In this document: positions 1 to 64,000 of the stretch, piece by piece
Layout: the number at the start of each line of letters is the position of its first letter
Numbering within the stretch: position 1 is the stretch's first letter
Assembly (NCBI RefSeq): GCF_937870815.1
Contig: NZ_CALMZS010000211.1
Location: forward strand, 1 to 64,000
Direction: 5' to 3'
Length of the DNA stretch: 64,000 nt
Origin: an uncultured Brevundimonas sp.
GTDB lineage: Bacteria; Pseudomonadota; Alphaproteobacteria; Caulobacterales; Caulobacteraceae
The notes under the pieces: model-generated
Databases searched by the model: none
What the model saw: the letters and a program-made list of their open reading frames with translations, nothing else
What the model was told of the DNA's origin: nothing
Position numbers and translations under genes: made by a program

Positions 1-417
1 CTGTGGCTGGCCGCCGACGGCACGGTCAAGCCCTGGGACGGCGACATGGACGACTATGCCCGCTTCGTCCTCGACCGCGCCAAACAGGCGGCGGTGCGGC
101 CGAGCCAGATCAAGGAAGAAGCCGCCGGAAACGCCCCTCAGGCAGCGGGCGCCCGCGGCGCGAGCGATAGGGCCAACAAGAAGAAGTCCGGCCCGTCGCC
201 CTCGACCCTGCGCTACGCCGTACGGAAGGCCGAGGAGCGCGTCCTCGCCCTGACCACCGAACTGGCCCGCCTCGACGACGACATCGCCAACGCCTCGATC
301 GGCAACCCCAGGGCCCTCGAGGGCCTGACCCGCGCCCGGACCAAAACCCAGGCCGACCTCGACGCGGCGGAAGCCGCCTGGATGCAGGCCGAGGAAGCTC
401 TGGCGGAGGTGGGCTGA
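1..417 (+). CDS. ABC-F family ATPase (Uup-like), C-terminal fragment cut by the window edge
   Basis: Frame 1 is open from base 1 (LWLAADGTVKPWDGDMDDYARFVLDR...). This matches the C-terminus typical of ABC-F proteins followed by a coiled-coil tail. Confidence 0.8.
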   Translation: MWLAADGTVKPWDGDMDDYARFVLDRAKQAAVRPSQIKEEAAGNAPQAAGARGASDRANKKKSGPSPSTLRYAVRKAEERVLALTTELARLDDDIANASIGNPRALEGLTRARTKTQADLDAAEAAWMQAEEALAEVG

Positions 418-430
418 CCGGTGCGCCGTT

Positions 431-486
431 CCTTCCCCCCTTGCGGGGGAAGGTGGCCCGCGGAGCGGGTCGGATGGGGGGTGTGA
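431..486 (+). repeat. REP-like palindromic element A (two hairpins)
   Basis: CCTTCCCCC-CTTGC-GGGGGAAGG hairpin, then CCCGC-GGA-GCGGG hairpin, then TCGGATGGGGGGTGTG. An inverted copy is at 871..927. Confidence 0.85.
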
Positions 487-516
487 GCACCGGCCGCTCC
501 CGGCTAAGCTCCACCC

Positions 517-930
517 ATGGCCGTCCACCACGACCGCGCCTACGCCTCTGCGCGTCGCCAGCGCAAAACCCCGACCACCGCCGAAAAGGCGCTGTGGGCG
601 CTCGTCCGTGACCGACAGACCGACAACCTGCGCTTCCGCCGTCAGATGCCCATCGGTCCGTATGTCGCCGACTGCTGCTGCCCTTCGCTCAAGCTCGTGC
701 TCGAAGCCGACGGCGGCGTCCACGTACTGCGAGAGACCGAGGATCAGGCGCGGGACGACTGGCTTCGCTCCCAAGGCTTCGTCATCCTGCGCTTCCCGAA
801 CGAGACGATTCTTGTAAAGCTGAACACCGTCCTCGATGAGATCCGCGCCCATGCCGCCAAGACCGGGGAACACACCCCCCATCCGTCTCGCTCCGCGAGC
901 CACCTTCCCCCGCAAGGGGGGAAGGTGATC
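517..930 (+). CDS. DUF559 domain (Vsr-like endonuclease fold) protein; in-frame with downstream holC (ORF 517..1392)
   Basis: ARRQRKTPTTAEKALWALVRDRQTDNLRFRRQMPIGPYVADCCCPSLKLVLEADGGVH is the DUF559 signature. The ORF continues through repeat B into HolC without a stop. Confidence 0.85.
871..927 (-). repeat. REP-like palindromic element B (inverted copy of A)
   Basis: The reverse complement CACCTTCCCCCCTTGCGGGGGAAGGTGGCTCGCGGAGCGAGACGGATGGGGGGTGTG aligns with element A. Second-stem changes C>T and G>A are compensatory. Confidence 0.85.
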
Positions 931-933
931 AGC

Positions 934-1392
934 ATGACCCCGAAGCCGGAAATCTGGTTCTACCATCTGGAGCGCTCGAGGCTGGACCAGGTGCTGCCCG
1001 GCCTGCTGGAGAAGACCCGCGAACGGGGCTGGCGGGCGCTGGTCCGCGCCGCCGACGAACGGCTGCTCGAGGACATCGACGAGCGGCTGTGGACCTACCG
1101 GGACGACAGCTTCCTCGCCCACGGCGGCGACTCCGGGCCCGAGGCGGCGCGCCAGCCGATCGTGCTGACGCGGGGCGGCGAGAACCCGAACGGCGCTCAG
1201 GCGCTGTTCATCCTGGACGACGCAGAGCTTGGCGATACGAAAGGGTTCGATCGATGTTTCATCATCTTCGACGGCAGGGACGAGGCGGCCCTGGCCTCGG
1301 CCCGGGCGCGCTGGAAGACGCTGAAGGCCGCGGGCGCGAACCTGGCCTACTGGAGACAGTCTCCCGAGGGGCGCTGGGAAAAGGCGGCCTGA
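934..1392 (+). CDS. holC: DNA polymerase III chi subunit
   Basis: MTPKPEIWFYHLERSRLDQVLPGLLEKTRERGWRALVRAADERLLEDIDERLWTYRDDSFLAHG... is typical HolC. ATG at 934. Confidence 0.9.
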   Translation: MTPKPEIWFYHLERSRLDQVLPGLLEKTRERGWRALVRAADERLLEDIDERLWTYRDDSFLAHGGDSGPEAARQPIVLTRGGENPNGAQALFILDDAELGDTKGFDRCFIIFDGRDEAALASARARWKTLKAAGANLAYWRQSPEGRWEKAA

Positions 1393-1703
1393 TCGCCGTG
1401 CTGGCGCTGGCCGGCTGCGAAACGCCGGCCTCGGACGCGTCCGCGCCCCGGGCCGTGGAGGCGGCGCAGATGACCCAGCCGGTCGGGGTCCGCGCCGTCA
1501 GTCCCACCACCGACATGTGCGGGGCCGGCGAGCTGCAGTGGCTGGTCGGGAAACCGAAGACCGACATCCCCGTTCCGGTCGATGTCGTCAATCGCCGGGT
1601 CACCTGCACCACCTGCCCGGTGACCGAGGACTATTCGCCCCACCGTCTGAACATCTTCTTCAACGAACAGACGGAGATCATCGAGCAGGTCCGGTGCGGC
1701 TGA
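1374..1703 (+). CDS. Peptidase inhibitor I78-like lipoprotein, copy 1 (start uncertain)
   Basis: Lipobox LIAVLALAGC. C-terminal I78-like pattern WLVGK...CTTCPVTEDYSPHRLNIFFNEQTEIIEQVRCG. No ATG fits well; a CTG at 1374 is plausible. Confidence 0.6.
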   Translation: MGKGGLIAVLALAGCETPASDASAPRAVEAAQMTQPVGVRAVSPTTDMCGAGELQWLVGKPKTDIPVPVDVVNRRVTCTTCPVTEDYSPHRLNIFFNEQTEIIEQVRCG

Positions 1704-1720
1704 AGCCAGGGGAGACGCCC

Positions 1721-2008
1721 ATGACCGTCCGCTTCACCGGCCTTGCCGCTGTCGGCCTCCTGGCCGCGGCCTGCGCCCCCGTCCCGGCCGCCGCCCCGGC
1801 GCCGGAAGCCGACCTGTCCCCGTGCCGGGCCGACCAGTACCTGGATTTCATCGGCCGCCACCGGTCGGAGCTGCCGCCCCGGCCGGCCGGGGAGGTCTGG
1901 CGCGTCACCTGCACCACCTGCCCCGTGACCATGGATTACAATCCGCGCCGCATGAACGTCCTTTATCAGGCGTCCAGCGGCGTGATCCGCGAAATCAAAT
2001 GCGGTTGA
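1721..2008 (+). CDS. Peptidase inhibitor I78-like lipoprotein, copy 2
   Basis: MTVRFTGLAAVGLLAAAC lipoprotein signal. CTTCPVTMDYNPRRMNVLYQ...IKCG. Confidence 0.75.
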   Translation: MTVRFTGLAAVGLLAAACAPVPAAAPAPEADLSPCRADQYLDFIGRHRSELPPRPAGEVWRVTCTTCPVTMDYNPRRMNVLYQASSGVIREIKCG

Positions 2009-2436
2009 GGACGCTGACGCCCATGGCCGGGGCGCTGATTCTGGCGGGCTGCGCCGAACGGGAGTCGTCGCCGGCCCCGGCGGATGCGGTTCCGGCGGAC
2101 GGGGCCCGGATGGACGGGGCCCGGATGGACGGGGCCCGGATGGACGGGGCCCGGATGGACGGGGCCCGGATGGACGGGGGACCGGCGGCGGCGCCGGCCG
2201 GTCCCCCGTCCGGGAACGGCGCGGCGGCCAGGCCGACCCCGGCCGACTCCTGCGGCGCCGCCGCACGCCAGGACTGGATCGGCCGCGCCCGCGCCGACCT
2301 GCCGTCGCCGCCGCCGGGAGCGGTCTGGCGGGTGTTCGAGACCGGCCAGCCGGTCACCCAGGACCTGCGCCCCGAGCGCCTCGACATCGAGATCGACCCC
2401 GGGCGCCAGGTCGTCGTCCGCCTTCGCTGCGGCTGA
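1999..2436 (+). CDS. Peptidase inhibitor I78-like lipoprotein, copy 3, with GARMD tandem repeat
   Basis: MRLRTLTPMAGALILAGC signal. (DGARM)n repeat, then DWIGRARADLP...PVTQDLRPERLDIEIDPGRQVVVRLRCG. Confidence 0.75.
   Translation: MRLRTLTPMAGALILAGCAERESSPAPADAVPADGARMDGARMDGARMDGARMDGARMDGGPAAAPAGPPSGNGAAARPTPADSCGAAARQDWIGRARADLPSPPPGAVWRVFETGQPVTQDLRPERLDIEIDPGRQVVVRLRCG
2098..2172 (+). repeat. 15-bp tandem repeat, 5 identical units (GACGGGGCCCGGATG)
   Basis: Five perfect in-frame copies read directly. Confidence 0.95.
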
Positions 2437-2623
2437 TCCGTCCGCCGGGATCGCCGATGTGACGGATGTAACGGATGTCCCGGGTCGATGTCGCGGGATT
2501 GTCTCGCATATAGCGACGGATTGTCCCGGTTGTCGCGAAGGATTGTCGCGCATGTCCCGGGTCGAACGGATCGAAATCGTCGTCCCGGCGGGCCGGAAGC
2601 CCGCCCGGGACTGGTCGAAATCG

Positions 2624-4099
2624 TCAGGCCTCGTAGCTGTCCGCCACCATCCGATCGAGGGTGCGGACCCCCCAGCCGACGGCCCCGTCCGGCACGGTCG
2701 GATTCTTGCTCTCCTTGATCCAGGCGGTGGGGGCGATGTCGATGTGCGCCCACGGCACGCCGTTGGTGAAGCGCTGCAGGAACAGGGCGGCGGTGATCGA
2801 GCCGCCGGCCCGGCCGTTGCCGGTGTTCTTCACGTCGGCGATCGGACTGTCGATGTGGCGCTCGTAGGCGTCCGGGATCGGCATGCGCCAGGCGTTTTCG
2901 CCGACCTTGGGCGCGGCGGCGAGGAAGTTGTTGGCCAGCTCGTCCGAGTTCGAGAACACCCCGGCGTATTCGAGGCCGAGGGCCACGATCATGGCCCCGG
3001 TCAGCGTGGCCAGGTCGAGCATGAATTTCGGCTTGAACCGCGCCTGGGCGTACCAGAGGCAGTCGGCCAGAACGAGGCGGCCCTCGGCGTCGGTGTTGAG
3101 CACCTCGACCGACTGGCCGGACAGCGACATGACCACGTCGCCGGGGCGCTGAGCCGCGCCGTCGGGCATGTTCTCGACCAGGCCCAGAACGCCGACGGCG
3201 TTGACCCGGGCCTTGCGGCCCGCCAGCGCGTGCATCAGTCCGGCCACGGCGGCGGCGCCGCCCATGTCCCACTTCATCTCCTCCATGCCGTCGGCCGGCT
3301 TGATGGAGATGCCGCCGGTGTCGAAACAGACGCCCTTGCCGACGAAGGCGATCGGCTGGTCGCCCTTCCGGCCGCCGTTCCATTTGAGGATGGCCACCTG
3401 GCTCTCGCGGACGCTGCCCTGGCCGACCGCGAGCAGGGTGCGGAAGCCGAGCTTTTCGAGCTCCTTCTCGCCGAGGATCTCGACTTCGAGGCCCAGTTTC
3501 TCGAGCCCCTTCACCCGCCGGGCGAACTCTTCCGGATAGAGGACATTGGCCGGCTCGCTGACCAGATCGCGCGAGAACTCGACGGCGTCCGCCACCGGGG
3601 CCAGCCGCTCGTAGGCGGCCTTGGCGGCCTTTACGTCGGCGGCGGCGACCTTGATCGTCTCGATGGACGGCGTCTTCTCCGGCTTCAGCGTGGTGCGGTA
3701 TTTCAGGAACCGGTAGGCGGCGAGGCGGGCGGCGAAGGCGGCCCGGGCGGCCTGGTCGGCGGACAGGTCGCGGGCGTCGATGGTCAGCGAAGCCGCGCCG
3801 GAAAGCTTGACCGCCTGGTAGGCGGCGCCGGCGGCGGTCTCCAGGGCCAGGTCGTCGAACCTGTCCGTCTCGCCCGCGCCGGTCAGGACCACGGTGCCGG
3901 CGTCGATCCCGACGGGCGCCGGGACGACCAGGGTGCTGTTCGACCCGCCCGTGAAGCGGCCGGCGCCCATGGCCCGGGCCAGGGCGCCTGACGTCGCCGC
4001 GTCGTGCTCGGCGCCCCGTCCCTGGAAAGTGCGGCCCTCGTGGACCAGGACGGCCAGCACCTCGGCTTCGCGGGTCGACGCGACGAACTCGATCTTCAT
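2624..4099 (-). CDS. pepA: Leucyl aminopeptidase (M17)
   Basis: PIAFVGKGVCFDTGGISIKPADGMEEMKWDMGGAAAVAG and NTDAEGRLVLADCL metal/active-site motifs. Confidence 0.95.
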   Translation of the reverse strand: MKIEFVASTREAEVLAVLVHEGRTFQGRGAEHDAATSGALARAMGAGRFTGGSNSTLVVPAPVGIDAGTVVLTGAGETDRFDDLALETAAGAAYQAVKLSGAASLTIDARDLSADQAARAAFAARLAAYRFLKYRTTLKPEKTPSIETIKVAAADVKAAKAAYERLAPVADAVEFSRDLVSEPANVLYPEEFARRVKGLEKLGLEVEILGEKELEKLGFRTLLAVGQGSVRESQVAILKWNGGRKGDQPIAFVGKGVCFDTGGISIKPADGMEEMKWDMGGAAAVAGLMHALAGRKARVNAVGVLGLVENMPDGAAQRPGDVVMSLSGQSVEVLNTDAEGRLVLADCLWYAQARFKPKFMLDLATLTGAMIVALGLEYAGVFSNSDELANNFLAAAPKVGENAWRMPIPDAYERHIDSPIADVKNTGNGRAGGSITAALFLQRFTNGVPWAHIDIAPTAWIKESKNPTVPDGAVGWGVRTLDRMVADSYEA

Positions 4100-4232
4100 A
4101 GGCTACTCCGGCCGGGACCGGCGTCCCGGGCATGCTTACAGGGGTCGCGTTCGGCGCCTGTCGCCGATGCGCGGGGATGTGTGTATTAGAGGCGTTCCAG
4201 CCGCCGCCTGCAACGGGCGATTTCCTCCGTTT

Positions 4233-5366
4233 ATGACGCTGATTCAAGGTTATCTTTTCCGACAGATCGCCCGACCTGTCGTCGGAGCGTGCGCCGCGCT
4301 GGCCGGAATCGGCATCCTCAGCCAGAGCCTCGATCAACTCGAGGTTATCGTCGAACGTGGCCAGAGCGTCTGGGTCATGGTCAAGCTGACCCTGCTGGCG
4401 GTTCCCCAGCTTCTGGCGGTGATCGTGCCCATCGGCCTGTTCGTCGGGGCCCTGGTCGCGCTGACCCGGCTTCAGCGCGAGCAGGAATTGACCGCTGTTT
4501 TCGCGTCGGGGGTGACCCGCTGGTCGGCGATTCGCCCGGCCGTCCGCATCGCCGTGATCGCGGCCCTGCTGACCCTCGTCGTCACCACCGTGCTGCAGCC
4601 CTGGGCGCAGCGGCGGGCCCGGGCCGAGGCCTTCACGGTCCGCACGGACATGGCCGCCCTGCTGGTCGAGGAGGGCCGGTTCGTGGAAGGGCCCGACGGC
4701 CTCACCGTCTATGTTCAGCAGATTGAGCAGAACGGCCTGCTGAAGAACATCTTCATCTACCAGGCCGAGAACGACCGGGTGACGACCTGGGACGCGGCCG
4801 AGGCCCGGTTCTCGCGCATCGACGGCGAGCCGATCCTGACCCTGATCGACGGGTCCTGGCAGCGCTACTCCCGCCGCGGCGTGCTCGAACACCTGTCGTT
4901 CGGACGCCAGGACGTGCCGCTCGGACGCTATTCCGAGGTGACGGACACGATCCGCTACAAGCCGGCGGATCTCTATCTGACCCAGCTGCTCGACCCGTCG
5001 CCCGGCGATCTGGAGCGGGTCGGCTCCGCCGGCGAGCTGCGCGCCGAGGCCCATTCCCGGCTGTCGGCCCCGTTGTACGCCCTGCTGGCCATGGCCATGG
5101 CGCTGTCGGCGATCCTCGGCGGCCAGTTCAGCCGCACCGGCTACAGCCTGCGCATCGCCCGCGTCGCCGCCGCCTTCCTGATCATCCGCATCGTCGGCTA
5201 CGGGATCGTGGCCGCGAGCGCCTGGAACGGCTGGCTCAACGTCTTCCAGTATCTGTTGCCCCTCGCGGCGACGGCGGTCTCCCTGCGCCTGCTGTTCCGG
5301 GCCCTGAAGCCGCGACGGCGGCGCGTCTGGCCGGCGCTCGAGCGGCTGAAGGCGAGGCTGGCTTGA
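4233..5366 (+). CDS. lptF: LPS export permease LptF
   Basis: YjgP/YjgQ family; MTLIQGYLFRQIARPVVGACAALAGI. Overlaps lptG. Confidence 0.92.
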   Translation: MTLIQGYLFRQIARPVVGACAALAGIGILSQSLDQLEVIVERGQSVWVMVKLTLLAVPQLLAVIVPIGLFVGALVALTRLQREQELTAVFASGVTRWSAIRPAVRIAVIAALLTLVVTTVLQPWAQRRARAEAFTVRTDMAALLVEEGRFVEGPDGLTVYVQQIEQNGLLKNIFIYQAENDRVTTWDAAEARFSRIDGEPILTLIDGSWQRYSRRGVLEHLSFGRQDVPLGRYSEVTDTIRYKPADLYLTQLLDPSPGDLERVGSAGELRAEAHSRLSAPLYALLAMAMALSAILGGQFSRTGYSLRIARVAAAFLIIRIVGYGIVAASAWNGWLNVFQYLLPLAATAVSLRLLFRALKPRRRRVWPALERLKARLA

Positions 5367-6469
5367 GCGCGCCGTCGCGGCTCCGGCTGGGCCGGATCGA
5401 GCGCTATGTGCTGGTTCAGCAGGCGCGCTCCCTCGCCGTCGCCCTCGGCGTGATCGCCGCCCTGATCATGCTGATCGATTTCGTCGAAATCTCCCGCGGG
5501 CTCGGCTCGGACGTGGACCTTTCGGGGATGCGCATCCTCGGCCTGATGCTGTTGAAGTCGCCCCAGGTCATTCTCCAACTGATGCCGTTCGTCTTCCTGT
5601 TCGGCACGCTGGCGGCCTTCGTCAGCCTGAACCGCCGCAGCGAGCTGATCGCCATGCGGGCGGCCGGACTGTCGGCCTGGCGGTTCGTGCTGCCGGCCGC
5701 CGGCGCGGCCTTCCTGTTCGGCGTCGTCACGGTCGCCGCGCTCGGCCCGCTGGCGGCCTCGGCCGACGGATTGTTCCAGCGCGAGCGGACCCGCCTGTCG
5801 GGCGCGACGACGCCGTCGGAGGCCGTGTGGATCCGCGAGGGCGACGACACCCGGCAGATGGTCATCCGCGCCGAACGGCAGGATCGCGCCAATGCGCGGC
5901 TGCTGGGCGTGACCTTCTTCATCTACGCCACCGACGGCGACGGCCACCGCACCTTCCGGGAACGTATCGACGCGCAGTCGGCCTCGCTGAGCGCGGGACG
6001 CTGGCGGCTGGTCGACGCGGTAGGGGCCCAGATCGGCCAACGCGCCGTGCGATACGAGACCCTGGACCTGCTTTCCAGCCTCGCCGACGACGAGGCCTTC
6101 GAGCGTTTCGCCCGACCTCAGTCGACATCGTTCTGGTCGCTTCCGGGCCAGATCGCCCGGGTCGAGGCGGCCGGGTTTTCCAGCACGGCGTACCGGCTGC
6201 GGCTGCAGCAGCTGCTCGCCACCCCGCTGATGTTCGCGGCCATGTCGATTCTCGCCGCAGCCTTCTCGCTGCGCCTGATGCGGCTGGGGGATCTGGCGCG
6301 CATGAGCCTGGCGGCCGTCGTGCTCGGCTTCGGCTTCTTTTTCGTCAACCAGGCCGCCTCGGCCTTCGGCTCGGCCGAGGTCATCCCGCCGTGGCTGGCC
6401 GCGTGGCTGCCGCCCTTGCTGACGGCGCTCGCCGCCTTCACCTTGCTGTTCTATACCGAAGACGGCTAA
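5363..6469 (+). CDS. lptG: LPS export permease LptG
   Basis: YjgP/YjgQ family, directly downstream of lptF. Confidence 0.92.
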   Translation: MSAPSRLRLGRIERYVLVQQARSLAVALGVIAALIMLIDFVEISRGLGSDVDLSGMRILGLMLLKSPQVILQLMPFVFLFGTLAAFVSLNRRSELIAMRAAGLSAWRFVLPAAGAAFLFGVVTVAALGPLAASADGLFQRERTRLSGATTPSEAVWIREGDDTRQMVIRAERQDRANARLLGVTFFIYATDGDGHRTFRERIDAQSASLSAGRWRLVDAVGAQIGQRAVRYETLDLLSSLADDEAFERFARPQSTSFWSLPGQIARVEAAGFSSTAYRLRLQQLLATPLMFAAMSILAAAFSLRLMRLGDLARMSLAAVVLGFGFFFVNQAASAFGSAEVIPPWLAAWLPPLLTALAAFTLLFYTEDG

Positions 6470-6506
6470 GCGAAGCCCCCGCCCGTCGTCCTTCGCCGTC
6501 CCTCGA

Positions 6507-8963
6507 GTGAGCCGCATGCCGCGTGATCGCCGCGCCGAAACAGGAGCCCTGCGCCTCCGGCTGCTGGCCGGCGCCGCCGCCGTGGCCCTGGTGTCGTGGA
6601 GCGGCGCGGCCCAGGCCCGGCAAACCCCGGCTGCCGATCGCGAAATCCAGCGCGGCCCCGACGGCTTGCCCGCGGACGCCGTCTACCTCGAGGCTGACCG
6701 GACCTCGCGCGAGGGCGACATCATCTCGGCCGCCGGCGATACCGAGCGGGTGCTGGCCCGTTTCCGCAACACGACCCTGCGCGCCGGTCGGCTGACCTAC
6801 GACCTCAACGCCGGCGTCGCGACGGCCGACGACCGCGTCGAATTCGTCGATCCAGATGGCAACGTTGTCTTCGCCAGCCACCTCGAGCTCGACTCGGACC
6901 TGAGGGCCGGCGTCGCCGTCGATTTCGCCACCCGCTTCCGCAACGGGGCCAGCCTGATGGCCGCCACCGCCGTGCGTCGCAGCGAGAACGTCAACGAGCT
7001 GAACTACGCCCTGTTCACGCCCTGCCCGATCTGTGACGCCGAAGGCAATCATCGGGAGCCCAGCATCGCCATCCAGGCGGAGAAGGTGGTCCAGGACGAG
7101 GGCCTGCGGGCGGTGCTCTACCGCAACGCCGTGTTCCGCGTCGGGGGCGTGCCGGTCTTCTACCTGCCGTATTTCGCCCATCCCGATCCGACCGTCGAGC
7201 GCGCCTCGGGCTTTCTCGTGCCCATCCCGAGCTATGACGAGGGCCGCGGTCTCAGCCTCGAGATTCCCTATCTGAAGGTCGTGTCACCCTCGGAGGACTG
7301 GCTGATCAGTCCGCAGATCAACAGCCGGGTCGCGCCGCTGCTCAACCTGCAATGGCGGCGCCGGTTCGGCGACGGAACCGTCGTGCTTCGCGGCGGCTAC
7401 ACCTACGAACGCAAATTCGGCGACTTCGACCTCGACGGCGACGGCGACGCCGAAAGCAACGTCAAATTCGGCGACCGCACCAGCCGCAGCTTCTTTCTCG
7501 GACATGGGCGGTTCGATCCGGAGGGTCCGTGGCGCTGGGGCTTCACGGCGGAGCGCACGTCGGACAAGACCCTGTTCGACCGCTACGACGTTCGCGATCC
7601 GTATCAGGACAACGGCCTCTACTACGGCGACCAGCGCCGGCTGATCAGCCAAGTCTACGCCGAGCACCAGACCGACCGCTCCTATGTCTCGGTCGCGGCC
7701 TTCGCCCTGCAGAGCCTCCGCGTCGTCCGTTTCGATCCGGTCACGCCGGCGCTCAATGAATTCGAACGGGACGGCGCCCTGCCCATCGTCGCGCCGCTGA
7801 TCGAGGCGCGCTGGGAACCCGACGGCCCGGTGCTGGGAGGCCGGCTGCGACTGCGCGGGTCGGCGGTGTCGCTGGCCCGCGAAGACTACGTCGGCAGCCC
7901 GGTGCTGCGACCCGGCGTCGCCGCCCCGGGGCCGGCCCCGGGCCTGGCCGGGGTGGACAGCCGCCGCGTCTCGGGTCAGGCCGACTGGCGCCGGACCATG
8001 ATCTCGCCGATGGGTGTGCGCTGGGAACCGTTCGTCGATCTGCGGGCGGATTTCTACTCGATCTCCGACCTGCCGTCGGTGACGGGGCCGCAGGATGACG
8101 AGATCGGCCGCGGACGCGCCACCGCCGGGCTCGATGTCAGCTATCCGCTGATCCGGCGATTCGGGGCCTCCGAGATGATTCTCGAGCCGAGGGCCCAGCT
8201 GTCGGCCTCGACCGAGGCGGACCTCGATCCCCGCATTCCGAACGAAGACAGCGAGACCATCGAGCTCGACGAGACTTCGCTGTTCCGGATCGACCGGTTC
8301 CCCGGCTACGATCTCCACGAGGAGGGGCTGCGCCTCACGACGGGGGCCCGCACGACGCTGCGTTGGGAGGACGGCCGGCAGGCCAGCCTGTTCATCGGCC
8401 GCAGCTTCCGGTCGGACCCGGAGCCGGCCTTTCTGGTTCCCGTGCCAGACCCACCCGCCGACTTGTATGATCCGTCCGGCCTGGCCTCCGATACGTCCGA
8501 CTGGGTGGTCGAGGGTGATTTCTCGCCGTCCGACCGCATCCGCGGCTGGGGTCATGCGACAATCGACTCGAGCGGCGATGTCCGGCGGGCTGAAATCGCC
8601 GTCGATGGTCGCTGGGGCCGGCGGAACCTGGCGACGGCCAGCTACATTCTCGACCAGTCCAATCCGCGGCCCGGACCGAACAACCGCAACTACGAATTCC
8701 TGCAGCTGGCGGGGCAGCAATTCCTGTACGGGAATTGGGGCCTGACGTTCTCCGGGATCGCCGATCTGGAACGGACCCCGCGTCCCGGGCAGCCGGACCC
8801 GGGATATCTGGTGCGGTCTGAAGTCGGCCTGCTGTTCGATGACGACTGCTTCCGGTTCGAGTTGGGCTGGCGGCGGGATAACACCAGCGTGAGGCCCTCC
8901 GGGCCGTCGGAAGGCCCCTATGTGCGCCTAACCCTCGCCACTTTCGGCGGTACAGGATATTGA
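6507..8963 (+). CDS. lptD: LPS-assembly protein LptD
   Basis: Signal peptide, OstA-like N-domain (YDLNAGVATADDRVEFVDPDGNVVFASHLELDSDL), CPIC motif, beta-barrel. Synteny with lptFG and surA. Confidence 0.93.
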   Translation: MSRMPRDRRAETGALRLRLLAGAAAVALVSWSGAAQARQTPAADREIQRGPDGLPADAVYLEADRTSREGDIISAAGDTERVLARFRNTTLRAGRLTYDLNAGVATADDRVEFVDPDGNVVFASHLELDSDLRAGVAVDFATRFRNGASLMAATAVRRSENVNELNYALFTPCPICDAEGNHREPSIAIQAEKVVQDEGLRAVLYRNAVFRVGGVPVFYLPYFAHPDPTVERASGFLVPIPSYDEGRGLSLEIPYLKVVSPSEDWLISPQINSRVAPLLNLQWRRRFGDGTVVLRGGYTYERKFGDFDLDGDGDAESNVKFGDRTSRSFFLGHGRFDPEGPWRWGFTAERTSDKTLFDRYDVRDPYQDNGLYYGDQRRLISQVYAEHQTDRSYVSVAAFALQSLRVVRFDPVTPALNEFERDGALPIVAPLIEARWEPDGPVLGGRLRLRGSAVSLAREDYVGSPVLRPGVAAPGPAPGLAGVDSRRVSGQADWRRTMISPMGVRWEPFVDLRADFYSISDLPSVTGPQDDEIGRGRATAGLDVSYPLIRRFGASEMILEPRAQLSASTEADLDPRIPNEDSETIELDETSLFRIDRFPGYDLHEEGLRLTTGARTTLRWEDGRQASLFIGRSFRSDPEPAFLVPVPDPPADLYDPSGLASDTSDWVVEGDFSPSDRIRGWGHATIDSSGDVRRAEIAVDGRWGRRNLATASYILDQSNPRPGPNNRNYEFLQLAGQQFLYGNWGLTFSGIADLERTPRPGQPDPGYLVRSEVGLLFDDDCFRFELGWRRDNTSVRPSGPSEGPYVRLTLATFGGTGY

Positions 8964-9061
8964 CGGGGCGACGGGCGCCATCCGGCGTGCGATTTCGGTT
9001 GCGCGCCGGTGGCCGGGAACCGGGCAGCACCGGCGGCGCCGTTTGAGGAACCAGGACTGAC

Positions 9062-10405
9062 ATGCGTTTTCAGCGTTACTTGACGGGCGTGGCGATCGCC
9101 GCCCTCCTGGCCGGGACGGCCGTGGCCCAGACCGCGCCGCAGGAGCCGGCGGCAGCGGCGGGCACGCTGAACCCGGCGACTGGGCAGGTCCCGCCCGCCG
9201 CGCCAGCCACCGCGCCGCAGTTCCAGATGGCCGACGGCGTCCTGGCCACCGTCAATGACAGCGTCATCACCGGCTTCGACCTGCGCCAACGCATGCTGCT
9301 GCTGATCGCCATGACCCAGGTCCAGCCCACGCCCGAGAACATCCCCGCCATCCAGCAGGAAGCCCTGAACGCATTGATCGACGAACGCCTGCAGATTCAG
9401 GAGCTGGCGAACTACGAGGAGCTCAAGGTCACCGATGCAGAGGTCGGCGAGGAAATCGCCGCCATGGCCCAAGAGGTGGGGGTGACGCCCGAAGCCTATC
9501 TGGCCTTCCTTGAGGCTGGCGGCATTCGCCGCCAGACCCTGCGTGAACAACTCCGCACCCAGATCGGTTGGCAGCGCCTGGTCGGCGGGCGCTTCCAGAG
9601 CCGCGCCCGGGTCAGCAGGGGCGCGGTCGACGCCGCCCTGCGCCAAATCTCCGAGGCCGCCTCCAAGAAGCAGTATCTGATCGGCGAAATCTACATCGAG
9701 GCCGCCCGCGTCGGCGGTCAGCAGGCGGCGATGAACGGGGCTGCCCAGCTGGTCCAGCAGATGGTCCAGGGTGCGCCCTTCCAGAATGTTGCGCAGCAAT
9801 TCTCAGCCGCGCCTTCCGCAGCCCGCGGCGGCGACGCCGGCTGGATTGTCGCCGGCTCCGTCAACCCGGTTCTGCAGGCCGCGATGGATCAACTAGAAGT
9901 TGGCCAGCTTTCACGACCGATTCCGGTCGAGGGGGGCGTGTATATCATCTATATGCGGGACAAGCGGGACGGGGCGGCGGCGAGCCTGGCGCAGCTGAAG
10001 CAGGTCATGATCGAGCTGCCGGAGACGGCGAGCGAGGCGGAGGTGGCGGCGGCCAGCCAGAGGCTGGAGGCCCTGCGGCCGCAGCTGACCTGCGACACCA
10101 TGCTGCAGCGGGCCACGTCGGAGCAGGGGCTGCTCGGCGCCGACCTCGGCGAGGCCGACGTGCAGAGCCTGGCCCCGCAGTTCCAGCCGGTGGCCCGCTC
10201 GGCCCCGGTCGGTGAGGTCAGCACGCCGATCCGCACCCCGCTCGGCCTGCACCTGGTCGCCGTCTGCGGCCGGCGCGTCGGCGGGGTCGAGGCCCCGGAC
10301 CCCCGCGCCGTCGAGAACCAGCTGTTCCGCCAGAACCTCGCCACCCTCGGCCGCCGCTACATGCGCGACCTGCGCGAGGACGCCCTGATCGAGTTCAGGC
10401 AGTGA
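9062..10405 (+). CDS. surA: SurA-like periplasmic peptidyl-prolyl isomerase/chaperone
   Basis: Signal peptide, VLATVNDSVITGFDLRQRMLL N-domain, PPIC-type domain. Located between lptD and pdxA. Confidence 0.85.
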   Translation: MRFQRYLTGVAIAALLAGTAVAQTAPQEPAAAAGTLNPATGQVPPAAPATAPQFQMADGVLATVNDSVITGFDLRQRMLLLIAMTQVQPTPENIPAIQQEALNALIDERLQIQELANYEELKVTDAEVGEEIAAMAQEVGVTPEAYLAFLEAGGIRRQTLREQLRTQIGWQRLVGGRFQSRARVSRGAVDAALRQISEAASKKQYLIGEIYIEAARVGGQQAAMNGAAQLVQQMVQGAPFQNVAQQFSAAPSAARGGDAGWIVAGSVNPVLQAAMDQLEVGQLSRPIPVEGGVYIIYMRDKRDGAAASLAQLKQVMIELPETASEAEVAAASQRLEALRPQLTCDTMLQRATSEQGLLGADLGEADVQSLAPQFQPVARSAPVGEVSTPIRTPLGLHLVAVCGRRVGGVEAPDPRAVENQLFRQNLATLGRRYMRDLREDALIEFRQ

Positions 10406-11400
10406 GCCCGGCCCCGCCGCTGGCCCTGACCATGGGCGAGCCGGCGGGCGTGGGACCCGAGATCATCGCCGCCGCCTGGCGCGCCCTGAACGATGGGGCC
10501 CAGCCCTTCGCCGTGGTCGGCGACGCCGGCCTGATGCGCGCCCAGGGGGTCCCCGTCCAGCCGATCGCCGCCGCCGCCGAAGCCGCCGCCGTGTTCGGCC
10601 GCGCCGTGCCGGTGCTCGACTCCCCCCTGCCCGCCCCGGTGACGGCGGGGCGGCCCGAGCCGGCCAATGCGGGCGCCGTGGCCGACTGGATCGAACAGGC
10701 CGTCAGCCTGGCCCTGGCCGGGGAGGTCGCGGGCCTGGTCACCGCCCCGATCGCCAAGGCGCCCCTGTACGCCGCCGGCTTCCGCTTTCCGGGCCACACC
10801 GAATTCCTCGCCGAACTGACCGCCGACGCCCCCTTCGCCGGGACGCGCGGGCCGGTGATGATGCTGACCGCGAAGGACCTGCGCGCCTGCCTGGTGACCA
10901 TCCATGCGCCGCTGGCCGAGGTCCCCGAACTGGTCACCGCCGAGCGGGTGACCCGCACCGCCCGGGTCGTGCACGAGGCCCTGCGGCGCGATTTCGGCGT
11001 CGCCCGGCCGCGGCTGGCGCTGGCGGCGCTGAACCCCCACGCCGGCGAGGGCGGGGCGCTGGGGCTGGAGGAGATCGAGGTGCTGGCCCCGGCGGCGGCG
11101 GCGCTGCGCCAGGAGGGCATCGACGTCACCGACCCCCGGCCGGCCGACACCCTGTTCCACGACGCGGCGCGGACCGGCTATGACGCGGTGCTGTGCCTGT
11201 ACCACGACCAGGCGCTGATCCCGGTCAAGACGCTGGACTTCTGGGGCGGGGTCAATGCGACCCTGGGCCTGCCGGTGGTGCGCACCTCGCCGGACCACGG
11301 GACCGGGTTCGACATCGCCGGCACGGGCGCGGCCCGGGCGGACAGCCTGATCGCGGCGGTGCGGCTGGCGGGGGAGATGGCGGCGGCTCGGGCGGGGTGA
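10402..11400 (+). CDS. pdxA: 4-hydroxythreonine-4-phosphate dehydrogenase
   Basis: TMGEPAGVGPEII, ALNPHAGEGGALGLEE and LYHDQALIPVKTLDF motifs. Confidence 0.95.
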   Translation: MSPAPPLALTMGEPAGVGPEIIAAAWRALNDGAQPFAVVGDAGLMRAQGVPVQPIAAAAEAAAVFGRAVPVLDSPLPAPVTAGRPEPANAGAVADWIEQAVSLALAGEVAGLVTAPIAKAPLYAAGFRFPGHTEFLAELTADAPFAGTRGPVMMLTAKDLRACLVTIHAPLAEVPELVTAERVTRTARVVHEALRRDFGVARPRLALAALNPHAGEGGALGLEEIEVLAPAAAALRQEGIDVTDPRPADTLFHDAARTGYDAVLCLYHDQALIPVKTLDFWGGVNATLGLPVVRTSPDHGTGFDIAGTGAARADSLIAAVRLAGEMAAARAG

Positions 11401-11450
11401 TCCTCCCCCGCAGGGGGAGGGGGACCATCCGCAGGATGGTGGAGGGGGAC
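11399..11450 (+). repeat. REP-like palindromic element C
   Basis: GATCCTCCCCC-GCA-GGGGGAGG GGG ACCATCC-GCA-GGATGGT GGAGGGGGAC. Confidence 0.85.
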
Positions 11451-11510
11451 TTGGTCCCATCTCCGGTTGAGGCGACTTGCGAACCCGTCGTGCGTCTATA
11501 GGTTGTTCGA

Positions 11511-11885
11511 ATGGACGCACCCGACCTGACCATCGCACGCGCCAGGGAGCTACGCCGCAGGATGTCCCTGCCCGAAGTCCTTCTCTGGAAAGCCGTGCGG
11601 CGGGACAAGCTCGGCGCCCGTTTCAGACGCCAGCACCCGGAGGGCCCGTGGATCCTCGACTTCTATTGCCATGCCGCCCGGCTGGCCGTGGAGATCGACG
11701 GCGCAGGCCATGATGATCCGGACAGGATGCTGCTGGACCGGAAACGCACCCGCTGGTTGGAGCAGCGGGGGATCTCAGTGCATCGGATTCCCGCGCGGGC
11801 GGTGCTGGGGAATCTGGATGGGGTGCTCACCGGGCTGAAAGAGCGGATTGGACGAGGCCCCCTCCACCATCCTTCGGAGGAATAG
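11511..11885 (+). CDS. DUF559 domain (Vsr-like endonuclease fold) protein
   Basis: ARARELRRRMSLPEVLLWKAVRRDKLGARFRRQHPEGPWILDFYCHAARLAVEIDGAGHDDPDR. The C-terminus reads into a repeat. Confidence 0.88.
   Translation: MDAPDLTIARARELRRRMSLPEVLLWKAVRRDKLGARFRRQHPEGPWILDFYCHAARLAVEIDGAGHDDPDRMLLDRKRTRWLEQRGISVHRIPARAVLGNLDGVLTGLKERIGRGPLHHPSEE
11857..11880 (-). repeat. Truncated REP-like element D'
   Basis: GGCCCCCTCCACCATCCTTCGGAGG, a partial copy of the inverted element that supplies the last DUF559 codons. Confidence 0.7.
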
Positions 11886-11910
11886 GGTCCCGCCGGTTGT
11901 GGGGAGGTCA

Positions 11911-11962
11911 GCCCCCCTCCACCATCCTTCGGATGGTCCCCCTCCCCCTGGGGGGGAGGATT
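11911..11962 (-). repeat. REP-like palindromic element D (inverted copy of C)
   Basis: GCCCCCCTCCACCATCCTTCGGATGGTCCCCCTCCCCCTGGGGGGGAGGATT. Confidence 0.85.
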
Positions 11963-11976
11963 GCGTATGAAGCCCG

Positions 11977-12855
11977 GTGACCCCCGCCGACCTCCCCTCC
12001 CTGCGCCAAACCCTCGACGCCCACGGCCTGCTGGCCAGGAAGAGTTTCGGCCAGCATTTCCTGCTCGACCTGAATGTGACGCGCAAGATCGTCCGGCTGG
12101 CGGGGCCGTTCGAGGGGCGGGCGGTGATCGAGGTGGGGCCGGGGCCGGGCGGGCTGACGCGGGCCCTGCTGGAGAGCGACGCCGGCCAGGTGGTGCTGGT
12201 CGAGAAGGATCCGCGCTTCCTGCCGCTGCTGGCCGGGCTGGACGACGGATCCGGCCGGCTGGTCGTGGTCGAGGCCGACGCGCTCAAGGTCCGCGAGGCC
12301 GAGATGGTCGAAGGACCCGCCCACGTGGTCTCCAACCTGCCCTACAATGTCGGCACCGCCCTGCTGATCAAATGGCTGACCGGGCCGTGGACGCCGCACG
12401 CCCTGACCCTGATGTTCCAGAAGGAGGTGGCCGAGCGCATCGTCGCCGCCCCCGGGGACGAGGCCTACGGCCGGCTGGCGGTGATCGCCCAGGCGGTGAC
12501 GGAGGCGCGGCTGGTCATGCACCTGCCCGCCGCCGCCTTCACCCCGCCGCCCAAGGTTGCGAGCGCGGTGGTTCATCTGGTCCCGCGCGCGGACCGGCCG
12601 GACGCGGAGACGCTGAAGCGGCTGGAGCGGGTCACGGCGGCGGCCTTCGGGCAGCGGAGGAAGATGCTGCGCTCGAGTTTGAAGCCGCTGGGCGGGGCGG
12701 CGCTGTGCGAGGCGGCGGGGCTGAGTCCCGAGGACCGGGCCGAGGTCATCGATCTGGCCGGCTTCCTGCGGCTGGCGCGGGCCGTAGCCGGGCAGGCGCC
12801 GCCGGAGGGGCCGGGCGACGGCGGGGCGGCGATGATGCGGCGCAAGCGGGGGTGA
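11977..12855 (+). CDS. rsmA: 16S rRNA dimethyladenosine transferase
   Basis: LLARKSFGQHFLLD, VIEVGPGPGGLTRALL and VSNLPYNVGTALLIKWL motifs. Confidence 0.95.
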   Translation: MTPADLPSLRQTLDAHGLLARKSFGQHFLLDLNVTRKIVRLAGPFEGRAVIEVGPGPGGLTRALLESDAGQVVLVEKDPRFLPLLAGLDDGSGRLVVVEADALKVREAEMVEGPAHVVSNLPYNVGTALLIKWLTGPWTPHALTLMFQKEVAERIVAAPGDEAYGRLAVIAQAVTEARLVMHLPAAAFTPPPKVASAVVHLVPRADRPDAETLKRLERVTAAAFGQRRKMLRSSLKPLGGAALCEAAGLSPEDRAEVIDLAGFLRLARAVAGQAPPEGPGDGGAAMMRRKRG

Positions 12856-13273
12856 GGTCCATTGGGCCGCTGAGTTAAAGCCGCTTGGCCGGTGTGGTGC
12901 GGCGAGGAGAGGTTCATCACAACGGACACAACGGGTCCACAACGGACACGACGGGATCGAAGCGCGTCGAGGTTCGTGGTCTCTTCCGCGAGTCATGGAA
13001 ACTGCGGCGTAGGGCGCTTCACGAGCCGGAGTCGAGCCTGACCCCCGGAGGCGGGTGGGCCGGGGACCCTCCCGACCCAATACATTCCCCCCCAATACAT
13101 CCTCGACACCGCGCCCCACGACATCCGCGACACCCGATATATCCGCGATAACTGCTGGCGATCCGCCGCCCGCCCTCACATTTTCTCGGGTCAAGTCCTT
13201 GATCTCCTGTCGCTTTTCCTCTGCGTCAGCGTCCTGAACGCGCCGGAGGAAGTGGCGGGGCGATACTGGGCGG

Positions 13274-13903
13274 ATGGATGAGACGGCGAAAACCAGGAAG
13301 ACCCGGAACCCCTACCGCTATCACGGCGACGACGTGTGGGCGCTGGTGCGGGAGCGGTATCTGGCGGGCGAGAGCGCGCGGCAGATCGGCGAGGCGCTGG
13401 GGCCGACCGAATACGCCATCCGCTCGCGCATCACCCGCGAGGGCTGGACCAAGCGGTCGCTGGCCGAGGCGAAGTCGGCCGGGATCGTGGCGGCGGCGCG
13501 GGCGGACAGGGAGGCCGGGGTCGCGGCGCTGGCCGGACCGGCGGGAGCGGACGGGCCGGAGGCGCTGGACCCCCGGGCCGCGGCGCGGGCGGCGCTGGAC
13601 GAGGCGGTGCGGCTGATGCGCCGGGGGCGGATGGCGGCGGCGGCCGAGGCGGCGCGGGTGGCGGACGTGATGGCGCGGGCGGCGGCGCGGCTGGACGGCG
13701 ACGCGAGCGCGGACCCGGGCGAGCCGGACGAGGCGGCGTATGAGGCGGTGCGGCGGAAGGTGCTGGGGCTTGATCCTCCCCTCCTGGGGGAGGGGGACCG
13801 CGAAGCGGTGGAGGGGGTCTTCGGCGACGACGGCGCCTGGGAAAGGCCCCCTCCACCACCCTTCGGGCGGTCCCCCTCCCCCAGGAGGGGAGGATTTGAA
13901 TGA
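13274..13903 (+). CDS. Hypothetical HTH protein, candidate small terminase subunit
   Basis: N-terminal HTH (ARQIGEALGPTEYAIRSRITREGWTKR), directly upstream of and overlapping a GTA-type large terminase. C-terminus is encoded by a REP doublet. Confidence 0.55.
   Translation: MDETAKTRKTRNPYRYHGDDVWALVRERYLAGESARQIGEALGPTEYAIRSRITREGWTKRSLAEAKSAGIVAAARADREAGVAALAGPAGADGPEALDPRAAARAALDEAVRLMRRGRMAAAAEAARVADVMARAAARLDGDASADPGEPDEAAYEAVRRKVLGLDPPLLGEGDREAVEGVFGDDGAWERPPPPPFGRSPSPRRGGFE
13773..13817 (+). repeat. REP-like palindromic element E
   Basis: ATCCTCCCC-TCCTG-GGGGAGGGGG ACCGC-GAA-GCGGT GGAGGGGG. Confidence 0.85.
13845..13895 (-). repeat. REP-like palindromic element F (inverted partner of E)
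   Basis: GGCCCCCTCCACCACCCTTCGGGCGGTCCCCCTCCCCCAGGAGGGGAGGATT. Confidence 0.85.
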
Positions 13904-15147
13904 GCCGCGCCGCCCGGATCGCGGCGCTGTCGCCGGCGGAGAAGCGGCTGTTCGGGGCCGACTGGAGGCTGGCGAGGCACGAGGGGCAGAAGGCGCCGAA
14001 GGGGGACTGGCGGACCTGGCTGGTGCTGGGCGGGCGCGGCGGGGGCAAGACAAGGGCGGGGGCCGAATGGGTGGCCGACCGGGCGCGGGCGGGGGCGCGG
14101 ATCGCCCTGGTCGGGCAGAGCCTGCACGATGCGCGCGAGGTGATGATCGAGGGGCCGTCGGGGCTGCGCGCCCTGCCCCGCTACAGGATTGGCGGCATGC
14201 CGCGGTGGGAGGCGAGCCGGCGGCGGCTGGTGTGGCCGAACGGGTCGGTGGGGATGGTGTTCTCGGCCGAGGATCCGGAGAGTTTGCGCGGGCCGCAGTT
14301 CGGGGCGGCCTGGGCCGACGAATGGTGCGCCTGGCGGAGGCCGGAGGCGACGCTGGCGCTGCTCAGGATGGGGCTGAGGCTGGGAACGCGGCCCCGGCTG
14401 GTGCTGACCACCACGCCGAAGCCGGCGGCGGCGCTGCGGCGGCTGCTGAAGGAGCCGGGGCTGGCGCGGAGCGACCTGCCGACGCGGGTCAACGCCGCCA
14501 ACCTGGCCCCGGCCTTCCTCGAGGGGCTGGAGGGGCTGTACGGCGGGACGCGGCTGGCGGCGCAGGAGCTGGATGGACGGGTCGTCGAGGGCGACGGGGC
14601 GCTGTTCACCCTGGAGATGATGCGGGCGGCGCGGTCGGAGACTACGCCGGAGGCGTTTGAGCGCGTGGTGGCGGCGGTCGATCCGCCGTGTTCGGCGCAG
14701 GGGGATGCGTGCGGGATCGTGGTCGTGGGCCGGGCGCGGGGGATGGCCTGGGTGCTGGCCGACCGGACCGTGCGCGGGCGGTCGCCGCAGGGCTGGGCCG
14801 GGGCGGTGGCGCGGGCGGCGGAGTCGTTCGGCGCCGCGCGGGTGGTGGCCGAGGCCAACCAGGGCGGGGAGATGGTCGAGGCGGTGCTGAAGACGGCGGG
14901 GGTGACCTGTCCGGTCAGGCGGGTGCAGGCGCGGACGGGCAAGCGGGCGCGGGCCGAGCCGGTGGCGGCGCTGTATGAACAGGGCCGGGTGAAGCATGGG
15001 CCGGGGCTGGAGGCGCTGGAGGAGGAGCTGATGGGGCTGGGGCTGGACGGCGGCGGCTCGCCGGACCGGGCCGACGCGCTGGTCTGGGCGGTGACGGACC
15101 TGCTGGTGGATGGGGCGGGGATGGGGCCGAAGGTGAGGGTGTTGTGA
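13900..15147 (+). CDS. GTA/phage-type terminase large subunit
   Basis: WLVLGGRGGGKTRAGAEWVADRA (Walker A), SLRGPQFGAAWADEWCAW (Walker B-like), and nuclease-domain patterns of the GTA gp2 family. Confidence 0.88.
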   Translation: MSRAARIAALSPAEKRLFGADWRLARHEGQKAPKGDWRTWLVLGGRGGGKTRAGAEWVADRARAGARIALVGQSLHDAREVMIEGPSGLRALPRYRIGGMPRWEASRRRLVWPNGSVGMVFSAEDPESLRGPQFGAAWADEWCAWRRPEATLALLRMGLRLGTRPRLVLTTTPKPAAALRRLLKEPGLARSDLPTRVNAANLAPAFLEGLEGLYGGTRLAAQELDGRVVEGDGALFTLEMMRAARSETTPEAFERVVAAVDPPCSAQGDACGIVVVGRARGMAWVLADRTVRGRSPQGWAGAVARAAESFGAARVVAEANQGGEMVEAVLKTAGVTCPVRRVQARTGKRARAEPVAALYEQGRVKHGPGLEALEEELMGLGLDGGGSPDRADALVWAVTDLLVDGAGMGPKVRVL

Positions 15148-15269
15148 GGGTGTGGGGTGTGGGGGGTGGGGGGTGGGGGGTGGGGGACGTGGCAGACCTC
15201 ACACCCCATACCCCATACCCCATACCCCATACCCCATACCCCATACCCCACACCCCACACCCCCTCCTC
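15144..15269. repeat. G-run array followed by CCCCATA tandem repeat, self-complementary
   Basis: GGGTGTGGGGTGTGGGGGGTGGGGGGTGGGGGGTGGGGG, then CACACCCCATACCCCATACCCCATACCCCATACCCCATACCCCACACCCCACACCCC. Confidence 0.95.
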
Positions 15270-15909
15270 ACACCTTCTCGTTCAGCAACGCATCCTTGTA
15301 CCCGTCGACCCAGATGTTGCGGAAACGCTTGCTGCGCTCGGCGTGGTAGATGTGGGCCAGTTCGGCGTAGGAGCGGTCGAAGTCGTCGTTGACGAAGACG
15401 TAGTCGAACTCGCCGCAGTGCTCGATCTCGCCCTTGGCGTTGGCGATGCGGCGGTCGATGACCGCCTCGGCGTCCTGGGAGCGGGTGACGAGGCGGCGGC
15501 GCAGCTCCTCGAGGCTGGGCGGCAGGATGAAGACGCGGACGGCGTCCTCCGGACATTTGCGGGCGATGTCGCGGGCCCCCTGCCAGTCGATGTCGAACAG
15601 CACGTCGCGGCCCTCGGCGAGGGCGCGGTCGATCGGGGCGCGGGGGCTGCCGTAGCGGCTGCCGTGGACGTCGGCCCATTCGAGGAAGGCGTCGGCCTCG
15701 ACCATGCGCTGGAATTCGGCGTCGTCGACGAAATGATAGTCGCGGTCGGCGACCTCGCCGGGGCGGATGGCGCGGGTGGTCATGGAGATGGACAGATCGA
15801 GGCCGCCGTGATCGGCCATCAGGCGACGGCACAGGCTGGTCTTGCCGGCCCCGGACGGGCTGGCGACGATCAGCAGGACGCCGCGGCGGGGCGTGCGTTC
15901 ATTCGACAT
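15268..15909 (-). CDS. gmk: Guanylate kinase
   Basis: RRGVLLIVASPSGAGKTSLCRRL, YHFVDDAEFQRMVEADAFLEWADVHGSRYG. Confidence 0.95.
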   Translation of the reverse strand: MSNERTPRRGVLLIVASPSGAGKTSLCRRLMADHGGLDLSISMTTRAIRPGEVADRDYHFVDDAEFQRMVEADAFLEWADVHGSRYGSPRAPIDRALAEGRDVLFDIDWQGARDIARKCPEDAVRVFILPPSLEELRRRLVTRSQDAEAVIDRRIANAKGEIEHCGEFDYVFVNDDFDRSYAELAHIYHAERSKRFRNIWVDGYKDALLNEKV

Positions 15910-16087
15910 TCTGGACCTGTTCCCGCAGCTGCTCGAGGACGGCCTTCGGCGCGAGGCCGGGACCGGAGAGGACGGTCGTAGCCGATTTCGGCCGCGGGGT
16001 GTTCGCCTCCGGCCGCAATTCCCGCCTGACGACCGCGGGTTTCCCGCCGGCGGGGGCCGCCGCGACCCTGTCGGCGCCGGCGCTCAT
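15899..16087 (-). CDS. Small ORF (62 aa) with a YicC-like C-terminal tail, possible yicC remnant
   Basis: Ends LAPKAVLEQLREQVQNVE, matching the terminal motif of YicC proteins. Sits at the usual yicC position between mltG and gmk. Confidence 0.5.
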   Translation of the reverse strand: MSAGADRVAAAPAGGKPAVVRRELRPEANTPRPKSATTVLSGPGLAPKAVLEQLREQVQNVE

Positions 16088-17241
16088 CGGGCCGGGGCGG
16101 CCGGGGGCAGGCGGATCACCTGGGCCCCGGCGGGCGCCGCGACGCCGGACGGGGCGGCGTCGGGACCGGCGTCGGGGACGGTCGGCCCGACGCCGGCGGG
16201 CAGGCCGGCCTTGCGCCGCTCGATCTCGCGCCAGCGGGCGACATTGACCAGGTGGGCCTCGAAGGTGCGGGCGAAGGCGTGGCCGCCCGAGCCGTCGGCG
16301 ACGAAATACAGCTCGTCTGACGGCGGCGGGTCGAGCACGGCGGCCAGCGCCTCGCGGCCGGGGTTGGCGATCGGCGTCGGCGGCAGGCCGTCGATCTGGT
16401 AGGTGTTCCAGGCGGTGGCGCGCTCGAGCTCGGAGCGGCGGATGCCGCGGCCGAGCGGGCGGCCCCGGGTGAGGCCGTAGACGATGGTCGGATCGCTCTC
16501 CAGCCGCATGCCGAGGCGCAGGCGGTTGGAGAAGACGGCGGCGACGCGCGGCCGTTCCGAGGCCACGGCGGTCTCCTTCTCGACGATCGAGGCGAGGATG
16601 ACGGCCTCCTCCGGCGATTTCACCACGGTGCGGGGCGAGCGGGCCGCCCACAGCCGGGCGAGGTTGTCGGCCTGGGCCGTGGTCATGCGGGCGATGACCG
16701 AGGCGCGGGTGTCGCCGCGGCCGATCTCATAGGTGTCGGGCCATAGCGAGCCCTCCTCCGGGATGTCGGGGATTTCGCCGGTCAGCAGCGGCTGGCGCAT
16801 CAGGATGTCGACGGCCTGGGCCGACGACCAGCCCTCGGGCAGGGTGACATAGTGGCGGACCACCCGGCCCTCGACCAGCAGGACCAGGACGGCGCGCAGC
16901 GAGGCCCCCGACGGCACCTCGTATTCGCCGGCGCGCAGCCTGCGGTCGGCGCCGGTCAGGGTGGCGGCGGCCTTGAACATGTCGGTCGAGCGGATCACCC
17001 CGGCGGCCTTCAGATTGGCGGCGATGGCGCCGACCCCGGCCCCGCTGGGCAGGGTGACGATGGTGGCGTCCGCGCCGCCGCGGGCGGCCGGTCCGGGCGC
17101 GTAGAAGACGCTCCAGGCGGCGACGATGGCGGCGATCAGGAACAGGCTGAAGGTGGCCGAGGCGGCCAGCAGGGCCGTGGCCTGACCTGATCTGGGCGGA
17201 CGGGATTTCGGAGCGCCCGCCCCCCGGGAGCGTCCGGACAT
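16084..17241 (-). CDS. mltG: Endolytic transglycosylase MltG
   Basis: N-terminal TM, LPEGWSSAQAVDILM, ASIVEKETAVASERPRVAAVFSNRLRLGMRLESDPTIVYGL. Confidence 0.93.
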   Translation of the reverse strand: MSGRSRGAGAPKSRPPRSGQATALLAASATFSLFLIAAIVAAWSVFYAPGPAARGGADATIVTLPSGAGVGAIAANLKAAGVIRSTDMFKAAATLTGADRRLRAGEYEVPSGASLRAVLVLLVEGRVVRHYVTLPEGWSSAQAVDILMRQPLLTGEIPDIPEEGSLWPDTYEIGRGDTRASVIARMTTAQADNLARLWAARSPRTVVKSPEEAVILASIVEKETAVASERPRVAAVFSNRLRLGMRLESDPTIVYGLTRGRPLGRGIRRSELERATAWNTYQIDGLPPTPIANPGREALAAVLDPPPSDELYFVADGSGGHAFARTFEAHLVNVARWREIERRKAGLPAGVGPTVPDAGPDAAPSGVAAPAGAQVIRLPPAAPAR

Positions 17242-18521
17242 CAGCCGAGCTTCCTGAAGACGAGGCTGGCGTTGGTGCCGCCGAAGCCGAACGAGTTGGA
17301 CATGGCCACGTCGATCCTCATCGGCTTGCCCTTGTGCGGGACGAGATCGATCGGGGTGTCTTCCCCGGGATGGTCGAGGTTGATGGTCGGCGGGGCGATC
17401 TGGTCGCGGATGGCCAGCACGGTGAAGATCGATTCGATGGCCCCGGCGGCGCCGAGCAGATGGCCGGTCATCGACTTGGTCGAGGAGACGGCGAGGTTCT
17501 TCGCGTGGTCGCCGACCAGCCGCTCGATGGCGCGCAGCTCGATCCAGTCGGCCATGGTCGAGGTGCCGTGGGCGTTGACGTAGTCGAGCTCGGACGGCTG
17601 CATCCCGGCCCGCTTCAGCGCCGCCTTCATGGCCCGCAGGCCGCCCTCGCCGTCCTCGGACGGGGCGGTGATGTGCCAGGCGTCGCCGCTCATGCCGTAG
17701 CCGACCACCTCGGCGTAGATTTTCGCGCCCCGGGCCCGGGCGTGCTCGTACTCCTCGAGCACCATGATGCCGGCCCCCTCGCCCATGACGAAGCCGGCGT
17801 GTTCGCGATCGTAGGGCCGGCTGGCCTTCTCCGGGGCGTCGTTGAAGGCGGTGCACAGGGCCTTGCAGGCCAGGAAGCCGGCGATGCCGATCGGCACGAT
17901 GGAGCTTTCGGCCCCGCCCGCGACCATGACGTCGGCGTCGTCCATGGCGATCATCCGGGCGGCGTCGCCGATGGCGTGGGCCCCGGTGGCGCAGGCGGTG
18001 ACGACCGAGTGGTTCGGGCCCTTGAGGCCGTGGCGGATGGAGATCTGGCCCGAGGTCAGATTGATCAGGGCCGAGGGGATGAAGAAGGGGCTGACCCGGC
18101 GCGGGCCCTGCTCCCTGAGGATGATGGCGGTGTCGGCGATGGGGCCGAGGCCGCCGATGCCGGAGCCGACCATGACGCCGGTGCGTTCCCGGTCCTCGTC
18201 GGATTCGGGCTTCCAATCGGCGTCGGCGAGGGCCTCGTCGGCGGCGGCGATGGCGTAGACGATGAAGTCGTCGACCCGCTTGCGGTCCTTGGGCGACATG
18301 ACCTTCTCGTGGTCGAACACCCCGGGCCGGCCCGGGGCGCCGCCGCCGCGCCCGTCGACCGAGGGAATCTCGCCGGCGATGGTGCAGCCCCAGCCTTCGG
18401 CGTCGAAATTGGTGATCGGGCCGATCCCCGACCGGCCCTCGACGATGCCTTTCCAGTTATGCTCGACGCCCCAGCCGAGGGGGGTGAGCAGACCGAGGCC
18501 GGTGACGACGACGCGGCGCAT
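17241..18521 (-). CDS. fabF: Beta-ketoacyl-ACP synthase II
   Basis: RRVVVTGLGLLTPLG, VTACATGAHAIGDA, NAHGTST and GFGGTNASLVF motifs. Confidence 0.96.
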   Translation of the reverse strand: MRRVVVTGLGLLTPLGWGVEHNWKGIVEGRSGIGPITNFDAEGWGCTIAGEIPSVDGRGGGAPGRPGVFDHEKVMSPKDRKRVDDFIVYAIAAADEALADADWKPESDEDRERTGVMVGSGIGGLGPIADTAIILREQGPRRVSPFFIPSALINLTSGQISIRHGLKGPNHSVVTACATGAHAIGDAARMIAMDDADVMVAGGAESSIVPIGIAGFLACKALCTAFNDAPEKASRPYDREHAGFVMGEGAGIMVLEEYEHARARGAKIYAEVVGYGMSGDAWHITAPSEDGEGGLRAMKAALKRAGMQPSELDYVNAHGTSTMADWIELRAIERLVGDHAKNLAVSSTKSMTGHLLGAAGAIESIFTVLAIRDQIAPPTINLDHPGEDTPIDLVPHKGKPMRIDVAMSNSFGFGGTNASLVFRKLG

Positions 18522-18632
18522 GGGCGCTCCTTCACTCCGAAGATCTTGACCTTAAAACAGGAATGGCCGCCGGGCGACCCCGCCAGGGGCCCGCCGCGGC
18601 GGCCATCAAAGTCGTATCGGGAAAGGCGGCGA

Positions 18633-18872
18633 TCAGCCGGCCAGTTTCTCGTCGATGAATTTCACCGCGTCGCCGACGGTCTGGATGTGTTCGGCGGCGT
18701 CGTCGGGGATCTCGATGTCGAATTCTTCCTCGAAAGCCATGACCAGTTCGACGTTGTCGAGCGAGTCGGCGCCCAGATCGTCGATGAAGCTGGCCTTTTC
18801 AACGACCTTTTCCGGATCGGCGTCCAGGTGGTCGATGACGATCTTGCGGACGCGTTCCAGGGTGTCGGACAT
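18633..18872 (-). CDS. acpP: Acyl carrier protein
   Basis: [16 protein letters not shown]...[21 protein letters not shown]. Confidence 0.97.
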
Positions 18873-19060
18873 GTTTGTCTCTGCTCGTTGGGCCGCCGGG
18901 GCGGCTGTTGTCTCGGTTCTTGCCGTATGACGACGGCGACGGCTGCGCAAGCCTTCAACGAAGACTCAGGCGAACCGGTTGCGTGGGCTTTAGCACAGGC
19001 GGGACGGCTGGAAACAGCCCGCAGAGATCTGTTGGCGGCCAAAAGCCCCGATCCCAGGAA

Positions 19061-19091
19061 TTGACATATATACGGCTGGGCCGCATATATG
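19061..19091 (+). promoter_or_regulatory. Promoter/operator of the higBA-like locus
   Basis: TTGACA at 19061 overlaps the near-perfect inverted repeat CATATATACGGC-TGG-GCCGCATATATG just upstream of the toxin ATG. Confidence 0.65.
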
Positions 19092-19097
19092 TGAGCT

Positions 19098-19424
19098 ATG
19101 CTGATCGCTGTCGCGCAGACCGCCGCGTTCACCGCGCAAGCGAAAGCGGAAGGCATGTCGGACACGGAGATCGAGAACGCCATCACCATCATCGCGGCCA
19201 ATCCGACGGGCGGCGTGTCGCTGGGCGCCGGGCTCTACAAGGTCCGCGTTCCACGCGAAGGCGGCGGCAAGTCTGGCGGCTATCGGGTCATCACTCTCTA
19301 TCTGACGGACAACGCGCCGGTGATTTTGCTGGCCGTTCTGTCCAAGGGTAACGCAGCGAATTTCACGGCCAAGGCGATGAGCAGAATCAAGGAGAAGGCG
19401 AGAGAGATCAAACGACCGAAGTAG
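19098..19424 (+). CDS. RelE/HigB-like toxin (type II TA)
   Basis: AGLYKVRVPREGGGKSGGYRVITLYLTDNAPVILLAVLSKGNAANFT, typical of RelE/HigB-type toxins. Confidence 0.8.
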   Translation: MLIAVAQTAAFTAQAKAEGMSDTEIENAITIIAANPTGGVSLGAGLYKVRVPREGGGKSGGYRVITLYLTDNAPVILLAVLSKGNAANFTAKAMSRIKEKAREIKRPK

Positions 19425-19450
19425 GCGGTCATTGAAATCGAGCGAGCACC

Positions 19451-19795
19451 ATGCCCCACAAGACCAGCAAACAGCCCCCGATCGATGTGGGCGACGAAGA
19501 TTTCAACCGCGTCATGGCGGGCCTCGAAGAGGCCAAGGCCATCGTCGCCGGAACGGCCGCGCCCGGAAGCTATCGACTGCGCCAGGTGCGGGTTCCCGAA
19601 ACGGTGGACGTCAAGGCGATCCGGGCCAGAACAGGGTTGTCGCAGGTCGCCTTCGCCAGTCGATACGGCTTTTCGCCCGGCGCTGTGCGGGACTGGGAGC
19701 AGAAGCGCAAGCCGCCGGAGAAGGCCAATCGGCTGCTGCTGACCATCATCGACCGTCGACCCGAGGTCATCGACGACGTGCTGACGGCGGGATGA
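19451..19795 (+). CDS. XRE-family HigA-like antitoxin
   Basis: VDVKAIRARTGLSQVAFASRYGFSPGAVRDWEQKRKPPEKANRLLLTII; downstream of the toxin gene. Confidence 0.85.
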   Translation: MPHKTSKQPPIDVGDEDFNRVMAGLEEAKAIVAGTAAPGSYRLRQVRVPETVDVKAIRARTGLSQVAFASRYGFSPGAVRDWEQKRKPPEKANRLLLTIIDRRPEVIDDVLTAG

Positions 19796-19807
19796 CCGAG
19801 GCGGCCT

Positions 19808-20005
19808 TCAGCGTCGCCGGCTGACCCACCAGACGAGACCGCCCCCAGCCAGCGCCAAGGGCGCGCCATAGATCGCCCAGATGATCTGGCCGGTCATGAA
19901 ACTGCCCGGCAGGATGTTGAGCCCCTGCAGCACCCAGATGATCCCGATCAGCAGCATGGGGCCGCTGAGGATGGTGGCGAGGATGCGCAGGACAACCATC
20001 AGCAC
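19808..20005 (-). CDS. Small membrane protein, hypothetical
   Basis: 65 aa with two hydrophobic segments; ends WWVSRRR. Confidence 0.55.
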   Translation of the reverse strand: MLMVVLRILATILSGPMLLIGIIWVLQGLNILPGSFMTGQIIWAIYGAPLALAGGGLVWWVSRRR

Positions 20006-20009
20006 GACA

Positions 20010-20303
20010 TTATTTCCGCACTTCCCAGGTGATCCTTGAGTGTAGCGGTATCTCGGCCTTGTCGATGCTCCTCAGGAGAAACGCCTCATTCTCCAGAGGC
20101 TCGCTCGTGCGGCGCAACAGCCATTCCTTGAATGCGGAAGCTGACAGCTTGGAACCATCAGGTCGGGTGACCTTGGCGGCAAGCTCCTCAGCGACCGGGA
20201 GGCTCGTGGTCACGTCAATGACAACGACTGTTCCACGCCCGGTAATCGCGAAAGTCTCGATGATTTCGGCCTCGATGCTTTCGCTGGAACCGGAAGCCGC
20301 CAT
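20010..20303 (-). CDS. Hypothetical protein (97 aa)
   Basis: Open frame abutting the fabG stop; no family recognised. Confidence 0.4.
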   Translation of the reverse strand: MAASGSSESIEAEIIETFAITGRGTVVVIDVTTSLPVAEELAAKVTRPDGSKLSASAFKEWLLRRTSEPLENEAFLLRSIDKAEIPLHSRITWEVRK

Positions 20304-21043
20304 CAGATCATCGCCATGCCGCCGTTGACGTGCAGGGTCTGGCCGGTGACGTAGGCGGCTTCGTCCGAGGACAGATAGACGGCGGCGGCGGCGATCTCGT
20401 CGCCGGTTCCGAGCCGGCCGGCGGGGATGGTCTTCAGGATGGTCTCGCGCTGCTGGTCGTTGAGCACGTCGGTCATCGGCGAGGCGATGAAGCCGGGCGC
20501 AATACAGTTCACGGTGATCCCGCGGCTGCCGACTTCCTGCGCCAGCGACTTGGAGAAGCCGATCATCCCGGCCTTGGAGGCGGCGTAGTTGGTCTGGCCC
20601 GGGTTGCCGGTGACCCCGACCACCGAGGTGACGCCGATGATCCGGCCAGAGCGGCGCTTCATCATCCCCTTCATGGCGGCGCGCGACAGGCGGAAATAGG
20701 ATTCCAGATTGACCTTGATGACGTCGGTGAAGTCCTCGTCCTTCATCCGCATCAGCAGGCCGTCCCTGGTGATGCCGGCGTTGGCGACGAGGATGTCCAG
20801 CGGCGCGCCGGCGGCCTCCTCGGCGCGGGCGATCAGGCCGTCGACCGATTCGGCGTCGGACAGGTTGGCGGCGGCGGCGAAGGCGCGTTCGCCGAGATCC
20901 TTCGCCAGGTCCTGCAGCACCGCCTCGCGCGTGCCGGACAGGACGATGGTCGCGCCCTGGGCGTGCAGGGCGCGGGCCACGGCCCCGCCGATGCCGCCGG
21001 TGGCGCCGGTGACGAGGGCGGTCTTGCCGGTGAGATTGAACAT
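20303..21043 (-). CDS. fabG: 3-oxoacyl-ACP reductase
   Basis: LTGKTALVTGATGGIGGAVA, NAGITRDGLLMRM, YAASKAGMIGFSKSLA. Confidence 0.96.
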   Translation of the reverse strand: MFNLTGKTALVTGATGGIGGAVARALHAQGATIVLSGTREAVLQDLAKDLGERAFAAAANLSDAESVDGLIARAEEAAGAPLDILVANAGITRDGLLMRMKDEDFTDVIKVNLESYFRLSRAAMKGMMKRRSGRIIGVTSVVGVTGNPGQTNYAASKAGMIGFSKSLAQEVGSRGITVNCIAPGFIASPMTDVLNDQQRETILKTIPAGRLGTGDEIAAAAVYLSSDEAAYVTGQTLHVNGGMAMI

Positions 21044-21063
21044 GAGGGGCTCCGAGGGAAGGA

Positions 21064-21140
21064 CGTGATTGGTGATTGGTGATTCGTGAATGGTGAGCGG
21101 TGACAGCGCCGAATCACGACTCACCAATCACGAGTCACCC
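21064..21140. repeat. Hairpin with tandem-repeat arms (GTGATTG units)
   Basis: GTGATTGGTGATTGGTGATTCGTGAATGGTGAGCGGTGA ... GAATCACGACTCACCAATCACGAGTCACC. Confidence 0.8.
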
Positions 21141-22082
21141 AAGGCTCTTCGCGAACGCTTCCAGGTCCTCCGGCGTGTTCAGCGCCAGGCTCTCCGCGTC
21201 GGGCGCGATGCGTTTGGCCATGCCGGTCAGGACCTTGCCCGAGCCGATCTCGGCGAAGCGGGTGACGCCGCCCTCCCCGGCCATCCACTCCATGCTCTCG
21301 CGCCAGCGGACGCGGCCGGTGACCTGTTCGACCAGCAGGCGGCGGATGACCTCGGGATCGGTCTCGGGGCGGGCGGTGACGTTGGCAACGACGGCGACCG
21401 AGGGGGCGACGATGGTCGCCTCGGCCAGGGCGTCGGCCATCTCGTCGGCGGCGGGCTGCATCAGCGGGCAGTGGAAGGGGGCGGAGACGTTGAGCGGGAT
21501 GGCGCGGGCGCCCAGTTCCTTCGCCTTTTCGATGGCGCGGTCGACGGCGGCCCTGTCGCCGGAGATGACGATATTGCCGGCGTTGTTGTCATTGGCGACG
21601 ACGCAGACGCCGACCTCGGAGCCGGCGGCCGCAGCGGCCTCGGCCAGGGCCAGGTCGGTCTTCGGACCGATCAGCGAGGCCATGGCCCCGCGGCCGACCG
21701 GGACGGCGCGCTGCATCGCCTGGCCGCGCAGCTTCAGCAGGCGGGCGGCGTCGGCGAGGGTGATCGAACCGGCGGCGCACAGGGCCGAATATTCGCCCAG
21801 CGAATGGCCGGCGACGAAGGCGGCGCGGCTGATGTCGACGCCGAACTCGACCTTGAGGACGCGGGCGGCGGCGAGGGAGACGGCCATCAGGGCCGGCTGG
21901 GCGTTCTCGGTCAGGGTCAGCCGGTCCTCGGGACCCTCGCGCATCAGCACGGAAAGCTTCTGGCCGAGGGCGTCGTCGATCTCGGCGTAGACCTCGCGGG
22001 CCGAGGCGAAGGCGTCGGCCAGGGCGGCGCCCATGCCGACCGACTGGCTGCCTTGTCCGGGGAACAGCAGGGCGAGGGTCAT
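21135..22082 (-). CDS. fabD: Malonyl CoA-ACP transacylase
   Basis: MTLALLFPGQGSQSVGMG, VAGHSLGEYSALCAAG. Confidence 0.96.
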   Translation of the reverse strand: MTLALLFPGQGSQSVGMGAALADAFASAREVYAEIDDALGQKLSVLMREGPEDRLTLTENAQPALMAVSLAAARVLKVEFGVDISRAAFVAGHSLGEYSALCAAGSITLADAARLLKLRGQAMQRAVPVGRGAMASLIGPKTDLALAEAAAAAGSEVGVCVVANDNNAGNIVISGDRAAVDRAIEKAKELGARAIPLNVSAPFHCPLMQPAADEMADALAEATIVAPSVAVVANVTARPETDPEVIRRLLVEQVTGRVRWRESMEWMAGEGGVTRFAEIGSGKVLTGMAKRIAPDAESLALNTPEDLEAFAKSLG

Positions 22083-22173
22083 GAAGGGCTCCGGCGGCTT
22101 GAATCGAGGCGGAGGGGTAGGACGATCAGGCCGCAGGGGCAAGACGGGCCTGCCGGGAGGCCTCGGACCGGGG

Positions 22174-22350
22174 AAGGTTCATCACGAAGGACACGAAGAA
22201 GGCACAAAGAACACGAAGGGGCCGGCGGGCCTGCGTCTCCCGTCAGGGAGACGCAAGAAACTCGATTGGCGGGCAAGGGCCCGCGATGGCCGCGGCGGGC
22301 GCACTCCCTTTGTGCCCTTCGTGCCTTCTTCGTGCCCTTTGTGAGGAACC
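22174..22350. repeat. Large imperfect inverted repeat with GGACACGAAG-type tandem arms
   Basis: GGTTCATCACGAAGGACACGAAGAAGGCACAAAGAACACGAAGGG versus the reverse complement of CCCTTTGTGCCCTTCGTGCCTTCTTCGTGCCCTTTGTGAGGAACC. Internal hairpin GCGTCTCCC-GTCA-GGGAGACGC. Confidence 0.85.
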
Positions 22351-22398
22351 AGCGAGACCGGCTCCGGGCGCCAGATGCGGGTATGGCCCTCCGGCCCC

Positions 22399-23808
22399 CT
22401 AGAACAGCACGGCCGGGTTCATGATCCGGTGCGGGTCGAGGGCGGCACGGACGGCCTGCATGGTGCGGATTTCCAGCGGGGTCTTGTAGCGGCGGGCCTC
22501 CTCCGTCTTCAGACGGCCGAGGCCGTGTTCGGCGCTGATCGAGCCGTCGTAGCGGGCGACGATGTCGTGGACGATCTGCGAACCTTCTTCCCAGCGGGCG
22601 AGGAAGGCCGTCAGGTCCCCGCCGGGCGGGCAGAGCACGTCATAGTGGAGATTGCCGTCGCCGACGTGGCCGAAGGCGCTGACCCGGGCCCCGGGGTGGA
22701 AGCGTTCGACGGCGGCCGTGGCCTCCTCGAGGAAGTCGGCGATGCGGGAGACGGGGACGGAGACGTCGTGCTTCCAGCCGCCGCCCTCGGGCTTCTGGGC
22801 GGCGGACTGTTCCTCGCGGACCTTCCAGAAGGCGGCGCGCTGGGCGTCGTTCTGGGCGAGGACGGCGTCGGTGACCAGGCCGGCCTCGAAGGCGTGGGTC
22901 AGCAGCCGCTCCATGGCCGAATCGGCGGCGCCCGGCTCGCCGGAGACCAGTTCGATCAACACATACCAGGGCGGGGCAGTCTCCAGCGGCTCGCGCGTGT
23001 CGGGAATGTTGGCCAGCACGAAGCCCATGCCGATCCGCTTCATCAGTTCGAAGGCCTCGACGCCGCCGCCGGTCTCGGCCTTGGCCCGGGCCAGAAGCTC
23101 GATGGCGGCGCGGGGCGTGTCGAGGCCGACCATGGCGGTGGCGCGGCCGCGCATGATCGGGAACAGCTTCAGCGTCGCGGCCGTGACCACGCCGAGGGTG
23201 CCCTCGGCCCCGATCAGCAGCTGTTTGAGGTCATAGCCGGTGTTGTCCTTCCTGAGCCGTTTGAGACCATGGAAGATTTCGCCGTCCGGCAGCACGGCCT
23301 CGAGGCCCAGCACCAGGTCGCGCATCACGCCGTAGCGGAGCACCGCCGTGCCGCCGGCGTTGGTGGAGATCACCCCGCCGATGGTGGCGCTGCCCTCGGC
23401 GGCGAGGCTGAGCGGGAACAGGCGGTCGGCGGCGGCGGCGGCCTGCTGCGCCTCCAGCAGGGTGACGCCGGCCTCGACCGTCATGGCGTCGTCCAGCGGG
23501 GTGACGTCGCGGACGGCGCGCAGCTTGCGGGTCGAGAGCAGCACCTCGCCATAGGGAATCTGGCCGCCGACCAGGCCGGTGTCGCCGCCCTGGGGGACGA
23601 GGGCGATGCGGTGTTCGGCGCAGACCCGGACGGCGGCGGCGACCTCGGCGGTCGAGCGGGGGGTCAGCATCAGCGGCGTGTGGCCGGTCCAGCGGTTGCG
23701 CCATTCGGTCAGCCACGGCGCGATATCGGTCGGATCATCGGTCCAGCCGCCGGGGCCGAGGGCGGATTTGAGGGCGGCGAGGGCGGCGGGGGCAGGAGCG
23801 ATCACCAC
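22399..23808 (-). CDS. FAD-binding oxidase (GlcD/D-2-hydroxyacid dehydrogenase type)
   Basis: VPQGGDTGLVGGQIPYGEVLLSTRKLRAVRDV, GGVISTNAGGTAVLRYG, HVGDGNLHYDV, ISAEHGLGRLK. Confidence 0.9.
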   Translation of the reverse strand: MVIAPAPAALAALKSALGPGGWTDDPTDIAPWLTEWRNRWTGHTPLMLTPRSTAEVAAAVRVCAEHRIALVPQGGDTGLVGGQIPYGEVLLSTRKLRAVRDVTPLDDAMTVEAGVTLLEAQQAAAAADRLFPLSLAAEGSATIGGVISTNAGGTAVLRYGVMRDLVLGLEAVLPDGEIFHGLKRLRKDNTGYDLKQLLIGAEGTLGVVTAATLKLFPIMRGRATAMVGLDTPRAAIELLARAKAETGGGVEAFELMKRIGMGFVLANIPDTREPLETAPPWYVLIELVSGEPGAADSAMERLLTHAFEAGLVTDAVLAQNDAQRAAFWKVREEQSAAQKPEGGGWKHDVSVPVSRIADFLEEATAAVERFHPGARVSAFGHVGDGNLHYDVLCPPGGDLTAFLARWEEGSQIVHDIVARYDGSISAEHGLGRLKTEEARRYKTPLEIRTMQAVRAALDPHRIMNPAVLF

Positions 23809-24182
23809 AGCGTCTGGACTCCGAAAGCCTTCATGGCTGGATCGACGGACACGATGACAAGGCCTTCGACCATCGCCTGACCGACAATCAAGCGGTCCCA
23901 AGGATCCTTGTGAACCCGATTCAGCCGGGCGGCGGTCACGGCGTGTTCCGGCGTGACCACGAGCCATTGGGCGGGCATATCCGTCGCCGCGCCGATCAGG
24001 TCCGGTGGAAGCCGGCCCAGGACCGTGTCCCGGCCGCGCTTGTACTCGATCTCGTACAGCGAGACGGCGCTGAGCCAAAGTTCGTTCTCGGGATCGCGGA
24101 TCGCGGTCGCCACACCGGACGGCAGGCGAGACACCTTTCCCATGGCCCAGATGAAGGCGTGGGTGTCGAGAAGGAGTCTCAT
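23802..24182 (-). CDS. PIN-domain toxin (VapC-like)
   Basis: MRLLLDTHAFIWAMGKV... KDPWDRLIVGQAMVEGLVIVSVD. Confidence 0.9.
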   Translation of the reverse strand: MRLLLDTHAFIWAMGKVSRLPSGVATAIRDPENELWLSAVSLYEIEYKRGRDTVLGRLPPDLIGAATDMPAQWLVVTPEHAVTAARLNRVHKDPWDRLIVGQAMVEGLVIVSVDPAMKAFGVQTLW

Positions 24183-24442
24183 TCTTCGTCGGGAAAGATA
24201 CGGCTGTTCTCGACGGCCTCTTCGAGTTCAAGATCACGATCGAAGAAGACGCTGTCGGGGATGTCGAGATTGAGGTGGTTCCACAGTCCCAATCGCCGGG
24301 GCTCCTTGGGCTTCGGTTCGACCGCCGTGATCCGCGCGGCCGGCTTCCCGTTACGCGCGATCACCACCTCCTCGCCGGCCTCGGCGCGGGCGACGAGTTC
24401 GGAGAGCTTGGACTTGGCCTCGGCGATGTTCATGGTGATCAT
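24179..24442 (-). CDS. Phd/YefM-type antitoxin
   Basis: MNIAEAKSKLSELVARAEAGEEVVIARNGKPAARIT; overlaps the PIN gene. Confidence 0.9.
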   Translation of the reverse strand: MITMNIAEAKSKLSELVARAEAGEEVVIARNGKPAARITAVEPKPKEPRRLGLWNHLNLDIPDSVFFDRDLELEEAVENSRIFPDEE

Positions 24443-24467
24443 GTCATGACCTTAGCACGCGCCGATT

Positions 24468-24492
24468 GTTGGTCCAAGTGAGTTGGACCAAC
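24468..24492. promoter_or_regulatory. Palindrome GTTGGTCCAA-GTGAG-TTGGACCAAC, candidate operator
   Basis: Perfect 10-bp arms; two TTGGNCCAA boxes between divergent genes. Confidence 0.55.
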
Positions 24493-24912
24493 CCCGTTCC
24501 CGCCGTCGGCGTCGTCTGTCTGCGCGGCGATACGGTGCTGCTGATCCGGCGCGGGACGCCGCCGCGTCAGGGCGAATGGAGCCTGCCCGGAGGGCGGATC
24601 GAGCCGGGCGAGCGGGCGATGGACGCGGCCCTGCGGGAGCTGCGCGAGGAGACCGGGGTGGAGGCCGAGATCACCGGCCTGGTCGACGTCGTCGACGGCC
24701 TGTTTCCCGAGGCCGGGCGCCACCATGTGCTGATCGACTACGCCGCCCGCTGGCTGTCGGGCGAGCCCGTGGCCGGCGGCGACGCCCTCGAGGCCCGCTT
24801 CGTGGCCCTCGACGAGGTCGAGGCGCTGGTCGGCTGGGACGAGACCCGTCGGGTGATCCGGCTCGCCGCGGGGCGGGGCGGCAGGGCTGGAAACATTACA
24901 GCGAGTTCATGA
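24481..24912 (+). CDS. NUDIX hydrolase
   Basis: GGRIEPGERAMDAALRELREETGVEAEI Nudix box. Start codon uncertain. Confidence 0.92.
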   Translation, partial: SWTNPVPAVGVVCLRGDTVLLIRRGTPPRQGEWSLPGGRIEPGERAMDAALRELREETGVEAEITGLVDVVDGLFPEAGRHHVLIDYAARWLSGEPVAGGDALEARFVALDEVEALVGWDETRRVIRLAAGRGGRAGNITASS

Positions 24913-24981
24913 ACCGCGGTCCGGTTTCGCTGGCGGGCGGGGCCCCGGGTGCTAACCTTTGGGGGAATAAGGGAGGTTCCC

Positions 24982-25986
24982 ATGAGTTATTTCGCCATCG
25001 CGCTGGTCATCCTGGCGTTCATCCTGCTGTTCAGCGTGGTGAAGATCGTGCCCCAGGGCCGCGAGTTCACCGTCGAGCGGTTCGGCAAATACACGCGGAC
25101 CCTGTCGCCCGGCATCAGCCTGCTGACGCCCTTCGTGGAGCGCGTGGGCCGGCGCATGAACATGATGGAGCAGGTCCTCGACGTGCCCCAGCAGGAGGTC
25201 ATCACCAAGGACAACGCCATGGTCAAGGTCGACGCCATCGTCTTCATCCAGGTGATGGATGCGGCGCGCGCCGCCTACCGGGTGGAGAACCTGCCCTACG
25301 CCATCACCCAGCTGTGCATGACCAATCTGCGCACTGTGGTCGGCTCGATGGACCTCGACGAGGTGCTGTTCCAGCGCGACAACATCAATTCGCGCCTGCT
25401 GACCGTGATCGACGCGGCGACCGAGCCCTGGGGCGTCAAGGTCAACCGGATCGAGATCAAGGACCTGACCCCGCCGGCCGACATCACCAACGCCATGGCC
25501 CGGCAGATGAAGGCCGAGCGCGAACGCCGCGCCGTGATCACCGAGGCCGAGGGCGAGAAACAGGCCGCCATCGCCCGCGCCGAGGGGGCCAAGCAGTCGG
25601 CCATCCTGCAGGCCGAGGGCCGAAAGGAAGCCGCCTTCCGCGACGCCGAGGCGCGCGAGCGCGAAGCCCAGGCCGAGGCCAAGGCGACCGCCATGGTGTC
25701 CGAGGCCATCGCCCGCGGCGACGTCAACGCCATCAACTATTTCGTGGCCCAGAAATATGTCGAGGCCTTCGCCGAACTGGCCCGCAACCCGACCGCCAAG
25801 ACGGTCATCGTCCCGGCCGAGATGTCCGGCCTGGTCGGCACCATCGCCGGGCTGGGCGAACTGGTCGGCCTGGCCCGGGAGCAGCAGCAGGGCCGCAGCG
25901 ACGGGCGGAGCGCCGCCGCCGCGCCGCGGACCTCCCCGCCCGCCCCGCCCCGGCCGCCGCGCGGCGGCTCCGTTCCGAGGACCTGA
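24982..25986 (+). CDS. qmcA: SPFH/band-7 (stomatin-like) membrane protein
   Basis: Band-7 domain [36 protein letters not shown]; followed by an NfeD-like gene. Confidence 0.9.
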
Positions 25987-25989
25987 CCC

Positions 25990-26448
25990 ATGGACGCGAT
26001 CATCGACCTGCACGCGGCCCAGCCGTACTGGATCTGGCTGGCGCTCGGCGTGATCCTGCTGGCGATCGAGGCGGCCTTCTCGACCGAGTGGCTGCTGTGG
26101 CCGGCGGTGTCGGCGGGGGTGGTGGCCGTGATCACCGCCCTGGGCCTGCCGCTGGGGCCGCTGGGCGAGATCCTGCTGTTCTCGGTGCTGACCGTGGCCG
26201 CGACCCTGCTGTCGCGCCGGCTGGTCCAGCGGGTCAATCCGTCGGCCAGCCCCGACATCAACGCCCGCGACAGCCGCCTGATCGGCCAGAGGGCGCAGGT
26301 GGTGCAGGGCTTCGTCGACGGCCGCGGCCGGGTGTTCGTCTCCGGGGCCGAATGGATCGCCGAGATCGAGGGGGCCGCGCCCCTGGCCGGCGAGAGCGTC
26401 ATCGTCGAGGGTATGGACGGGTCGAAGCTGAAGGTGCGGGCGGTCTAG
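25990..26448 (+). CDS. NfeD-like membrane protein
   Basis: Hydrophobic N-half plus OB-like C-domain ([32 protein letters not shown]); paired with the SPFH gene. Confidence 0.88.
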
Positions 26449-26900
26449 CGGGGCAGTTCCTCGATCCCGCGGTTGGCCAGGCCGTCGGCGCGTTCGTTCA
26501 GTTCGTGGCCGGCGTGGCCCTTGACCCAGTGCCACTTCACCTCGTGACGGGCGCGGGCGGCGTCGAGCCGTCTCCACAGGTCCTCGTTCCTGACCGGCTT
26601 CCGGTCGGCCGTCTTCCAGCCGCGCGCCTTCCAGCCGTGGATCCATTCGGTGATGCCGGTCATGACGTATTTGCTGTCGGTGTGCAGGTCGACGCGGCAC
26701 GGCCGGGTCAGGGCCTCCAGCGCCATGATCGCGGCCGTCAGCTCCATGCGGTTGTTGGTGGTCAGGGCCTCGCCGCCCCACAGCTCCTTCTCGCGGCCGC
26801 CGCCGGTCTGGAGGATCGCCCCCCAGCCGCCGGGACCGGGATTGCCCTTGCAGGCGCCGTCGGTGTGGATGATCACATGGGACAAGAGCGGTACTCGCAT
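26445..26900 (-). CDS. rnhA: Ribonuclease HI
   Basis: [49 protein letters not shown]. Confidence 0.96.
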
Positions 26901-26905
26901 TTCGT

Positions 26906-26921
26906 TATAACTTGTGTTATA
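26906..26921. promoter_or_regulatory. Inverted repeat TATAAC-TTGT-GTTATA, candidate TA operator
   Basis: Perfect 6-bp arms in the 46-bp divergent gap between rnhA and the AbrB-like gene. Confidence 0.5.
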
Positions 26922-26946
26922 TAGTGATCCCAAAGCGAGGCCAGTC

Positions 26947-27174
26947 ATGATTGCGCTCAAGGTCACCCAAGTCGGAAACTCGGTCGGCGTCATTCTCCCC
27001 AAGGAAGCGTTGAACGACCTCGGCGTCAGCAAGGGCGACACGCTATATCTGACCCGCGCCCCAGATGGATCGATGCGGGTTTCGGCCTACGACGACAAGG
27101 TTCAGCAGCAGATCGCGCTCGGCGAGCGGCTGATGGATGAGCACCGCGACGTCTTTCGCGCCCTGGCGAAATGA
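26947..27174 (+). CDS. AbrB/MazE-type antitoxin
   Basis: [37 protein letters not shown]. Confidence 0.88.
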
Positions 27175-27566
27175 CGACGCGCGAACCGATCTGGGTCGAG
27201 AAGCAGGCCATCATCGCGTTGCATGACCGCTCGCTCGCCCTGCACGGGGGGCCCAGCGGCATCCGCGACGAAGGCCTGCTTGAGTCGGCGCTGCAAAGGC
27301 CGGTGAATCGATTCTTCTATGAGGACGAAACCAGCATCGCGGTTCTGGCGGCGACCTATGCGGTCGGCGTCGCGTCCAATCATCCATTCGTCGATGGAAA
27401 CAAGCGCGCAGCCTATCAGGCCCTGATCCTGTTCCTGTCCTTGAACGGAACTCCGCTTCAGGCCAGACCTGTCGATGCGATCAACACCATGCTGGGCGTC
27501 GCCGCCGGCCGGATCGACATCGACACGCTCGCCGCCTGGGTTCGCGCCAACAGCGCGGCGACCTGA
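27171..27566 (+). CDS. Doc-type toxin (Fic fold, death-on-curing)
   Basis: GPSGIRDEGLLESAL and HPFVDGNKRAAY Fic/Doc motif; overlaps the antitoxin gene. Confidence 0.9.
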   Translation: MTTREPIWVEKQAIIALHDRSLALHGGPSGIRDEGLLESALQRPVNRFFYEDETSIAVLAATYAVGVASNHPFVDGNKRAAYQALILFLSLNGTPLQARPVDAINTMLGVAAGRIDIDTLAAWVRANSAAT

Positions 27567-27657
27567 CGCGGCATTCGCTTGGCGTCGCGCCACTGAACGG
27601 CCTATATGCGGCGGAATGGATTGAGCGGGTCGGTCGATCCGATTGAGGAGATTGCGC

Positions 27658-27876
27658 GTGGGCTCATTCAGCATCTGGCACTGGGCCATCGTCATCATCG
27701 TGGTGCTGCTGCTGTTCGGCGGCCGCGGCAAGCTGTCCGGCCTGATGGGCGATGCGGCCAAGGGCGTGAAGGCGTTCCGCGACGGGCTGAAGGACACCGA
27801 CGGCGACAAGCCGAAGGACGAGCGCGCCGGCGCCCTGCCCCGCACCGACGCCGAAAAAGAAGACCTGAAGTCGTAG
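27658..27876 (+). CDS. tatA: Sec-independent translocase TatA
   Basis: [43 protein letters not shown]. Confidence 0.95.
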
Positions 27877-27905
27877 GCCCCGTTTCACGTCGGAGACCCT
27901 GACGG

Positions 27906-28433
27906 ATGGGTGGACTAGGCCCCGGCATCGGCGGGCTTGAAATCCTTGTCATCGGACTGGTGGCCCTGCTGGTCGTCGGGCCGAAGGACCTGCCTGTGCT
28001 GATGCGCAAGGTCGGCAGGGCCATGGCCAAGGCCCGGGCCATGGCCAACGAGTTCCGCTCGAGCTTCGACGAGATGGCGCGGCAGTCGGAGCTCGACGAG
28101 CTGCGCAAGGAGGTCGAGGCGCTGCGCACCGGCCAGATGGTTCCCCTCGGGGCCGAGGCCGACGCCGCCTTCCGCGACATCCGCGACGATCTGAACAAAC
28201 CGCTCTACGACCCCGCCCCGCAACCGGCGCTGACGGGGCCGGAGGAGTGGCCGGAGAGCACGCCGGTTACGGAGCCCCCCGAACCTTCGGTGGAACCCAG
28301 GCCCAGGGCGAAGCCACGCGTGCGGTCGGCGGCGCCTGAAAAGGCGAAGACGCCGCCGCCCGCCAAGGCGGCCTCCGTAAAATCCGCCGCCGGCAAATCC
28401 CGACCGATCCGGGCGAAAAAGGCGGACCTGTGA
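27906..28433 (+). CDS. tatB: Sec-independent translocase TatB
   Basis: GIGGLEILVIGLVALLVVGPKDLPVLMRKVGRAM. Confidence 0.95.
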   Translation: MGGLGPGIGGLEILVIGLVALLVVGPKDLPVLMRKVGRAMAKARAMANEFRSSFDEMARQSELDELRKEVEALRTGQMVPLGAEADAAFRDIRDDLNKPLYDPAPQPALTGPEEWPESTPVTEPPEPSVEPRPRAKPRVRSAAPEKAKTPPPAKAASVKSAAGKSRPIRAKKADL

Positions 28434-29320
28434 GCCGGCTCGAACACGACGAGGCGGAGATCGAGGCGTCCCGCGCGCCCCTGATGGACCATCTGATCGA
28501 GCTGCGCGGCCGGCTGGTGGTCTGCGTGGTCGCCTTCGTGATCGGCTTCATCGGCTGTTTCGCCTTCGCGGAGCCGCTGTACATCTTCCTGGTCAAGCCG
28601 TTCGCCGCGGCGGCGGCCTTCCACCAGTCGGTCGGACCGGGGGGTCATGTGTCGCCGCTGGACCTGATCCTGGGCACGGCGGGGCTGAAGCCCCTGCCCG
28701 GCGTCGACGGCCAGACGGTCAATCTGATCTATACGGCGCCGCTGGAAATCCTGTTCACCAAGATGAAGCTGGCGGGGTTCGGGGCGGTCGTCGTGGCCTT
28801 CCCGGTCCTGGCCTGGCAGCTGTACCGGTTCGTGGCGCCGGGCCTGTACCGCAATGAAAAGGGCGCCTTCCTGCCCTTTCTGATCGCCGCGCCGCTGCTG
28901 TTCCTGCTGGGCGCGGCCCTGGTCTATTTCGTCATGCTGCCGTTCGTGATGTGGTTTTCGCTCAGCCAGCAGATCACCGGCGGCGGCGTCTCGGCCGAGC
29001 TGCTGCCCAAGGTCTCGGACTATCTGAACCTGGTCACCGCCCTGCTCCTCGCCTTCGGCCTGTGTTTCCAGCTGCCGGTGGTGATGACCCTGCTGGGCCT
29101 GGCGGGGATCATCTCGTCGAAGGTGATGGCCGAGGGGCGGCGCTACGCCATCGTCGGGGTGGTCGTGGTCGCCGCCGTGGTCACCCCGCCCGACCCGATC
29201 AGCCAGCTGATGCTGGCCGTGCCTCTGGTGCTGCTCTACGAGGTGTCGATCTGGTGCGTGCGGCTGATCGAGCTGCGCCGACGCAAGGCCGATGCGGCCG
29301 AGGCTCAGGCCAGCGCCTGA
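28430..29320 (+). CDS. tatC: Sec-independent translocase TatC
   Basis: MDHLIELRGRLVVCVVAFVIGF; multi-TM; follows tatAB. Confidence 0.96.
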   Translation: MSRLEHDEAEIEASRAPLMDHLIELRGRLVVCVVAFVIGFIGCFAFAEPLYIFLVKPFAAAAAFHQSVGPGGHVSPLDLILGTAGLKPLPGVDGQTVNLIYTAPLEILFTKMKLAGFGAVVVAFPVLAWQLYRFVAPGLYRNEKGAFLPFLIAAPLLFLLGAALVYFVMLPFVMWFSLSQQITGGGVSAELLPKVSDYLNLVTALLLAFGLCFQLPVVMTLLGLAGIISSKVMAEGRRYAIVGVVVVAAVVTPPDPISQLMLAVPLVLLYEVSIWCVRLIELRRRKADAAEAQASA

Positions 29321-29754
29321 ACGGGATCGATCACCTCGATCCGGGGGAACAGGGGCCGCAGATGGGCGAGGTTCCAGGTCACCACGATCTGAAGGCCGGC
29401 GTGGACGGCGGCTTGTCCGATCAAATAATCGTAGATCCGGGCGCCCATCCCGCCATTGTCACCGTAGCGCAGGACCGCGTCCAAAGTCTGGGCCGGCGTC
29501 ATACCGACAAGTTCCGCCGAGCCGGCGACGCTTCGCAGAGACGCCACGGCGCGGGCTGGTGGCCATTTGTAGGGAGAAGCAGCGTTAAGACGGGTCAGAG
29601 TCGTGAACGTCTCGGCATAGCTGTGCGCCGCGACCGCCAGCAGCTTCAAGGGCGCCTGGCCCAATAGCACGACCGATGGCTCATGGTGTGGGTGGTCGGC
29701 GTCGAGCGCAGCGATGATGACATTGCTGTCGATCAGCGCCCTACGAGATATCAT
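29305..29754 (-). CDS. PIN-domain toxin (VapC-like)
   Basis: RRALIDSNVIIAALDADHPHHEPS... IYDYLIGQAAVHAGLQIVVTWNLAHLR. Confidence 0.85.
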   Translation of the reverse strand: MISRRALIDSNVIIAALDADHPHHEPSVVLLGQAPLKLLAVAAHSYAETFTTLTRLNAASPYKWPPARAVASLRSVAGSAELVGMTPAQTLDAVLRYGDNGGMGARIYDYLIGQAAVHAGLQIVVTWNLAHLRPLFPRIEVIDPVQALA

Positions 29755-30016
29755 CGGCGCGCTCACTCCGGGCAGCGTCGATAGCAGCCAGACTTTCTTC
29801 CAGGGTGATCGTCCGGCCGGTGGCTTTTTTAACCAGAATCCGGCCCTTCCAAACCATCCCTTCCGGCGCGATGCGTTCACCGGGAGGCTCGTAAGCCCGC
29901 AAGGCATCCTCCACGACCCGTGTCGTCGATAGGCCTGTCTGCCGCGCCAACGCCGCGGCCCGCTCACGTGCGAAGCGCGAGCGTACGTTGAGCTGCGTCT
30001 GATCCGGGCGTGCCAT
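29741..30016 (-). CDS. Antitoxin-like protein paired with the PIN toxin
   Basis: N-terminal RHH-like segment (ARPDQTQLNVRSRFARERAAALARQTGLSTTRVVEDALRAY); overlaps the PIN gene. Confidence 0.7.
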   Translation of the reverse strand: MARPDQTQLNVRSRFARERAAALARQTGLSTTRVVEDALRAYEPPGERIAPEGMVWKGRILVKKATGRTITLEESLAAIDAARSERADDIS

Positions 30017-30159
30017 GTGATCATGGATAGCATGATGACACCTGAAACGCTAGCACTCCTGGCAAGGATGCTAGCAGCCATCCGTCCTGACAATATTGGC
30101 GACCGGAACCACGGCCGAGCGGGGCCGTTTGCACGGGGTCCCATTCAGGAGTCCCGTCC

Positions 30160-30438
30160 ATGACCCGCTTCGCCCGTCTGACCGCCGCCGCCTCGATCAG
30201 CGCCCTCGCCCTGGCCGCCGCGGCCTGCACACCCGCCGACAACAATGCCGACGCCGACCGCGAAACCGACACCACGACCATCATCGAGCGCGAGGTCCCG
30301 GCCGACCCGGTCGTGGTCGAGCGCGAAGTGCCGGTCCCGACCCCGCCCGTGGTCGTCGAGCGGGACCGCCGCGACGGCGACAGCACCACCATCCGCGCCA
30401 ACGAGAACGGCCTCGAGGTCGAGACGACCAACCGTTAG
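30160..30438 (+). CDS. Small lipoprotein, hypothetical
   Basis: MTRFARLTAAASISALALAAAAC lipobox; VEREVPVP-type low-complexity region. Confidence 0.65.
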   Translation: MTRFARLTAAASISALALAAAACTPADNNADADRETDTTTIIEREVPADPVVVEREVPVPTPPVVVERDRRDGDSTTIRANENGLEVETTNR

Positions 30439-30468
30439 GTGCAATCTACATTCGACGATAGTTTGACC

Positions 30469-30515
30469 CCTTGTCATCCCGGATCGCCGCCTTGCGGTGT
30501 CCGGGGATGACAAGG
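30469..30515. repeat. REP-like hairpin, CCTTGTCATCCC...GGGATGACAAGG family
   Basis: CCTTGTCATCCCGGATCGCCGCCTTGCGGTGTCCGGGGATGACAAGG. Related copies at 36256 and 36433. Confidence 0.85.
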
Positions 30516-30567
30516 CGCGCACGCCCGCATCCGGCATAGTCGCCGCATGAACGGCCAAGCCCAGGCC

Positions 30568-30603
30568 CAAAAAGGGCGCCGGACGGTTTCGCGTCCGGCG
30601 CCC
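30568..30603 (-). terminator. Rho-independent terminator of glnA
   Basis: GGGCGCCGGACG-GTTTCG-CGTCCGGCGCCC stem followed by a T-run on the minus strand (AAAAA on plus), downstream of the glnA stop. Confidence 0.85.
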
Positions 30604-30628
30604 TTCGATCGTCAGCCCCGGCTGTCGA

Positions 30629-32035
30629 TCAGCAGCTGTAGTACATGTCGAATTCGACCGGGTGCGGGTGCAGTTGCAGCCGCATCACCTCTTCCATCTT
30701 CAGCTCGATGTAGCTGTCGATGAAGTCGTCATCCATGACGCCGCCCTTCTTGAGGAAGGCGCGGTCCTTGTCGAGGTTGTCGAGCGCTTCCTTCAGCGAG
30801 CCGCAGACCTCGGGGATGTTGCCGCGCTCTTCCGGCGGCAGGTCGTAGAGGTTCTTGTCGGCGGCGGCGCCCGGATCGATGCGGTTCTCGATGCCGTCGA
30901 GGCCGGCCATCAGCAGGGCCACGAAGGTCAGATAGGGATTGCCCATCGGATCGGGGAAGCGGGCTTCGATGCGCTTGGCCTTGGGCGAATTGACCCAGGG
31001 GATGCGGATCGAGGCCGAGCGGTTGCGCGACGAATAGGCCAGTTTCACCGGCGCCTCATAGCCGGGAACGAGGCGCTTGTACGAATTGGTGGTCGAGTTG
31101 GCGAAGGCGTTGACGGCCTTGGCGTGTTTGATGATGCCGCCGATGTACCACAGGCACAGGTCCGACAGGCCGGCGTATTTGTCGCCCGCGAACAGCGGCT
31201 TGCCGTCGCGCCAGATCGACTGGTGCACGTGCATGCCCGAGCCGTTGTCGCCGAAGGTCGGCTTGGCCATGAAGGTGGCCGACTTGCCATAGGCGGCGGC
31301 GACGTTGTGGATGACGTATTTGTAGAGCTGCAGCCGGTCGGCCATGGTCAGCAGGTCGCTGAATTTCAGGCCGAGTTCGTGCTGGGCGGGCGCGACCTCG
31401 TGGTGGTGCTTCTCGGGCTGCATGCCGAGGTCGCGCATGACGCCGAGCATCTCGCCGCGCAGGTCCTGGGCGCTGTCGACCGGATTGACCGGGAAATAGC
31501 CGCCCTTGGGTCCCGGGCGGTGGCCCATGTTGCCTTCGGAATATTCGGCGCCCGTGTTGGCCGGCAGCTCGATCGAATCATAGCTGTAGCCGGTGTCGTG
31601 CGGCTGGGTGCTCCAGCGCACGTCGTCGAAGATGAAGAATTCCGCTTCCGGGCCGAAGAAGACGGTGTCGCCGACGCCGGAGGACTGGACATAGGCCAGG
31701 GCCTTCTTGGCCATCGAGCGGCTGTCGCGGTTGTAGGGCTCGCCGGTGTCCGGGTTCAGCACGTCGCAGAACAGGAACAGGGTCGTCTGCTGGTAGAAGG
31801 GATCGATCCAGTAGCCGTTCAGGTCCGGCTTGAGCAGCATGTCGGACTCGTTGATCGCCTTCCAGCCGGCGATGGAGGAGCCGTCGAACATCGTCCCCTC
31901 TTCGAGGAACTCCTCATCGACCAGGTCGATGTCGAAGGTGACGTGCTGCATTCGCCCCCTGGTGTCGGTGAAGCGCAGATCGACGTACTGGACGTCCTTT
32001 TCCTTGATCTCCGAAAGGATTTTCTTGGCGGTCAT
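30629..32035 (-). CDS. glnA: Glutamine synthetase type I
   Basis: [39 protein letters not shown]. Confidence 0.97.
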
Positions 32036-32105
32036 TCTCGGGGTCCGTTTCTTGGGGAGGATGGTGAGACGGCCGCCCCGGAGAGGCGGCCGTCGGTCTT
32101 GGCGA

Positions 32106-33422
<1,317 letters not shown>

Positions 33423-33470
33423 TCATCGAACCAGCCTATTGCGGGCGTCCTCGTCGCCGGAGCGCCCGCC

Positions 33471-34241
33471 TTGCTGATCGTCCTGTCCCCGGCCAAGCGG
33501 CTGGATTTCACCGAAGCCGATCCGGCCCTGCCCGCCTCGGAACGGCGCTTCCGCGAGGATACGGCGTCGCTGGCCCGGACCGCGCGCGGCCGCAGCGTCG
33601 CCGAGCTTCGCCGGCTGATGAGCCTGTCCGACGATCTGGCGCGGCTGAACCGGGCCCGGTTCCAGGCCTTTGCGGCCGATTCGACGGACGGCGTGCAGGC
33701 CGCCTTCGCCTTCGCCGGCGACGTCTATGAGGGCCTGGGCGCGCGCGAACTGGACGCCGGGTCGCTCGAATGGGCCCAGGACCGCCTCCGCATCCTGTCG
33801 GGACTCTACGGCCTGCTGCGGCCGCTGGACCGGATCCAGCCGTACCGTCTGGAGATGGGGACGCGGCTGAAGACGCGGCGGGGATCGAGCCTGTACGACT
33901 TCTGGGGCGACCGCATCTCCAGATGCCTCAACGCCGACGCGGAGGGCCACGCCGATCCGACGCTGGTCAACCTGGCCAGCCAGGAATATTTCGGGGCCGT
34001 CGACGCCCGGGCGCTGAAACTGCCGGTGGTGACCCCGCATTTCCGCGAATCGCGCGACGGCGAGAGCCGGATCATCTCCTTCTTCGCCAAGCGGGCGCGG
34101 GGCGGCATGGCCCGGTTCGCCATCGACGAGCGGATCGAGCGGGCCGAGGACCTGAAGGCCTTCGACCGCGACGGCTACCGCTTCGACAAGGCCGCCTCGA
34201 CCGCGACGGACTGGATATTCATCAGGTCAGGAAATTCCTGA
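33471..34241 (+). CDS. yaaA: YaaA family peroxide-stress protein
   Basis: LLIVLSPAKRLDF, VYEGLGA, RILSGLYGLLRPLDRIQPYRLEMG; TTG start. Confidence 0.93.
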   Translation: MLIVLSPAKRLDFTEADPALPASERRFREDTASLARTARGRSVAELRRLMSLSDDLARLNRARFQAFAADSTDGVQAAFAFAGDVYEGLGARELDAGSLEWAQDRLRILSGLYGLLRPLDRIQPYRLEMGTRLKTRRGSSLYDFWGDRISRCLNADAEGHADPTLVNLASQEYFGAVDARALKLPVVTPHFRESRDGESRIISFFAKRARGGMARFAIDERIERAEDLKAFDRDGYRFDKAASTATDWIFIRSGNS

Positions 34242-34306
34242 GGCCCTGTCGCCTTCGCAGACGCGAAGGGCTAGGCTGACCGCGAGACACAGACGGACGA
34301 GACCCC

Positions 34307-35155
34307 ATGTTCCAATGGCCCAAACGCGCGGACGGCCCGGAAGCCGGACACGCGCCCTTCCGCGACATCGGCGACCTCAAGGGTCAGGTGGCGGTGATCT
34401 CGGGCTCGACCTCGGGCATCGGCCTGGCCTTCGCCCGCGCCATCGCCTCGCGCGGCGGCGAGGTGGTGCTGAACGGCCTCGGCGATCCCTCGGAGATCGA
34501 GCGCACCCGGGCCGAGATGGAGGCCGGCTGCGGCGTGCGGGTGCGCTATCACGGGGCCGACATGCGGCGCGGCGACGAGGTCGCCGACATGGTCGCCTAC
34601 GGCCGGCACCAGCTGGGCCGGGTCGACATCCTGATCAACAACGCCGGGGTCCAGCACGTCGAGGCGGTCGAGAAATTCCCGTCCGACAAATGGGAGCAGA
34701 TCATCGCCGTCAACCTGTCCTCGACCTTCTATGCGACGCGGGCGGCGATCCCGATCATGAAGGCCCAGGGACGCGGCCGCATCATCAACGTCGCCTCGGC
34801 CCACGGCCTCGTGGCCAGCCCGTTCAAGTCGGCCTATGTCGCGGCCAAGCACGGCGTCCTCGGCTTCACCAAGACGGTGGCGCTGGAAGTCGCCCAGGAC
34901 AACATCACCTGCAACGCCATCTGCCCCGGCTATGTCGAGACCCCGCTGGTGCAGCAGCAGATCGCCGACCAGGCGCGGGCGCGGGGGATGTCGAAGGAGG
35001 CGGTGCTGAAGGAGGTCATCCTCGGCTCGCAACCGACCAAGCGGTTCGTCACCACCGACGAACTGACCGGGATGATGCTGTATCTGGTCAGCGATCTCGG
35101 CGCCTCGGCCAATGGGGCCAGCTTCTCGATCGACGGCGGGTGGACGGCGCAGTAG
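34307..35155 (+). CDS. 3-hydroxybutyrate dehydrogenase (SDR)
   Basis: SDR motifs SGSTSGIGLAFA, NNAGVQHVEAVEKFP, YVAAKHGVLGFTK; ICPGYVETPLVQQQI. Confidence 0.88.
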   Translation: MFQWPKRADGPEAGHAPFRDIGDLKGQVAVISGSTSGIGLAFARAIASRGGEVVLNGLGDPSEIERTRAEMEAGCGVRVRYHGADMRRGDEVADMVAYGRHQLGRVDILINNAGVQHVEAVEKFPSDKWEQIIAVNLSSTFYATRAAIPIMKAQGRGRIINVASAHGLVASPFKSAYVAAKHGVLGFTKTVALEVAQDNITCNAICPGYVETPLVQQQIADQARARGMSKEAVLKEVILGSQPTKRFVTTDELTGMMLYLVSDLGASANGASFSIDGGWTAQ

Positions 35156-35169
35156 GGGAAGGGACCCGA

Positions 35170-35715
35170 ATGAAGCAGCGCAGGAGGAAGCTGCTTTTGC
35201 CGGCTGCCGCGCTCCTGCTCGTCAGTCTGGCATTGACCTTCTGCGGGCCGCTGGACACCGCCGCGCGTCTATACAACTTTTCCGCCCTGACCAATGAAAA
35301 GGTGGTCAGGGAAGCTCGCGACTATGTCGATCAGCGGGCCGACGGACAGCAGGCCGCGTGCCTCTATGTTGTGAGGTGTGACGGAGACAAGGCGCGTTTG
35401 GCGCTCGTTCCCGCCTTGACTGCCTCGGCCCTGAAAGAAGCGAAGGGCGACATCTGGCAAAGGCGAACCAGCGGGTTTTGTCCCGGTCGAACAACCAATA
35501 TAGGCCTGCAGTTGATCCCCGAGATCGGCGGTGAGCCACAGATCGAATCCATCGCATTGGCCCGTTGGTCGTTCTTCAATGACCGCTTCATTCCTCGCTC
35601 CGGGCGGTTTCAAAGCGGCTCGTTTAGCGACGAACCCTGGGAGCCCTGCACACTGGAACGGGCGCTGATCCGCAGCCCTGGAGCCGCTACCCCACAAACC
35701 CCGCCACGCGCCTGA
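35170..35715 (+). CDS. Hypothetical secreted/membrane-anchored protein
   Basis: N-terminal hydrophobic signal; the last codons read antisense across the sua5-end duplicate. Confidence 0.6.
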   Translation: MKQRRRKLLLPAAALLLVSLALTFCGPLDTAARLYNFSALTNEKVVREARDYVDQRADGQQAACLYVVRCDGDKARLALVPALTASALKEAKGDIWQRRTSGFCPGRTTNIGLQLIPEIGGEPQIESIALARWSFFNDRFIPRSGRFQSGSFSDEPWEPCTLERALIRSPGAATPQTPPRA

Positions 35716-35777
35716 GCGGGTCGTTGATCGCCTCGCCCGGCCCGCGCACCGGGGTTGGCGACACCGCAGGTGCCCGG
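35691..35777 (-). pseudogene. Detached duplicate of the sua5/yrdC 3' end
   Basis: The reverse strand encodes VSPTPVRGPGEAINDPLRRVAGFVG*, versus VSPIPAHGLGEAINDRLRRAAGFVG* at the end of the real gene at 36485. Confidence 0.8.
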
Positions 35778-35839
35778 TGACACCCGATCCGCCCCCCCTC
35801 AGCAGCAGGAACAGGTGGCGACTTCGCGGAGGCCAAACC

Positions 35840-36160
35840 TCACGTCAGCGCGTGGACCGAGGTGTGGCCCACGGCTTCGCGGCTGGGGCGGATGACGATT
35901 TCCACGTCATGTTCGAGGGCGTTGAGGAAGCTCATCAGCTTCTCGACGGAGAAGTGGTCCAGCCGATAGTTGACGAGCGCCGACACCCTGGACTGGGGAA
36001 CGCCCAGCACCCCGGCCGCCTGGGTCTGTTTCAGCCGGCGTTCCTTGAGCAGGGCGTTGACCGCCATCGCCAGCCGCGTCTTGGTTTGCCGGTCGGCGGC
36101 GTCCGGAAGGCCCAGATCGGCGAAGACGTTGCCGCCGCCTTCGGTGATGTCATTCGCCAT
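35840..36160 (-). CDS. XRE-family regulator/HigA-like antitoxin, no adjacent toxin
   Basis: NALLKERRLKQTQAAGVLGVPQSRVSALVNYRLDHFSVEKLMSFLNALEHDVEIVIRP. Confidence 0.85.
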   Translation of the reverse strand: MANDITEGGGNVFADLGLPDAADRQTKTRLAMAVNALLKERRLKQTQAAGVLGVPQSRVSALVNYRLDHFSVEKLMSFLNALEHDVEIVIRPSREAVGHTSVHALT

Positions 36161-36255
36161 GTTTACCTGCCTTGCCCTTGGCGGGCTTCTCCGGACCCGA
36201 GGGCATGCAGCGGTGGCTATACCCATTTTGGTATGGTCAACAAGGAGCACGGGCG

Positions 36256-36474
36256 CCTTGTCATCCCCGACGGAGCGAAGCGGAGATCGGGGACGCTTGA
36301 ACGCGTGATCCGATCCTCCCGGAAGCGGCGTCAGCCGATGTCCGGGAGACAGGCTGAAGATAACGGCGCGGCCGCCGCCCTGCTCCCGGACAATCGCTTC
36401 GCGACTTCCGGGAGGCTGAACAGTGGCGCATGCCGTCCCGGATCGCCGCTTGCGCGGCGTCCGGGATGACAAGG
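36256..36474. repeat. REP cluster: four hairpins, outer pair inverted
   Basis: Outer copies of the TTGTCATCCC family at 36256..36296 and 36433..36474. Inner CTCCCGGA...TCCGGGAG hairpins at 36316..36348 and 36383..36414. Confidence 0.8.
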
Positions 36475-36484
36475 CGTCCGCCTC

Positions 36485-37447
36485 TTAACCCACGAACCCC
36501 GCCGCCCGCCTGAGCCGGTCGTTGATCGCCTCGCCGAGGCCGTGCGCCGGTATGGGCGACACGGCGATGCCCGCCGGGCGTTCGCGGTCGGCCTCGCGCA
36601 GGCGGCGGAACAGGTTGGCGGCGGCCTCGCGCAGGTCGCCGGAGGGACTGAGGCTCCAGCGCGGCTGGCCGGCGCCGGGGCCGAAGCCGAGCAGGATTTC
36701 GCCCTCCCTCGCCGAGTCGGCGTTGATCCGCACCGGGGCGTCGGGGGCATAGTGCAAGGCCGTTCGGCCGGGGGAGCGATGCCCTTCCCCGTTCCGCTCC
36801 AGCGGGCCGACCACGGCCTCGATCTCCGCGCGGGTCACCGAGCCGGGGCGCAGCAGGGCGACGCGGCCGCCCAGCACCGAGACCACGGTGCTCTCGACCC
36901 CGACGGCGCAGGGGCCGCCGTCCACGGCGTCGGCGGCGGCGAAGCCGGTCTCTTCCAGGGCGTCCTCGAAGGTGGTCGGGCTGGGCCGGCCCGAGCGGTT
37001 GGCCGAGGGCGCCACGACCGGACGCCCGAAGGCGGCGATGATGGCGCGGGCGCGGACGTGACCCGGCGCCCGCACGGCGACGCTGTCGAGGCCGGCGCGG
37101 GCGAGGTCGCAGACCCGGTCGCGGTCGCGCACCGGCGCCACGATGGTCAGCGGGCCGGGCCAGAAGGCCTCGGCCAGGGCGCGGGCGCGGGCGTCGAAGA
37201 CGGCGATCGCCTCGGCCTCGACGGCGTCGGCGACGTGGGCGATCAGGGGATTGAAGCGCGGCCGGCCCTTGGCCTCGAAGAGGCTGGCGACGGCGGCGGC
37301 GTTGCCGGCGTCGGCGGCGAGGCCGTAGACCGTCTCGGTCGGCAGGATGACGAGGCCGCCCGCCCTCAGGGCCTCGACGGCCTGGGCGTCAGACGCGCCT
37401 GAAGCGCCGCCCGCGCCGTCGCCTGCCGTCCGACCAGCCTGTTCCAA
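36485..37447 (-). CDS. L-threonylcarbamoyladenylate synthase (Sua5/YrdC)
   Basis: LRAGGLVILPTETVYGLAADAGN, KGRPRFNPLIAHV, VAPSANRSGRPSPTTFEDAL plus C-terminal Sua5 domain. Start codon may be further downstream. Confidence 0.93.
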   Translation of the reverse strand: MEQAGRTAGDGAGGASGASDAQAVEALRAGGLVILPTETVYGLAADAGNAAAVASLFEAKGRPRFNPLIAHVADAVEAEAIAVFDARARALAEAFWPGPLTIVAPVRDRDRVCDLARAGLDSVAVRAPGHVRARAIIAAFGRPVVAPSANRSGRPSPTTFEDALEETGFAAADAVDGGPCAVGVESTVVSVLGGRVALLRPGSVTRAEIEAVVGPLERNGEGHRSPGRTALHYAPDAPVRINADSAREGEILLGFGPGAGQPRWSLSPSGDLREAAANLFRRLREADRERPAGIAVSPIPAHGLGEAINDRLRRAAGFVG

Positions 37448-37560
37448 GGCCCCGATGTCCCTATGCCGATGTCCGCGCGATTCAGGACGAACCCGCCCGT
37501 CAGATGCGCCCGGTCGCCCGCCGCGCGCAAGCCCGCCGGAAGGACCGCCGGCCGCTTCAC
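37390..37560 (-). pseudogene. Possible YceI-domain C-terminal remnant downstream of cytochrome b561
   Basis: The reverse frame reads LRAAGDRAHLTGGFVLNRADIGIGTSGPWNRLVGRQATARAALQARLT, resembling the YceI C-terminal pattern. It lacks a start and overlaps the Sua5 5' end. Confidence 0.45.
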
Positions 37561-38111
37561 GGGCGGCGCGGTATCCAGGGGATCATCCGGTGCAGCACAT
37601 TGTCCCGGTCGAGGAACTGATGCTTGAGCGCGCCGATAATGTGCAGGGCGACCAGGGCGATGAGCAGCTTGCCCGCCAGCTCGTGGGCCTCGATGACGGC
37701 GCCCGCCAGTTCGCGGTCCCGCGGCAGGGGCAGCAGCGGCCAGTCGAACAGGCCGAACCATGCGATCGGTCGTCCCGCCGCCGAGGACGCCGCCCAGCCG
37801 CCCAGGGGCAGGGCGATCAGCAGTATGTAGAACAGGACGTGATTGGTGCGCGCCAGCAGCCTTTGCCAGCGCGGCATCTCCGACGGCAAGGCTATGGCCG
37901 GGTTGGCCAGGCGCCAGCCCAGCCGCCCCAGGGTCAGCACCAGTATGCTCAATCCCACCGACTTGTGGAGTTGCAGATACTCCCGCGCCGAAGGCTGGCC
38001 CTCGGTCGCCTCATAGACGGTGATCAGGATCAGCTGGGTCACCACCAGCGCGGCGATCAGCCAGTGCAGGACCAGCGATACGGTCGAATAGCGGTTGCGC
38101 GGCTCGGCCAC
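37557..38111 (-). CDS. Cytochrome b561 family protein
   Basis: RYSTVSLVLHWLIAALVV, LHKSVGLSILVLTLGRLGWRL, EAHELAGKLLIALVALHIIGALKHQFL. Confidence 0.93.
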   Translation of the reverse strand: MAEPRNRYSTVSLVLHWLIAALVVTQLILITVYEATEGQPSAREYLQLHKSVGLSILVLTLGRLGWRLANPAIALPSEMPRWQRLLARTNHVLFYILLIALPLGGWAASSAAGRPIAWFGLFDWPLLPLPRDRELAGAVIEAHELAGKLLIALVALHIIGALKHQFLDRDNVLHRMIPWIPRRP

Positions 38112-38238
38112 GATGATTCTCCCTCGGCGATGCGTCGATCCGCCAGCTTGGCCCAGGCGACCGGCTTCGCCAAGCCGGACCTTGCCTGACCCGGCGGCAA
38201 GACGGCATGAACGGGCGCCCACTCTGGAAAGCGAGCCG

Positions 38239-40023
38239 ATGACCTACCGCGCCCCCGTCCGCGACCTGATCTTCACCCTGACCGAGGTGGCCGGGCTCGA
38301 CGCCGTCGCGGCGACCGGCGCCTTTCCGGACTATGACCGCGAGGTCCTGGCCGCCGTGCTCGAGGCGGCGGGACAGTTCTCCGAGGGCGTGCTGGCCCCG
38401 CTGAACCGGGTCGGCGACCGCCACGGCGCGACCTGCGCCGACGGGGCGGTGACCACCGCGCCGGGATTCGCGGACGCCTACCGCCAGTTCGCCGAGGGCG
38501 GCTGGACGGGGCTGTCGGCCCCGGCCGAGGCCGGGGGCCAGCAGCTGCCCAAGGCGCTGGAGCTGGCGGCCTATGAGACGGTGCACGCGGCCAACATGGC
38601 CTTCGGCCTGTGCCCGATGCTGTCGCTGGCGGCGATCGAGGCGCTGGAGGCGGTCGGGACGGAGGCGCAGAAGGCGACCTGGCTGACCCGGCTGGTGTCC
38701 GGCGAATGGACCGGGGCGATGGTGCTGACCGAGCCGCAGGCCGGTTCCGACCTGGGGGCGCTGGCGGCGACGGCGACTCCCAACGGCGACGGGACCTATG
38801 CTCTGACCGGCCAGAAGATCTTCATCACCTGGGGCGACCACGACGCCGCCGACAACATCATCCATTTGGTGCTGGCCCGCCTGCCCGACGCCCCGCCGGG
38901 GCCGAAGGGGATCAGCCTGTTCCTGACGTCGAAATATCTGGTCCGGCCGGACGGGACGCTGGGCGAGCGCAACGCCTTCCGGCCGGTCGGGATCGAGCAC
39001 AAGCTGGGCATCCACGCCTCGCCGACCTGCGTCATGGCCTATGAGGGGGCGACGGCCGAGCTGGTCGGCCAACCGAACCAGGGCCTGACCCATATGTTCG
39101 TGATGATGAACGCGGCCCGGCTGGCGGTCGGGGTCGAGGGCGTCGGCATCGCCGAGCGGGCCTTTCAGCAGGCGCTGGCCTATGCGCGGGAGCGGCGACA
39201 GGGGCGCTCGGCCTGGACCGGCGAGGCCAGGGCCCCGATCATCGACCACCCGGACGTGCGCCGGACGCTGGCGGTGATGAAGGCGAAGATCGCCGCCGCC
39301 CGGGGCATCTGCCTGTCGACCGGCGTGGCCGCCGACCTGGCCAGGCACGCCGCGACCGAGGAGGATCGCCGCCGCTGGAAAGGCCGCGAGGATCTGCTCA
39401 CCCCGATCGCCAAGGCCTGGTCGACCGACGTCGGCTGCGAGGTCGCCTCCCTGGGCATTCAGGTGCACGGCGGCATGGGCTTCATCGAGGAGACCGGCGC
39501 GGCCCAGCACTACCGCGACGCCCGCATCGCGCCGATCTACGAGGGCACCAACGGCATCCAGGCCATGGATCTGGTCGGCCGCAAGCTGGGACAGGACGGC
39601 GGCCAGTCGGCCCGCGAGCTGATCGCCGACATGAAGGCGACGCTGGCGCTGCTGCCGCGGCTGTACTCCGGCAAGCCGGCCGAGCGCTTCGCCAAGGGGG
39701 TGGAGGCCGTCGAGGACGCCACCCTGTGGCTGCTGGACGCCAAGGCCGACGCCGCCCGGGCGGCGGACGTGCTGGCCGGCGCCGACGCCTATCTGAAGCT
39801 GATGGGCGACGTGGTCGGCGGCTGGATGCTGGCCAGGGGGGCGCTGGCGGCGCGGGCCATTCTCGACGCCGGCGAGGGCGACCCCGAATGGCTGGAGGGC
39901 CGCATCACCCTGTACGAGGTCTACGCCGCCAATGTGCTGGGCCACGCCTCGAGCCGGCTGGCCGCGGTCGGCCAGGGCGGCGAGCTGCTGGAGCGGATGA
40001 GCGCCGGGGCGCTGGCGGGCTGA
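38239..40023 (+). CDS. Acyl-CoA dehydrogenase (long form)
   Basis: TEPQAGSDLGALAATATPNGDGTYALTGQKIFITWGDHD and QVHGGMGFIEETGAAQHYRDARIAPIYEGTNGIQA. Confidence 0.93.
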   Translation: MTYRAPVRDLIFTLTEVAGLDAVAATGAFPDYDREVLAAVLEAAGQFSEGVLAPLNRVGDRHGATCADGAVTTAPGFADAYRQFAEGGWTGLSAPAEAGGQQLPKALELAAYETVHAANMAFGLCPMLSLAAIEALEAVGTEAQKATWLTRLVSGEWTGAMVLTEPQAGSDLGALAATATPNGDGTYALTGQKIFITWGDHDAADNIIHLVLARLPDAPPGPKGISLFLTSKYLVRPDGTLGERNAFRPVGIEHKLGIHASPTCVMAYEGATAELVGQPNQGLTHMFVMMNAARLAVGVEGVGIAERAFQQALAYARERRQGRSAWTGEARAPIIDHPDVRRTLAVMKAKIAAARGICLSTGVAADLARHAATEEDRRRWKGREDLLTPIAKAWSTDVGCEVASLGIQVHGGMGFIEETGAAQHYRDARIAPIYEGTNGIQAMDLVGRKLGQDGGQSARELIADMKATLALLPRLYSGKPAERFAKGVEAVEDATLWLLDAKADAARAADVLAGADAYLKLMGDVVGGWMLARGALAARAILDAGEGDPEWLEGRITLYEVYAANVLGHASSRLAAVGQGGELLERMSAGALAG

Positions 40024-40842
40024 TCAGGGGCCGGCCGCGGCGTCCAGCAGGCCGATGGCCTCGCGCACCCAGGCGGCGTGGGCGACGATGCCGAGGCCGA
40101 GGGGCTCGTCGCCGGGGCGGACCTCGGACACCACCATGCCGGCGATGAACGGGTGATCCGGCTGGACCGAGCCGGGCAGCTTGCGCGCCGCCGGGGTCCA
40201 GAACACCGGCCCGCCCGAATTGCCGGGGAAGACCGGGAAGTCGAGCAGGAAGACCGGAAAGGACCCGATCGGCGTCAGCGGCCAGGACGCCACCCGGCCG
40301 GTCCGCAGGATGGGGAAGCCGGCGGTGTTCGACGAATAGCCGTGCGGATAGCCGAGGGTCAGCAGCTCGTCGCCGGGCCCGACCTGCCAGGCGTCCAGGG
40401 CATCGGCGCCGGCCAGCCAGCCGAGCGGGATGGCGGCGCGGGCGAAGGCCGGCGGGGCCGACACCTCCATCACCGCGATGTCGTGTTCGGGGTGGCGGGT
40501 CCAGACCGGTTCGCCGTCCTCCCGCCGGATGCGCAGCGGCTCGGGCGCGAATTTCCAGCCGCCGCCGGGCATCTCGACCCGCCAGCCGATCCGGGCGTCG
40601 GGGCCGCCCATGCCGTTGAGCACATGGTGGGCGCTGACGAGGACGGTGCGCGGCGATCCGTCCGGCCGCGGGGCCTCGACGAGGAAGCCCGTGCCGACCC
40701 GCCGGGTCGGCCGCCCGGCGTTGCGCTGGTCGATCTGCACCGTGGCGGCGATCAACCCGACGGTGAGGTCCCAGGCCGGGGCGGCGAGGGCCGCCGCCGG
40801 CGGCGCCTGCGGAAAATCCGGGGGAGTCTGCAGATCGAACAT
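40024..40842 (-). CDS. Trypsin-like serine protease (S1 fold)
   Basis: VLVSAHHVLN (His), HDIAVMEV (Asp), FPGNSGGPVF (Ser). Confidence 0.88.
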   Translation of the reverse strand: MFDLQTPPDFPQAPPAAALAAPAWDLTVGLIAATVQIDQRNAGRPTRRVGTGFLVEAPRPDGSPRTVLVSAHHVLNGMGGPDARIGWRVEMPGGGWKFAPEPLRIRREDGEPVWTRHPEHDIAVMEVSAPPAFARAAIPLGWLAGADALDAWQVGPGDELLTLGYPHGYSSNTAGFPILRTGRVASWPLTPIGSFPVFLLDFPVFPGNSGGPVFWTPAARKLPGSVQPDHPFIAGMVVSEVRPGDEPLGLGIVAHAAWVREAIGLLDAAAGP

Positions 40843-40937
40843 GAGCGCGATGTCGCCGTGGCCGTTTGTTCATTTGACGGCGGCGGGGTCGCTCGCACAA
40901 GGTCCGCGTCCTGTTCGCCGTCCGGGGGCCTGATACG

Positions 40938-43115
40938 ATGAATCGCCGCGACCTGCTCGCCACCGCCTCGGCCGCCCTCGCGGCCGCCGCCCTGCCCGCC
41001 CACGCCCGCATTTCCGGAGCCCCGATGCCCCAGACCGCCCCCGTCCCGCCCGTCGCCAGGAAGATTCCGGTGCGGATCGAACAGCTGGGCCGGGTCCGGG
41101 TCGACGACTATCAGTGGATGAAGGACGACAATTGGCAGGCGGTGCTGCGCGACCCGACCCTGATCAAGGCGGACGTCAAGGAGCACCTCGAGGCCGAGAA
41201 CGCCTATCGCGAGGCGATGATGGCCTCGACCCTGCCGCTGCAGGCGGCGATGTTCGAGGAGATGAAGGGACGGATCAAGGAGGACGACAGCTCGGTTCCG
41301 GCGCCGGACGGGCCGTGGGAGTATTTCACCGAGTACAAGACCGGGGACCAGCACCCCCGGTTCATGCGCAGGCCGCGGGCGGGCGGAGAGTCCCGGCTGC
41401 TGCTCGACGCCAACGCCCTGGCCGCCGGCAAGGCCTATTCCGAGGTCAGCGCCGCCGACCACAGCCCCGACCACGCCCTGTTCGCCTACGCCGAGGACGC
41501 CCAGGGGTCGGAGGTGCACCAGATCTTCGTCAGGGACCTGGCCGCCGGCGAGGTGCTGCCCGACCCGATCCAGTCGGCCACCGGCAATTTCACCTTCTCG
41601 CCGGACAGCCAGTGGATCTTCTGGACCAACCGCGACGACAACGGCCGGCCGGACAAGATCTTCCGCCGTCCCGCGCGGGGCGGGGCAACCACCCTGGTCT
41701 ATGAGGAGGCCGACGACGGCATGTTCATCAGCGTCGGCCGCACCGCCGACGATGCCTTCGTGGTCATCTCCATCGCCAACCAGGAGACCTCGGAGGCGCG
41801 GTTCATCCCGGCCTCCGACCCGACCGCGACCCCGGCCGTGCTGGAGCCGCGCGAGGTGGCCCGGCTGTACGACGCCGACCACTGGGGCGACCGCTGGGTG
41901 ATCCGCACCAACGCCGACGACGCCATCGACTTCAAGATCGTCGAGGCCCCGACCGCGACGCCGGGCAAGGCGCGCTGGACCGACCTGGTCCCGCACACGC
42001 CCGGCCGCTACATCGAGGGCGTGTCGCTGGTGAAGGACTACATCGGCCGTCAGGAACGCGCCGACGCCAATACCCGGATCGTCATCCGCGATCGGGCCGG
42101 GGCCGAGCACGAGATCGCCGTCGACGAACCCGCCTACGCCCTGTCGCTGGGCGGGGCGTCGGAGTTCGACACCACGGTGATGCGCTACGGCTACAACTCG
42201 CCGTCGACGCCGACCTCGACCTATGACTACGACCTGAAGACCCGCCAGCGGACCCTGCGCAAGGTGCAGGAGGTGCCGTCGGGCCACGACCCGGCCGACT
42301 ATGTGGTCGAGCGGCTGAACGCCCCGGCGGCGGACGGCGAACTGGTGCCGGTGACGGTGCTGCGCCGCAAGACCACGCCGGTCGACGGCTCGGCCCCGCT
42401 GCTGCTGTACGGCTACGGCAGCTACGGCATTCCGATGGCGGCGAGCTTCTCGACCAACCGGCTGTCGCTGGTCGACCGCGGCTGGATCTACGCCATCGCC
42501 CACATCCGCGGCGGCTCGGACAAGGGCTGGAGCTGGTTCCTGGGCGCCCGCCGCTTCACCAAGAAGAACACCTTCACCGACTTCATCGCGGCGGCGGAGC
42601 ACCTGATCTCGAGCGGCCACGGCAAGGCCGGCCATATCGTCGCCCAGGGCGGCTCGGCCGGCGGCCTGCTGATGGGGGCGGTCAACAACATGCGGCCGGA
42701 CCTGTGGGCGGGGATCATCGGCCAGGTGCCGTTCGTCGACGTGATCAACACCATGAGCGACACCAGCCTGCCGCTGACGCCGCCGGAGTGGCCGGAGTGG
42801 GGCAATCCGATCGAGGATCCCGAGGCCTACGACTATATGTTCAGCTACAGCCCCTACGATCAGGTCTCGGCCCAGGCCTATCCGGCGGTGTTGGCGACCG
42901 GCGGCCTGTCGGACCCGCGGGTGACCTATTGGGAGCCGGAGAAGTGGGTGGCCAGGCTGCGGCCGGCGACCACCTCGGGCAAGCCGGTGCTGCTGAAGAT
43001 CAACATGGAGGCCGGCCACGGCGGGGCGTCGGGCCGGTTCGACTATCTGAAGGAGGTCGCCCACGACTACGCCTTCGCGGTCTGGGCCATCGACAGGGGC
43101 TGGGAGCGGGCCTGA
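40938..43115 (+). CDS. ptrB: Prolyl oligopeptidase/oligopeptidase B (S9A), Tat-like signal
   Basis: NRRDLLATASAALAAAALPAHA signal; YGSYG, AHIRGGSDKGW, AQGGSAGGLLMGAV. Confidence 0.92.
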   Translation: MNRRDLLATASAALAAAALPAHARISGAPMPQTAPVPPVARKIPVRIEQLGRVRVDDYQWMKDDNWQAVLRDPTLIKADVKEHLEAENAYREAMMASTLPLQAAMFEEMKGRIKEDDSSVPAPDGPWEYFTEYKTGDQHPRFMRRPRAGGESRLLLDANALAAGKAYSEVSAADHSPDHALFAYAEDAQGSEVHQIFVRDLAAGEVLPDPIQSATGNFTFSPDSQWIFWTNRDDNGRPDKIFRRPARGGATTLVYEEADDGMFISVGRTADDAFVVISIANQETSEARFIPASDPTATPAVLEPREVARLYDADHWGDRWVIRTNADDAIDFKIVEAPTATPGKARWTDLVPHTPGRYIEGVSLVKDYIGRQERADANTRIVIRDRAGAEHEIAVDEPAYALSLGGASEFDTTVMRYGYNSPSTPTSTYDYDLKTRQRTLRKVQEVPSGHDPADYVVERLNAPAADGELVPVTVLRRKTTPVDGSAPLLLYGYGSYGIPMAASFSTNRLSLVDRGWIYAIAHIRGGSDKGWSWFLGARRFTKKNTFTDFIAAAEHLISSGHGKAGHIVAQGGSAGGLLMGAVNNMRPDLWAGIIGQVPFVDVINTMSDTSLPLTPPEWPEWGNPIEDPEAYDYMFSYSPYDQVSAQAYPAVLATGGLSDPRVTYWEPEKWVARLRPATTSGKPVLLKINMEAGHGGASGRFDYLKEVAHDYAFAVWAIDRGWERA

Positions 43116-43179
43116 CCGTGCCCGGCCGCCTCGCGATTCCAGCGACCCTCACCGACCGCAGCCCGCCGGGAGCCTGCCG

Positions 43180-43737
43180 ATGATCCTCTGCATTCGCGAC
43201 GCGGTCGCCGCCGACATGGCGCGGGTCGCCGCCCTGTATGGCCGCGAGGTCGTCCACGGCACGGCCACGTTCGAACTCCGCCCCCCGGACGCCGGGGAGA
43301 TGGCGAGCCGGTTCGCGGCGGTGCGGCGGCACGACCTGCCCTGGCTGATCGCCGAGGTGGACGGGGCCTTCGGCGGCTACGCCTACGCCTCGCCGTTCCG
43401 GCCCCGCCCGGCCTATCGCTACGGCGTCGAGGCCTCGATCTATGTGGAGGAGGAGGCCCGGGGGCGGGGCGTCGGCCGCGCCCTGCTGGAGGCCTTGATC
43501 GCGCGGGTTCGCGCCCGGGGCCTGCGCCATGTCATCGGCGCGATCAGCGACAGCGGAACCAGCGCCGCCTCGATCGCCCTGCACCGGGCGCTGGGGTTCC
43601 GCGAGGCGGGGGTCTACCGCCAGGTCGGCTGGAAATTCGACCGGTGGCTGGATGTGACGCTGATGCAGCTCGACCTCGATCCGGCCGGCGCGCCGCCGCG
43701 GGGGCCGGGGCTGGACCTGGCCGGCGGTCCGGCCTGA
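43180..43737 (+). CDS. GNAT acetyltransferase (phosphinothricin acetyltransferase-like)
   Basis: AVAADMARVAALYGREVVHGTATFEL, EASIYVEEEARGRGVGRALLEALI. Confidence 0.88.
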   Translation: MILCIRDAVAADMARVAALYGREVVHGTATFELRPPDAGEMASRFAAVRRHDLPWLIAEVDGAFGGYAYASPFRPRPAYRYGVEASIYVEEEARGRGVGRALLEALIARVRARGLRHVIGAISDSGTSAASIALHRALGFREAGVYRQVGWKFDRWLDVTLMQLDLDPAGAPPRGPGLDLAGGPA

Positions 43738-43753
43738 GGCGACGGGCCCACCC

Positions 43754-44209
43754 TCAGTGGGGCGCGATGTCTGCCGGCGGCGTCGTCAGCCACGGCGCCA
43801 GCCGGAAGCGGCGCGGCGGCTCGCCGACGGTGCGGTGGTGGATGAACCGGCGGGCGAAGCCGACCACGGCGTGGATGGTCTGCTCGTCGAAAGGCTTGGA
43901 CACCGCCCCGAGAGCGCCGGCGAATCCCTCGGGAATCTGCTCGGGGTTGGCGGTCAGGAAGACCACGGCCGTCCCGTAGTCGCCGACCAGCCGCTGGGCG
44001 ATGCGCGGCCCGGTCAGGCCGTCGAGGAGGTTGACGTCGATCAGGGCGAGGTCGGGCCGTTGACGGTCGGCGATCTCCAGGGCGCTGACCTGGTCCATGG
44101 CGCAGCCGACGACGTCGCAGCCCGCCTCGCCCAGCACCAGTTCGAGCTCCATGGCCAGCAGGGCCTGGTCTTCGACGATCATGACCCGCAGGTCGAGCGG
44201 CCTGGACAC
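43754..44209 (-). CDS. Single-domain response regulator
   Basis: LRVMIVEDQALLAMELE, DLALIDVNLLDG (D), VVFLTANPEQ (T), GAVSKPFD (K). Confidence 0.9.
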   Translation of the reverse strand: MSRPLDLRVMIVEDQALLAMELELVLGEAGCDVVGCAMDQVSALEIADRQRPDLALIDVNLLDGLTGPRIAQRLVGDYGTAVVFLTANPEQIPEGFAGALGAVSKPFDEQTIHAVVGFARRFIHHRTVGEPPRRFRLAPWLTTPPADIAPH

Positions 44210-44338
44210 CTCTACTCCCCCCCATGCCTCAAGGCGTTTACCATCACTGTGTCCGGTAGCGGACGGACAAACGCCTTGTTGGCCAATTGGTTCTGTCTGG
44301 CGTAAGATTCTTGGGCTTTTCAGTGGCTGGGGGGACCG

Positions 44339-44941
44339 ATGGCTACGGCGGCCGGACAGGGCATCGTCGAAATTCAGCGCCGGCTGCTGGGAGGCTACCA
44401 GCTGCTGCAGACGCTCGTCGGCATCCGTCTGCGCAGCGTCGCCGATCCGGAGAGCGTGCGGCATCTGACCTGGCTGAGCGACGTCGCCGCCGCCATGGAG
44501 CTGATCAGCCGGCGGATGACCGCCGAGGCGCCGCTCGACTTCCAGGGCTACCTCCAGGACGTGGCCGCGTTCTGGGCCCGCGCCTGCCAGGGGCGGCCGG
44601 TGCGGCTGGACGTCCGGGGACAGTCGGCGCTGCTGCCCGACAGCCATCTGCTGCCGCTGGCCATCATCACCCATGAGCTGATCGGCAACGCCTGCCGTCA
44701 CGCCTTTCCCGACGACCGGCGCGGCTCGATCGCGGTGGCCTTCTCGCGCGCGGTCGGCGGAATCAGCCTGGTGGTGCGCGATTCGGGCGTCGGGGCGGAC
44801 AGTCTCCAGCCCGGCGAGGGCCTGGCCCTGGTCAGGGGGCTGGTCGACCATCTGGGCGGATCGATGACCATCGAGACCGCGCCGGGCGCCGGGGTCGGCG
44901 TGCGCATCCGCCTGCCGCTGGAGCCGCCGCCGACGCACTGA
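44339..44941 (+). CDS. Histidine-kinase-like ATPase (HisKA_2/HWE-type architecture, degenerate H-box)
   Basis: EIQRRLLGGYQLLQTLVGIRLRSVADPE DHp-like helix, N-box HELIGNACRHAFP, G-box VVRDSGVGAD. Confidence 0.82.
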   Translation: MATAAGQGIVEIQRRLLGGYQLLQTLVGIRLRSVADPESVRHLTWLSDVAAAMELISRRMTAEAPLDFQGYLQDVAAFWARACQGRPVRLDVRGQSALLPDSHLLPLAIITHELIGNACRHAFPDDRRGSIAVAFSRAVGGISLVVRDSGVGADSLQPGEGLALVRGLVDHLGGSMTIETAPGAGVGVRIRLPLEPPPTH

Positions 44942-44992
44942 ACCGCCACGGCGAGCGCCGAACGGCGGGGAACCGGAGGGCGGCGGCGGTGG

Positions 44993-45063
44993 CTGGGGAA
45001 CTAGGACTCGAACCTAGAATGACGGTACCAAAAACCGGAGTGTTACCATTACACCATTCCCCA
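44993..45063 (-). tRNA. tRNA-Gln (anticodon TTG)
   Basis: Reverse complement TGGGGAATGGTGTAATGGTAACACTCCGGTTTTTGGTACCGTCATTCTAGGTTCGAGTCCTAGTTCCCCAG folds as a cloverleaf. Confidence 0.93.
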
Positions 45064-45217
45064 GCAGGTCCGGCGTTTCCGGGCCGACGCGCCGGAAGGC
45101 GTGCGAGATACGACAAGGCCGCGGGCGATGCAAGAACCGCCTTGGAGACTATTTTCCGGCGGGGCGTTTCCCCGCTTGCGGCCCTGAAACCCCGTCGCTA
45201 TAAGCCGCGCCTCAAGT

Positions 45218-45294
45218 CGGAGTGTGGCTCAGTCTGGTAGAGCACTGCGTTCGGGACGCAGGGGTCGCAGGTTCGAATCCTGCCACTCCGACCA
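45218..45294 (+). tRNA. tRNA-Pro (anticodon CGG)
   Basis: CGGAGTGTGGCTCAGTCTGGTAGAGCACTGCGTTCGGGACGCAGGGGTCGCAGGTTCGAATCCTGCCACTCCGACCA. Confidence 0.95.
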
Positions 45295-45330
45295 TTTGAT
45301 CCGGCGCCTCCCGGGCGCCGCGCTCTTCCC

Positions 45331-46347
45331 TCAATCCTTCGCCTTCGCCGCCACGGCGGCCAGATGGGCGCCGACCGCCTCGATGGGGCGTTCGCCGAGC
45401 GCCTTGCGGCGGGCCCGCAGGTCGGGGGAGCCGGCGTCATGGTCGGCCATCAGCTGTTTGACGAAGGCCCCGGAGCGGACCTCGGCCAGCACCTCGTCCA
45501 TGGCCGCCTCCGAAGCCGCGCCGATGATGCGCGGGCCGGTCAGATAGGCCCCGTATTCGGCCGTGTTGGAGATGCGGCCGAAGGCGCCGGCGATGCCCAT
45601 CGAGAACATCAGGTCGGTGACCAGCTTGACCTCATAGAAGCATTCGAACCAGGCCACCTCGGGCGGATAGCCGGCCTCGACCAGCTTGGTGAAGGCGGCG
45701 TCGATCAGTTCGCCCACGCCGCCGCACAGCACCACCTGCTCGCCGAACAGGTCGCTCTCGCATTCGGCGGCGAAGCTGGTCTCGAGGATGCCCTTGCGGC
45801 CGCAGCCCAGCGCGGCGGCGTAGGACAGGCCCAGCGCATGGGCCCCGCCGCTGGCGTCCTGGTGCACGCCGAACAGGGCGAACACCCCCTGCCCTTCCAC
45901 ATAGAGGTCGCGGATGCGCGGGCCTATGCCCTTGGGCGAGGCGAGGATGACGTCGAGATCCGGGCGCGGCTCGACCAGGCCGAAACGGACCGACAGGCCG
46001 TGGGCGAAGATCAGGGCCGCGCCCGGCTTCATCGCCGGGGCCAGCTCGTCGCGCCACAGGTCGCGGTGGGCCTCGTCCGAGACCATGACGGCGACCACGT
46101 CGGCGGAGGCGGCGGCCTCGCCGGCGGTCAGGACGGGGAAGCCGTCGGCCTCGGCCTTCGCCCGGGTGGCGGAGCCGGCCTTCAGGCCGACGACGATGTC
46201 GGCGACGCCCGAGTCGCGCAGGTTCAGGGCATGGGTGCGGCCCTGGCTGCCGTAGCCGATCACGGCGACGCGCCGGCCGCGGATGATCGACAGATCGCAG
46301 TCGCGGTCATGGAAGACGGGGAGCGGGGCGGCTAGATGTTCGGTCAT
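45331..46347 (-). CDS. Ketol-acid reductoisomerase-like protein
   Basis: GYGSQGRTHALNLRDSG, ASPKGIGP, DLFGEQVVLCGG, ECFYEVKLVTDLM, ISNTAEYGAYLTGPRI. Diverged from typical IlvC. Confidence 0.85.
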   Translation of the reverse strand: MTEHLAAPLPVFHDRDCDLSIIRGRRVAVIGYGSQGRTHALNLRDSGVADIVVGLKAGSATRAKAEADGFPVLTAGEAAASADVVAVMVSDEAHRDLWRDELAPAMKPGAALIFAHGLSVRFGLVEPRPDLDVILASPKGIGPRIRDLYVEGQGVFALFGVHQDASGGAHALGLSYAAALGCGRKGILETSFAAECESDLFGEQVVLCGGVGELIDAAFTKLVEAGYPPEVAWFECFYEVKLVTDLMFSMGIAGAFGRISNTAEYGAYLTGPRIIGAASEAAMDEVLAEVRSGAFVKQLMADHDAGSPDLRARRKALGERPIEAVGAHLAAVAAKAKD

Positions 46348-46894
46348 GAGCACACAGATAGCCCCATCCGATGTCGTCGGCTTCTGGAAAGAGGCGGGAT
46401 CCGGGGCGTGGTTCGCCAGGGACCAGGCCTTCGACGCCCGGTTCCGCAAGCGGTTCGAGGCCGCGCACATGGCGGCGGCGCGGCGCGAGCTGGACGACTG
46501 GGCGGAGACGCCGGAGGGGACGCTGGCGCTGCTGATCCTGCTGGACCAGTTCCCGAGGAACTGCTTCCGCGGCACGGCGCACGCCTTCGCCACCGATCCG
46601 CTGGCGCGGATGTTCGCGGTGCGGGCGCTGGACGCGGGTTTCGACCGGGCGGTGGAGAACGACCTGCGGCGGTTCTTCTACCTGCCGCTGCAGCATTCGG
46701 AAAACATGGACGATCAGGAGCGGCAACTGGCCTTGTTCCCGCGCATGGAGCGGGCCGCCGACGATCGCTGGGCCGAGCACCATTACGGCGTCATCGCCCG
46801 CTTCGGCCGCTTCCTCCACCGCAACGCCGCGCTGGGACGGGAGACCACGGCGGAAGAGGCGGAATTTCTCCGCGCCGGCGGGTTCGGCGGCTGA
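46346..46894 (+). CDS. DUF924 family protein
   Basis: DVVGFWKEAGSGAWFARDQAFDARFRKRF, LILLDQFPRNCFRGTAHAFATDPLA, FFYLPLQHSENMDDQE. Confidence 0.92.
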   Translation: MSTQIAPSDVVGFWKEAGSGAWFARDQAFDARFRKRFEAAHMAAARRELDDWAETPEGTLALLILLDQFPRNCFRGTAHAFATDPLARMFAVRALDAGFDRAVENDLRRFFYLPLQHSENMDDQERQLALFPRMERAADDRWAEHHYGVIARFGRFLHRNAALGRETTAEEAEFLRAGGFGG

Positions 46895-47020
46895 GGTCGC
46901 GCCGGCCGGAGCGAGGTCCGGCGCGGCGGCGCCGGCGGACCGACATTTTCCGACTTCAGATTGTGACGCGGGCGCGGTACCAAGGCGTCGAACAGCAACG
47001 CCTTGATCGGGGAAGTCATC

Positions 47021-47965
47021 ATGGTCCGTGCTCTCACCGCCCTCGCCGTCGCGGGCCTCGCGAGCCTGACGGCCGCCCTGCCGGCCGACGCCCAGAGCGG
47101 CCGCGGCCGCACGCGCGTCCAACAGGCCCAGGACGCCCAGGTCGCGGCGATCCCGCGCTGCGTCCGCAGCCTGGGCAGCCTGTCGATCGTGGACGGTCAG
47201 CCGGACTTCTTCCGCCAGCGACAACTTTCGCCGCCCCAGACCCTGCTGCGCGTGGTGGTGCAGCGCTCGGGCTGTTTCACCCTGGTGGATCGGGGCGCCG
47301 GCATGGACGCGGCCATGCGCGAGCGGGCCCTGTCGGGCGACGGCATGCTGCAGCAGGGCTCCAACGTCGGCGGCGGCCAGGTGCGCGCCGCCGACTATGT
47401 CCTGGTCGCCGAGGTCGCCAGCGCGGACGCCAATACCGGCGGCGGCGGGGTCGCGGCGGTCGCCGGCGGTCTGATCGGCGGCACCTTCGGCGGCCTGGTC
47501 GGCGGCGTCCGCACCCAGCGGATGGAGGCCAATACGGTTCTCAGCCTGACCAATGTCCGCACCTCCGAAGGCATGGCGGTGGCCGAGGGCTATGCCTCGC
47601 GCAACAATCTCAGCTGGGGCGGCGGCGGCGGCTTCGGCTTCGGCGGCGCCGTGGGCGGCGGCTATGAAAGCACCGAGATCGGCCGCATCGTCGCCCAGTC
47701 CTTCATCCAGGCCTATACCGACATGGTCACCCAGCTGGGTCTGCTGGAAGGAACCAGCGCATCCGCCGCGGCGCCGGTCCAGAGCTATCTGGTGCAGCAG
47801 GCGACCACGATGCGAACCTCTCCCGGGGGATCGGTCGTGCGCGCCTTGCCAGAGGGTCTTCGGGTCTATCCCACCGGCGCCCGCGACGGCCTGTGGTGGG
47901 AAGTGCTGGACGACAACGACAACCGCGGCTGGGTCCAGAACGACCGGCTGGCGCCGGGGCGGTAG
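47021..47965 (+). CDS. CsgG/HfaB-like secreted protein with C-terminal SH3-like region
   Basis: Signal peptide; [24 protein letters not shown] and [18 protein letters not shown] patterns of CsgG-type proteins; C-term [32 protein letters not shown]. Confidence 0.72.
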
Positions 47966-48035
47966 GGCCGACGGTCCACAGAAAAAAGCGTCGATCAGCC
48001 GATTCGTCGTCATGCGAATCGGGCAGAATGCCGCG

Positions 48036-48896
48036 ATGACCGCCATGGCCCGGATATCCGATCTTCAGGCGGGCGCGGTCCCGGTCGCGCCGGCCGACCA
48101 TCCCGAGTTCCAGTATCTGAACCTGCTGCGCGACATCCTCGACAACGGGGCGCGGCGCGACGACCGGACCGGGACCGGGACGCTGGGAGTGTTCGGGCGG
48201 CAGATGCGCTTCGACCTGGCGAAGGGTTTTCCGGTCCTGACCACCAAGAAGCTGCACCTGCGCTCGATCATCGTCGAACTGCTGTGGTTCCTGCGCGGCG
48301 AGACCAACATCGGCTGGCTGAAGGAGAACGGGGTCAGCATCTGGGACGAATGGGCGGACGCGCAGGGCGAGCTGGGGCCGGTCTATGGCAAGCAGTGGCG
48401 GTCGTGGGCGGCGCCGGACGGGCGGATGATCGACCAGATCGAGAAGCTGATCGAGGGGCTGAGGACCAATCCGAACGGGCGCCGGCATATCGTCAGCGCG
48501 TGGAACCCGGCCGATGTCGACGACATGGCCCTGCCGCCCTGCCACTGCCTGTTCCAGTTCTTCGTGGCCGACGGCAGGCTGAGCTGCCAGCTGTACCAGC
48601 GCAGCGCCGACGTCTTCCTGGGCGTGCCGTTCAACATCGCCTCCTATGCGCTGCTGACCATGATGATGGCGCAGGTGGTCGGGCTGAAGCCCGGCGAGTT
48701 CGTGCACACCTTCGGCGACGCCCACCTGTATCTGAACCACGTCGAACAGGCCGAGACCCAGCTGGCCCGCGAACCACGGCCGCTGCCGACCATGACCATC
48801 ACGCCGAGGGACGACCTGTTCGCCTACCGGCTGGAGGACTTCACGCTGGAAGGCTACGAGCCGTGGCCGCACATCAAGGCGCCGGTGGCGGTGTAG
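48036..48896 (+). CDS. thyA: Thymidylate synthase
   Basis: [70 protein letters not shown]. An alternative ATG is at 48012. Confidence 0.97.
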
Positions 48897-48900
48897 CTCG

Positions 48901-49323
48901 ATGGCAGACCCCAGCGCCGACCACTTGAAAGCTCTTGCCGAACTTCGGTGGATGGACGCAGAAGTACTACTGAAAGCTGGTAGGCATAGCGGAGCCTACT
49001 ATCTAGCCGGCTACACCATCGAGTGCGGCCTGAAGGCGGTCATTGCGTTGTCGTTTCGCGCGACGGTCATCCCCTCCAAGAAATTTGTGAATGACATCCA
49101 CACGCACAATCTCGAAGCCTTGATCGCACTGGCCGGCCTCAAACAGCAGCTCGACGCCGCAGCCAACGATCATCCCGAGCTTGAGGCCAACTGGGCGTTC
49201 ACAGCCGGATGGAAGGAAAGCTCCCGATATGAGACTATCGACCCGTTCACTGCAAACCGGATGATGACGGCTGTCGGTGATCCAAAGTCTGGAGTCCTGC
49301 AATGGTTGAAAACGCACTGGTAG
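48901..49323 (+). CDS. HEPN-domain protein
   Basis: ALAELRWMDAEVLLKAGRHSGAYYLAGYTIECGLKAVIA... THNLEALIALAGL. Confidence 0.78.
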   Translation: MADPSADHLKALAELRWMDAEVLLKAGRHSGAYYLAGYTIECGLKAVIALSFRATVIPSKKFVNDIHTHNLEALIALAGLKQQLDAAANDHPELEANWAFTAGWKESSRYETIDPFTANRMMTAVGDPKSGVLQWLKTHW

Positions 49324-49685
49324 CCGAGGATATCGACGCCGCTGGACGGCTTGTGACCTTTCTTGACGAACATGGCTTGGCGGTTCGCGGAGCTCTGTGG
49401 CTATACGATAGCGATGCAGAGCGGTGGCGGTTCGTGATCGCATTTCGCGAGGCGCGTAAGGACGTTACGAGCTTCTATCTCGATGTCGCGAAGGCCACCT
49501 CGAAAGCAGCGCCCCATGACCTTCTCGACCTGTCCCGCGTGGACATCGTTGACCCGGACCGTTCCATCTTCACAGCCCTGAAGGGTGTGATCGGCGTCGA
49601 GGGAAACAGTCGGGTACGGTTCAGCAAGAACCGCATCAATGGCGTCTATCTCGAAGACGCCATGATCTACAGGCTTCCGGCTTGA
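49302..49685 (+). CDS. Hypothetical partner of the HEPN protein
   Basis: Overlaps the HEPN gene by 22 bp; no known family recognised. Confidence 0.65.
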   Translation: MVENALVAEDIDAAGRLVTFLDEHGLAVRGALWLYDSDAERWRFVIAFREARKDVTSFYLDVAKATSKAAPHDLLDLSRVDIVDPDRSIFTALKGVIGVEGNSRVRFSKNRINGVYLEDAMIYRLPA

Positions 49686-50005
49686 GCCTGACACTCCTCG
49701 ATCTATCTACCTCCGTCCTGCGCATCTCCGACATCTATGCGGCCGAGCACGGCATCGAGCGCTCCGGCGACTGGGCCCTGCTGAAGGTGCAGGAGGAGCT
49801 GGGCGAGCTGACCGCCGAGCACCTGCGGATGAGCGGGCGGGCGCGGGGAACGGCCGACGCCGGCAGGCTGGGCGACGAGGCGGCGGACGTGCTGGGCATG
49901 CTGCTGATCTATTGCGACCGGGCCGGGATCGATCTTGAACAGGCCATGCAGCGGAAATGGCTGCATTGGCTGGAGCAGAAGCCCCCTCGCCAGCTTGACC
50001 TTTGA
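49682..50005 (+). CDS. MazG-like nucleotide pyrophosphohydrolase
   Basis: LLKVQEELGELTAEHLRMSGRARG... LGDEAADVLGMLLIYCDR. Confidence 0.85.
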   Translation: MSLTLLDLSTSVLRISDIYAAEHGIERSGDWALLKVQEELGELTAEHLRMSGRARGTADAGRLGDEAADVLGMLLIYCDRAGIDLEQAMQRKWLHWLEQKPPRQLDL

Positions 50006-50043
50006 CGGGAGGTGTGTCCGGTTTCCTCAACCTTGGGGGAACT

Positions 50044-50811
50044 ATGGCAAAGCTACCGAAAAAATTCACCGACCGCGTCAGGGCGCGTCTCCGGAATTTC
50101 CAGACGATAGCTGTGGCACAGCGCTCGCGGGATGTTTCCGAGGCGGACACCGTCACGCTCGTGAAGGACATCCTCGCCGAGGTCTTTGGCTACGACAAAT
50201 ATGCTGAGCTCACGAGTGAGCATCTGATCCGGGGCACCTACTGCGACCTGGCCGTGCAAACTGATGGCGTGGTGCGCTTCCTCATCGAGGTCAAGTCGGC
50301 AGGTTCCACACTGAGCGAAGCCCACCTTCGGCAGGCCGTGAACTACGGAGCACACAAGGGGATTGAGTGGATCATTCTGACCAACGCCGTTGAGTGGCGC
50401 TTCTTCAAGGTGAAGTTTGCCCAGCCAATCGACTGGGATGAGGTTGTGCGTATCTGTCTGCCTGACATCAATCTTCGCTCTGAAGACGACATGGAGAAAC
50501 TGTTCCTGCTTGCGCGGGAGGGATTGGCCGCCGATGCGATCAGCGCCTTCCATCAGCAAAGTCAGCTATTCAACCCCTTCACCGTGGCTCAGATCGCCAT
50601 GTCAGAACCTGTGGTGGCCATCATCCGGCGGGAGCTTCGCAAGGCGTTCCCCGATCTGAAGATCGATGCCGAGACCATTGAGGACATGGTTCGCGCAAAT
50701 GTCATCAAGCGAGAACTCGTCGACGGCGACAAGGCCAGTGAAGCTAAAGATCTCTTGAGGAAGGCCGCGCAGAAGGTTCAAAGACTGGCGAAAAAGGCGG
50801 CTGCTGAGTAG
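50044..50811 (+). CDS. Solitary HsdR_N-type (PD-D/ExK) nuclease-domain protein
   Basis: YDKYAELTSEHLIRGTYCDLAVQTDGVVRFLIEVKSAG; no HsdM/HsdS or helicase domain nearby. Confidence 0.82.
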   Translation: MAKLPKKFTDRVRARLRNFQTIAVAQRSRDVSEADTVTLVKDILAEVFGYDKYAELTSEHLIRGTYCDLAVQTDGVVRFLIEVKSAGSTLSEAHLRQAVNYGAHKGIEWIILTNAVEWRFFKVKFAQPIDWDEVVRICLPDINLRSEDDMEKLFLLAREGLAADAISAFHQQSQLFNPFTVAQIAMSEPVVAIIRRELRKAFPDLKIDAETIEDMVRANVIKRELVDGDKASEAKDLLRKAAQKVQRLAKKAAAE

Positions 50812-50832
50812 GCTGACGCCGGAGCCGCGCCC

Positions 50833-51348
50833 ATGACCCTTCCCGCCCTCGCCCTCGTCGTCGCCCGGGCCCGCAACGGGGTGATCGGCAGGGACGGCGG
50901 CCTGCCGTGGCGGCTGCGCAGCGATCTGCAGCGGTTCAAGGCGGTGACCCTGGGCAAGCCCTGCATCATGGGGCGGCGCACGTGGGAGAGCCTGCCGCTG
51001 AAGCCGCTGCCGGGGCGGCTGAACCTGGTGCTGTCGAAGGACGAATCGTTCACGGCCAGGGGGGCGCTGGTCTGCACCACCCTGGACGAGGCGGTGGACA
51101 TCGCCCGCGAAACGGCGATGGACGACGGCGTCGACGAGATCTGCGTCATCGGCGGGACGGCGCTGTTCGACATGGCCCTGCCGCGGGCGAAGCGGCTGTA
51201 TCTGACCGAGGTCGAGGCGGAGCCGGAGGGCGACGCGGTGTTCCCGGCGTTCGACGAGGCGGGGTGGAAAGAGGTATCCTCCGAGGCCTTCCCGGCGGGC
51301 GAGAAGGACGACCACGATTTCGTCTTCCGGGTGCTGGAGAGGAAATGA
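50833..51348 (+). CDS. folA: Dihydrofolate reductase
   Basis: LVVARARNGVIGRDGGLPWRLRSDLQRFKAVTLGKPCIMGRRTWESLP. Confidence 0.96.
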   Translation: MTLPALALVVARARNGVIGRDGGLPWRLRSDLQRFKAVTLGKPCIMGRRTWESLPLKPLPGRLNLVLSKDESFTARGALVCTTLDEAVDIARETAMDDGVDEICVIGGTALFDMALPRAKRLYLTEVEAEPEGDAVFPAFDEAGWKEVSSEAFPAGEKDDHDFVFRVLERK

Positions 51349-51671
51349 CCATGCTGATCGTGACCACCAACGACGCGCCGGGCCATCGGATCGTGCGGAC
51401 CCTGGGGCTGGTGCGGGGCATCACGGTGCGCTCGCGCAACCTCATCTCCGACGCCATCGGCGGGCTGCAGTCGATGCTGGGCGGCCGGGTCGGCGCCTAT
51501 GTCAAGCTGGCCGAGGCGTCGCGGGCCGAGGCCTATGACGAGCTGGTCTCCCATGCGCAGGCGATGGGGGCGAACGCGGTGATCGCCATGCGCTATGAGG
51601 CCAACGAGATCATGGAGGGGGTCACCGAGGTGCTGGCCTATGGCACGGCGGTGGTGATCGAACCGGACTGA
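51345..51671 (+). CDS. YbjQ/UPF0145 family protein
   Basis: VRGITVRSRNLISDAIGGLQSMLGGRVGAYVKLAEASRAEAYDELVSHAQAMGANAVIAMRYE. Confidence 0.92.
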   Translation: MTMLIVTTNDAPGHRIVRTLGLVRGITVRSRNLISDAIGGLQSMLGGRVGAYVKLAEASRAEAYDELVSHAQAMGANAVIAMRYEANEIMEGVTEVLAYGTAVVIEPD

Positions 51672-51746
51672 GGTCCGTTTCCTTCCGGCGCGGCTTCGTG
51701 GCACTGTGGTGACGCGCCCGGACGACCGGGCGGTCGGGGGATTCGG

Positions 51747-52259
51747 ATGGGTGTTTTCAGCTGGCTGACCGGCAGCCGGCCGGCGCCCGCGGGCGTGGCG
51801 CGCGAGCCCGTGGCCGCGCTGCGCCGGCGGCTGCTGGGGCTGAGCCGCGACACGGCGCCGTGGATGGTCCGCGACGGCGGGCCCGAGGGCGTCGACCTGG
51901 TCGCCGAATGGAAGATCGTCGAGGCCGAATGGTACGAGATCTTCGCCAAGGCCGGCGTCCAGCGGGTGTTCAAGGTGCTGATGAGGTTCGACGAGGCGAA
52001 TGGCGTGGTGCGGTCGGCGGACCAGGAATGGTCGGTGGAATGGCGCGCCGGCGTCCCGGACCTGACGCTCGCCGCCTCCGGCTTCAAGGGGCAGAAGTGG
52101 GAGATGAGCTTCGAGAGCGTCCACGCCTTCCGCGAGGACGGATCCTGGGGCGAGGTCTACAGCTACAAATTCGACACCGGCGAGATCAAGGGGCCGCTCC
52201 ACAAGGCGGCGGCCGAGGGCGGCTGGGGCTGGAAGGGCGTGGCGTTCGGCAAGCTGTGA
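51747..52259 (+). CDS. Conserved-looking hypothetical protein
   Basis: 170-aa open frame with consistent codon usage (MGVFSWLTGSRP...). Confidence 0.65.
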   Translation: MGVFSWLTGSRPAPAGVAREPVAALRRRLLGLSRDTAPWMVRDGGPEGVDLVAEWKIVEAEWYEIFAKAGVQRVFKVLMRFDEANGVVRSADQEWSVEWRAGVPDLTLAASGFKGQKWEMSFESVHAFREDGSWGEVYSYKFDTGEIKGPLHKAAAEGGWGWKGVAFGKL

Positions 52260-52260
52260 G

Positions 52261-53337
52261 CTAGACGCCGAGGACATCCGCGACGCGGGCGGCGACGACG
52301 GCGAAGCGGCGGGCCGCCGCGCCGTCGGGGTCGGAGACGACCAGCGGAACGCCGGCGTCGCCCGCCTCGCGCAGGGCGGCGTCGAGCGGCAGGTCGCCGA
52401 GGAAGGGCACGCCGAGGCGTCCGGCCTCGGCCTCGGCGCCGCCCTGTCCGAAGATGTCGCCGGACATGTTCTCGATCAGGCCGAGGGTCGGAACCTCGAC
52501 CTTGCGGAACAGGGTGTGGGCCCGGCGGGCGTCGGCGAGGGCGACCTCCTGCGGCGTGGAGACGATCACCGCCCCGTCCAGCGGGGTCTTCTGGATCAGG
52601 GTCAGCTGGACGTCGCCGGTGCCCGGCGGCAGGTCGACGACCAGCACGTCGAGCGGCCGGTCCGCCGTGCCCCAGCGCGTCTGGGTCAGCATCTGGGTCA
52701 GGGCCTGGGAGGCCATCGGACCGCGCCAGACCATGGCGTCGTCGGCCCCGGTCAGCAGGCCGACCGACATCAGCCTGAGGCCGTGGGCGAGGTGCGGCTC
52801 CATCAGGCCGTCGCGGTATTCCGGCTTGCCGGAGACGCCGAGCATGGTCGGCAGGGAGGGGCCGTAGACGTCGGCGTCGAGCACTCCGACCGACAGGCCG
52901 CGCGCGGCGAGGGCGGCGGCGAGGTTGACGGCGACGGTGGACTTGCCGACCCCGCCCTTGCCCGAGGCGATGGCGAGGACGCGGCGGACATGGGCCGGGC
53001 GGTCGGTGGGGACCGGCGCCTTCGCCCGCGTCTGCTCGACGGCCTGGGGCGAGAGGGAGGCGGTGCGGCCGCGCCGGGTCGCGGGGGCCGCCTCGGCGGT
53101 GAGGACGACCGAGACGCGGGCCATGCCCGGGATGGCCTTCAGCGCGGCCTCGGCGGCGTCGCGGACCGGGGCGTAGAGGGCGGTGTCGCCGGCCGGGACC
53201 TCGATGACGAAGCCGGCGCGGACGCCGTCGGCGGCGACGGTCAGGCCCTGGACGAGGCCGGCGGCGGCCAGACCCCGCCCGCTCTTCGGGTCGATGACGG
53301 CGTCGAGGGCGGCGATGACGGTATCGCGGTCGGGCAT
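52261..53337 (-). CDS. mrp: Mrp/ApbC family Fe-S carrier ATPase
   Basis: VLAIASGKGGVGKSTVAVNLAAALA, DADVYGPSLPTMLG, VDLPPGTGDVQLTL. The upstream ORF extension is repeat-derived. Confidence 0.95.
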   Translation of the reverse strand: MPDRDTVIAALDAVIDPKSGRGLAAAGLVQGLTVAADGVRAGFVIEVPAGDTALYAPVRDAAEAALKAIPGMARVSVVLTAEAAPATRRGRTASLSPQAVEQTRAKAPVPTDRPAHVRRVLAIASGKGGVGKSTVAVNLAAALAARGLSVGVLDADVYGPSLPTMLGVSGKPEYRDGLMEPHLAHGLRLMSVGLLTGADDAMVWRGPMASQALTQMLTQTRWGTADRPLDVLVVDLPPGTGDVQLTLIQKTPLDGAVIVSTPQEVALADARRAHTLFRKVEVPTLGLIENMSGDIFGQGGAEAEAGRLGVPFLGDLPLDAALREAGDAGVPLVVSDPDGAAARRFAVVAARVADVLGV

Positions 53338-53350
53338 CGGCGGTTCCGGT

Positions 53351-53426
53351 TCCCTCTCCCATTGGGAGAGGGCTTGAGCGCACGGCGCCGTCTTTGGCGT
53401 CGTTCTTGCGCGAAAGGGTGAGGGGC
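53351..53426 (+). repeat. REP-like element G1
   Basis: CCCTCTCCCATTGGGAGAGGGCTTGAGCGC...CTTGCGCGAAAGGGTGAGGGG. Confidence 0.85.
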
Positions 53427-53496
53427 AGGATGGTTGGTAGTGTAGGCAGCAACCCACGTGACTGACGCAGCGATCGCTAACCGCCCGACGATGAAA

Positions 53497-53568
53497 CCCC
53501 TCACCCTTTCGCGCAAGTCCGATCGCTCCGCTCCCGGGCGCTCAAGCCCTCTCCCTATGGGAGAGGGC
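53497..53568 (-). repeat. REP-like element G2 (inverted copy of G1)
   Basis: CCCCTCACCCTTTCGCGCAAG...GCGCTCAAGCCCTCTCCCTATGGGAGAGGGC. Confidence 0.85.
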
Positions 53569-54450
53569 GCGCTGATCACCCTGCTGGCCGGCCCGACCGC
53601 CTCGGGCAAGTCGGCGCTGGCGCTGGAGACGGCGGCGCGGACCGGGGCCGTGATCGTCAACGCCGACAGCCAGCAGCTGTACGCCGACCTGCGGGTGCTC
53701 AGCGCCCGGCCGTCGGCGGAGGAGGAGGCGCGGGCCGAGCACCGGCTGTACGGCGTGGCCGACGCCGCCGACGCCTGGTCGGCCGGACGCTGGAGCCGGG
53801 CCGTGGCGCCGGTGCTGGAGGACCTCGCGGCGGCGCGGCGGCCGGCGCTGCTGGTCGGCGGAACGGGATTGTATTTCATGGCCCTTACCAAAGGGTTGGC
53901 TGATATACCGGATGTTCCGATGGAGGTCCGCGAGGCGGCCGGCGCGCTGTACGACCGGCTCGGCGAAACGGCCTTCCGGTCGCGTCTGGCGCGGCTGGAC
54001 CCGGCGGCCGCGGCGCGGATCGAGGCCGGCGACCGGCAGCGGCTGACCCGCGCCATGGCGGTGGCGGAGCATACCGGGCGGGCGCTGAGCGACTGGACGG
54101 CGGAGACCACGCCGCTGCTGGCGCCGGGCTCATGGACCGGGCGGGTGGTCGAGCCGGACCGGGCGACCCTGTACGCCGCCTGCGACGCGCGGGTGGCGCG
54201 GATGGTCGAGGCCGGGGCGCTGGACGAGGTGCGGGGGCTGGTGGCGCGCGGGCTGGATCCCGCCCTGCCGGCGATGAAGGCGGTCGGGGTGCGCGAGTTC
54301 GCCGCCCATCTGGCCGGCGAGACCTCGCTGGCGGCGGCGGTCGAGGCGACCCGGCAGGCGACCCGCAACTACGCCAAGCGGCAGCTGACCTGGTTCCGCA
54401 ACCAGACGCCGGAGTGGGCGCGGCTCGGCGGCGGGGCGGGCCCCGGCTGA
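53557..54450 (+). CDS. miaA: tRNA dimethylallyltransferase
   Basis: [47 protein letters not shown]. Start at 53557 is inferred. Confidence 0.94.
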
Positions 54451-54509
54451 CGGGCTGACAAGCCGGGCGATCCCGGCCAAGGTGACGCCAGACATCTCCG
54501 GAGAATCCC

Positions 54510-55004
54510 ATGTCCGCCACCGCCTTCGCCCTCGCCGCCGTTCTTCTCGCCCTCCCGGCCGGGCCGGGCCTGACCCAGCACGCTCATGACGCCGGGGCGC
54601 CCCCCGCCCGGCTCGCGCCGGCGGCCGGCGAGGCGGCGGCGGCGGTCGACGCCTTCCACGCCGCCCTGCGGACGGGCGACCGGGAGGCCGCCCTGGCCCT
54701 GCTGGCCGAGGACGCCCTGATCTTCGAGAGCGGCGGCGCGGAGCGGTCGCGGGCCGAATATGCGTCGCACCATCTGGAGTCCGACGCCGCCTTCGCCGCC
54801 GCGACCGAAGCCGCCCTGACGCGGCGCTCGGGCGACGCTTCCGGCGACGTGGCCTGGATCACCAGCGAGGGCCGGACGACCGGCGCCTTCAACGGACGGC
54901 CGGTGGACCGGCTCACCGCCGAGACCATGCTGCTGCGCCGCCACCCGGACGGCTGGCGCATCCACCACATCCACTGGTCGTCGCGCGCCGCGCCAGCCGC
55001 CTAG
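54510..55004 (+). CDS. SnoaL/DUF4440-like secreted protein
   Basis: Signal peptide; AAVDAFHAALRTGDREAALALLAEDALIFESGG... GWRIHHIHWSSR. Confidence 0.78.
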   Translation: MSATAFALAAVLLALPAGPGLTQHAHDAGAPPARLAPAAGEAAAAVDAFHAALRTGDREAALALLAEDALIFESGGAERSRAEYASHHLESDAAFAAATEAALTRRSGDASGDVAWITSEGRTTGAFNGRPVDRLTAETMLLRRHPDGWRIHHIHWSSRAAPAA

Positions 55005-55912
55005 AACGAGGCGGCGGGCGGGGCCGACAGGCCCATGGCGGCGACGAGGCCGAGAATCGCCAGCCCGAGGGCGAACTCCAGGCCCAGGGTCCGTCTGAGC
55101 CGGGCCAGACGGTCCGCGGAGGCGCCCCCGGCCCGCAGGCGCGGCGCGAGGCGGTAGCGATGCAGGGCGGCCAGCGCCAGCATGCCGGCCAGGGCGACCA
55201 GCTTGAGCGTCAGCAGCACGCCCCAGGGCGTCGACAGCAGGCCCGGCAGGGCGCGGGGTCCGGCCAGCACCCAGGCGTTGACCAGGCCCGACAGGACCAG
55301 CGCCGTCACCGCCACGGTTCCGACGCCCGCGAACCCGACGAGGGCGGCGGCGAGGCCGTCGACCGGCGCCGCCGGACCGCCGCGCCTCCCGGCCAGGGCG
55401 ACGAAGGCGGCCAGGGCGCCGATCCAGATCAGGGCGGCGACGGCGTGGACGATGTCGGCGGCGAGGTGGGGCCAGCGCCAGACCCCCTCGGTCGCCCCGG
55501 CGTGTCCGGTCCAGGCGAAGGAGGCGGCGATCAGCCCGGCGGGCAGGATCAGCCCGGGCCACAGGCGTCCGTCGGGGCGCAGCGCCAGGGTCAGCACGAG
55601 GGCGACGAGCGCCAGCGCGGCCCGGACCCCATAGGCGGCGCCGAGGGCGGTCCCGGTGGTCATGAGGCCGAGCGTTTCCGGCTTGAGCGCCTCGGCCATC
55701 GAGCCGGCCATGACGGCGGTCTGGGCGACGAAGGCGCCGAGCGTCGACACCAGCAGGACGGCGGCGGCGAGCCGGACCAGGGGTCTTGCCCAGGCGGACG
55801 GAACGCCGCCGAGGGCGGCGCGGCCGTAGATCATGAAGGCGGGCAGTCCGAGCACCATGGCCGCCGCGCCGTACTGGATCGCGCGAAGCCCGATCAGCAG
55901 GGCCTCGATCAT
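55001..55912 (-). CDS. copD: CopD-family copper resistance membrane protein
   Basis: Multi-TM; VWRWPHLAADIVHAVAALIWIGALAAFVAL; downstream of copC. Confidence 0.88.
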   Translation of the reverse strand: MIEALLIGLRAIQYGAAAMVLGLPAFMIYGRAALGGVPSAWARPLVRLAAAVLLVSTLGAFVAQTAVMAGSMAEALKPETLGLMTTGTALGAAYGVRAALALVALVLTLALRPDGRLWPGLILPAGLIAASFAWTGHAGATEGVWRWPHLAADIVHAVAALIWIGALAAFVALAGRRGGPAAPVDGLAAALVGFAGVGTVAVTALVLSGLVNAWVLAGPRALPGLLSTPWGVLLTLKLVALAGMLALAALHRYRLAPRLRAGGASADRLARLRRTLGLEFALGLAILGLVAAMGLSAPPAASF

Positions 55913-55913
55913 G

Positions 55914-56273
55914 TCAGCGGACGGTGAAGCCGTAGGATCCCGTCATGCGGTGGCCGTCGCCGGAGGCGATCCGCCAGTTGACGGTCCAGGCGCCCGCCGC
56001 CAGGGGCCGGGACAGGCGGCCGGACAGGGTCTTGCCGTCCTCGCTGACGGTGGTGCGCACGGCGGCCTCCCGCCCGGAGGCGTCGACCAGGTCGAAGCCC
56101 GAAAAGGCCGGCACCATCCGTTCGCTGAAGGTCAGGGCGACGACCCCGGGCGAGGCGACGACGGCGCCGGCGGCCGGAGTCGAGCGGACCAGGCGGGCGT
56201 GCGCGAAAACGGCCGCCGCGGGGGCGGAGACGGCCACGATGACGGCGGCGGCGAGCAGACGGGAAGCGATCAT
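55914..56273 (-). CDS. copC: CopC-domain copper resistance protein
   Basis: FAHARLVRSTPAAGAVVASPGVVALTFSERMVPAFSGFDLVD... WRIASGDGHRMTGSYGFTV. Confidence 0.93.
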   Translation of the reverse strand: MIASRLLAAAVIVAVSAPAAAVFAHARLVRSTPAAGAVVASPGVVALTFSERMVPAFSGFDLVDASGREAAVRTTVSEDGKTLSGRLSRPLAAGAWTVNWRIASGDGHRMTGSYGFTVR

Positions 56274-56389
56274 GGCTCTCCTGACAATGTTGGCGGCGGA
56301 TTGTCCAGCCCTCCGTAAACGCTCGCGGCGGCCGGGACGATCCCGACCGCCGCGGCGCCCCTTGGAAGCCCCGGCCGCATAGCCTATAT

Positions 56390-56745
56390 TGGACACGTCC
56401 GGGTTCGCCCGGACTATGGCGATAAACGCGCCTGTAATAAGCGGACCGGACCCGGGTGCGATTCCCGGCGGCTCCACCATTTCCTCCCGTGTATCGGCGG
56501 GCGGTGCGGGGCCGACTAGCATCGACGGACGTGTAAAGAGGACTGCCTTCGCCCGTCCTGGCCCACCGTATCGGGCCATTTTCTAACTGCGAACGATAAC
56601 TTCGCTGGAGAAGTCGCTCTCGCCGCGTAAGCGGTTCGGGTGATTTCGAACACTCAAGTCCCGGGGGTTCAGATCCCCGGGCGGGGCCTGTCGGGAGCCT
56701 GGCAACAGAATCCCGGCGCTTTCCCTTAGGTTTACCGTCTCGCCA
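56390..56745 (+). ncRNA. ssrA: tmRNA, circularly permuted two-piece form (boundaries approximate)
   Basis: The acceptor piece ending GGGTGCGATTCCCGGCGGCTCCACCA (56477..56479 = CCA) precedes GGGGCCGACTAGCATCGACGG... The tag reading frame 56589..56630 encodes ANDNFAGEVALAA*. Confidence 0.93.
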
Positions 56746-56800
56746 TCTTCCGCCGGCGCCGCCGCACGGCTAAACCCTCGACTGAAACGCCGAGGACCCG

Positions 56801-57283
56801 ATGGCCGACGAGACCCCGCCAGTCGACGAGATGCACTATGAGCAGCTGGCGCAGGACGCCCTGCGCGGCGTCATCCGCTCGGCGCTGGAGCGCGCCGCCC
56901 TGCCCGACGGCATTCCGGGGGCGCACCATTTCTACATCACCTTCAAGACCCGGGCGCCGGGCGTCAGCGTGCCGCCGGACGTGATGGCCAAATACCCCGA
57001 CGAGATGACGGTGGTGCTGCAGCATCAGTACTGGGACCTGAAGGTCGAGGCCGAGCGGTTCTCGGTGATGCTGAAATTCGGCGGCATGCCGAAGGTGCTG
57101 TCGATGCCCTATACGGCGGTGACGCGCTTCTACGACCCGTCGGTGCAGTTCCTGCTGCAGTTCGAGACGCCGGCCGTGGCCGAGTCCGTCGCCGGCGAGC
57201 CCGAGGCCGGGCCGGACACGCCGCCGCCGGCCGGCGACGACGGTCCGAAGGTGGTTTCGCTGGACCAGTTCCGGAAGAAATAG
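56801..57283 (+). CDS. sspB: SspB-type ClpXP adaptor
   Basis: HYEQLAQDALRGVIRSALERAALPDGIPGAHHFYITFKTRAPGV; acidic tail ending VVSLDQFRKK. Confidence 0.92.
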   Translation: MADETPPVDEMHYEQLAQDALRGVIRSALERAALPDGIPGAHHFYITFKTRAPGVSVPPDVMAKYPDEMTVVLQHQYWDLKVEAERFSVMLKFGGMPKVLSMPYTAVTRFYDPSVQFLLQFETPAVAESVAGEPEAGPDTPPPAGDDGPKVVSLDQFRKK

Positions 57284-57317
57284 GCCGGCCGACGGGCCGG
57301 GGTTCGGGAGGTGGAGC

Positions 57318-57746
57318 ATGCCCGTCGACGAGGGCGCCCGGGGCTGGACGCCGGCGGCCTGCCACTGCGGGACGGTGCGGCTGCGGGTGCGGCTGGGCGA
57401 CGGCCTGGCCGGCGCGCGGCGCTGCGACTGTTCGCTGTGCCGGATGCGCGGGGCGGTGGCGGTGACCGCCGGGCTGGACGGGGTCGAGGTGCTGCAGGGG
57501 GCGGAGGCGCTGACCGAGTACCGGTTCAACACCGGCGCGGCGCGGCATTTCTTCTGCTCGAAATGCGGCATCTACACCCACCACCGGCGGCGCTCGAACC
57601 CGGACGAATACGGGGTCAACGCGGCGTGCCTGGAAGGGGTGAGCCCGTTCGACTTCGCCGAGGTCCTGGTCAACGACGGGGTGAACCATCCGAGCGACGG
57701 CGGCGGCGGGGTGGTCGGGGTGTTGCGGTACGAGCGGCTGAAATAG
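57318..57746 (+). CDS. GFA family (glutathione-dependent formaldehyde-activating-like) protein
   Basis: CHCGTVRLRV, CDCSLCRMRGAVAV, FCSKCGIYTHHRRRSNPDEYGVNAACL. Confidence 0.93.
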   Translation: MPVDEGARGWTPAACHCGTVRLRVRLGDGLAGARRCDCSLCRMRGAVAVTAGLDGVEVLQGAEALTEYRFNTGAARHFFCSKCGIYTHHRRRSNPDEYGVNAACLEGVSPFDFAEVLVNDGVNHPSDGGGGVVGVLRYERLK

Positions 57747-57751
57747 CCTGC

Positions 57752-58105
57752 TCAGGTCCGCGGAAACACCCGGATGGTGATCCGCTCGCGCTCGCCCTCG
57801 AAGCGTTCGACCAGCAGGCGGGCGACCTGGGCGTCGTCGTGGAACAGATGGCCCTTGACGGCGTCGAGCAGGGCCTTGGCGAGGTTGTCGAGGTCGATGT
57901 GCGGCGGCTCGCCGACATGCTCCATGCGGATCTCGACGACGAAATCGCCCCAGGAGGGGCGCGAGGCCCACTGCTTGCGCATGAATTCATAGACCAGCGG
58001 CTTGTAGTATTTGGCCTGGGTGGTCAGGCCGTCGATGGCGATCTCGACGGTGTCGCCGGTTTCGCGCAGGCGGACCTTGCCGACGCCGATCCAGCCGTCG
58101 GTCAT
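57752..58105 (-). CDS. RusA-family Holliday-junction resolvase-like protein
   Basis: HIDLDNLAKALLDAVKGHLFHDDAQVARLLVERFEGE matches the RusA active-site pattern. Confidence 0.82.
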   Translation of the reverse strand: MTDGWIGVGKVRLRETGDTVEIAIDGLTTQAKYYKPLVYEFMRKQWASRPSWGDFVVEIRMEHVGEPPHIDLDNLAKALLDAVKGHLFHDDAQVARLLVERFEGERERITIRVFPRT

Positions 58106-58527
58106 GCGAAGGGGGAATGGACGGTGAGGCCGGCGGCGATAGCGGCGACCGCCAGCTTTCGGTCGAGGGTGGCCAGAACGCCTTGGGTCCGGTCAGCCAT
58201 CTCCAAGTATCCGGCGTCATAGAATGACAGCGTATGAACGTCCGCGACGCGCCCTATCGCGCCCAAGCATTCCGCATCCCCCGGCGGCGCCAGACCGATC
58301 TCCAGCTCTTCAAGGGCGGCCAGCGCTTCATCCGAACTGAGCTGTGAAAGTCCAGAAGCCCGACGTCTGGTCCGAAGGATGTTGCCGACCTCCCAGACCA
58401 GCAGGTCGGTCGATGTCAGTTCCCTGTCCGCCAAGTCCCGCAAGGTGCGCGCAACGAACGCGGAATGCGTCTCTTCCAGCAAATGAGCCGCAACGAACGA
58501 AGCGTCGAGGACCACCCGATCGCTCAT
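58102..58527 (-). CDS. PIN-domain toxin (VapC-like)
   Basis: DRVVLDASFVAAHLLEETHSAFV... SFYDAGYLEMADRTQGVLATLDRKL. Confidence 0.88.
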   Translation of the reverse strand: MSDRVVLDASFVAAHLLEETHSAFVARTLRDLADRELTSTDLLVWEVGNILRTRRRASGLSQLSSDEALAALEELEIGLAPPGDAECLGAIGRVADVHTLSFYDAGYLEMADRTQGVLATLDRKLAVAAIAAGLTVHSPFA

Positions 58528-58781
58528 CGCCGACCCTCGTCGCGAGCCGCGATCAGTTCCTCGTGGGTGAACGGACGCCCGGTTTCGGCGAGAATGCGGT
58601 TCCGCAATTCAGCGGCGCGATCCAGCGCGTCCAGACGGCGCTTGACCCGCGCCTCATCCGAATAGGGGACCAGCTTCGCCACCGCCTTGCCGTGCTTGAG
58701 CACGACGGTCTCCTCGCCGCGCTCGGCGGCCTCGACCAGTTCGGAGAAGCGGTTGCGCGCTTCGAAGACGCCCAGTTCCAT
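58524..58781 (-). CDS. Phd/YefM-type antitoxin
   Basis: LGVFEARNRFSELVEAAERGEETVVLKHGKAVAKLVP. Confidence 0.9.
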   Translation of the reverse strand: MELGVFEARNRFSELVEAAERGEETVVLKHGKAVAKLVPYSDEARVKRRLDALDRAAELRNRILAETGRPFTHEELIAARDEGRR

Positions 58782-59182
58782 GACGGTTCTCTAGCCAGAG
58801 TTCTGGCTAGAGTAACACGAAGCTCCTGACATCAGCAACTCACGCCGCCCGTCAGGGCTTAAGGCGCGCCCATACAACGATTGGGCATGTCGCCAGAGAA
58901 GCTCATCGTTCGGATTTCAACCTCATTGTCGAGGTCGTCGCCACCGAGGAACGCGCGTCGCCAGACCGGCGCCTGCCCGAGATCGATCTCGACGACAATT
59001 TCACCGGCTGAGGTCTGGATGCTCACACGAGGATGTTCGGAGGCGTCGCCGCAAGCTGACGTCGCGAGGATAGGCAAGGCGGCGGTCGCCGTAGATGATA
59101 GTCCCCCCGAGACCGCACGCCCGAAAGCCGGTATCAAGACTCGCCTGGCACCCCGCCGCCGTAACTGAAACAGCGCCGTTCC

Positions 59183-60574
59183 ATGACCAAGACCCGCACC
59201 GAAACCGACACCTTCGGCCCGATCGAGGTCGCCTCGGATCGCTACTGGGGGGCGCAGGCGCAGCGGTCGCTGGGGAATTTCAAGATCGGCTGGGAGAAAC
59301 AGCCGCTGCCGATCGTGCGGGCGCTGGGCGTCGTCAAACGGGCCGCGGCCGAGACCAATATGGCGCTGGGCAGGCTGGACCCGGCGATCGGCGAAACCAT
59401 CGTCAAGGCGGCCGACGAGGTCATCGAGGGCCGGCTGGACGACCATTTCCCCCTGGTGGTGTGGCAGACCGGCTCGGGCACCCAGTCGAACATGAACGCC
59501 AATGAGGTGATCTCGAACCGGGCCATCGAAATGCTGGGCGGCCAGATGGGGTCGAAGACGCCGGTCCACCCCAACGACCATGTCAATATGAGCCAGTCGT
59601 CGAACGACACCTATCCGACGGCCATGCATGTCGCCTGCGCCGAACAGGTGGTGAAGACGCTGATCCCGGCCCTGAAGCATCTGCATGGGGCGCTGGACGC
59701 CAAGGCCAGGGCCTGGGCCCACATCATCAAGATCGGCCGCACCCACACCCAGGACGCCACCCCGCTGACCCTGGGCCAGGAGTTCGGCGGCTATGCCCAG
59801 CAGGTCGCCAACGGCATCGAGCGGATCGAACAGACCCTGCCGAAGCTGATGGAGCTGGCCCAGGGCGGGACGGCCGTCGGCACGGGGCTGAACGCGCCGG
59901 TCGGCTTCGCGGAGATGGTGGCGGACAAGATCGCGGCCATCACCGGCCTGCCCTTCACCACGGCGCCGAACAAGTTCGAGGCCCTGGCGGCGCACGACGC
60001 CATGGTGTTCAGCCACGGGGCGATCAACACCGTCGCCGCCTCGCTGTTCAAGATCGCCAACGACATCCGCTTCCTCGGCTCGGGGCCGCGGTCGGGGCTG
60101 GGCGAGCTGGCCCTGCCGGAGAACGAGCCGGGCAGCTCGATCATGCCGGGCAAGGTCAATCCGACCCAGGTCGAGGCGCTGACGCAGGTGTGCGTGCAGG
60201 TGTTCGGCAACCATGCGGCGGTGACCTTCGCCGGCTCCCAGGGCCATTTCGAGCTCAATGTGTTCAACCCGGTGATGGCCTACAACTTCCTGCAGTCGGC
60301 AAGGCTGATGGCCGACGCGGCGGTGTCCTTCACCGACAACTGCGTGGCCGGGATCGAGCCGCGCGAGGACAACATCAGGCGCGGGCTGGAGAACAGCCTG
60401 ATGCTGGTGACGGCGCTCAACGGCAAGCTGGGCTATGATTTGTGCGCGAAGATCGCCAAGACGGCGCACCGGAACGGCACGACCCTGCGCCAGGAAGCCG
60501 TCGGCGGCGGCTATCTGACCGACGCGGAGTTCGACGAATGGGTGCGGCCCGAGAAGATGATCTCGCCGGGCTGA
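59183..60574 (+). CDS. fumC: Fumarate hydratase class II
   Basis: [61 protein letters not shown]. Confidence 0.97.
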
Positions 60575-60630
60575 CGGGCGCCTACTTCGGGTTGGTGGCG
60601 GCCGTTTCAGTTCAGGTGTAGGCTGCCTTG

Positions 60631-60888
60631 ATGAGCAAGGCCGAACTGAAGATCGAGATCGATCCCGCCATGGTCGCTGAGGCCGAGCGGCTGGGTGTTG
60701 ACCTGACGACGGCAGGGCTGGCCGGAGTCGAACTGGCGCTGGCGCGGCGGCGGAACGCCCTGAAGTCAGACGCGGAACGCGCCGCAGACGCTCGCGCCTG
60801 GGCTGAGGAAAACGCCGAGGCGCTCAAGGCCTACAATGAGCGGATCGCGCGCGACGGCGTCTTCGGCGAGGACTTCCGGACCTGGTGA
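60631..60888 (+). CDS. ccdA: CcdA-type antitoxin
   Basis: ELKIEIDPAMVAEAERLGVDLT... WAEENAEALKAYNERIARDGVFGEDFRTW. Confidence 0.9.
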   Translation: MSKAELKIEIDPAMVAEAERLGVDLTTAGLAGVELALARRRNALKSDAERAADARAWAEENAEALKAYNERIARDGVFGEDFRTW

Positions 60889-61199
60889 TGCGTCAGTTCG
60901 ACGTGTTCCCGAATCCGTCGCCTCGCTCCCGGGCCGCCGCACCCTTCATCGTCCTGATGCAATCCCATTTTGTGGATGAGATGCCGTCGGCGCTGATCGC
61001 GCCGTTGATCCGTGAGCCTCGAAGCGGCGACTTCACGCGCGTCTCTGTCTCCGTAAAGCTGAACGATGAGGACCTGCACCTCTCGCTGGCGGAAATGGCC
61101 CCGATCGCGAGGTCCGACTTGAAGCGGTCCGCCGGCGATCTCAAGCCGTACGAAGACGACATCCGTCGCGCCCTCGACCGCCTGTTCACCGGCTTCTGA
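60888..61199 (+). CDS. ccdB: CcdB-type gyrase toxin
   Basis: MRQFDVFPNPSPRSRAAAPFIVLMQSHFVDEMPSALIAPL. Confidence 0.92.
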   Translation: MRQFDVFPNPSPRSRAAAPFIVLMQSHFVDEMPSALIAPLIREPRSGDFTRVSVSVKLNDEDLHLSLAEMAPIARSDLKRSAGDLKPYEDDIRRALDRLFTGF

Positions 61200-61202
61200 A
61201 TT

Positions 61203-61604
61203 TCAATCCTTGTCGCGGATCGTCCGGCCGATGGGGGCCAGGGCCAGTTTGGCCAGTTCGAGGTCCTTGAGGGCGAACGGGATGCCGATAATGGTGATGA
61301 ACTCCGCCACCGCGATCAGCAGGTGCGTCAGGGCGATGTACCAGCCGGCGAAGAGGAACCAGATGACGTTGAGCCCGACGCCGAGACAGCCCGTGCCCAG
61401 GTCCTCGCGGCCGGTGAAGTCGTCCCGCCACACCACTTCGCGGCCGAATGGCCAGAACGAATAGCTGGCGATCCGCCAGGCGGCGAAGGTCCACGGCAGG
61501 CCGACCACGGTCAGGGCCAGGACGCCGCCGCCGAACAGCCAGAGCAGGCCGGACAGCCAGCCTCCGAACACGAACCAGAGCAGGTTGAGGATCAGACGGA
61601 TCAC
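61203..61604 (-). CDS. YccF family inner-membrane protein
   Basis: ILNLLWFVFGGWLSGLLWLFGG, GLPWTFAAWRIASYSFWPFGREVV, IGIPFALKDLELAKLALAPIG. Confidence 0.92.
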   Translation of the reverse strand: MIRLILNLLWFVFGGWLSGLLWLFGGGVLALTVVGLPWTFAAWRIASYSFWPFGREVVWRDDFTGREDLGTGCLGVGLNVIWFLFAGWYIALTHLLIAVAEFITIIGIPFALKDLELAKLALAPIGRTIRDKD

Positions 61605-61743
61605 AGGCGGCGTCCCCGGGGCGCGCCGCGGTCCGGCGCATCCCCCGGATATGCGGAACAGCAGGCCTGTGACAGCGGCGCCTTCGTGAATTCGCGGTAA
61701 GCCGTGCCTTGAGCTTGCCCTCGCCGCCCCGACGTGCCTGCCG

Positions 61744-61980
61744 TCAGTGCGGCTTTTCGATCCAGCGCGCCCTGGCCTCGTCCTTCGTGACGTTGAGGTG
61801 AACGTGGGCGTCGACGTGGGCGATCCAGCTGACCGGGATCAGATGGTGTTTGAAGCCCGAACCCAGGTCCAGCCTGGCCAGTTCGATATGGTCGCCGCGG
61901 ACGTGGTCGACGCGGCCGACGTGGCCGCCGTCGGAGCCGACGACTTCAAGGCTTTCGCGGAGCAGGGAGAGGTCTACCAT
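61744..61980 (-). CDS. DUF2171-like small protein
   Basis: EVVGSDGGHVGRVDHVRGDHIELARLD... HHLIPVSWIAHVDAHVHLN. Confidence 0.85.
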   Translation of the reverse strand: MVDLSLLRESLEVVGSDGGHVGRVDHVRGDHIELARLDLGSGFKHHLIPVSWIAHVDAHVHLNVTKDEARARWIEKPH

Positions 61981-62051
61981 GGGCGGCTCCTGACGAACGG
62001 ATCGTCCGGAAAACCCCTCGGCCGGGCGGCCGGTTGCATGATGGAGGCGTC

Positions 62052-62228
62052 ATGGGCGAGATCGTCAACCTGAACCGGGCGCGCAAGGCGCGGGCCAGGG
62101 CCGAAAAGGCGGCCGCCGCCATCGTCGGCCGGGCCGCCCATGGCCGGTCCGGGGCCGAGCGGGCCAAGGCGAAACAGGAGCGGACCCGCGCCGACCGGCT
62201 GCTGGACGGCTCGAAGCTGGAGGACTGA
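62052..62228 (+). CDS. DUF4169-like small protein
   Basis: MGEIVNLNRARKARARAEKAAAA...ADRLLDGSKLED. Confidence 0.82.
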   Translation: MGEIVNLNRARKARARAEKAAAAIVGRAAHGRSGAERAKAKQERTRADRLLDGSKLED

Positions 62229-62229
62229 G

Positions 62230-62397
62230 ATGGGCGAGATGCCGCGCAACCGCCACGGCCTGATCCCTATGCTGGTGGCCATCCGGGTCACCGCCGAACG
62301 CCGGCGACGCGAGGCCGAGGCGAAAACGCCCGGCGAGGCTGAGGGCGAAAAGCCGGCAGCGGCGAAGAAGAAAAGGAAGCGTGGCTGGTTCGGCTAG
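62230..62397 (+). CDS. Small basic hypothetical protein
   Basis: 55-aa lysine-rich ORF immediately downstream of the DUF4169-like gene. Confidence 0.4.
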   Translation: MGEMPRNRHGLIPMLVAIRVTAERRRREAEAKTPGEAEGEKPAAAKKKRKRGWFG

Positions 62398-63335
62398 ACC
62401 GCGGAGACCTTGGGGGCGCGGATCAGCAGCACCTGCCCGGCCAGCACCAGGGCGAGGCCCGCCAGCGCCGCCCAGCCGAACCGGGCGTTCTCGAACAGCA
62501 CCGAGACCCCCATGGCGATCGGCGGGGTCAGGGCCGAGATGTAGCTGGCCAGGGCATAGCCGTGGCTGCGCGCGACGGTGAAATAGACCACGAAGGCGAT
62601 CACCGAGCCGAACACCGACAGATAGAGCAGCGAGCCGAGGTAGGTGACGCCGGGCTCGATCGACCATTCGACGCCGGTGGCCAGTCCGTAGAGCGCCAGC
62701 AGCCCCGCGCCGTACGCCATGGCCCAGGCGGTCGAGGGGATGACGGCGGAGCCCGCCTTCTGGCCGCGCCAGGCGAAATAGTTGCCGAAGGCGGCGGCGA
62801 CCACCGCGGTGAAGGCGAAGCCGACGCCGGCGGCGCTGGCCCCGTCGAGACCGGCTTCGAGGATTTCCGAACCCGACAGCACCGCCACGCCGACCACGCC
62901 GAGCGCGGCTCCCCCCCATGCAAGGACGGCGGCGCGCTGCCCGGCGGCGATCCGGAACAGGATCAGGTTGAGCAGGGCCAGCGAGGCGAAGATCACCGCC
63001 ACCACGGCCGAGGCGATCCGGCCCTCGGCGGCGTAGGTGAAGCTGTAGCTGATCGAGAAGGCGAACACCCCCTGCCCCGCCGCGGCGAGGTGCTGGTTGA
63101 GGGTCAGCTTCAGCGAGCGGCCGGTCAGCAGGCAGCCGGCGAACAGCAGGACCGCGGCCAGGCCGAAGCGCCAGACGATTGAGGCCAGCGGCGCCACCTG
63201 GCCGAGCTGAAGGGTGATCGCATACCAGGTCGTGCCCCAGATCATGGCGCAGATCAGCACCCCGCCGATGCCCAGCAGGGTGGTCCGCGACAGGGGCGGA
63301 CGGGCGACGGGCGGAACGGAAACGGGGGAGGTCAC
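62394..63335 (-). CDS. EamA/DMT-family transporter
   Basis: Ten hydrophobic segments; LICAMIWGTTWYAITLQLGQVAPLASIVWRFGLAAVLL. Confidence 0.9.
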   Translation of the reverse strand: MTSPVSVPPVARPPLSRTTLLGIGGVLICAMIWGTTWYAITLQLGQVAPLASIVWRFGLAAVLLFAGCLLTGRSLKLTLNQHLAAAGQGVFAFSISYSFTYAAEGRIASAVVAVIFASLALLNLILFRIAAGQRAAVLAWGGAALGVVGVAVLSGSEILEAGLDGASAAGVGFAFTAVVAAAFGNYFAWRGQKAGSAVIPSTAWAMAYGAGLLALYGLATGVEWSIEPGVTYLGSLLYLSVFGSVIAFVVYFTVARSHGYALASYISALTPPIAMGVSVLFENARFGWAALAGLALVLAGQVLLIRAPKVSAV

Positions 63336-63514
63336 CCACGCCCAGTGGCGGATGCCGTCAGACGGGGCAAGCGGGGTTTTCGTCGATGTCGGCGGAAATC
63401 AGGGTCATGGCGGCGTCCGGGAGGATGGCGCAGTGTAGCGAATGATCCGTCCGTCTGGAACGGCCCTGCGTAGCTTTGGTTAACAGCGATAATCTCCCGG
63501 AAAGCCACGCCCTG

Positions 63515-64000
63515 ATGCCTCCTCCCCCTCTTCCGGCCCCGGTTCCGCGGCTGCAGTCCCTCGCCCTGGCCTGGCCGAAGCACGTGCTACGGCAGGAGGA
63601 CGTGGCGGCCAATGGCGCGGAGATGTTCGCCACCACCCACGGCGGCTTCGAGCGGCTGGCGCCGATCTATCGCAACGCCCTGATCGAGACGCGGCATTCC
63701 TGCGTGCCGATCGAGTGGTATCTGAAGCCGCACAGCTTCTCCGAACGCAACGACCTGTTCCTGGCCAGCGCCGTGCCGCTGCTGGCCGAGGCCGCAGGCA
63801 AGGCGCTGGATCAGGCCGGGCTGGCGGCCGGCGACATCGACGCCATAGTGGTGGTCTGCACGACCGGCATCGCCACCCCGGGGCTGGACGCGCGGCTGAT
63901 GCAGGTGATGCCATTCCGGCCCGATGTTCGACGGGCCCCGATCTTCGGCCTGGGCTGCGCCGGCGGCGTGGTGGGACTGGCGCGAGCCGCCGACATCGCC
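63515..64000 (+). CDS. Type III polyketide synthase (chalcone/stilbene synthase-like), 5' part; runs off the window
   Basis: Open frame to the window end: RHSCVPIEWYL...DIDAIVVVCTTGIATPGLDARLMQ...PIFGLGCAGGVVGLARAADIA. Confidence 0.88.
   Translation, partial: MPPPPLPAPVPRLQSLALAWPKHVLRQEDVAANGAEMFATTHGGFERLAPIYRNALIETRHSCVPIEWYLKPHSFSERNDLFLASAVPLLAEAAGKALDQAGLAAGDIDAIVVVCTTGIATPGLDARLMQVMPFRPDVRRAPIFGLGCAGGVVGLARAADIA

Follow-up and report, generated by a model that had tools for sequence, protein, structure and literature searches.

The intrastrand triplex motifs known as PIT or TM are, under the name PIT elements, reportedly the subject of work by Hoyne from 2000 and 2002. Holder et al. 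(2015) counted 23 TM copies in E. coli MG1655 and recorded the motif in more than 260 genomes (PMC4666352). The triplex of the E. coli motif, TM_ECO, was established by CD and NMR in vitro on single-stranded DNA, not in vivo, and inverted TM pairs of E. coli always combine a type A motif (TTA loop) with a type B motif (CCG loop) (PMC4666352). No mobility gene was found near TMs (PMC4666352), and DUF559 was never mentioned in the PIT/TM literature that we searched. Few bacterial repeats are more widespread than PIT/TM elements, and no enzyme has so far been assigned to their origin and spread.

DUF559 is a large protein family without an accepted function, and we know of no cleavage, binding or transposition by any of its members. 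The E. coli member YcjD was earlier placed in the PD-(D/E)XK superfamily (PMC1189080). The sole functional study of a DUF559 protein that we found, on Caulobacter VsrA, points to mismatch repair, not mobility; the study treated VsrA as a candidate for mismatch repair with a link to a cytosine methylase and did not consider flanking repeats (PMC12907096). In the open-access papers that mention DUF559 and seemed most relevant, we found no link to PIT/TM repeats.

The window, which is the whole 64,000-nt stretch of Brevundimonas-like DNA analyzed here, contains DUF559 genes enclosed by inverted triplex motifs. At the loci compared, gene and motif are associated, the motifs have a preferred orientation, the parts of each motif are coupled in folding, and the cassette is polymorphic in presence and absence among relatives. 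We consider it fairly probable that end 1, DUF559 and end 2 form a compact mobile cassette with inverted triplex-motif ends, which would be moved by the Vsr-like nuclease in a REPIN-RAYT-like manner without a RAYT.

DUF559 cassettes in the window

A generic detector, set to 9-nt arms and a mirror tail no more than 45 nt away, finds exactly six elements in the 64-kb window: two around each of two DUF559 genes, and one gene-less inverted pair (Table 1).

Table 1. Features of the two DUF559 cassettes and the gene-less pair in the window.
Feature	Position	Strand	Details
Element A, triplex motif, end 1 of cassette 1	431..481	+	tail directed at gene
Element A, hairpin 1	431-453		CCTTCCCCC-CTTGC-GGGGGAAGG
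Element A, hairpin 2	457-469		CCCGC-GGA-GCGGG
Element A, mirror tail	472-481		GGATGGGGGG
DUF559 nuclease gene	517..873	+	119 aa up to element B; domain 541-849
Element B, triplex motif, end 2 of cassette 1	875..925	-	inverted copy of A; tail directed at gene
Element B, hairpin 1	925-903	-	
Element B, hairpin 2	899-887	-	CTCGC-GGA-GCGAG
Element B, purine tail	884-875	-	
holC (DNA polymerase III chi)	934..1392	+	host gene behind cassette; start ATG 934
Cassette 2, end 1	11401..11448	+	other element type: CCTCCCCC-GCA-GGGGGAGG, long hairpin 2, tail GGAGGGGG
Cassette 2, DUF559 gene	11511..11885	+	124 aa; domain 11535-11843; profile E 4.7e-24
Cassette 2, end 2	11913..11960	-	
Gene-less inverted pair (REPIN-like), end 1	53352..53424	+	CCCTCTCCC..GGGAGAGGG..GGGTGAGGG, long hairpin 2
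Gene-less inverted pair (REPIN-like), end 2	53498..53567	-	about 73 bp between ends

The first-pass annotation had described cassette 1 as a DUF559 reading frame between two inverted two-hairpin elements, A and B, and this was borne out. The 63-nt arms at 431-493 and 863-925 are inverted repeats with 90% complementarity, both fold as single-stranded DNA into two hairpins apiece (z -2.8 and -3.9), and the enclosed gene matches PF04480. The whole cassette is about 500 bp long. The reading frame had been taken to end before element B, which was wrong. A single uninterrupted frame, 517-1392, encodes the DUF559 domain (aa 9-111; PF04480, E 8.7e-33), then element B (PHPSRSASHLPPQGGK), and then a HolC domain (aa 145-276; PF04364, E 1.1e-34). 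Element B is thus part of the reading frame and abuts the start of holC, and the frame is likewise uninterrupted in a related Brevundimonas contig (L022). Apart from the holC fusion, the first-pass annotation had missed the PIT/TM identity of the element, the unlike ends, and the reach of the system to other phyla and to E. coli ycjD.

A known RNA or CRISPR family was rejected, as Rfam gave nothing near threshold, and so was a defense gene, as PADLOC gave no match. No cytosine methylase was seen on inspection of the annotated ycjD neighbors and the ORFs around window 1-4000. At about 2099-2180 of the window, a small ORF contains about five copies of a 15-mer tandem repeat (ggggcccggatggac).

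Cassette 2 (11401-11960) has diverged from cassette 1. It begins one base past the stop codon of the upstream ORF 10402-11400 (PdxA-like by eye). The gene-less pair (53352-53567) is located between divergent genes, Mrp-like on the minus strand (52261-53457) and MiaA-like on the plus strand (53458-54450), both named by eye; the two ORFs overlap the elements of the pair.

In an alignment of 48 DUF559 proteins, twelve residues are invariant (window numbering): E23, W27, R42, Q43, D52, E63, D65, G66, H69, D76, R79, and R92. The AlphaFold model (pLDDT 89) is closest in Foldseek to gonococcal NGO0050 (3hrl), followed by I-Bth0305I and then by PvuRts1I and Vsr. The match to I-Bth0305I (3r3p) has a Foldseek E-value of 7e-4, a TM-score to the target of 0.74-0.80, and a profile E-value of 0.0016, and the Vsr structures 1cw0 and 1vsr score lower than 3r3p. 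The Vsr-like fold and the EDxHD layout occur together (E23, D52, E63, D65, and H69). By the model, DUF559 has the fold of Vsr and the EDxHD homing endonucleases, which agrees with the kinship to the Vsr and restriction-nuclease fold named in the first-pass annotation. The dN/dS values of DUF559 are mostly about 0.06-0.27, well below 0.3, which indicates that the protein is under purifying selection.

Structure and pairing of the ends

The element was first described as two hairpins. Both hairpins stood, and the description was incomplete: the third part is a purine tail that repeats the 3′ purine arm of hairpin 1 in mirror order, mostly with a T in place of one A. The element types compared for the mirror were CCTTCTCCC..GGATGAGGG, CCTTCCCCC..GGATGGGGG, CCCTCTCCC..GGGTGAGGG, and CCCTCCCCC..GGGTGGGGG. 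The mirror order of the tail is the geometry expected for a fold-back reverse-Hoogsteen third strand (G.GC, A.AT, and T.AT). Among 119 perfect 8-nt hairpins beside DUF559 genes, 84% have a tail that mirrors at least seven of the eight positions, compared with 14% for shuffled flanks and 30% for arms swapped between elements. The mirror combinations at position 3 are C:G (75), T:A (39), and T:T (2), with no other, and those at position 6 are T:A (62), C:G (47), and C:A (5). The tail as an ordinary Watson-Crick partner, that is, a direct copy of the purine arm, was considered and rejected. Direct copies were found in 46% with the element's own arm versus 33% with swapped arms, indicating little real Watson-Crick coupling of the tail.

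Hairpin 2 shows another kind of coupling. The compensatory change pointed out in the first-pass annotation (CCCGC/GCGGG versus CTCGC/GCGAG) was confirmed and holds generally. Over 48 distinct elements of the type seen in the window, the hairpin 2 pairs are formed in 96-100%, whereas most slid registers give 0-60%. Up to four Watson-Crick types occur per pair, and one pair has C-G, T-A, A-T, and G-C. Hairpin 2 covaries independently of the mirror tail. Each end keeps two coupled structures, a covarying hairpin 2 and a mirror tail of predicted triplex geometry. The covariation check proposed for the stems came out positive and extended to the tail.

The mirror covariation of the tail with hairpin 1 identifies the element as PIT/TM, an intrastrand triplex motif that was already known. 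The element contains the pyrimidine arm, the complementary purine arm, and the purine strand in mirror order. The short second loop of PIT/TM (1-6 nt) is found in the one-hairpin types, but the window's type has an 18-nt spacer in its place. This spacer forms the covarying hairpin, and the window's type is thus an extended PIT/TM variant.

Within a cassette, the ends agree in type and are never identical. None of 1000 shuffles gave ends as similar in type as those of real cassettes, and identical end pairs were found in 0/40 two-sided cassettes. In the window's genome, all 15 one-hairpin pairs combine one YC-linker end with one TT-linker end (chance about 2e-4), and the DUF559 cassette C1:7068-7500 is one of these pairs. 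The claim that the ends are unlike rests on this set (15/15) and on the published E. coli pairs (5/5); when linker identity was compared across all pairs, the general test of ends always differing did not reach significance (1/90 identical, 3.4 expected). Within a genome, the majority of copies form gene-less inverted pairs far from DUF559, with the same end types as the DUF559 cassettes of their genome. One gene-less family in genome G004 has an interior of 71-74 bp in many copies.

Occupied sites, empty sites and the link to DUF559

The first-pass annotation had asked for empty sites, and these exist: the orthologous pepA-holC junction is empty in most relatives and filled in six. In 26 of the 30 loci of the genus that were compared, holC with a short conserved leader comes after pepA, and both element and gene are missing. 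The cassette is present at pepA-holC in L022, G046, G011, G028, and G055, and in the window it likewise precedes holC, with a gene other than pepA upstream. At least three gains or losses on well-supported branches of the holC tree are needed to explain the filled state. One filled allele (G046) stands among near-identical empty relatives. Its DUF559 is broken by in-frame stop codons, so this allele could have come in by homologous recombination. The insertion at pepA-holC replaces 15-30 nt of the junction, including part of the leader. No target-site duplication was resolved at pepA-holC or at E. coli tktB-ypfG, and no genome with several near-identical DUF559 cassettes was found. Related DUF559 proteins (75-77% amino acid identity) are encoded in unrelated flanks.

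Deinococcus plasmids (L273, L276, and L280) have cassettes at three different junctions of the hpa operon (hpaB-hpaE region), and also inside a paa operon. The element tails at the hpa junctions are directed outward, opposite to Brevundimonas.

Occupied and empty alleles of one site in scattered lineages would also be produced by a homing-type selfish gene, and I-Bth0305I is the nearest solved functional relative of DUF559. Here, a free-standing EDxHD endonuclease would cut unoccupied sites, the motifs would be halves of the cut site or borders that promote repair, and the gene-less pairs would be scars of lost cassettes. We regard this as unlikely. Homing spreads within one site, but cassettes and gene-less pairs are found at many unrelated sites, which argues against pure homing. 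In addition, the empty pepA-holC junctions have no element at all, and the fixed 71-74 bp interior is unexpected from random decay.

The association reaches E. coli as well. The ycjD gene of MG1655 (b1289) encodes DUF559 (E 1.4e-49). A TM lies immediately downstream of it, and this element matches TM_ECO. Strain MMC-J-0066 has a longer ycjD allele with an inverted TM pair, in which the second TM is intact. The K-12 arrangement at fabI-sapF is found in 3363/5426 genomes. In B2/E strains, the eef efflux operon replaces ycjD and the motif (L198 and L199 versus L083). We therefore rejected ycjD as a clean empty site, since strains without ycjD have the eef operon instead (PMC12817139). At tktB-ypfG, some E. 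coli strains (L200 and L281) have a triplex motif where most (including L282-L284) have a classical REP/BIME. The TM and REP alleles share identical flanks, and this site was rejected as a clean insertion.

The association between DUF559 and the elements is nearly certain. We sampled 60 DUF559 loci, 20 within the genus and 40 in other Pseudomonadota, selecting them on HMM score and on how complete the domain was, without regard to their flanks. An element lies within 300 bp of DUF559 in 60/60 loci and on both sides in 40/60. As controls we took 1229 pseudo-gene positions of the same regions at distances above 1.8 kb. These positions are not mutually independent and give 56/1229 on either side and 0/1229 on both sides. 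The enrichment anticipated in the first-pass annotation is thus very large. The tails are directed inward in 33/40 two-sided cassettes. In alphaproteobacterial genomes with a strong DUF559, the motif pattern is present in 22/25 (668 copies), as against 6/71 (19 copies) in those without, so that a few elements persist where DUF559 is not detected. Copy number depends on DUF559 presence with a Fisher p of 2.5e-13, and of 9e-6 within genomes of about 3 Mb or more. The highest count seen in the class sample was 256 motif matches in a genome with three DUF559 genes (G105). With relaxed settings, elements occur near DUF559 in 13/13 loci of other phyla, a small sample reached mainly via plasmid records. 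These include cyanobacterial and Deinococcus plasmids, a Saprospiraceae contig, and a Verrucomicrobiales contig; the two Picosynechococcus records have arms made almost wholly of C and G, which leaves the mirror uninformative for them.

These counts also bear on whether DUF559 is a passenger. According to a proposal made for TM_ECO, the motifs may stall replication and provoke rearrangement; small genes would then collect there, and DUF559 would be inactive on the motifs. The variability of TM loci among E. coli strains (PMC4666352) and the replacement of classical REP by TM at tktB-ypfG would suit such hot spots. Nevertheless, this is decidedly unlikely, because one gene family is enclosed almost exclusively: DUF559 is inside 49/53 non-redundant tails-inward inverted pairs with a 230-1600 bp interior, a figure biased by the sampling of loci around DUF559. 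RAYT-type genes of the same genomes have no elements. The matching of the ends within each cassette, their orientation, and the dependence of copy number on DUF559 also argue against it.

It is very improbable that the motifs are regulatory borders, acting as terminators or autoregulatory sites of a VsrA-like host repair nuclease and kept by selection on expression. The elements lie close to the gene (median distance 38 nt upstream and about 20 nt downstream), and one DUF559 protein, Caulobacter VsrA, has a host phenotype, both as this explanation would have it. Against it, most copies are far from DUF559, and PIT/TM elements had neither promoter nor terminator activity in earlier work as reported in PMC4666352. 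Unlike ends, gene-less pairs, and empty sites would also go unexplained. A classical REP-RAYT system with its RAYT elsewhere in the genome and DUF559 as an incidental neighbor is hardly tenable: the window's genome has one Y1_Tnp match, but this gene and 28 other Y1_Tnp loci of the same class sample (PF01797, RAYT-type) have no nearby elements (0 at 29 loci), on which the RAYT explanation was rejected, and element-rich genomes are often without Y1_Tnp (G004, G072, G101, G105, and G153).

Proposed mechanism and comparison with known systems

The first-pass annotation had placed DUF559 in the role of a RAYT. Enrichment, empty sites, and covariation all came out in favor of this analogy, and it is thus well founded at the genomic level. 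The recognition, cutting, and moving of the elements by DUF559 we infer from the REPIN-RAYT analogy and from the fold. Mobilization of the cassette by DUF559 is probable on the same analogy. DUF559, as a Vsr-like nickase or endonuclease, would recognize the pair of unlike ends once these have folded in a DNA single strand, such as the lagging strand. Nicking at or beside the motif may then lead to excision or copying of the enclosed DNA, and repair or recombination would complete the insertion at intergenic sites. Acting in trans, DUF559 could spread gene-less end pairs in a REPIN- or MITE-like way. In this mechanism, a Vsr-fold nuclease would replace the Y1 HUH transposase, and triplex motifs would replace simple hairpins.

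We lean slightly toward a broader claim, that DUF559 is a transposase-like enzyme of triplex repeats, which recognizes two unlike ends and moves its own gene and gene-less pairs in a class of minimal mobile DNA. This would account for the PIT/TM repeats of hundreds of bacterial genomes, from E. coli to cyanobacteria. The link merges two questions, the spread of the repeats and the function of DUF559, into one testable system, and ycjD of K-12 makes it testable in E. coli. If true, this would be a type of mobile element with triplex-capable ends and an enzyme of a repair and homing fold. It would also bear on genome reshaping by repeats and on the view of Caulobacter VsrA as a pure repair enzyme.

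Among known systems, PIT/TM elements share with the present elements the pyrimidine arm, the purine arm and the mirror purine tail, the intergenic location, and the inverted pairs of two unlike types. They differ in that the literature reports no mobility gene or neighbor class for them, whereas the elements here bracket DUF559. Many elements here also have a covarying second hairpin instead of a short loop, and their copy number follows DUF559. The gene-less pairs resemble MITEs, short non-autonomous DNA with the terminal repeats of an autonomous element, in sharing their end types with DUF559 cassettes of the same genome.

The Vsr-like nucleases offer a comparison for the enzyme. I-Bth0305I and Vsr share the nuclease fold with DUF559 and have a comparable catalytic layout. 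DUF559, at about 115 aa, is without the long DNA-binding extension of I-Bth0305I, and its cassettes are at many sites. Unlike Vsr, DUF559 here is not beside a cytosine methylase, as judged from annotated ORFs. YcjD and VsrA belong to the same Pfam family as the DUF559 of the window. IS200/IS605 elements resemble the cassette in having unlike left and right ends, structured in single-stranded DNA, around a small enzyme gene. They are defined by a Y1 transposase and directly oriented structured ends, whereas the cassette has PF04480, inverted ends, no Y1 domain, no TnpB, and no known target tetranucleotide.

The closest parallel in operation is REPIN-RAYT. In both, inverted short palindromic repeats flank one nuclease-type gene, inverted pairs without the gene occur elsewhere and would be served in trans, and the ends are matched to their gene. 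The enzyme here is a PD-(D/E)XK protein of the Vsr fold (PF04480), not a Y1 HUH protein (PF01797), the element is a triplex motif, and Y1 loci of the same genomes have no element. No constant tag of the GTAG/CGTC type was seen on inspection; the elements inspected begin with CCYTC and end in the purine tail. The system works like REPIN-RAYT and is not a member of it, since its enzyme is not of the Y1 type. We rate it as new in kind because the two parts were not known to belong together and the enzyme is of another class. The repeat itself is already known as PIT/TM; its link to DUF559 is new.

Follow-up and report, generated by a model that had tools for sequence, protein, structure and literature searches.

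Inverted hairpin elements bracket a DUF559 nuclease gene between pdxA and rsmA of Brevundimonas and suggest a repeat module moved by a nuclease in place of a transposase

Introduction

DUF559 is a common bacterial protein family of unknown function. For the palindromic repeats of GC-rich Proteobacteria, we know of no assigned mover outside the RAYT systems. Both subjects meet in a 64,000-nucleotide stretch of DNA from an uncultured Brevundimonas sp. (hereafter the window), where a small DUF559 gene separates pdxA from rsmA and is enclosed by inverted hairpin elements. The locus raises the question of whether the gene and the elements belong together, and which of them moves the other. A nuclease–repeat module matched clade by clade is offered here as an answer for both the role of DUF559 and the mover of the repeats.

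Results

The pdxA gene ends with the stop codon TGA at 11398-11400, and rsmA starts with GTG at 11977. The first base of the terminal palindromic element C (11400-11451, plus strand) is the A of this stop codon. Element C comprises an outer hairpin at about 11402-11420, an inner hairpin at about 11424-11440 and a G-rich tail, and DNA folding gives the two hairpins with -14.7 kcal/mol. Its inverted partner, element D (11910-11961), is an exact match to the element pattern on the minus strand, folds likewise into two hairpins and ends 15 nt before the rsmA start codon. The two arms of 52 nt each are 94% complementary and lie 458 nt apart. The DUF559 gene is located between them at 11511-11885 on the plus strand. 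Its C-terminus, GPLHHPSEE, is mostly encoded by a truncated third element copy on the minus strand (11855-11878), a direct repeat with 96% identity (23/24) to 11910-11933. The first-pass annotation had described this order of pdxA stop, element, DUF559 frame and inverted element, with a truncated element supplying the last codons, and the coordinates and the complementarity confirm it. The conserved element ends that it had noticed were also recovered: ATCCTCCCC is present in C, in D and in a pair lacking an open reading frame (ORF) at 13773-13895, and the ends of the C/D family read ATCCTCCCC / GGGGAGGAT. The flank-arm score of the C/D locus is 45-46, far above the mean of 15.6 (sd 4.0) for 250 window positions, so the bracketing goes beyond chance.

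The encoded protein of 124 amino acids matches the PF04480 profile with E=1.9e-24 and 86.1 bits (cut-off 20.6), and its AlphaFold model has a pLDDT of 90.6. Protein alignment shows an intact PD-(D/E)XK-type core, D50 and E61-x-D63, with D50, E61, D63, H67, R40 and Q41 invariant. The dN/dS of DUF559 is 0.06-0.24 where measurable; judged from sequence, the gene is under purifying selection. Among the fold matches of the model, the Neisseria protein NGO0050 (3hrl) is the best, the homing endonuclease I-Bth0305I (3r3p) the second, and Vsr (1vsr) a weaker one, and sequence profile matches reach I-Bth0305I (E=7e-4) and PvuRts1I. PADLOC and PHROGs searches gave weak, partial matches only, and the Rfam search returned weak chance matches to miRNAs, far below the gathering scores.

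The window contains a second DUF559 gene at 517-900 on the plus strand, with a PF04480 match at 541-849; the given end of this gene is nominal. It is flanked by element A (431-493, plus strand), which folds as DNA, and its inverted partner element B (863-925, minus strand), with an arm score of 51. These elements belong to another family (CCTTCCCCC..GGGGGAAGGTGGC[hairpin]CGGATGGGGGG). Both DUF559 genes of the window thus share the bracketed layout, and the earlier reading of A/B and C/D as one architecture in two distinct sequence families holds. The genome as a whole carries five DUF559 genes. Four lie between inverted elements, each with a sequence family of its own, and the one on contig C138 has an element pair on its upstream side only. 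Nuclease-free pairs of the C/D family were found in the window (left arm 13773-13817, plus strand; right arm 13847-13895, minus strand) and on contigs C2, C43, C161 and C123. The frame of the A/B gene (window 517-950; open frame of 294 aa) continues without a stop across element B and into the following ORF. DUF559 proteins frequently end in a tail encoded by an element, with further cases at L001 and L003. The ORF-less pair of the window (13773-13903) supplies the C-terminal codons of a 209-aa ORF (13274-13903); a terminase-like ORF with its start at 13900 follows directly downstream.

Clean inverted arms were found at 75 of the 116 DUF559 genes (approximately 65%) in 61 Caulobacterales genomes, compared with equally high scores at 7 of 249 other window positions. 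About one third of the DUF559 genes have no clean arms at the threshold used. The arms fall into several element sequence families, and the copy number of DUF559 is 0-9 per genome at patchy sites. In a swap control, 44 of 300 combinations scored 24 or higher. This shows that common families recur, and the arm score alone is therefore not proof of pairing; the proof is provided by the clade tests. Element similarity correlates with protein identity in a Mantel test limited to arms selected at a score of at least 24 (r=0.59, permutation sd 0.03). The correlation is retained after the removal of pairs with common flanking genes, that is, at non-orthologous sites (r=0.54; 2689 pairs, permutation maximum 0.12). 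Protein pairs from different sites share the element family in 91% of cases at 70-80% identity and in 5% of cases below 40%. Mapped on a tree with 197 DUF559 proteins (162 genes labelled by element family), the eight families require 13 changes, versus a minimum of 71 with shuffled labels. Element families thus track nuclease clades, and the nuclease–repeat co-evolution that the first-pass annotation had suspected from two genes is supported. That each DUF559 type carries its own hairpin type across Proteobacteria suggests that the enzyme moves the repeats in place of a normal transposase.

The elements also occur without the gene, and dozens of nuclease-free pairs are present per genome. In the genomes G025 and G030, 33 neighbouring pairs have their outer hairpins directed outward and none inward. 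Their spacers mostly measure 41-68 nt, with clusters at 41-49 and 61-68 nt, and a DUF559 gene lies inside two of the 33. Among 31 distinct C/D and 38 distinct CT inner sequences, each position of the inner stem takes several kinds of base pair, and the sequence varies freely while its pairing is kept. The inner lengths change mostly in twos (7, 9, 11, 13), in keeping with the addition of complete base pairs. There was no excess of direct repeats, as a target-site duplication would leave, in 30 CT and 5 CD pairs. The number of CT elements follows the number of CT-type DUF559 genes (rho 0.68; 0.46 once the flanking copies are subtracted), and in the cross-family control it does not follow the number of C/D-type genes. 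Within the genus, the numbers of C/D elements and C/D nucleases show no significant relation (rho 0.22, p=0.20); this is where the analysis is weakest. Both element families and DUF559 are missing from the 99% complete genome G023, and in the draft genome G013 (85% complete) C/D elements are present and no DUF559 gene was found. Several contigs of G013 and G025 start or finish inside the elements, and some DUF559 loci are therefore probably missing from draft assemblies. The loci L023 and L024, with 99% identical DUF559 and unlike flanks, were considered as a recent jump; their downstream neighbourhood is partly homologous, and the case was dropped as proof.

The pdxA-rsmA gap of relatives is mostly 2-24 nt long, and a search with the joined flanks found the junction empty, as one continuous match, in approximately 89 of 131 genomes of the genus. 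One genome (G153, locus L197) carries a C/D-type DUF559 gene at this junction in the orientation opposite to the window copy. The dS between the two DUF559 genes is 1.30 compared with 0.28-0.29 for pdxA and rsmA, so a single insertion passed on vertically does not account for both copies. The first-pass annotation had left room for a ubiquitous gene inherited vertically at this site; the empty junctions and this divergence speak against it. The G153 copy appears frameshifted and has doubled elements on its flanks. In four further genomes (G007, G030, G031 and G066) the junction holds a DUF559 gene of another clade with CCTTCTCCC elements. At least two DUF559 lineages have entered the junction in independent events. 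In G026 an ORF-less element pair occupies this place, and G106 (L190) has a lone outer hairpin. The latter reads ATCCTCCCCC-ACAC-GGGGAGGAT and resembles a left outer end fused to a right outer end; it is possibly an excision scar. A third inverted family (TAGTGGTTAGTGG ... CACTAACCACTA), also ORF-less, fills the gap in close relatives (L185, L186, L189, L192-L194, L201 and L203; L047 and L049).

A scan of named genomes yielded 80 relatives, most of them from Caulobacterales and Sphingomonadales and some from Rhizobiales, and 65 of these have arms with a score of at least 24. Most of these arms are of the C/D type, TCCTCCCC..GGGGAGGGGGACC[hairpin]GGTGGAGGGG. On a Sphingomonas plasmid, a DUF559 gene is placed between transhydrogenase subunit genes. 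In a phylum-wide sample, DUF559 was detected in 108 of 299 genomes, and inverted arms, often of the CCCTCTCCC type, were seen at roughly half of the 30 loci examined, including families outside the class. The distant-homology scan was built on 11 DUF559 proteins; a set of 31 diverse proteins gave no conserved stretch.

A similar layout surrounds nucleases of the GIY-YIG fold. Of the 30 GIY-YIG loci of the genus (L265-L294), 20 score at least 24, and most are bracketed by TCCGCTCATCCCNGCG..GGGACCCAG palindromes. GIY-YIG-type palindrome pairs without an ORF lie between pdxA and rsmA in four relatives. The GIY-YIG proteins at L265-L294 are single-domain, and the inverted palindromes that bracket them (TCCGCTCATCCCCGCG..GGGGACCCAG) are of a family other than those at the DUF559 genes. 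The bracketed nuclease layout may be general.

The Y1 (HUH) transposase of the RAYT systems (PF01797) had no match in 36 congeners (G001-G036), in which a single family has as many as 84 elements, and the element ends are without a GTAG tag. The name "REP-like" given in the first-pass annotation is therefore apt for the architecture and does not stand in the sense of RAYT-type REPs. The genome of the window has one weak Y1 transposase match (G000:C64:34518-34838) within a 405-aa open frame.

Discussion

We propose to read C-DUF559-D as one autonomous copy of a mobile module that resembles REPINs and has a cognate Vsr/EDxHD-type PD-(D/E)XK nuclease and not a transposase. We regard this assignment as probable, and the existence of a module as very probable. 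The ends of the unit would be the two inverted elements with two hairpins each, and its enzyme the cognate DUF559 nuclease; inverted pairs of the same elements, approximately 30-70 nt apart and lacking the nuclease, would spread as well. We infer recognition, cutting and movement, and the details of cutting and repair are put forward tentatively. The nuclease may recognise its own element, perhaps in single-stranded or cruciform state, by the hairpin shape together with the conserved G-rich segments, and would then nick or cut it. To our knowledge, the PD-(D/E)XK fold makes no covalent strand-transfer intermediate, and for this reason host break repair is invoked for the insertion. With the C/G-rich arms as a guide, copying or rejoining might insert the unit at new intergenic sites; alternatively, repair could convert an element pair into a nuclease-bearing pair. 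Since no target duplication is seen, no insertion chemistry can be defined.

The main rival explanation is homing, in which something else moves the elements, and existing pairs are invaded by DUF559 as a homing endonuclease gene that uses the elements as homology arms for break repair. The close fold match to I-Bth0305I agrees with it, as do the ORF-less and DUF559-bearing pairs of related families at the same junction in different species (L202 and the window) and the composite arrays of the type pair-DUF559-pair (L028). However, no other mobility enzyme was found, the Y1 search in the 36 congeners included, and homing explains neither the new pairs at element-free sites nor the rise of CT-pair number with the number of cognate nucleases. 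We consider it unlikely.

It is also conceivable that DUF559 serves the host as a very-short-patch-repair-type (VsrA-like) enzyme and that the palindromes are incidental terminators or passengers. The DUF559 family includes Caulobacter VsrA, which has been described as a repair enzyme of the Vsr kind and linked genetically to cytosine methylation (PMC12907096), and the fold predicted here resembles Vsr. A host function does not account for the tracking of protein clades by element families at non-orthologous sites or for a varying copy number at patchy sites, and the window gene adjoins pdxA and rsmA, with no cytosine methyltransferase gene beside it. This explanation appears improbable. A shared hot spot, with small genes and palindromes both landing after stop codons in short operon gaps and co-occurring by site preference, is largely refuted and very improbable. 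The pdxA-rsmA gap does house at least two unrelated ORF-less palindrome families, but site preference alone cannot match element family to nuclease clade, nor keep one match from Brevundimonas to Sphingomonas. That DUF559 is a passenger of an ordinary RAYT-type REP/REPIN system, which the inverted doublets with short spacers resemble (PMC3116915), is hardly credible, given that the 36 congeners gave no PF01797 match and the element ends carry no GTAG tag.

The nuclease-driven module may have a wider meaning. There is about an even chance that it belongs to a general class of bacterial mobile DNA driven by stand-alone nucleases, in which at least two unrelated folds, DUF559 and GIY-YIG, are each bracketed by cognate hairpin repeats and spread them, the nuclease-free pairs being non-autonomous followers. 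If this is true, such a class would explain the origin of many orphan palindromic repeats in Proteobacteria. If the movement is confirmed, a route of repeat spread without a transposase would be added.

Among the open-licence papers searched, no report linking DUF559 with palindromic repeats was found. The nuclease belongs to the same protein family as Neisseria NGO0050 (3hrl) and the PRK09767-type DUF559 proteins. With the EDxHD homing endonuclease I-Bth0305I (PDB 3r3p) it shares the fold of the catalytic domain (TM 0.61-0.62 by query, E ~1e-4); unlike that enzyme, it is found without an intron or intein, is bracketed by its own repeat family and occupies many unrelated intergenic sites. The fold is likewise that of Vsr (1vsr, prob 0.99) and relates it to Caulobacter VsrA (PMC12907096), from which the locus differs by the lack of a linked cytosine methyltransferase and by terminal palindromes matched to the nuclease clade. 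As in IS elements and MITEs, there are terminal inverted repeats and autonomous and non-autonomous forms, but neither a DDE or other transposase nor a target-site duplication in the 35 pairs. The REPIN-RAYT systems (REPtrons; PMC3116915, PMC3733652) also have palindromes in inverted doublets with short spacers, dozens of intergenic copies, and for each element family a cognate gene with elements on its flanks. In those systems the enzyme is a Y1 HUH transposase, whereas here it is a PD-(D/E)XK DUF559 nuclease, each element has two hairpins and no GTAG tag, and several nuclease copies per genome occupy patchy sites.
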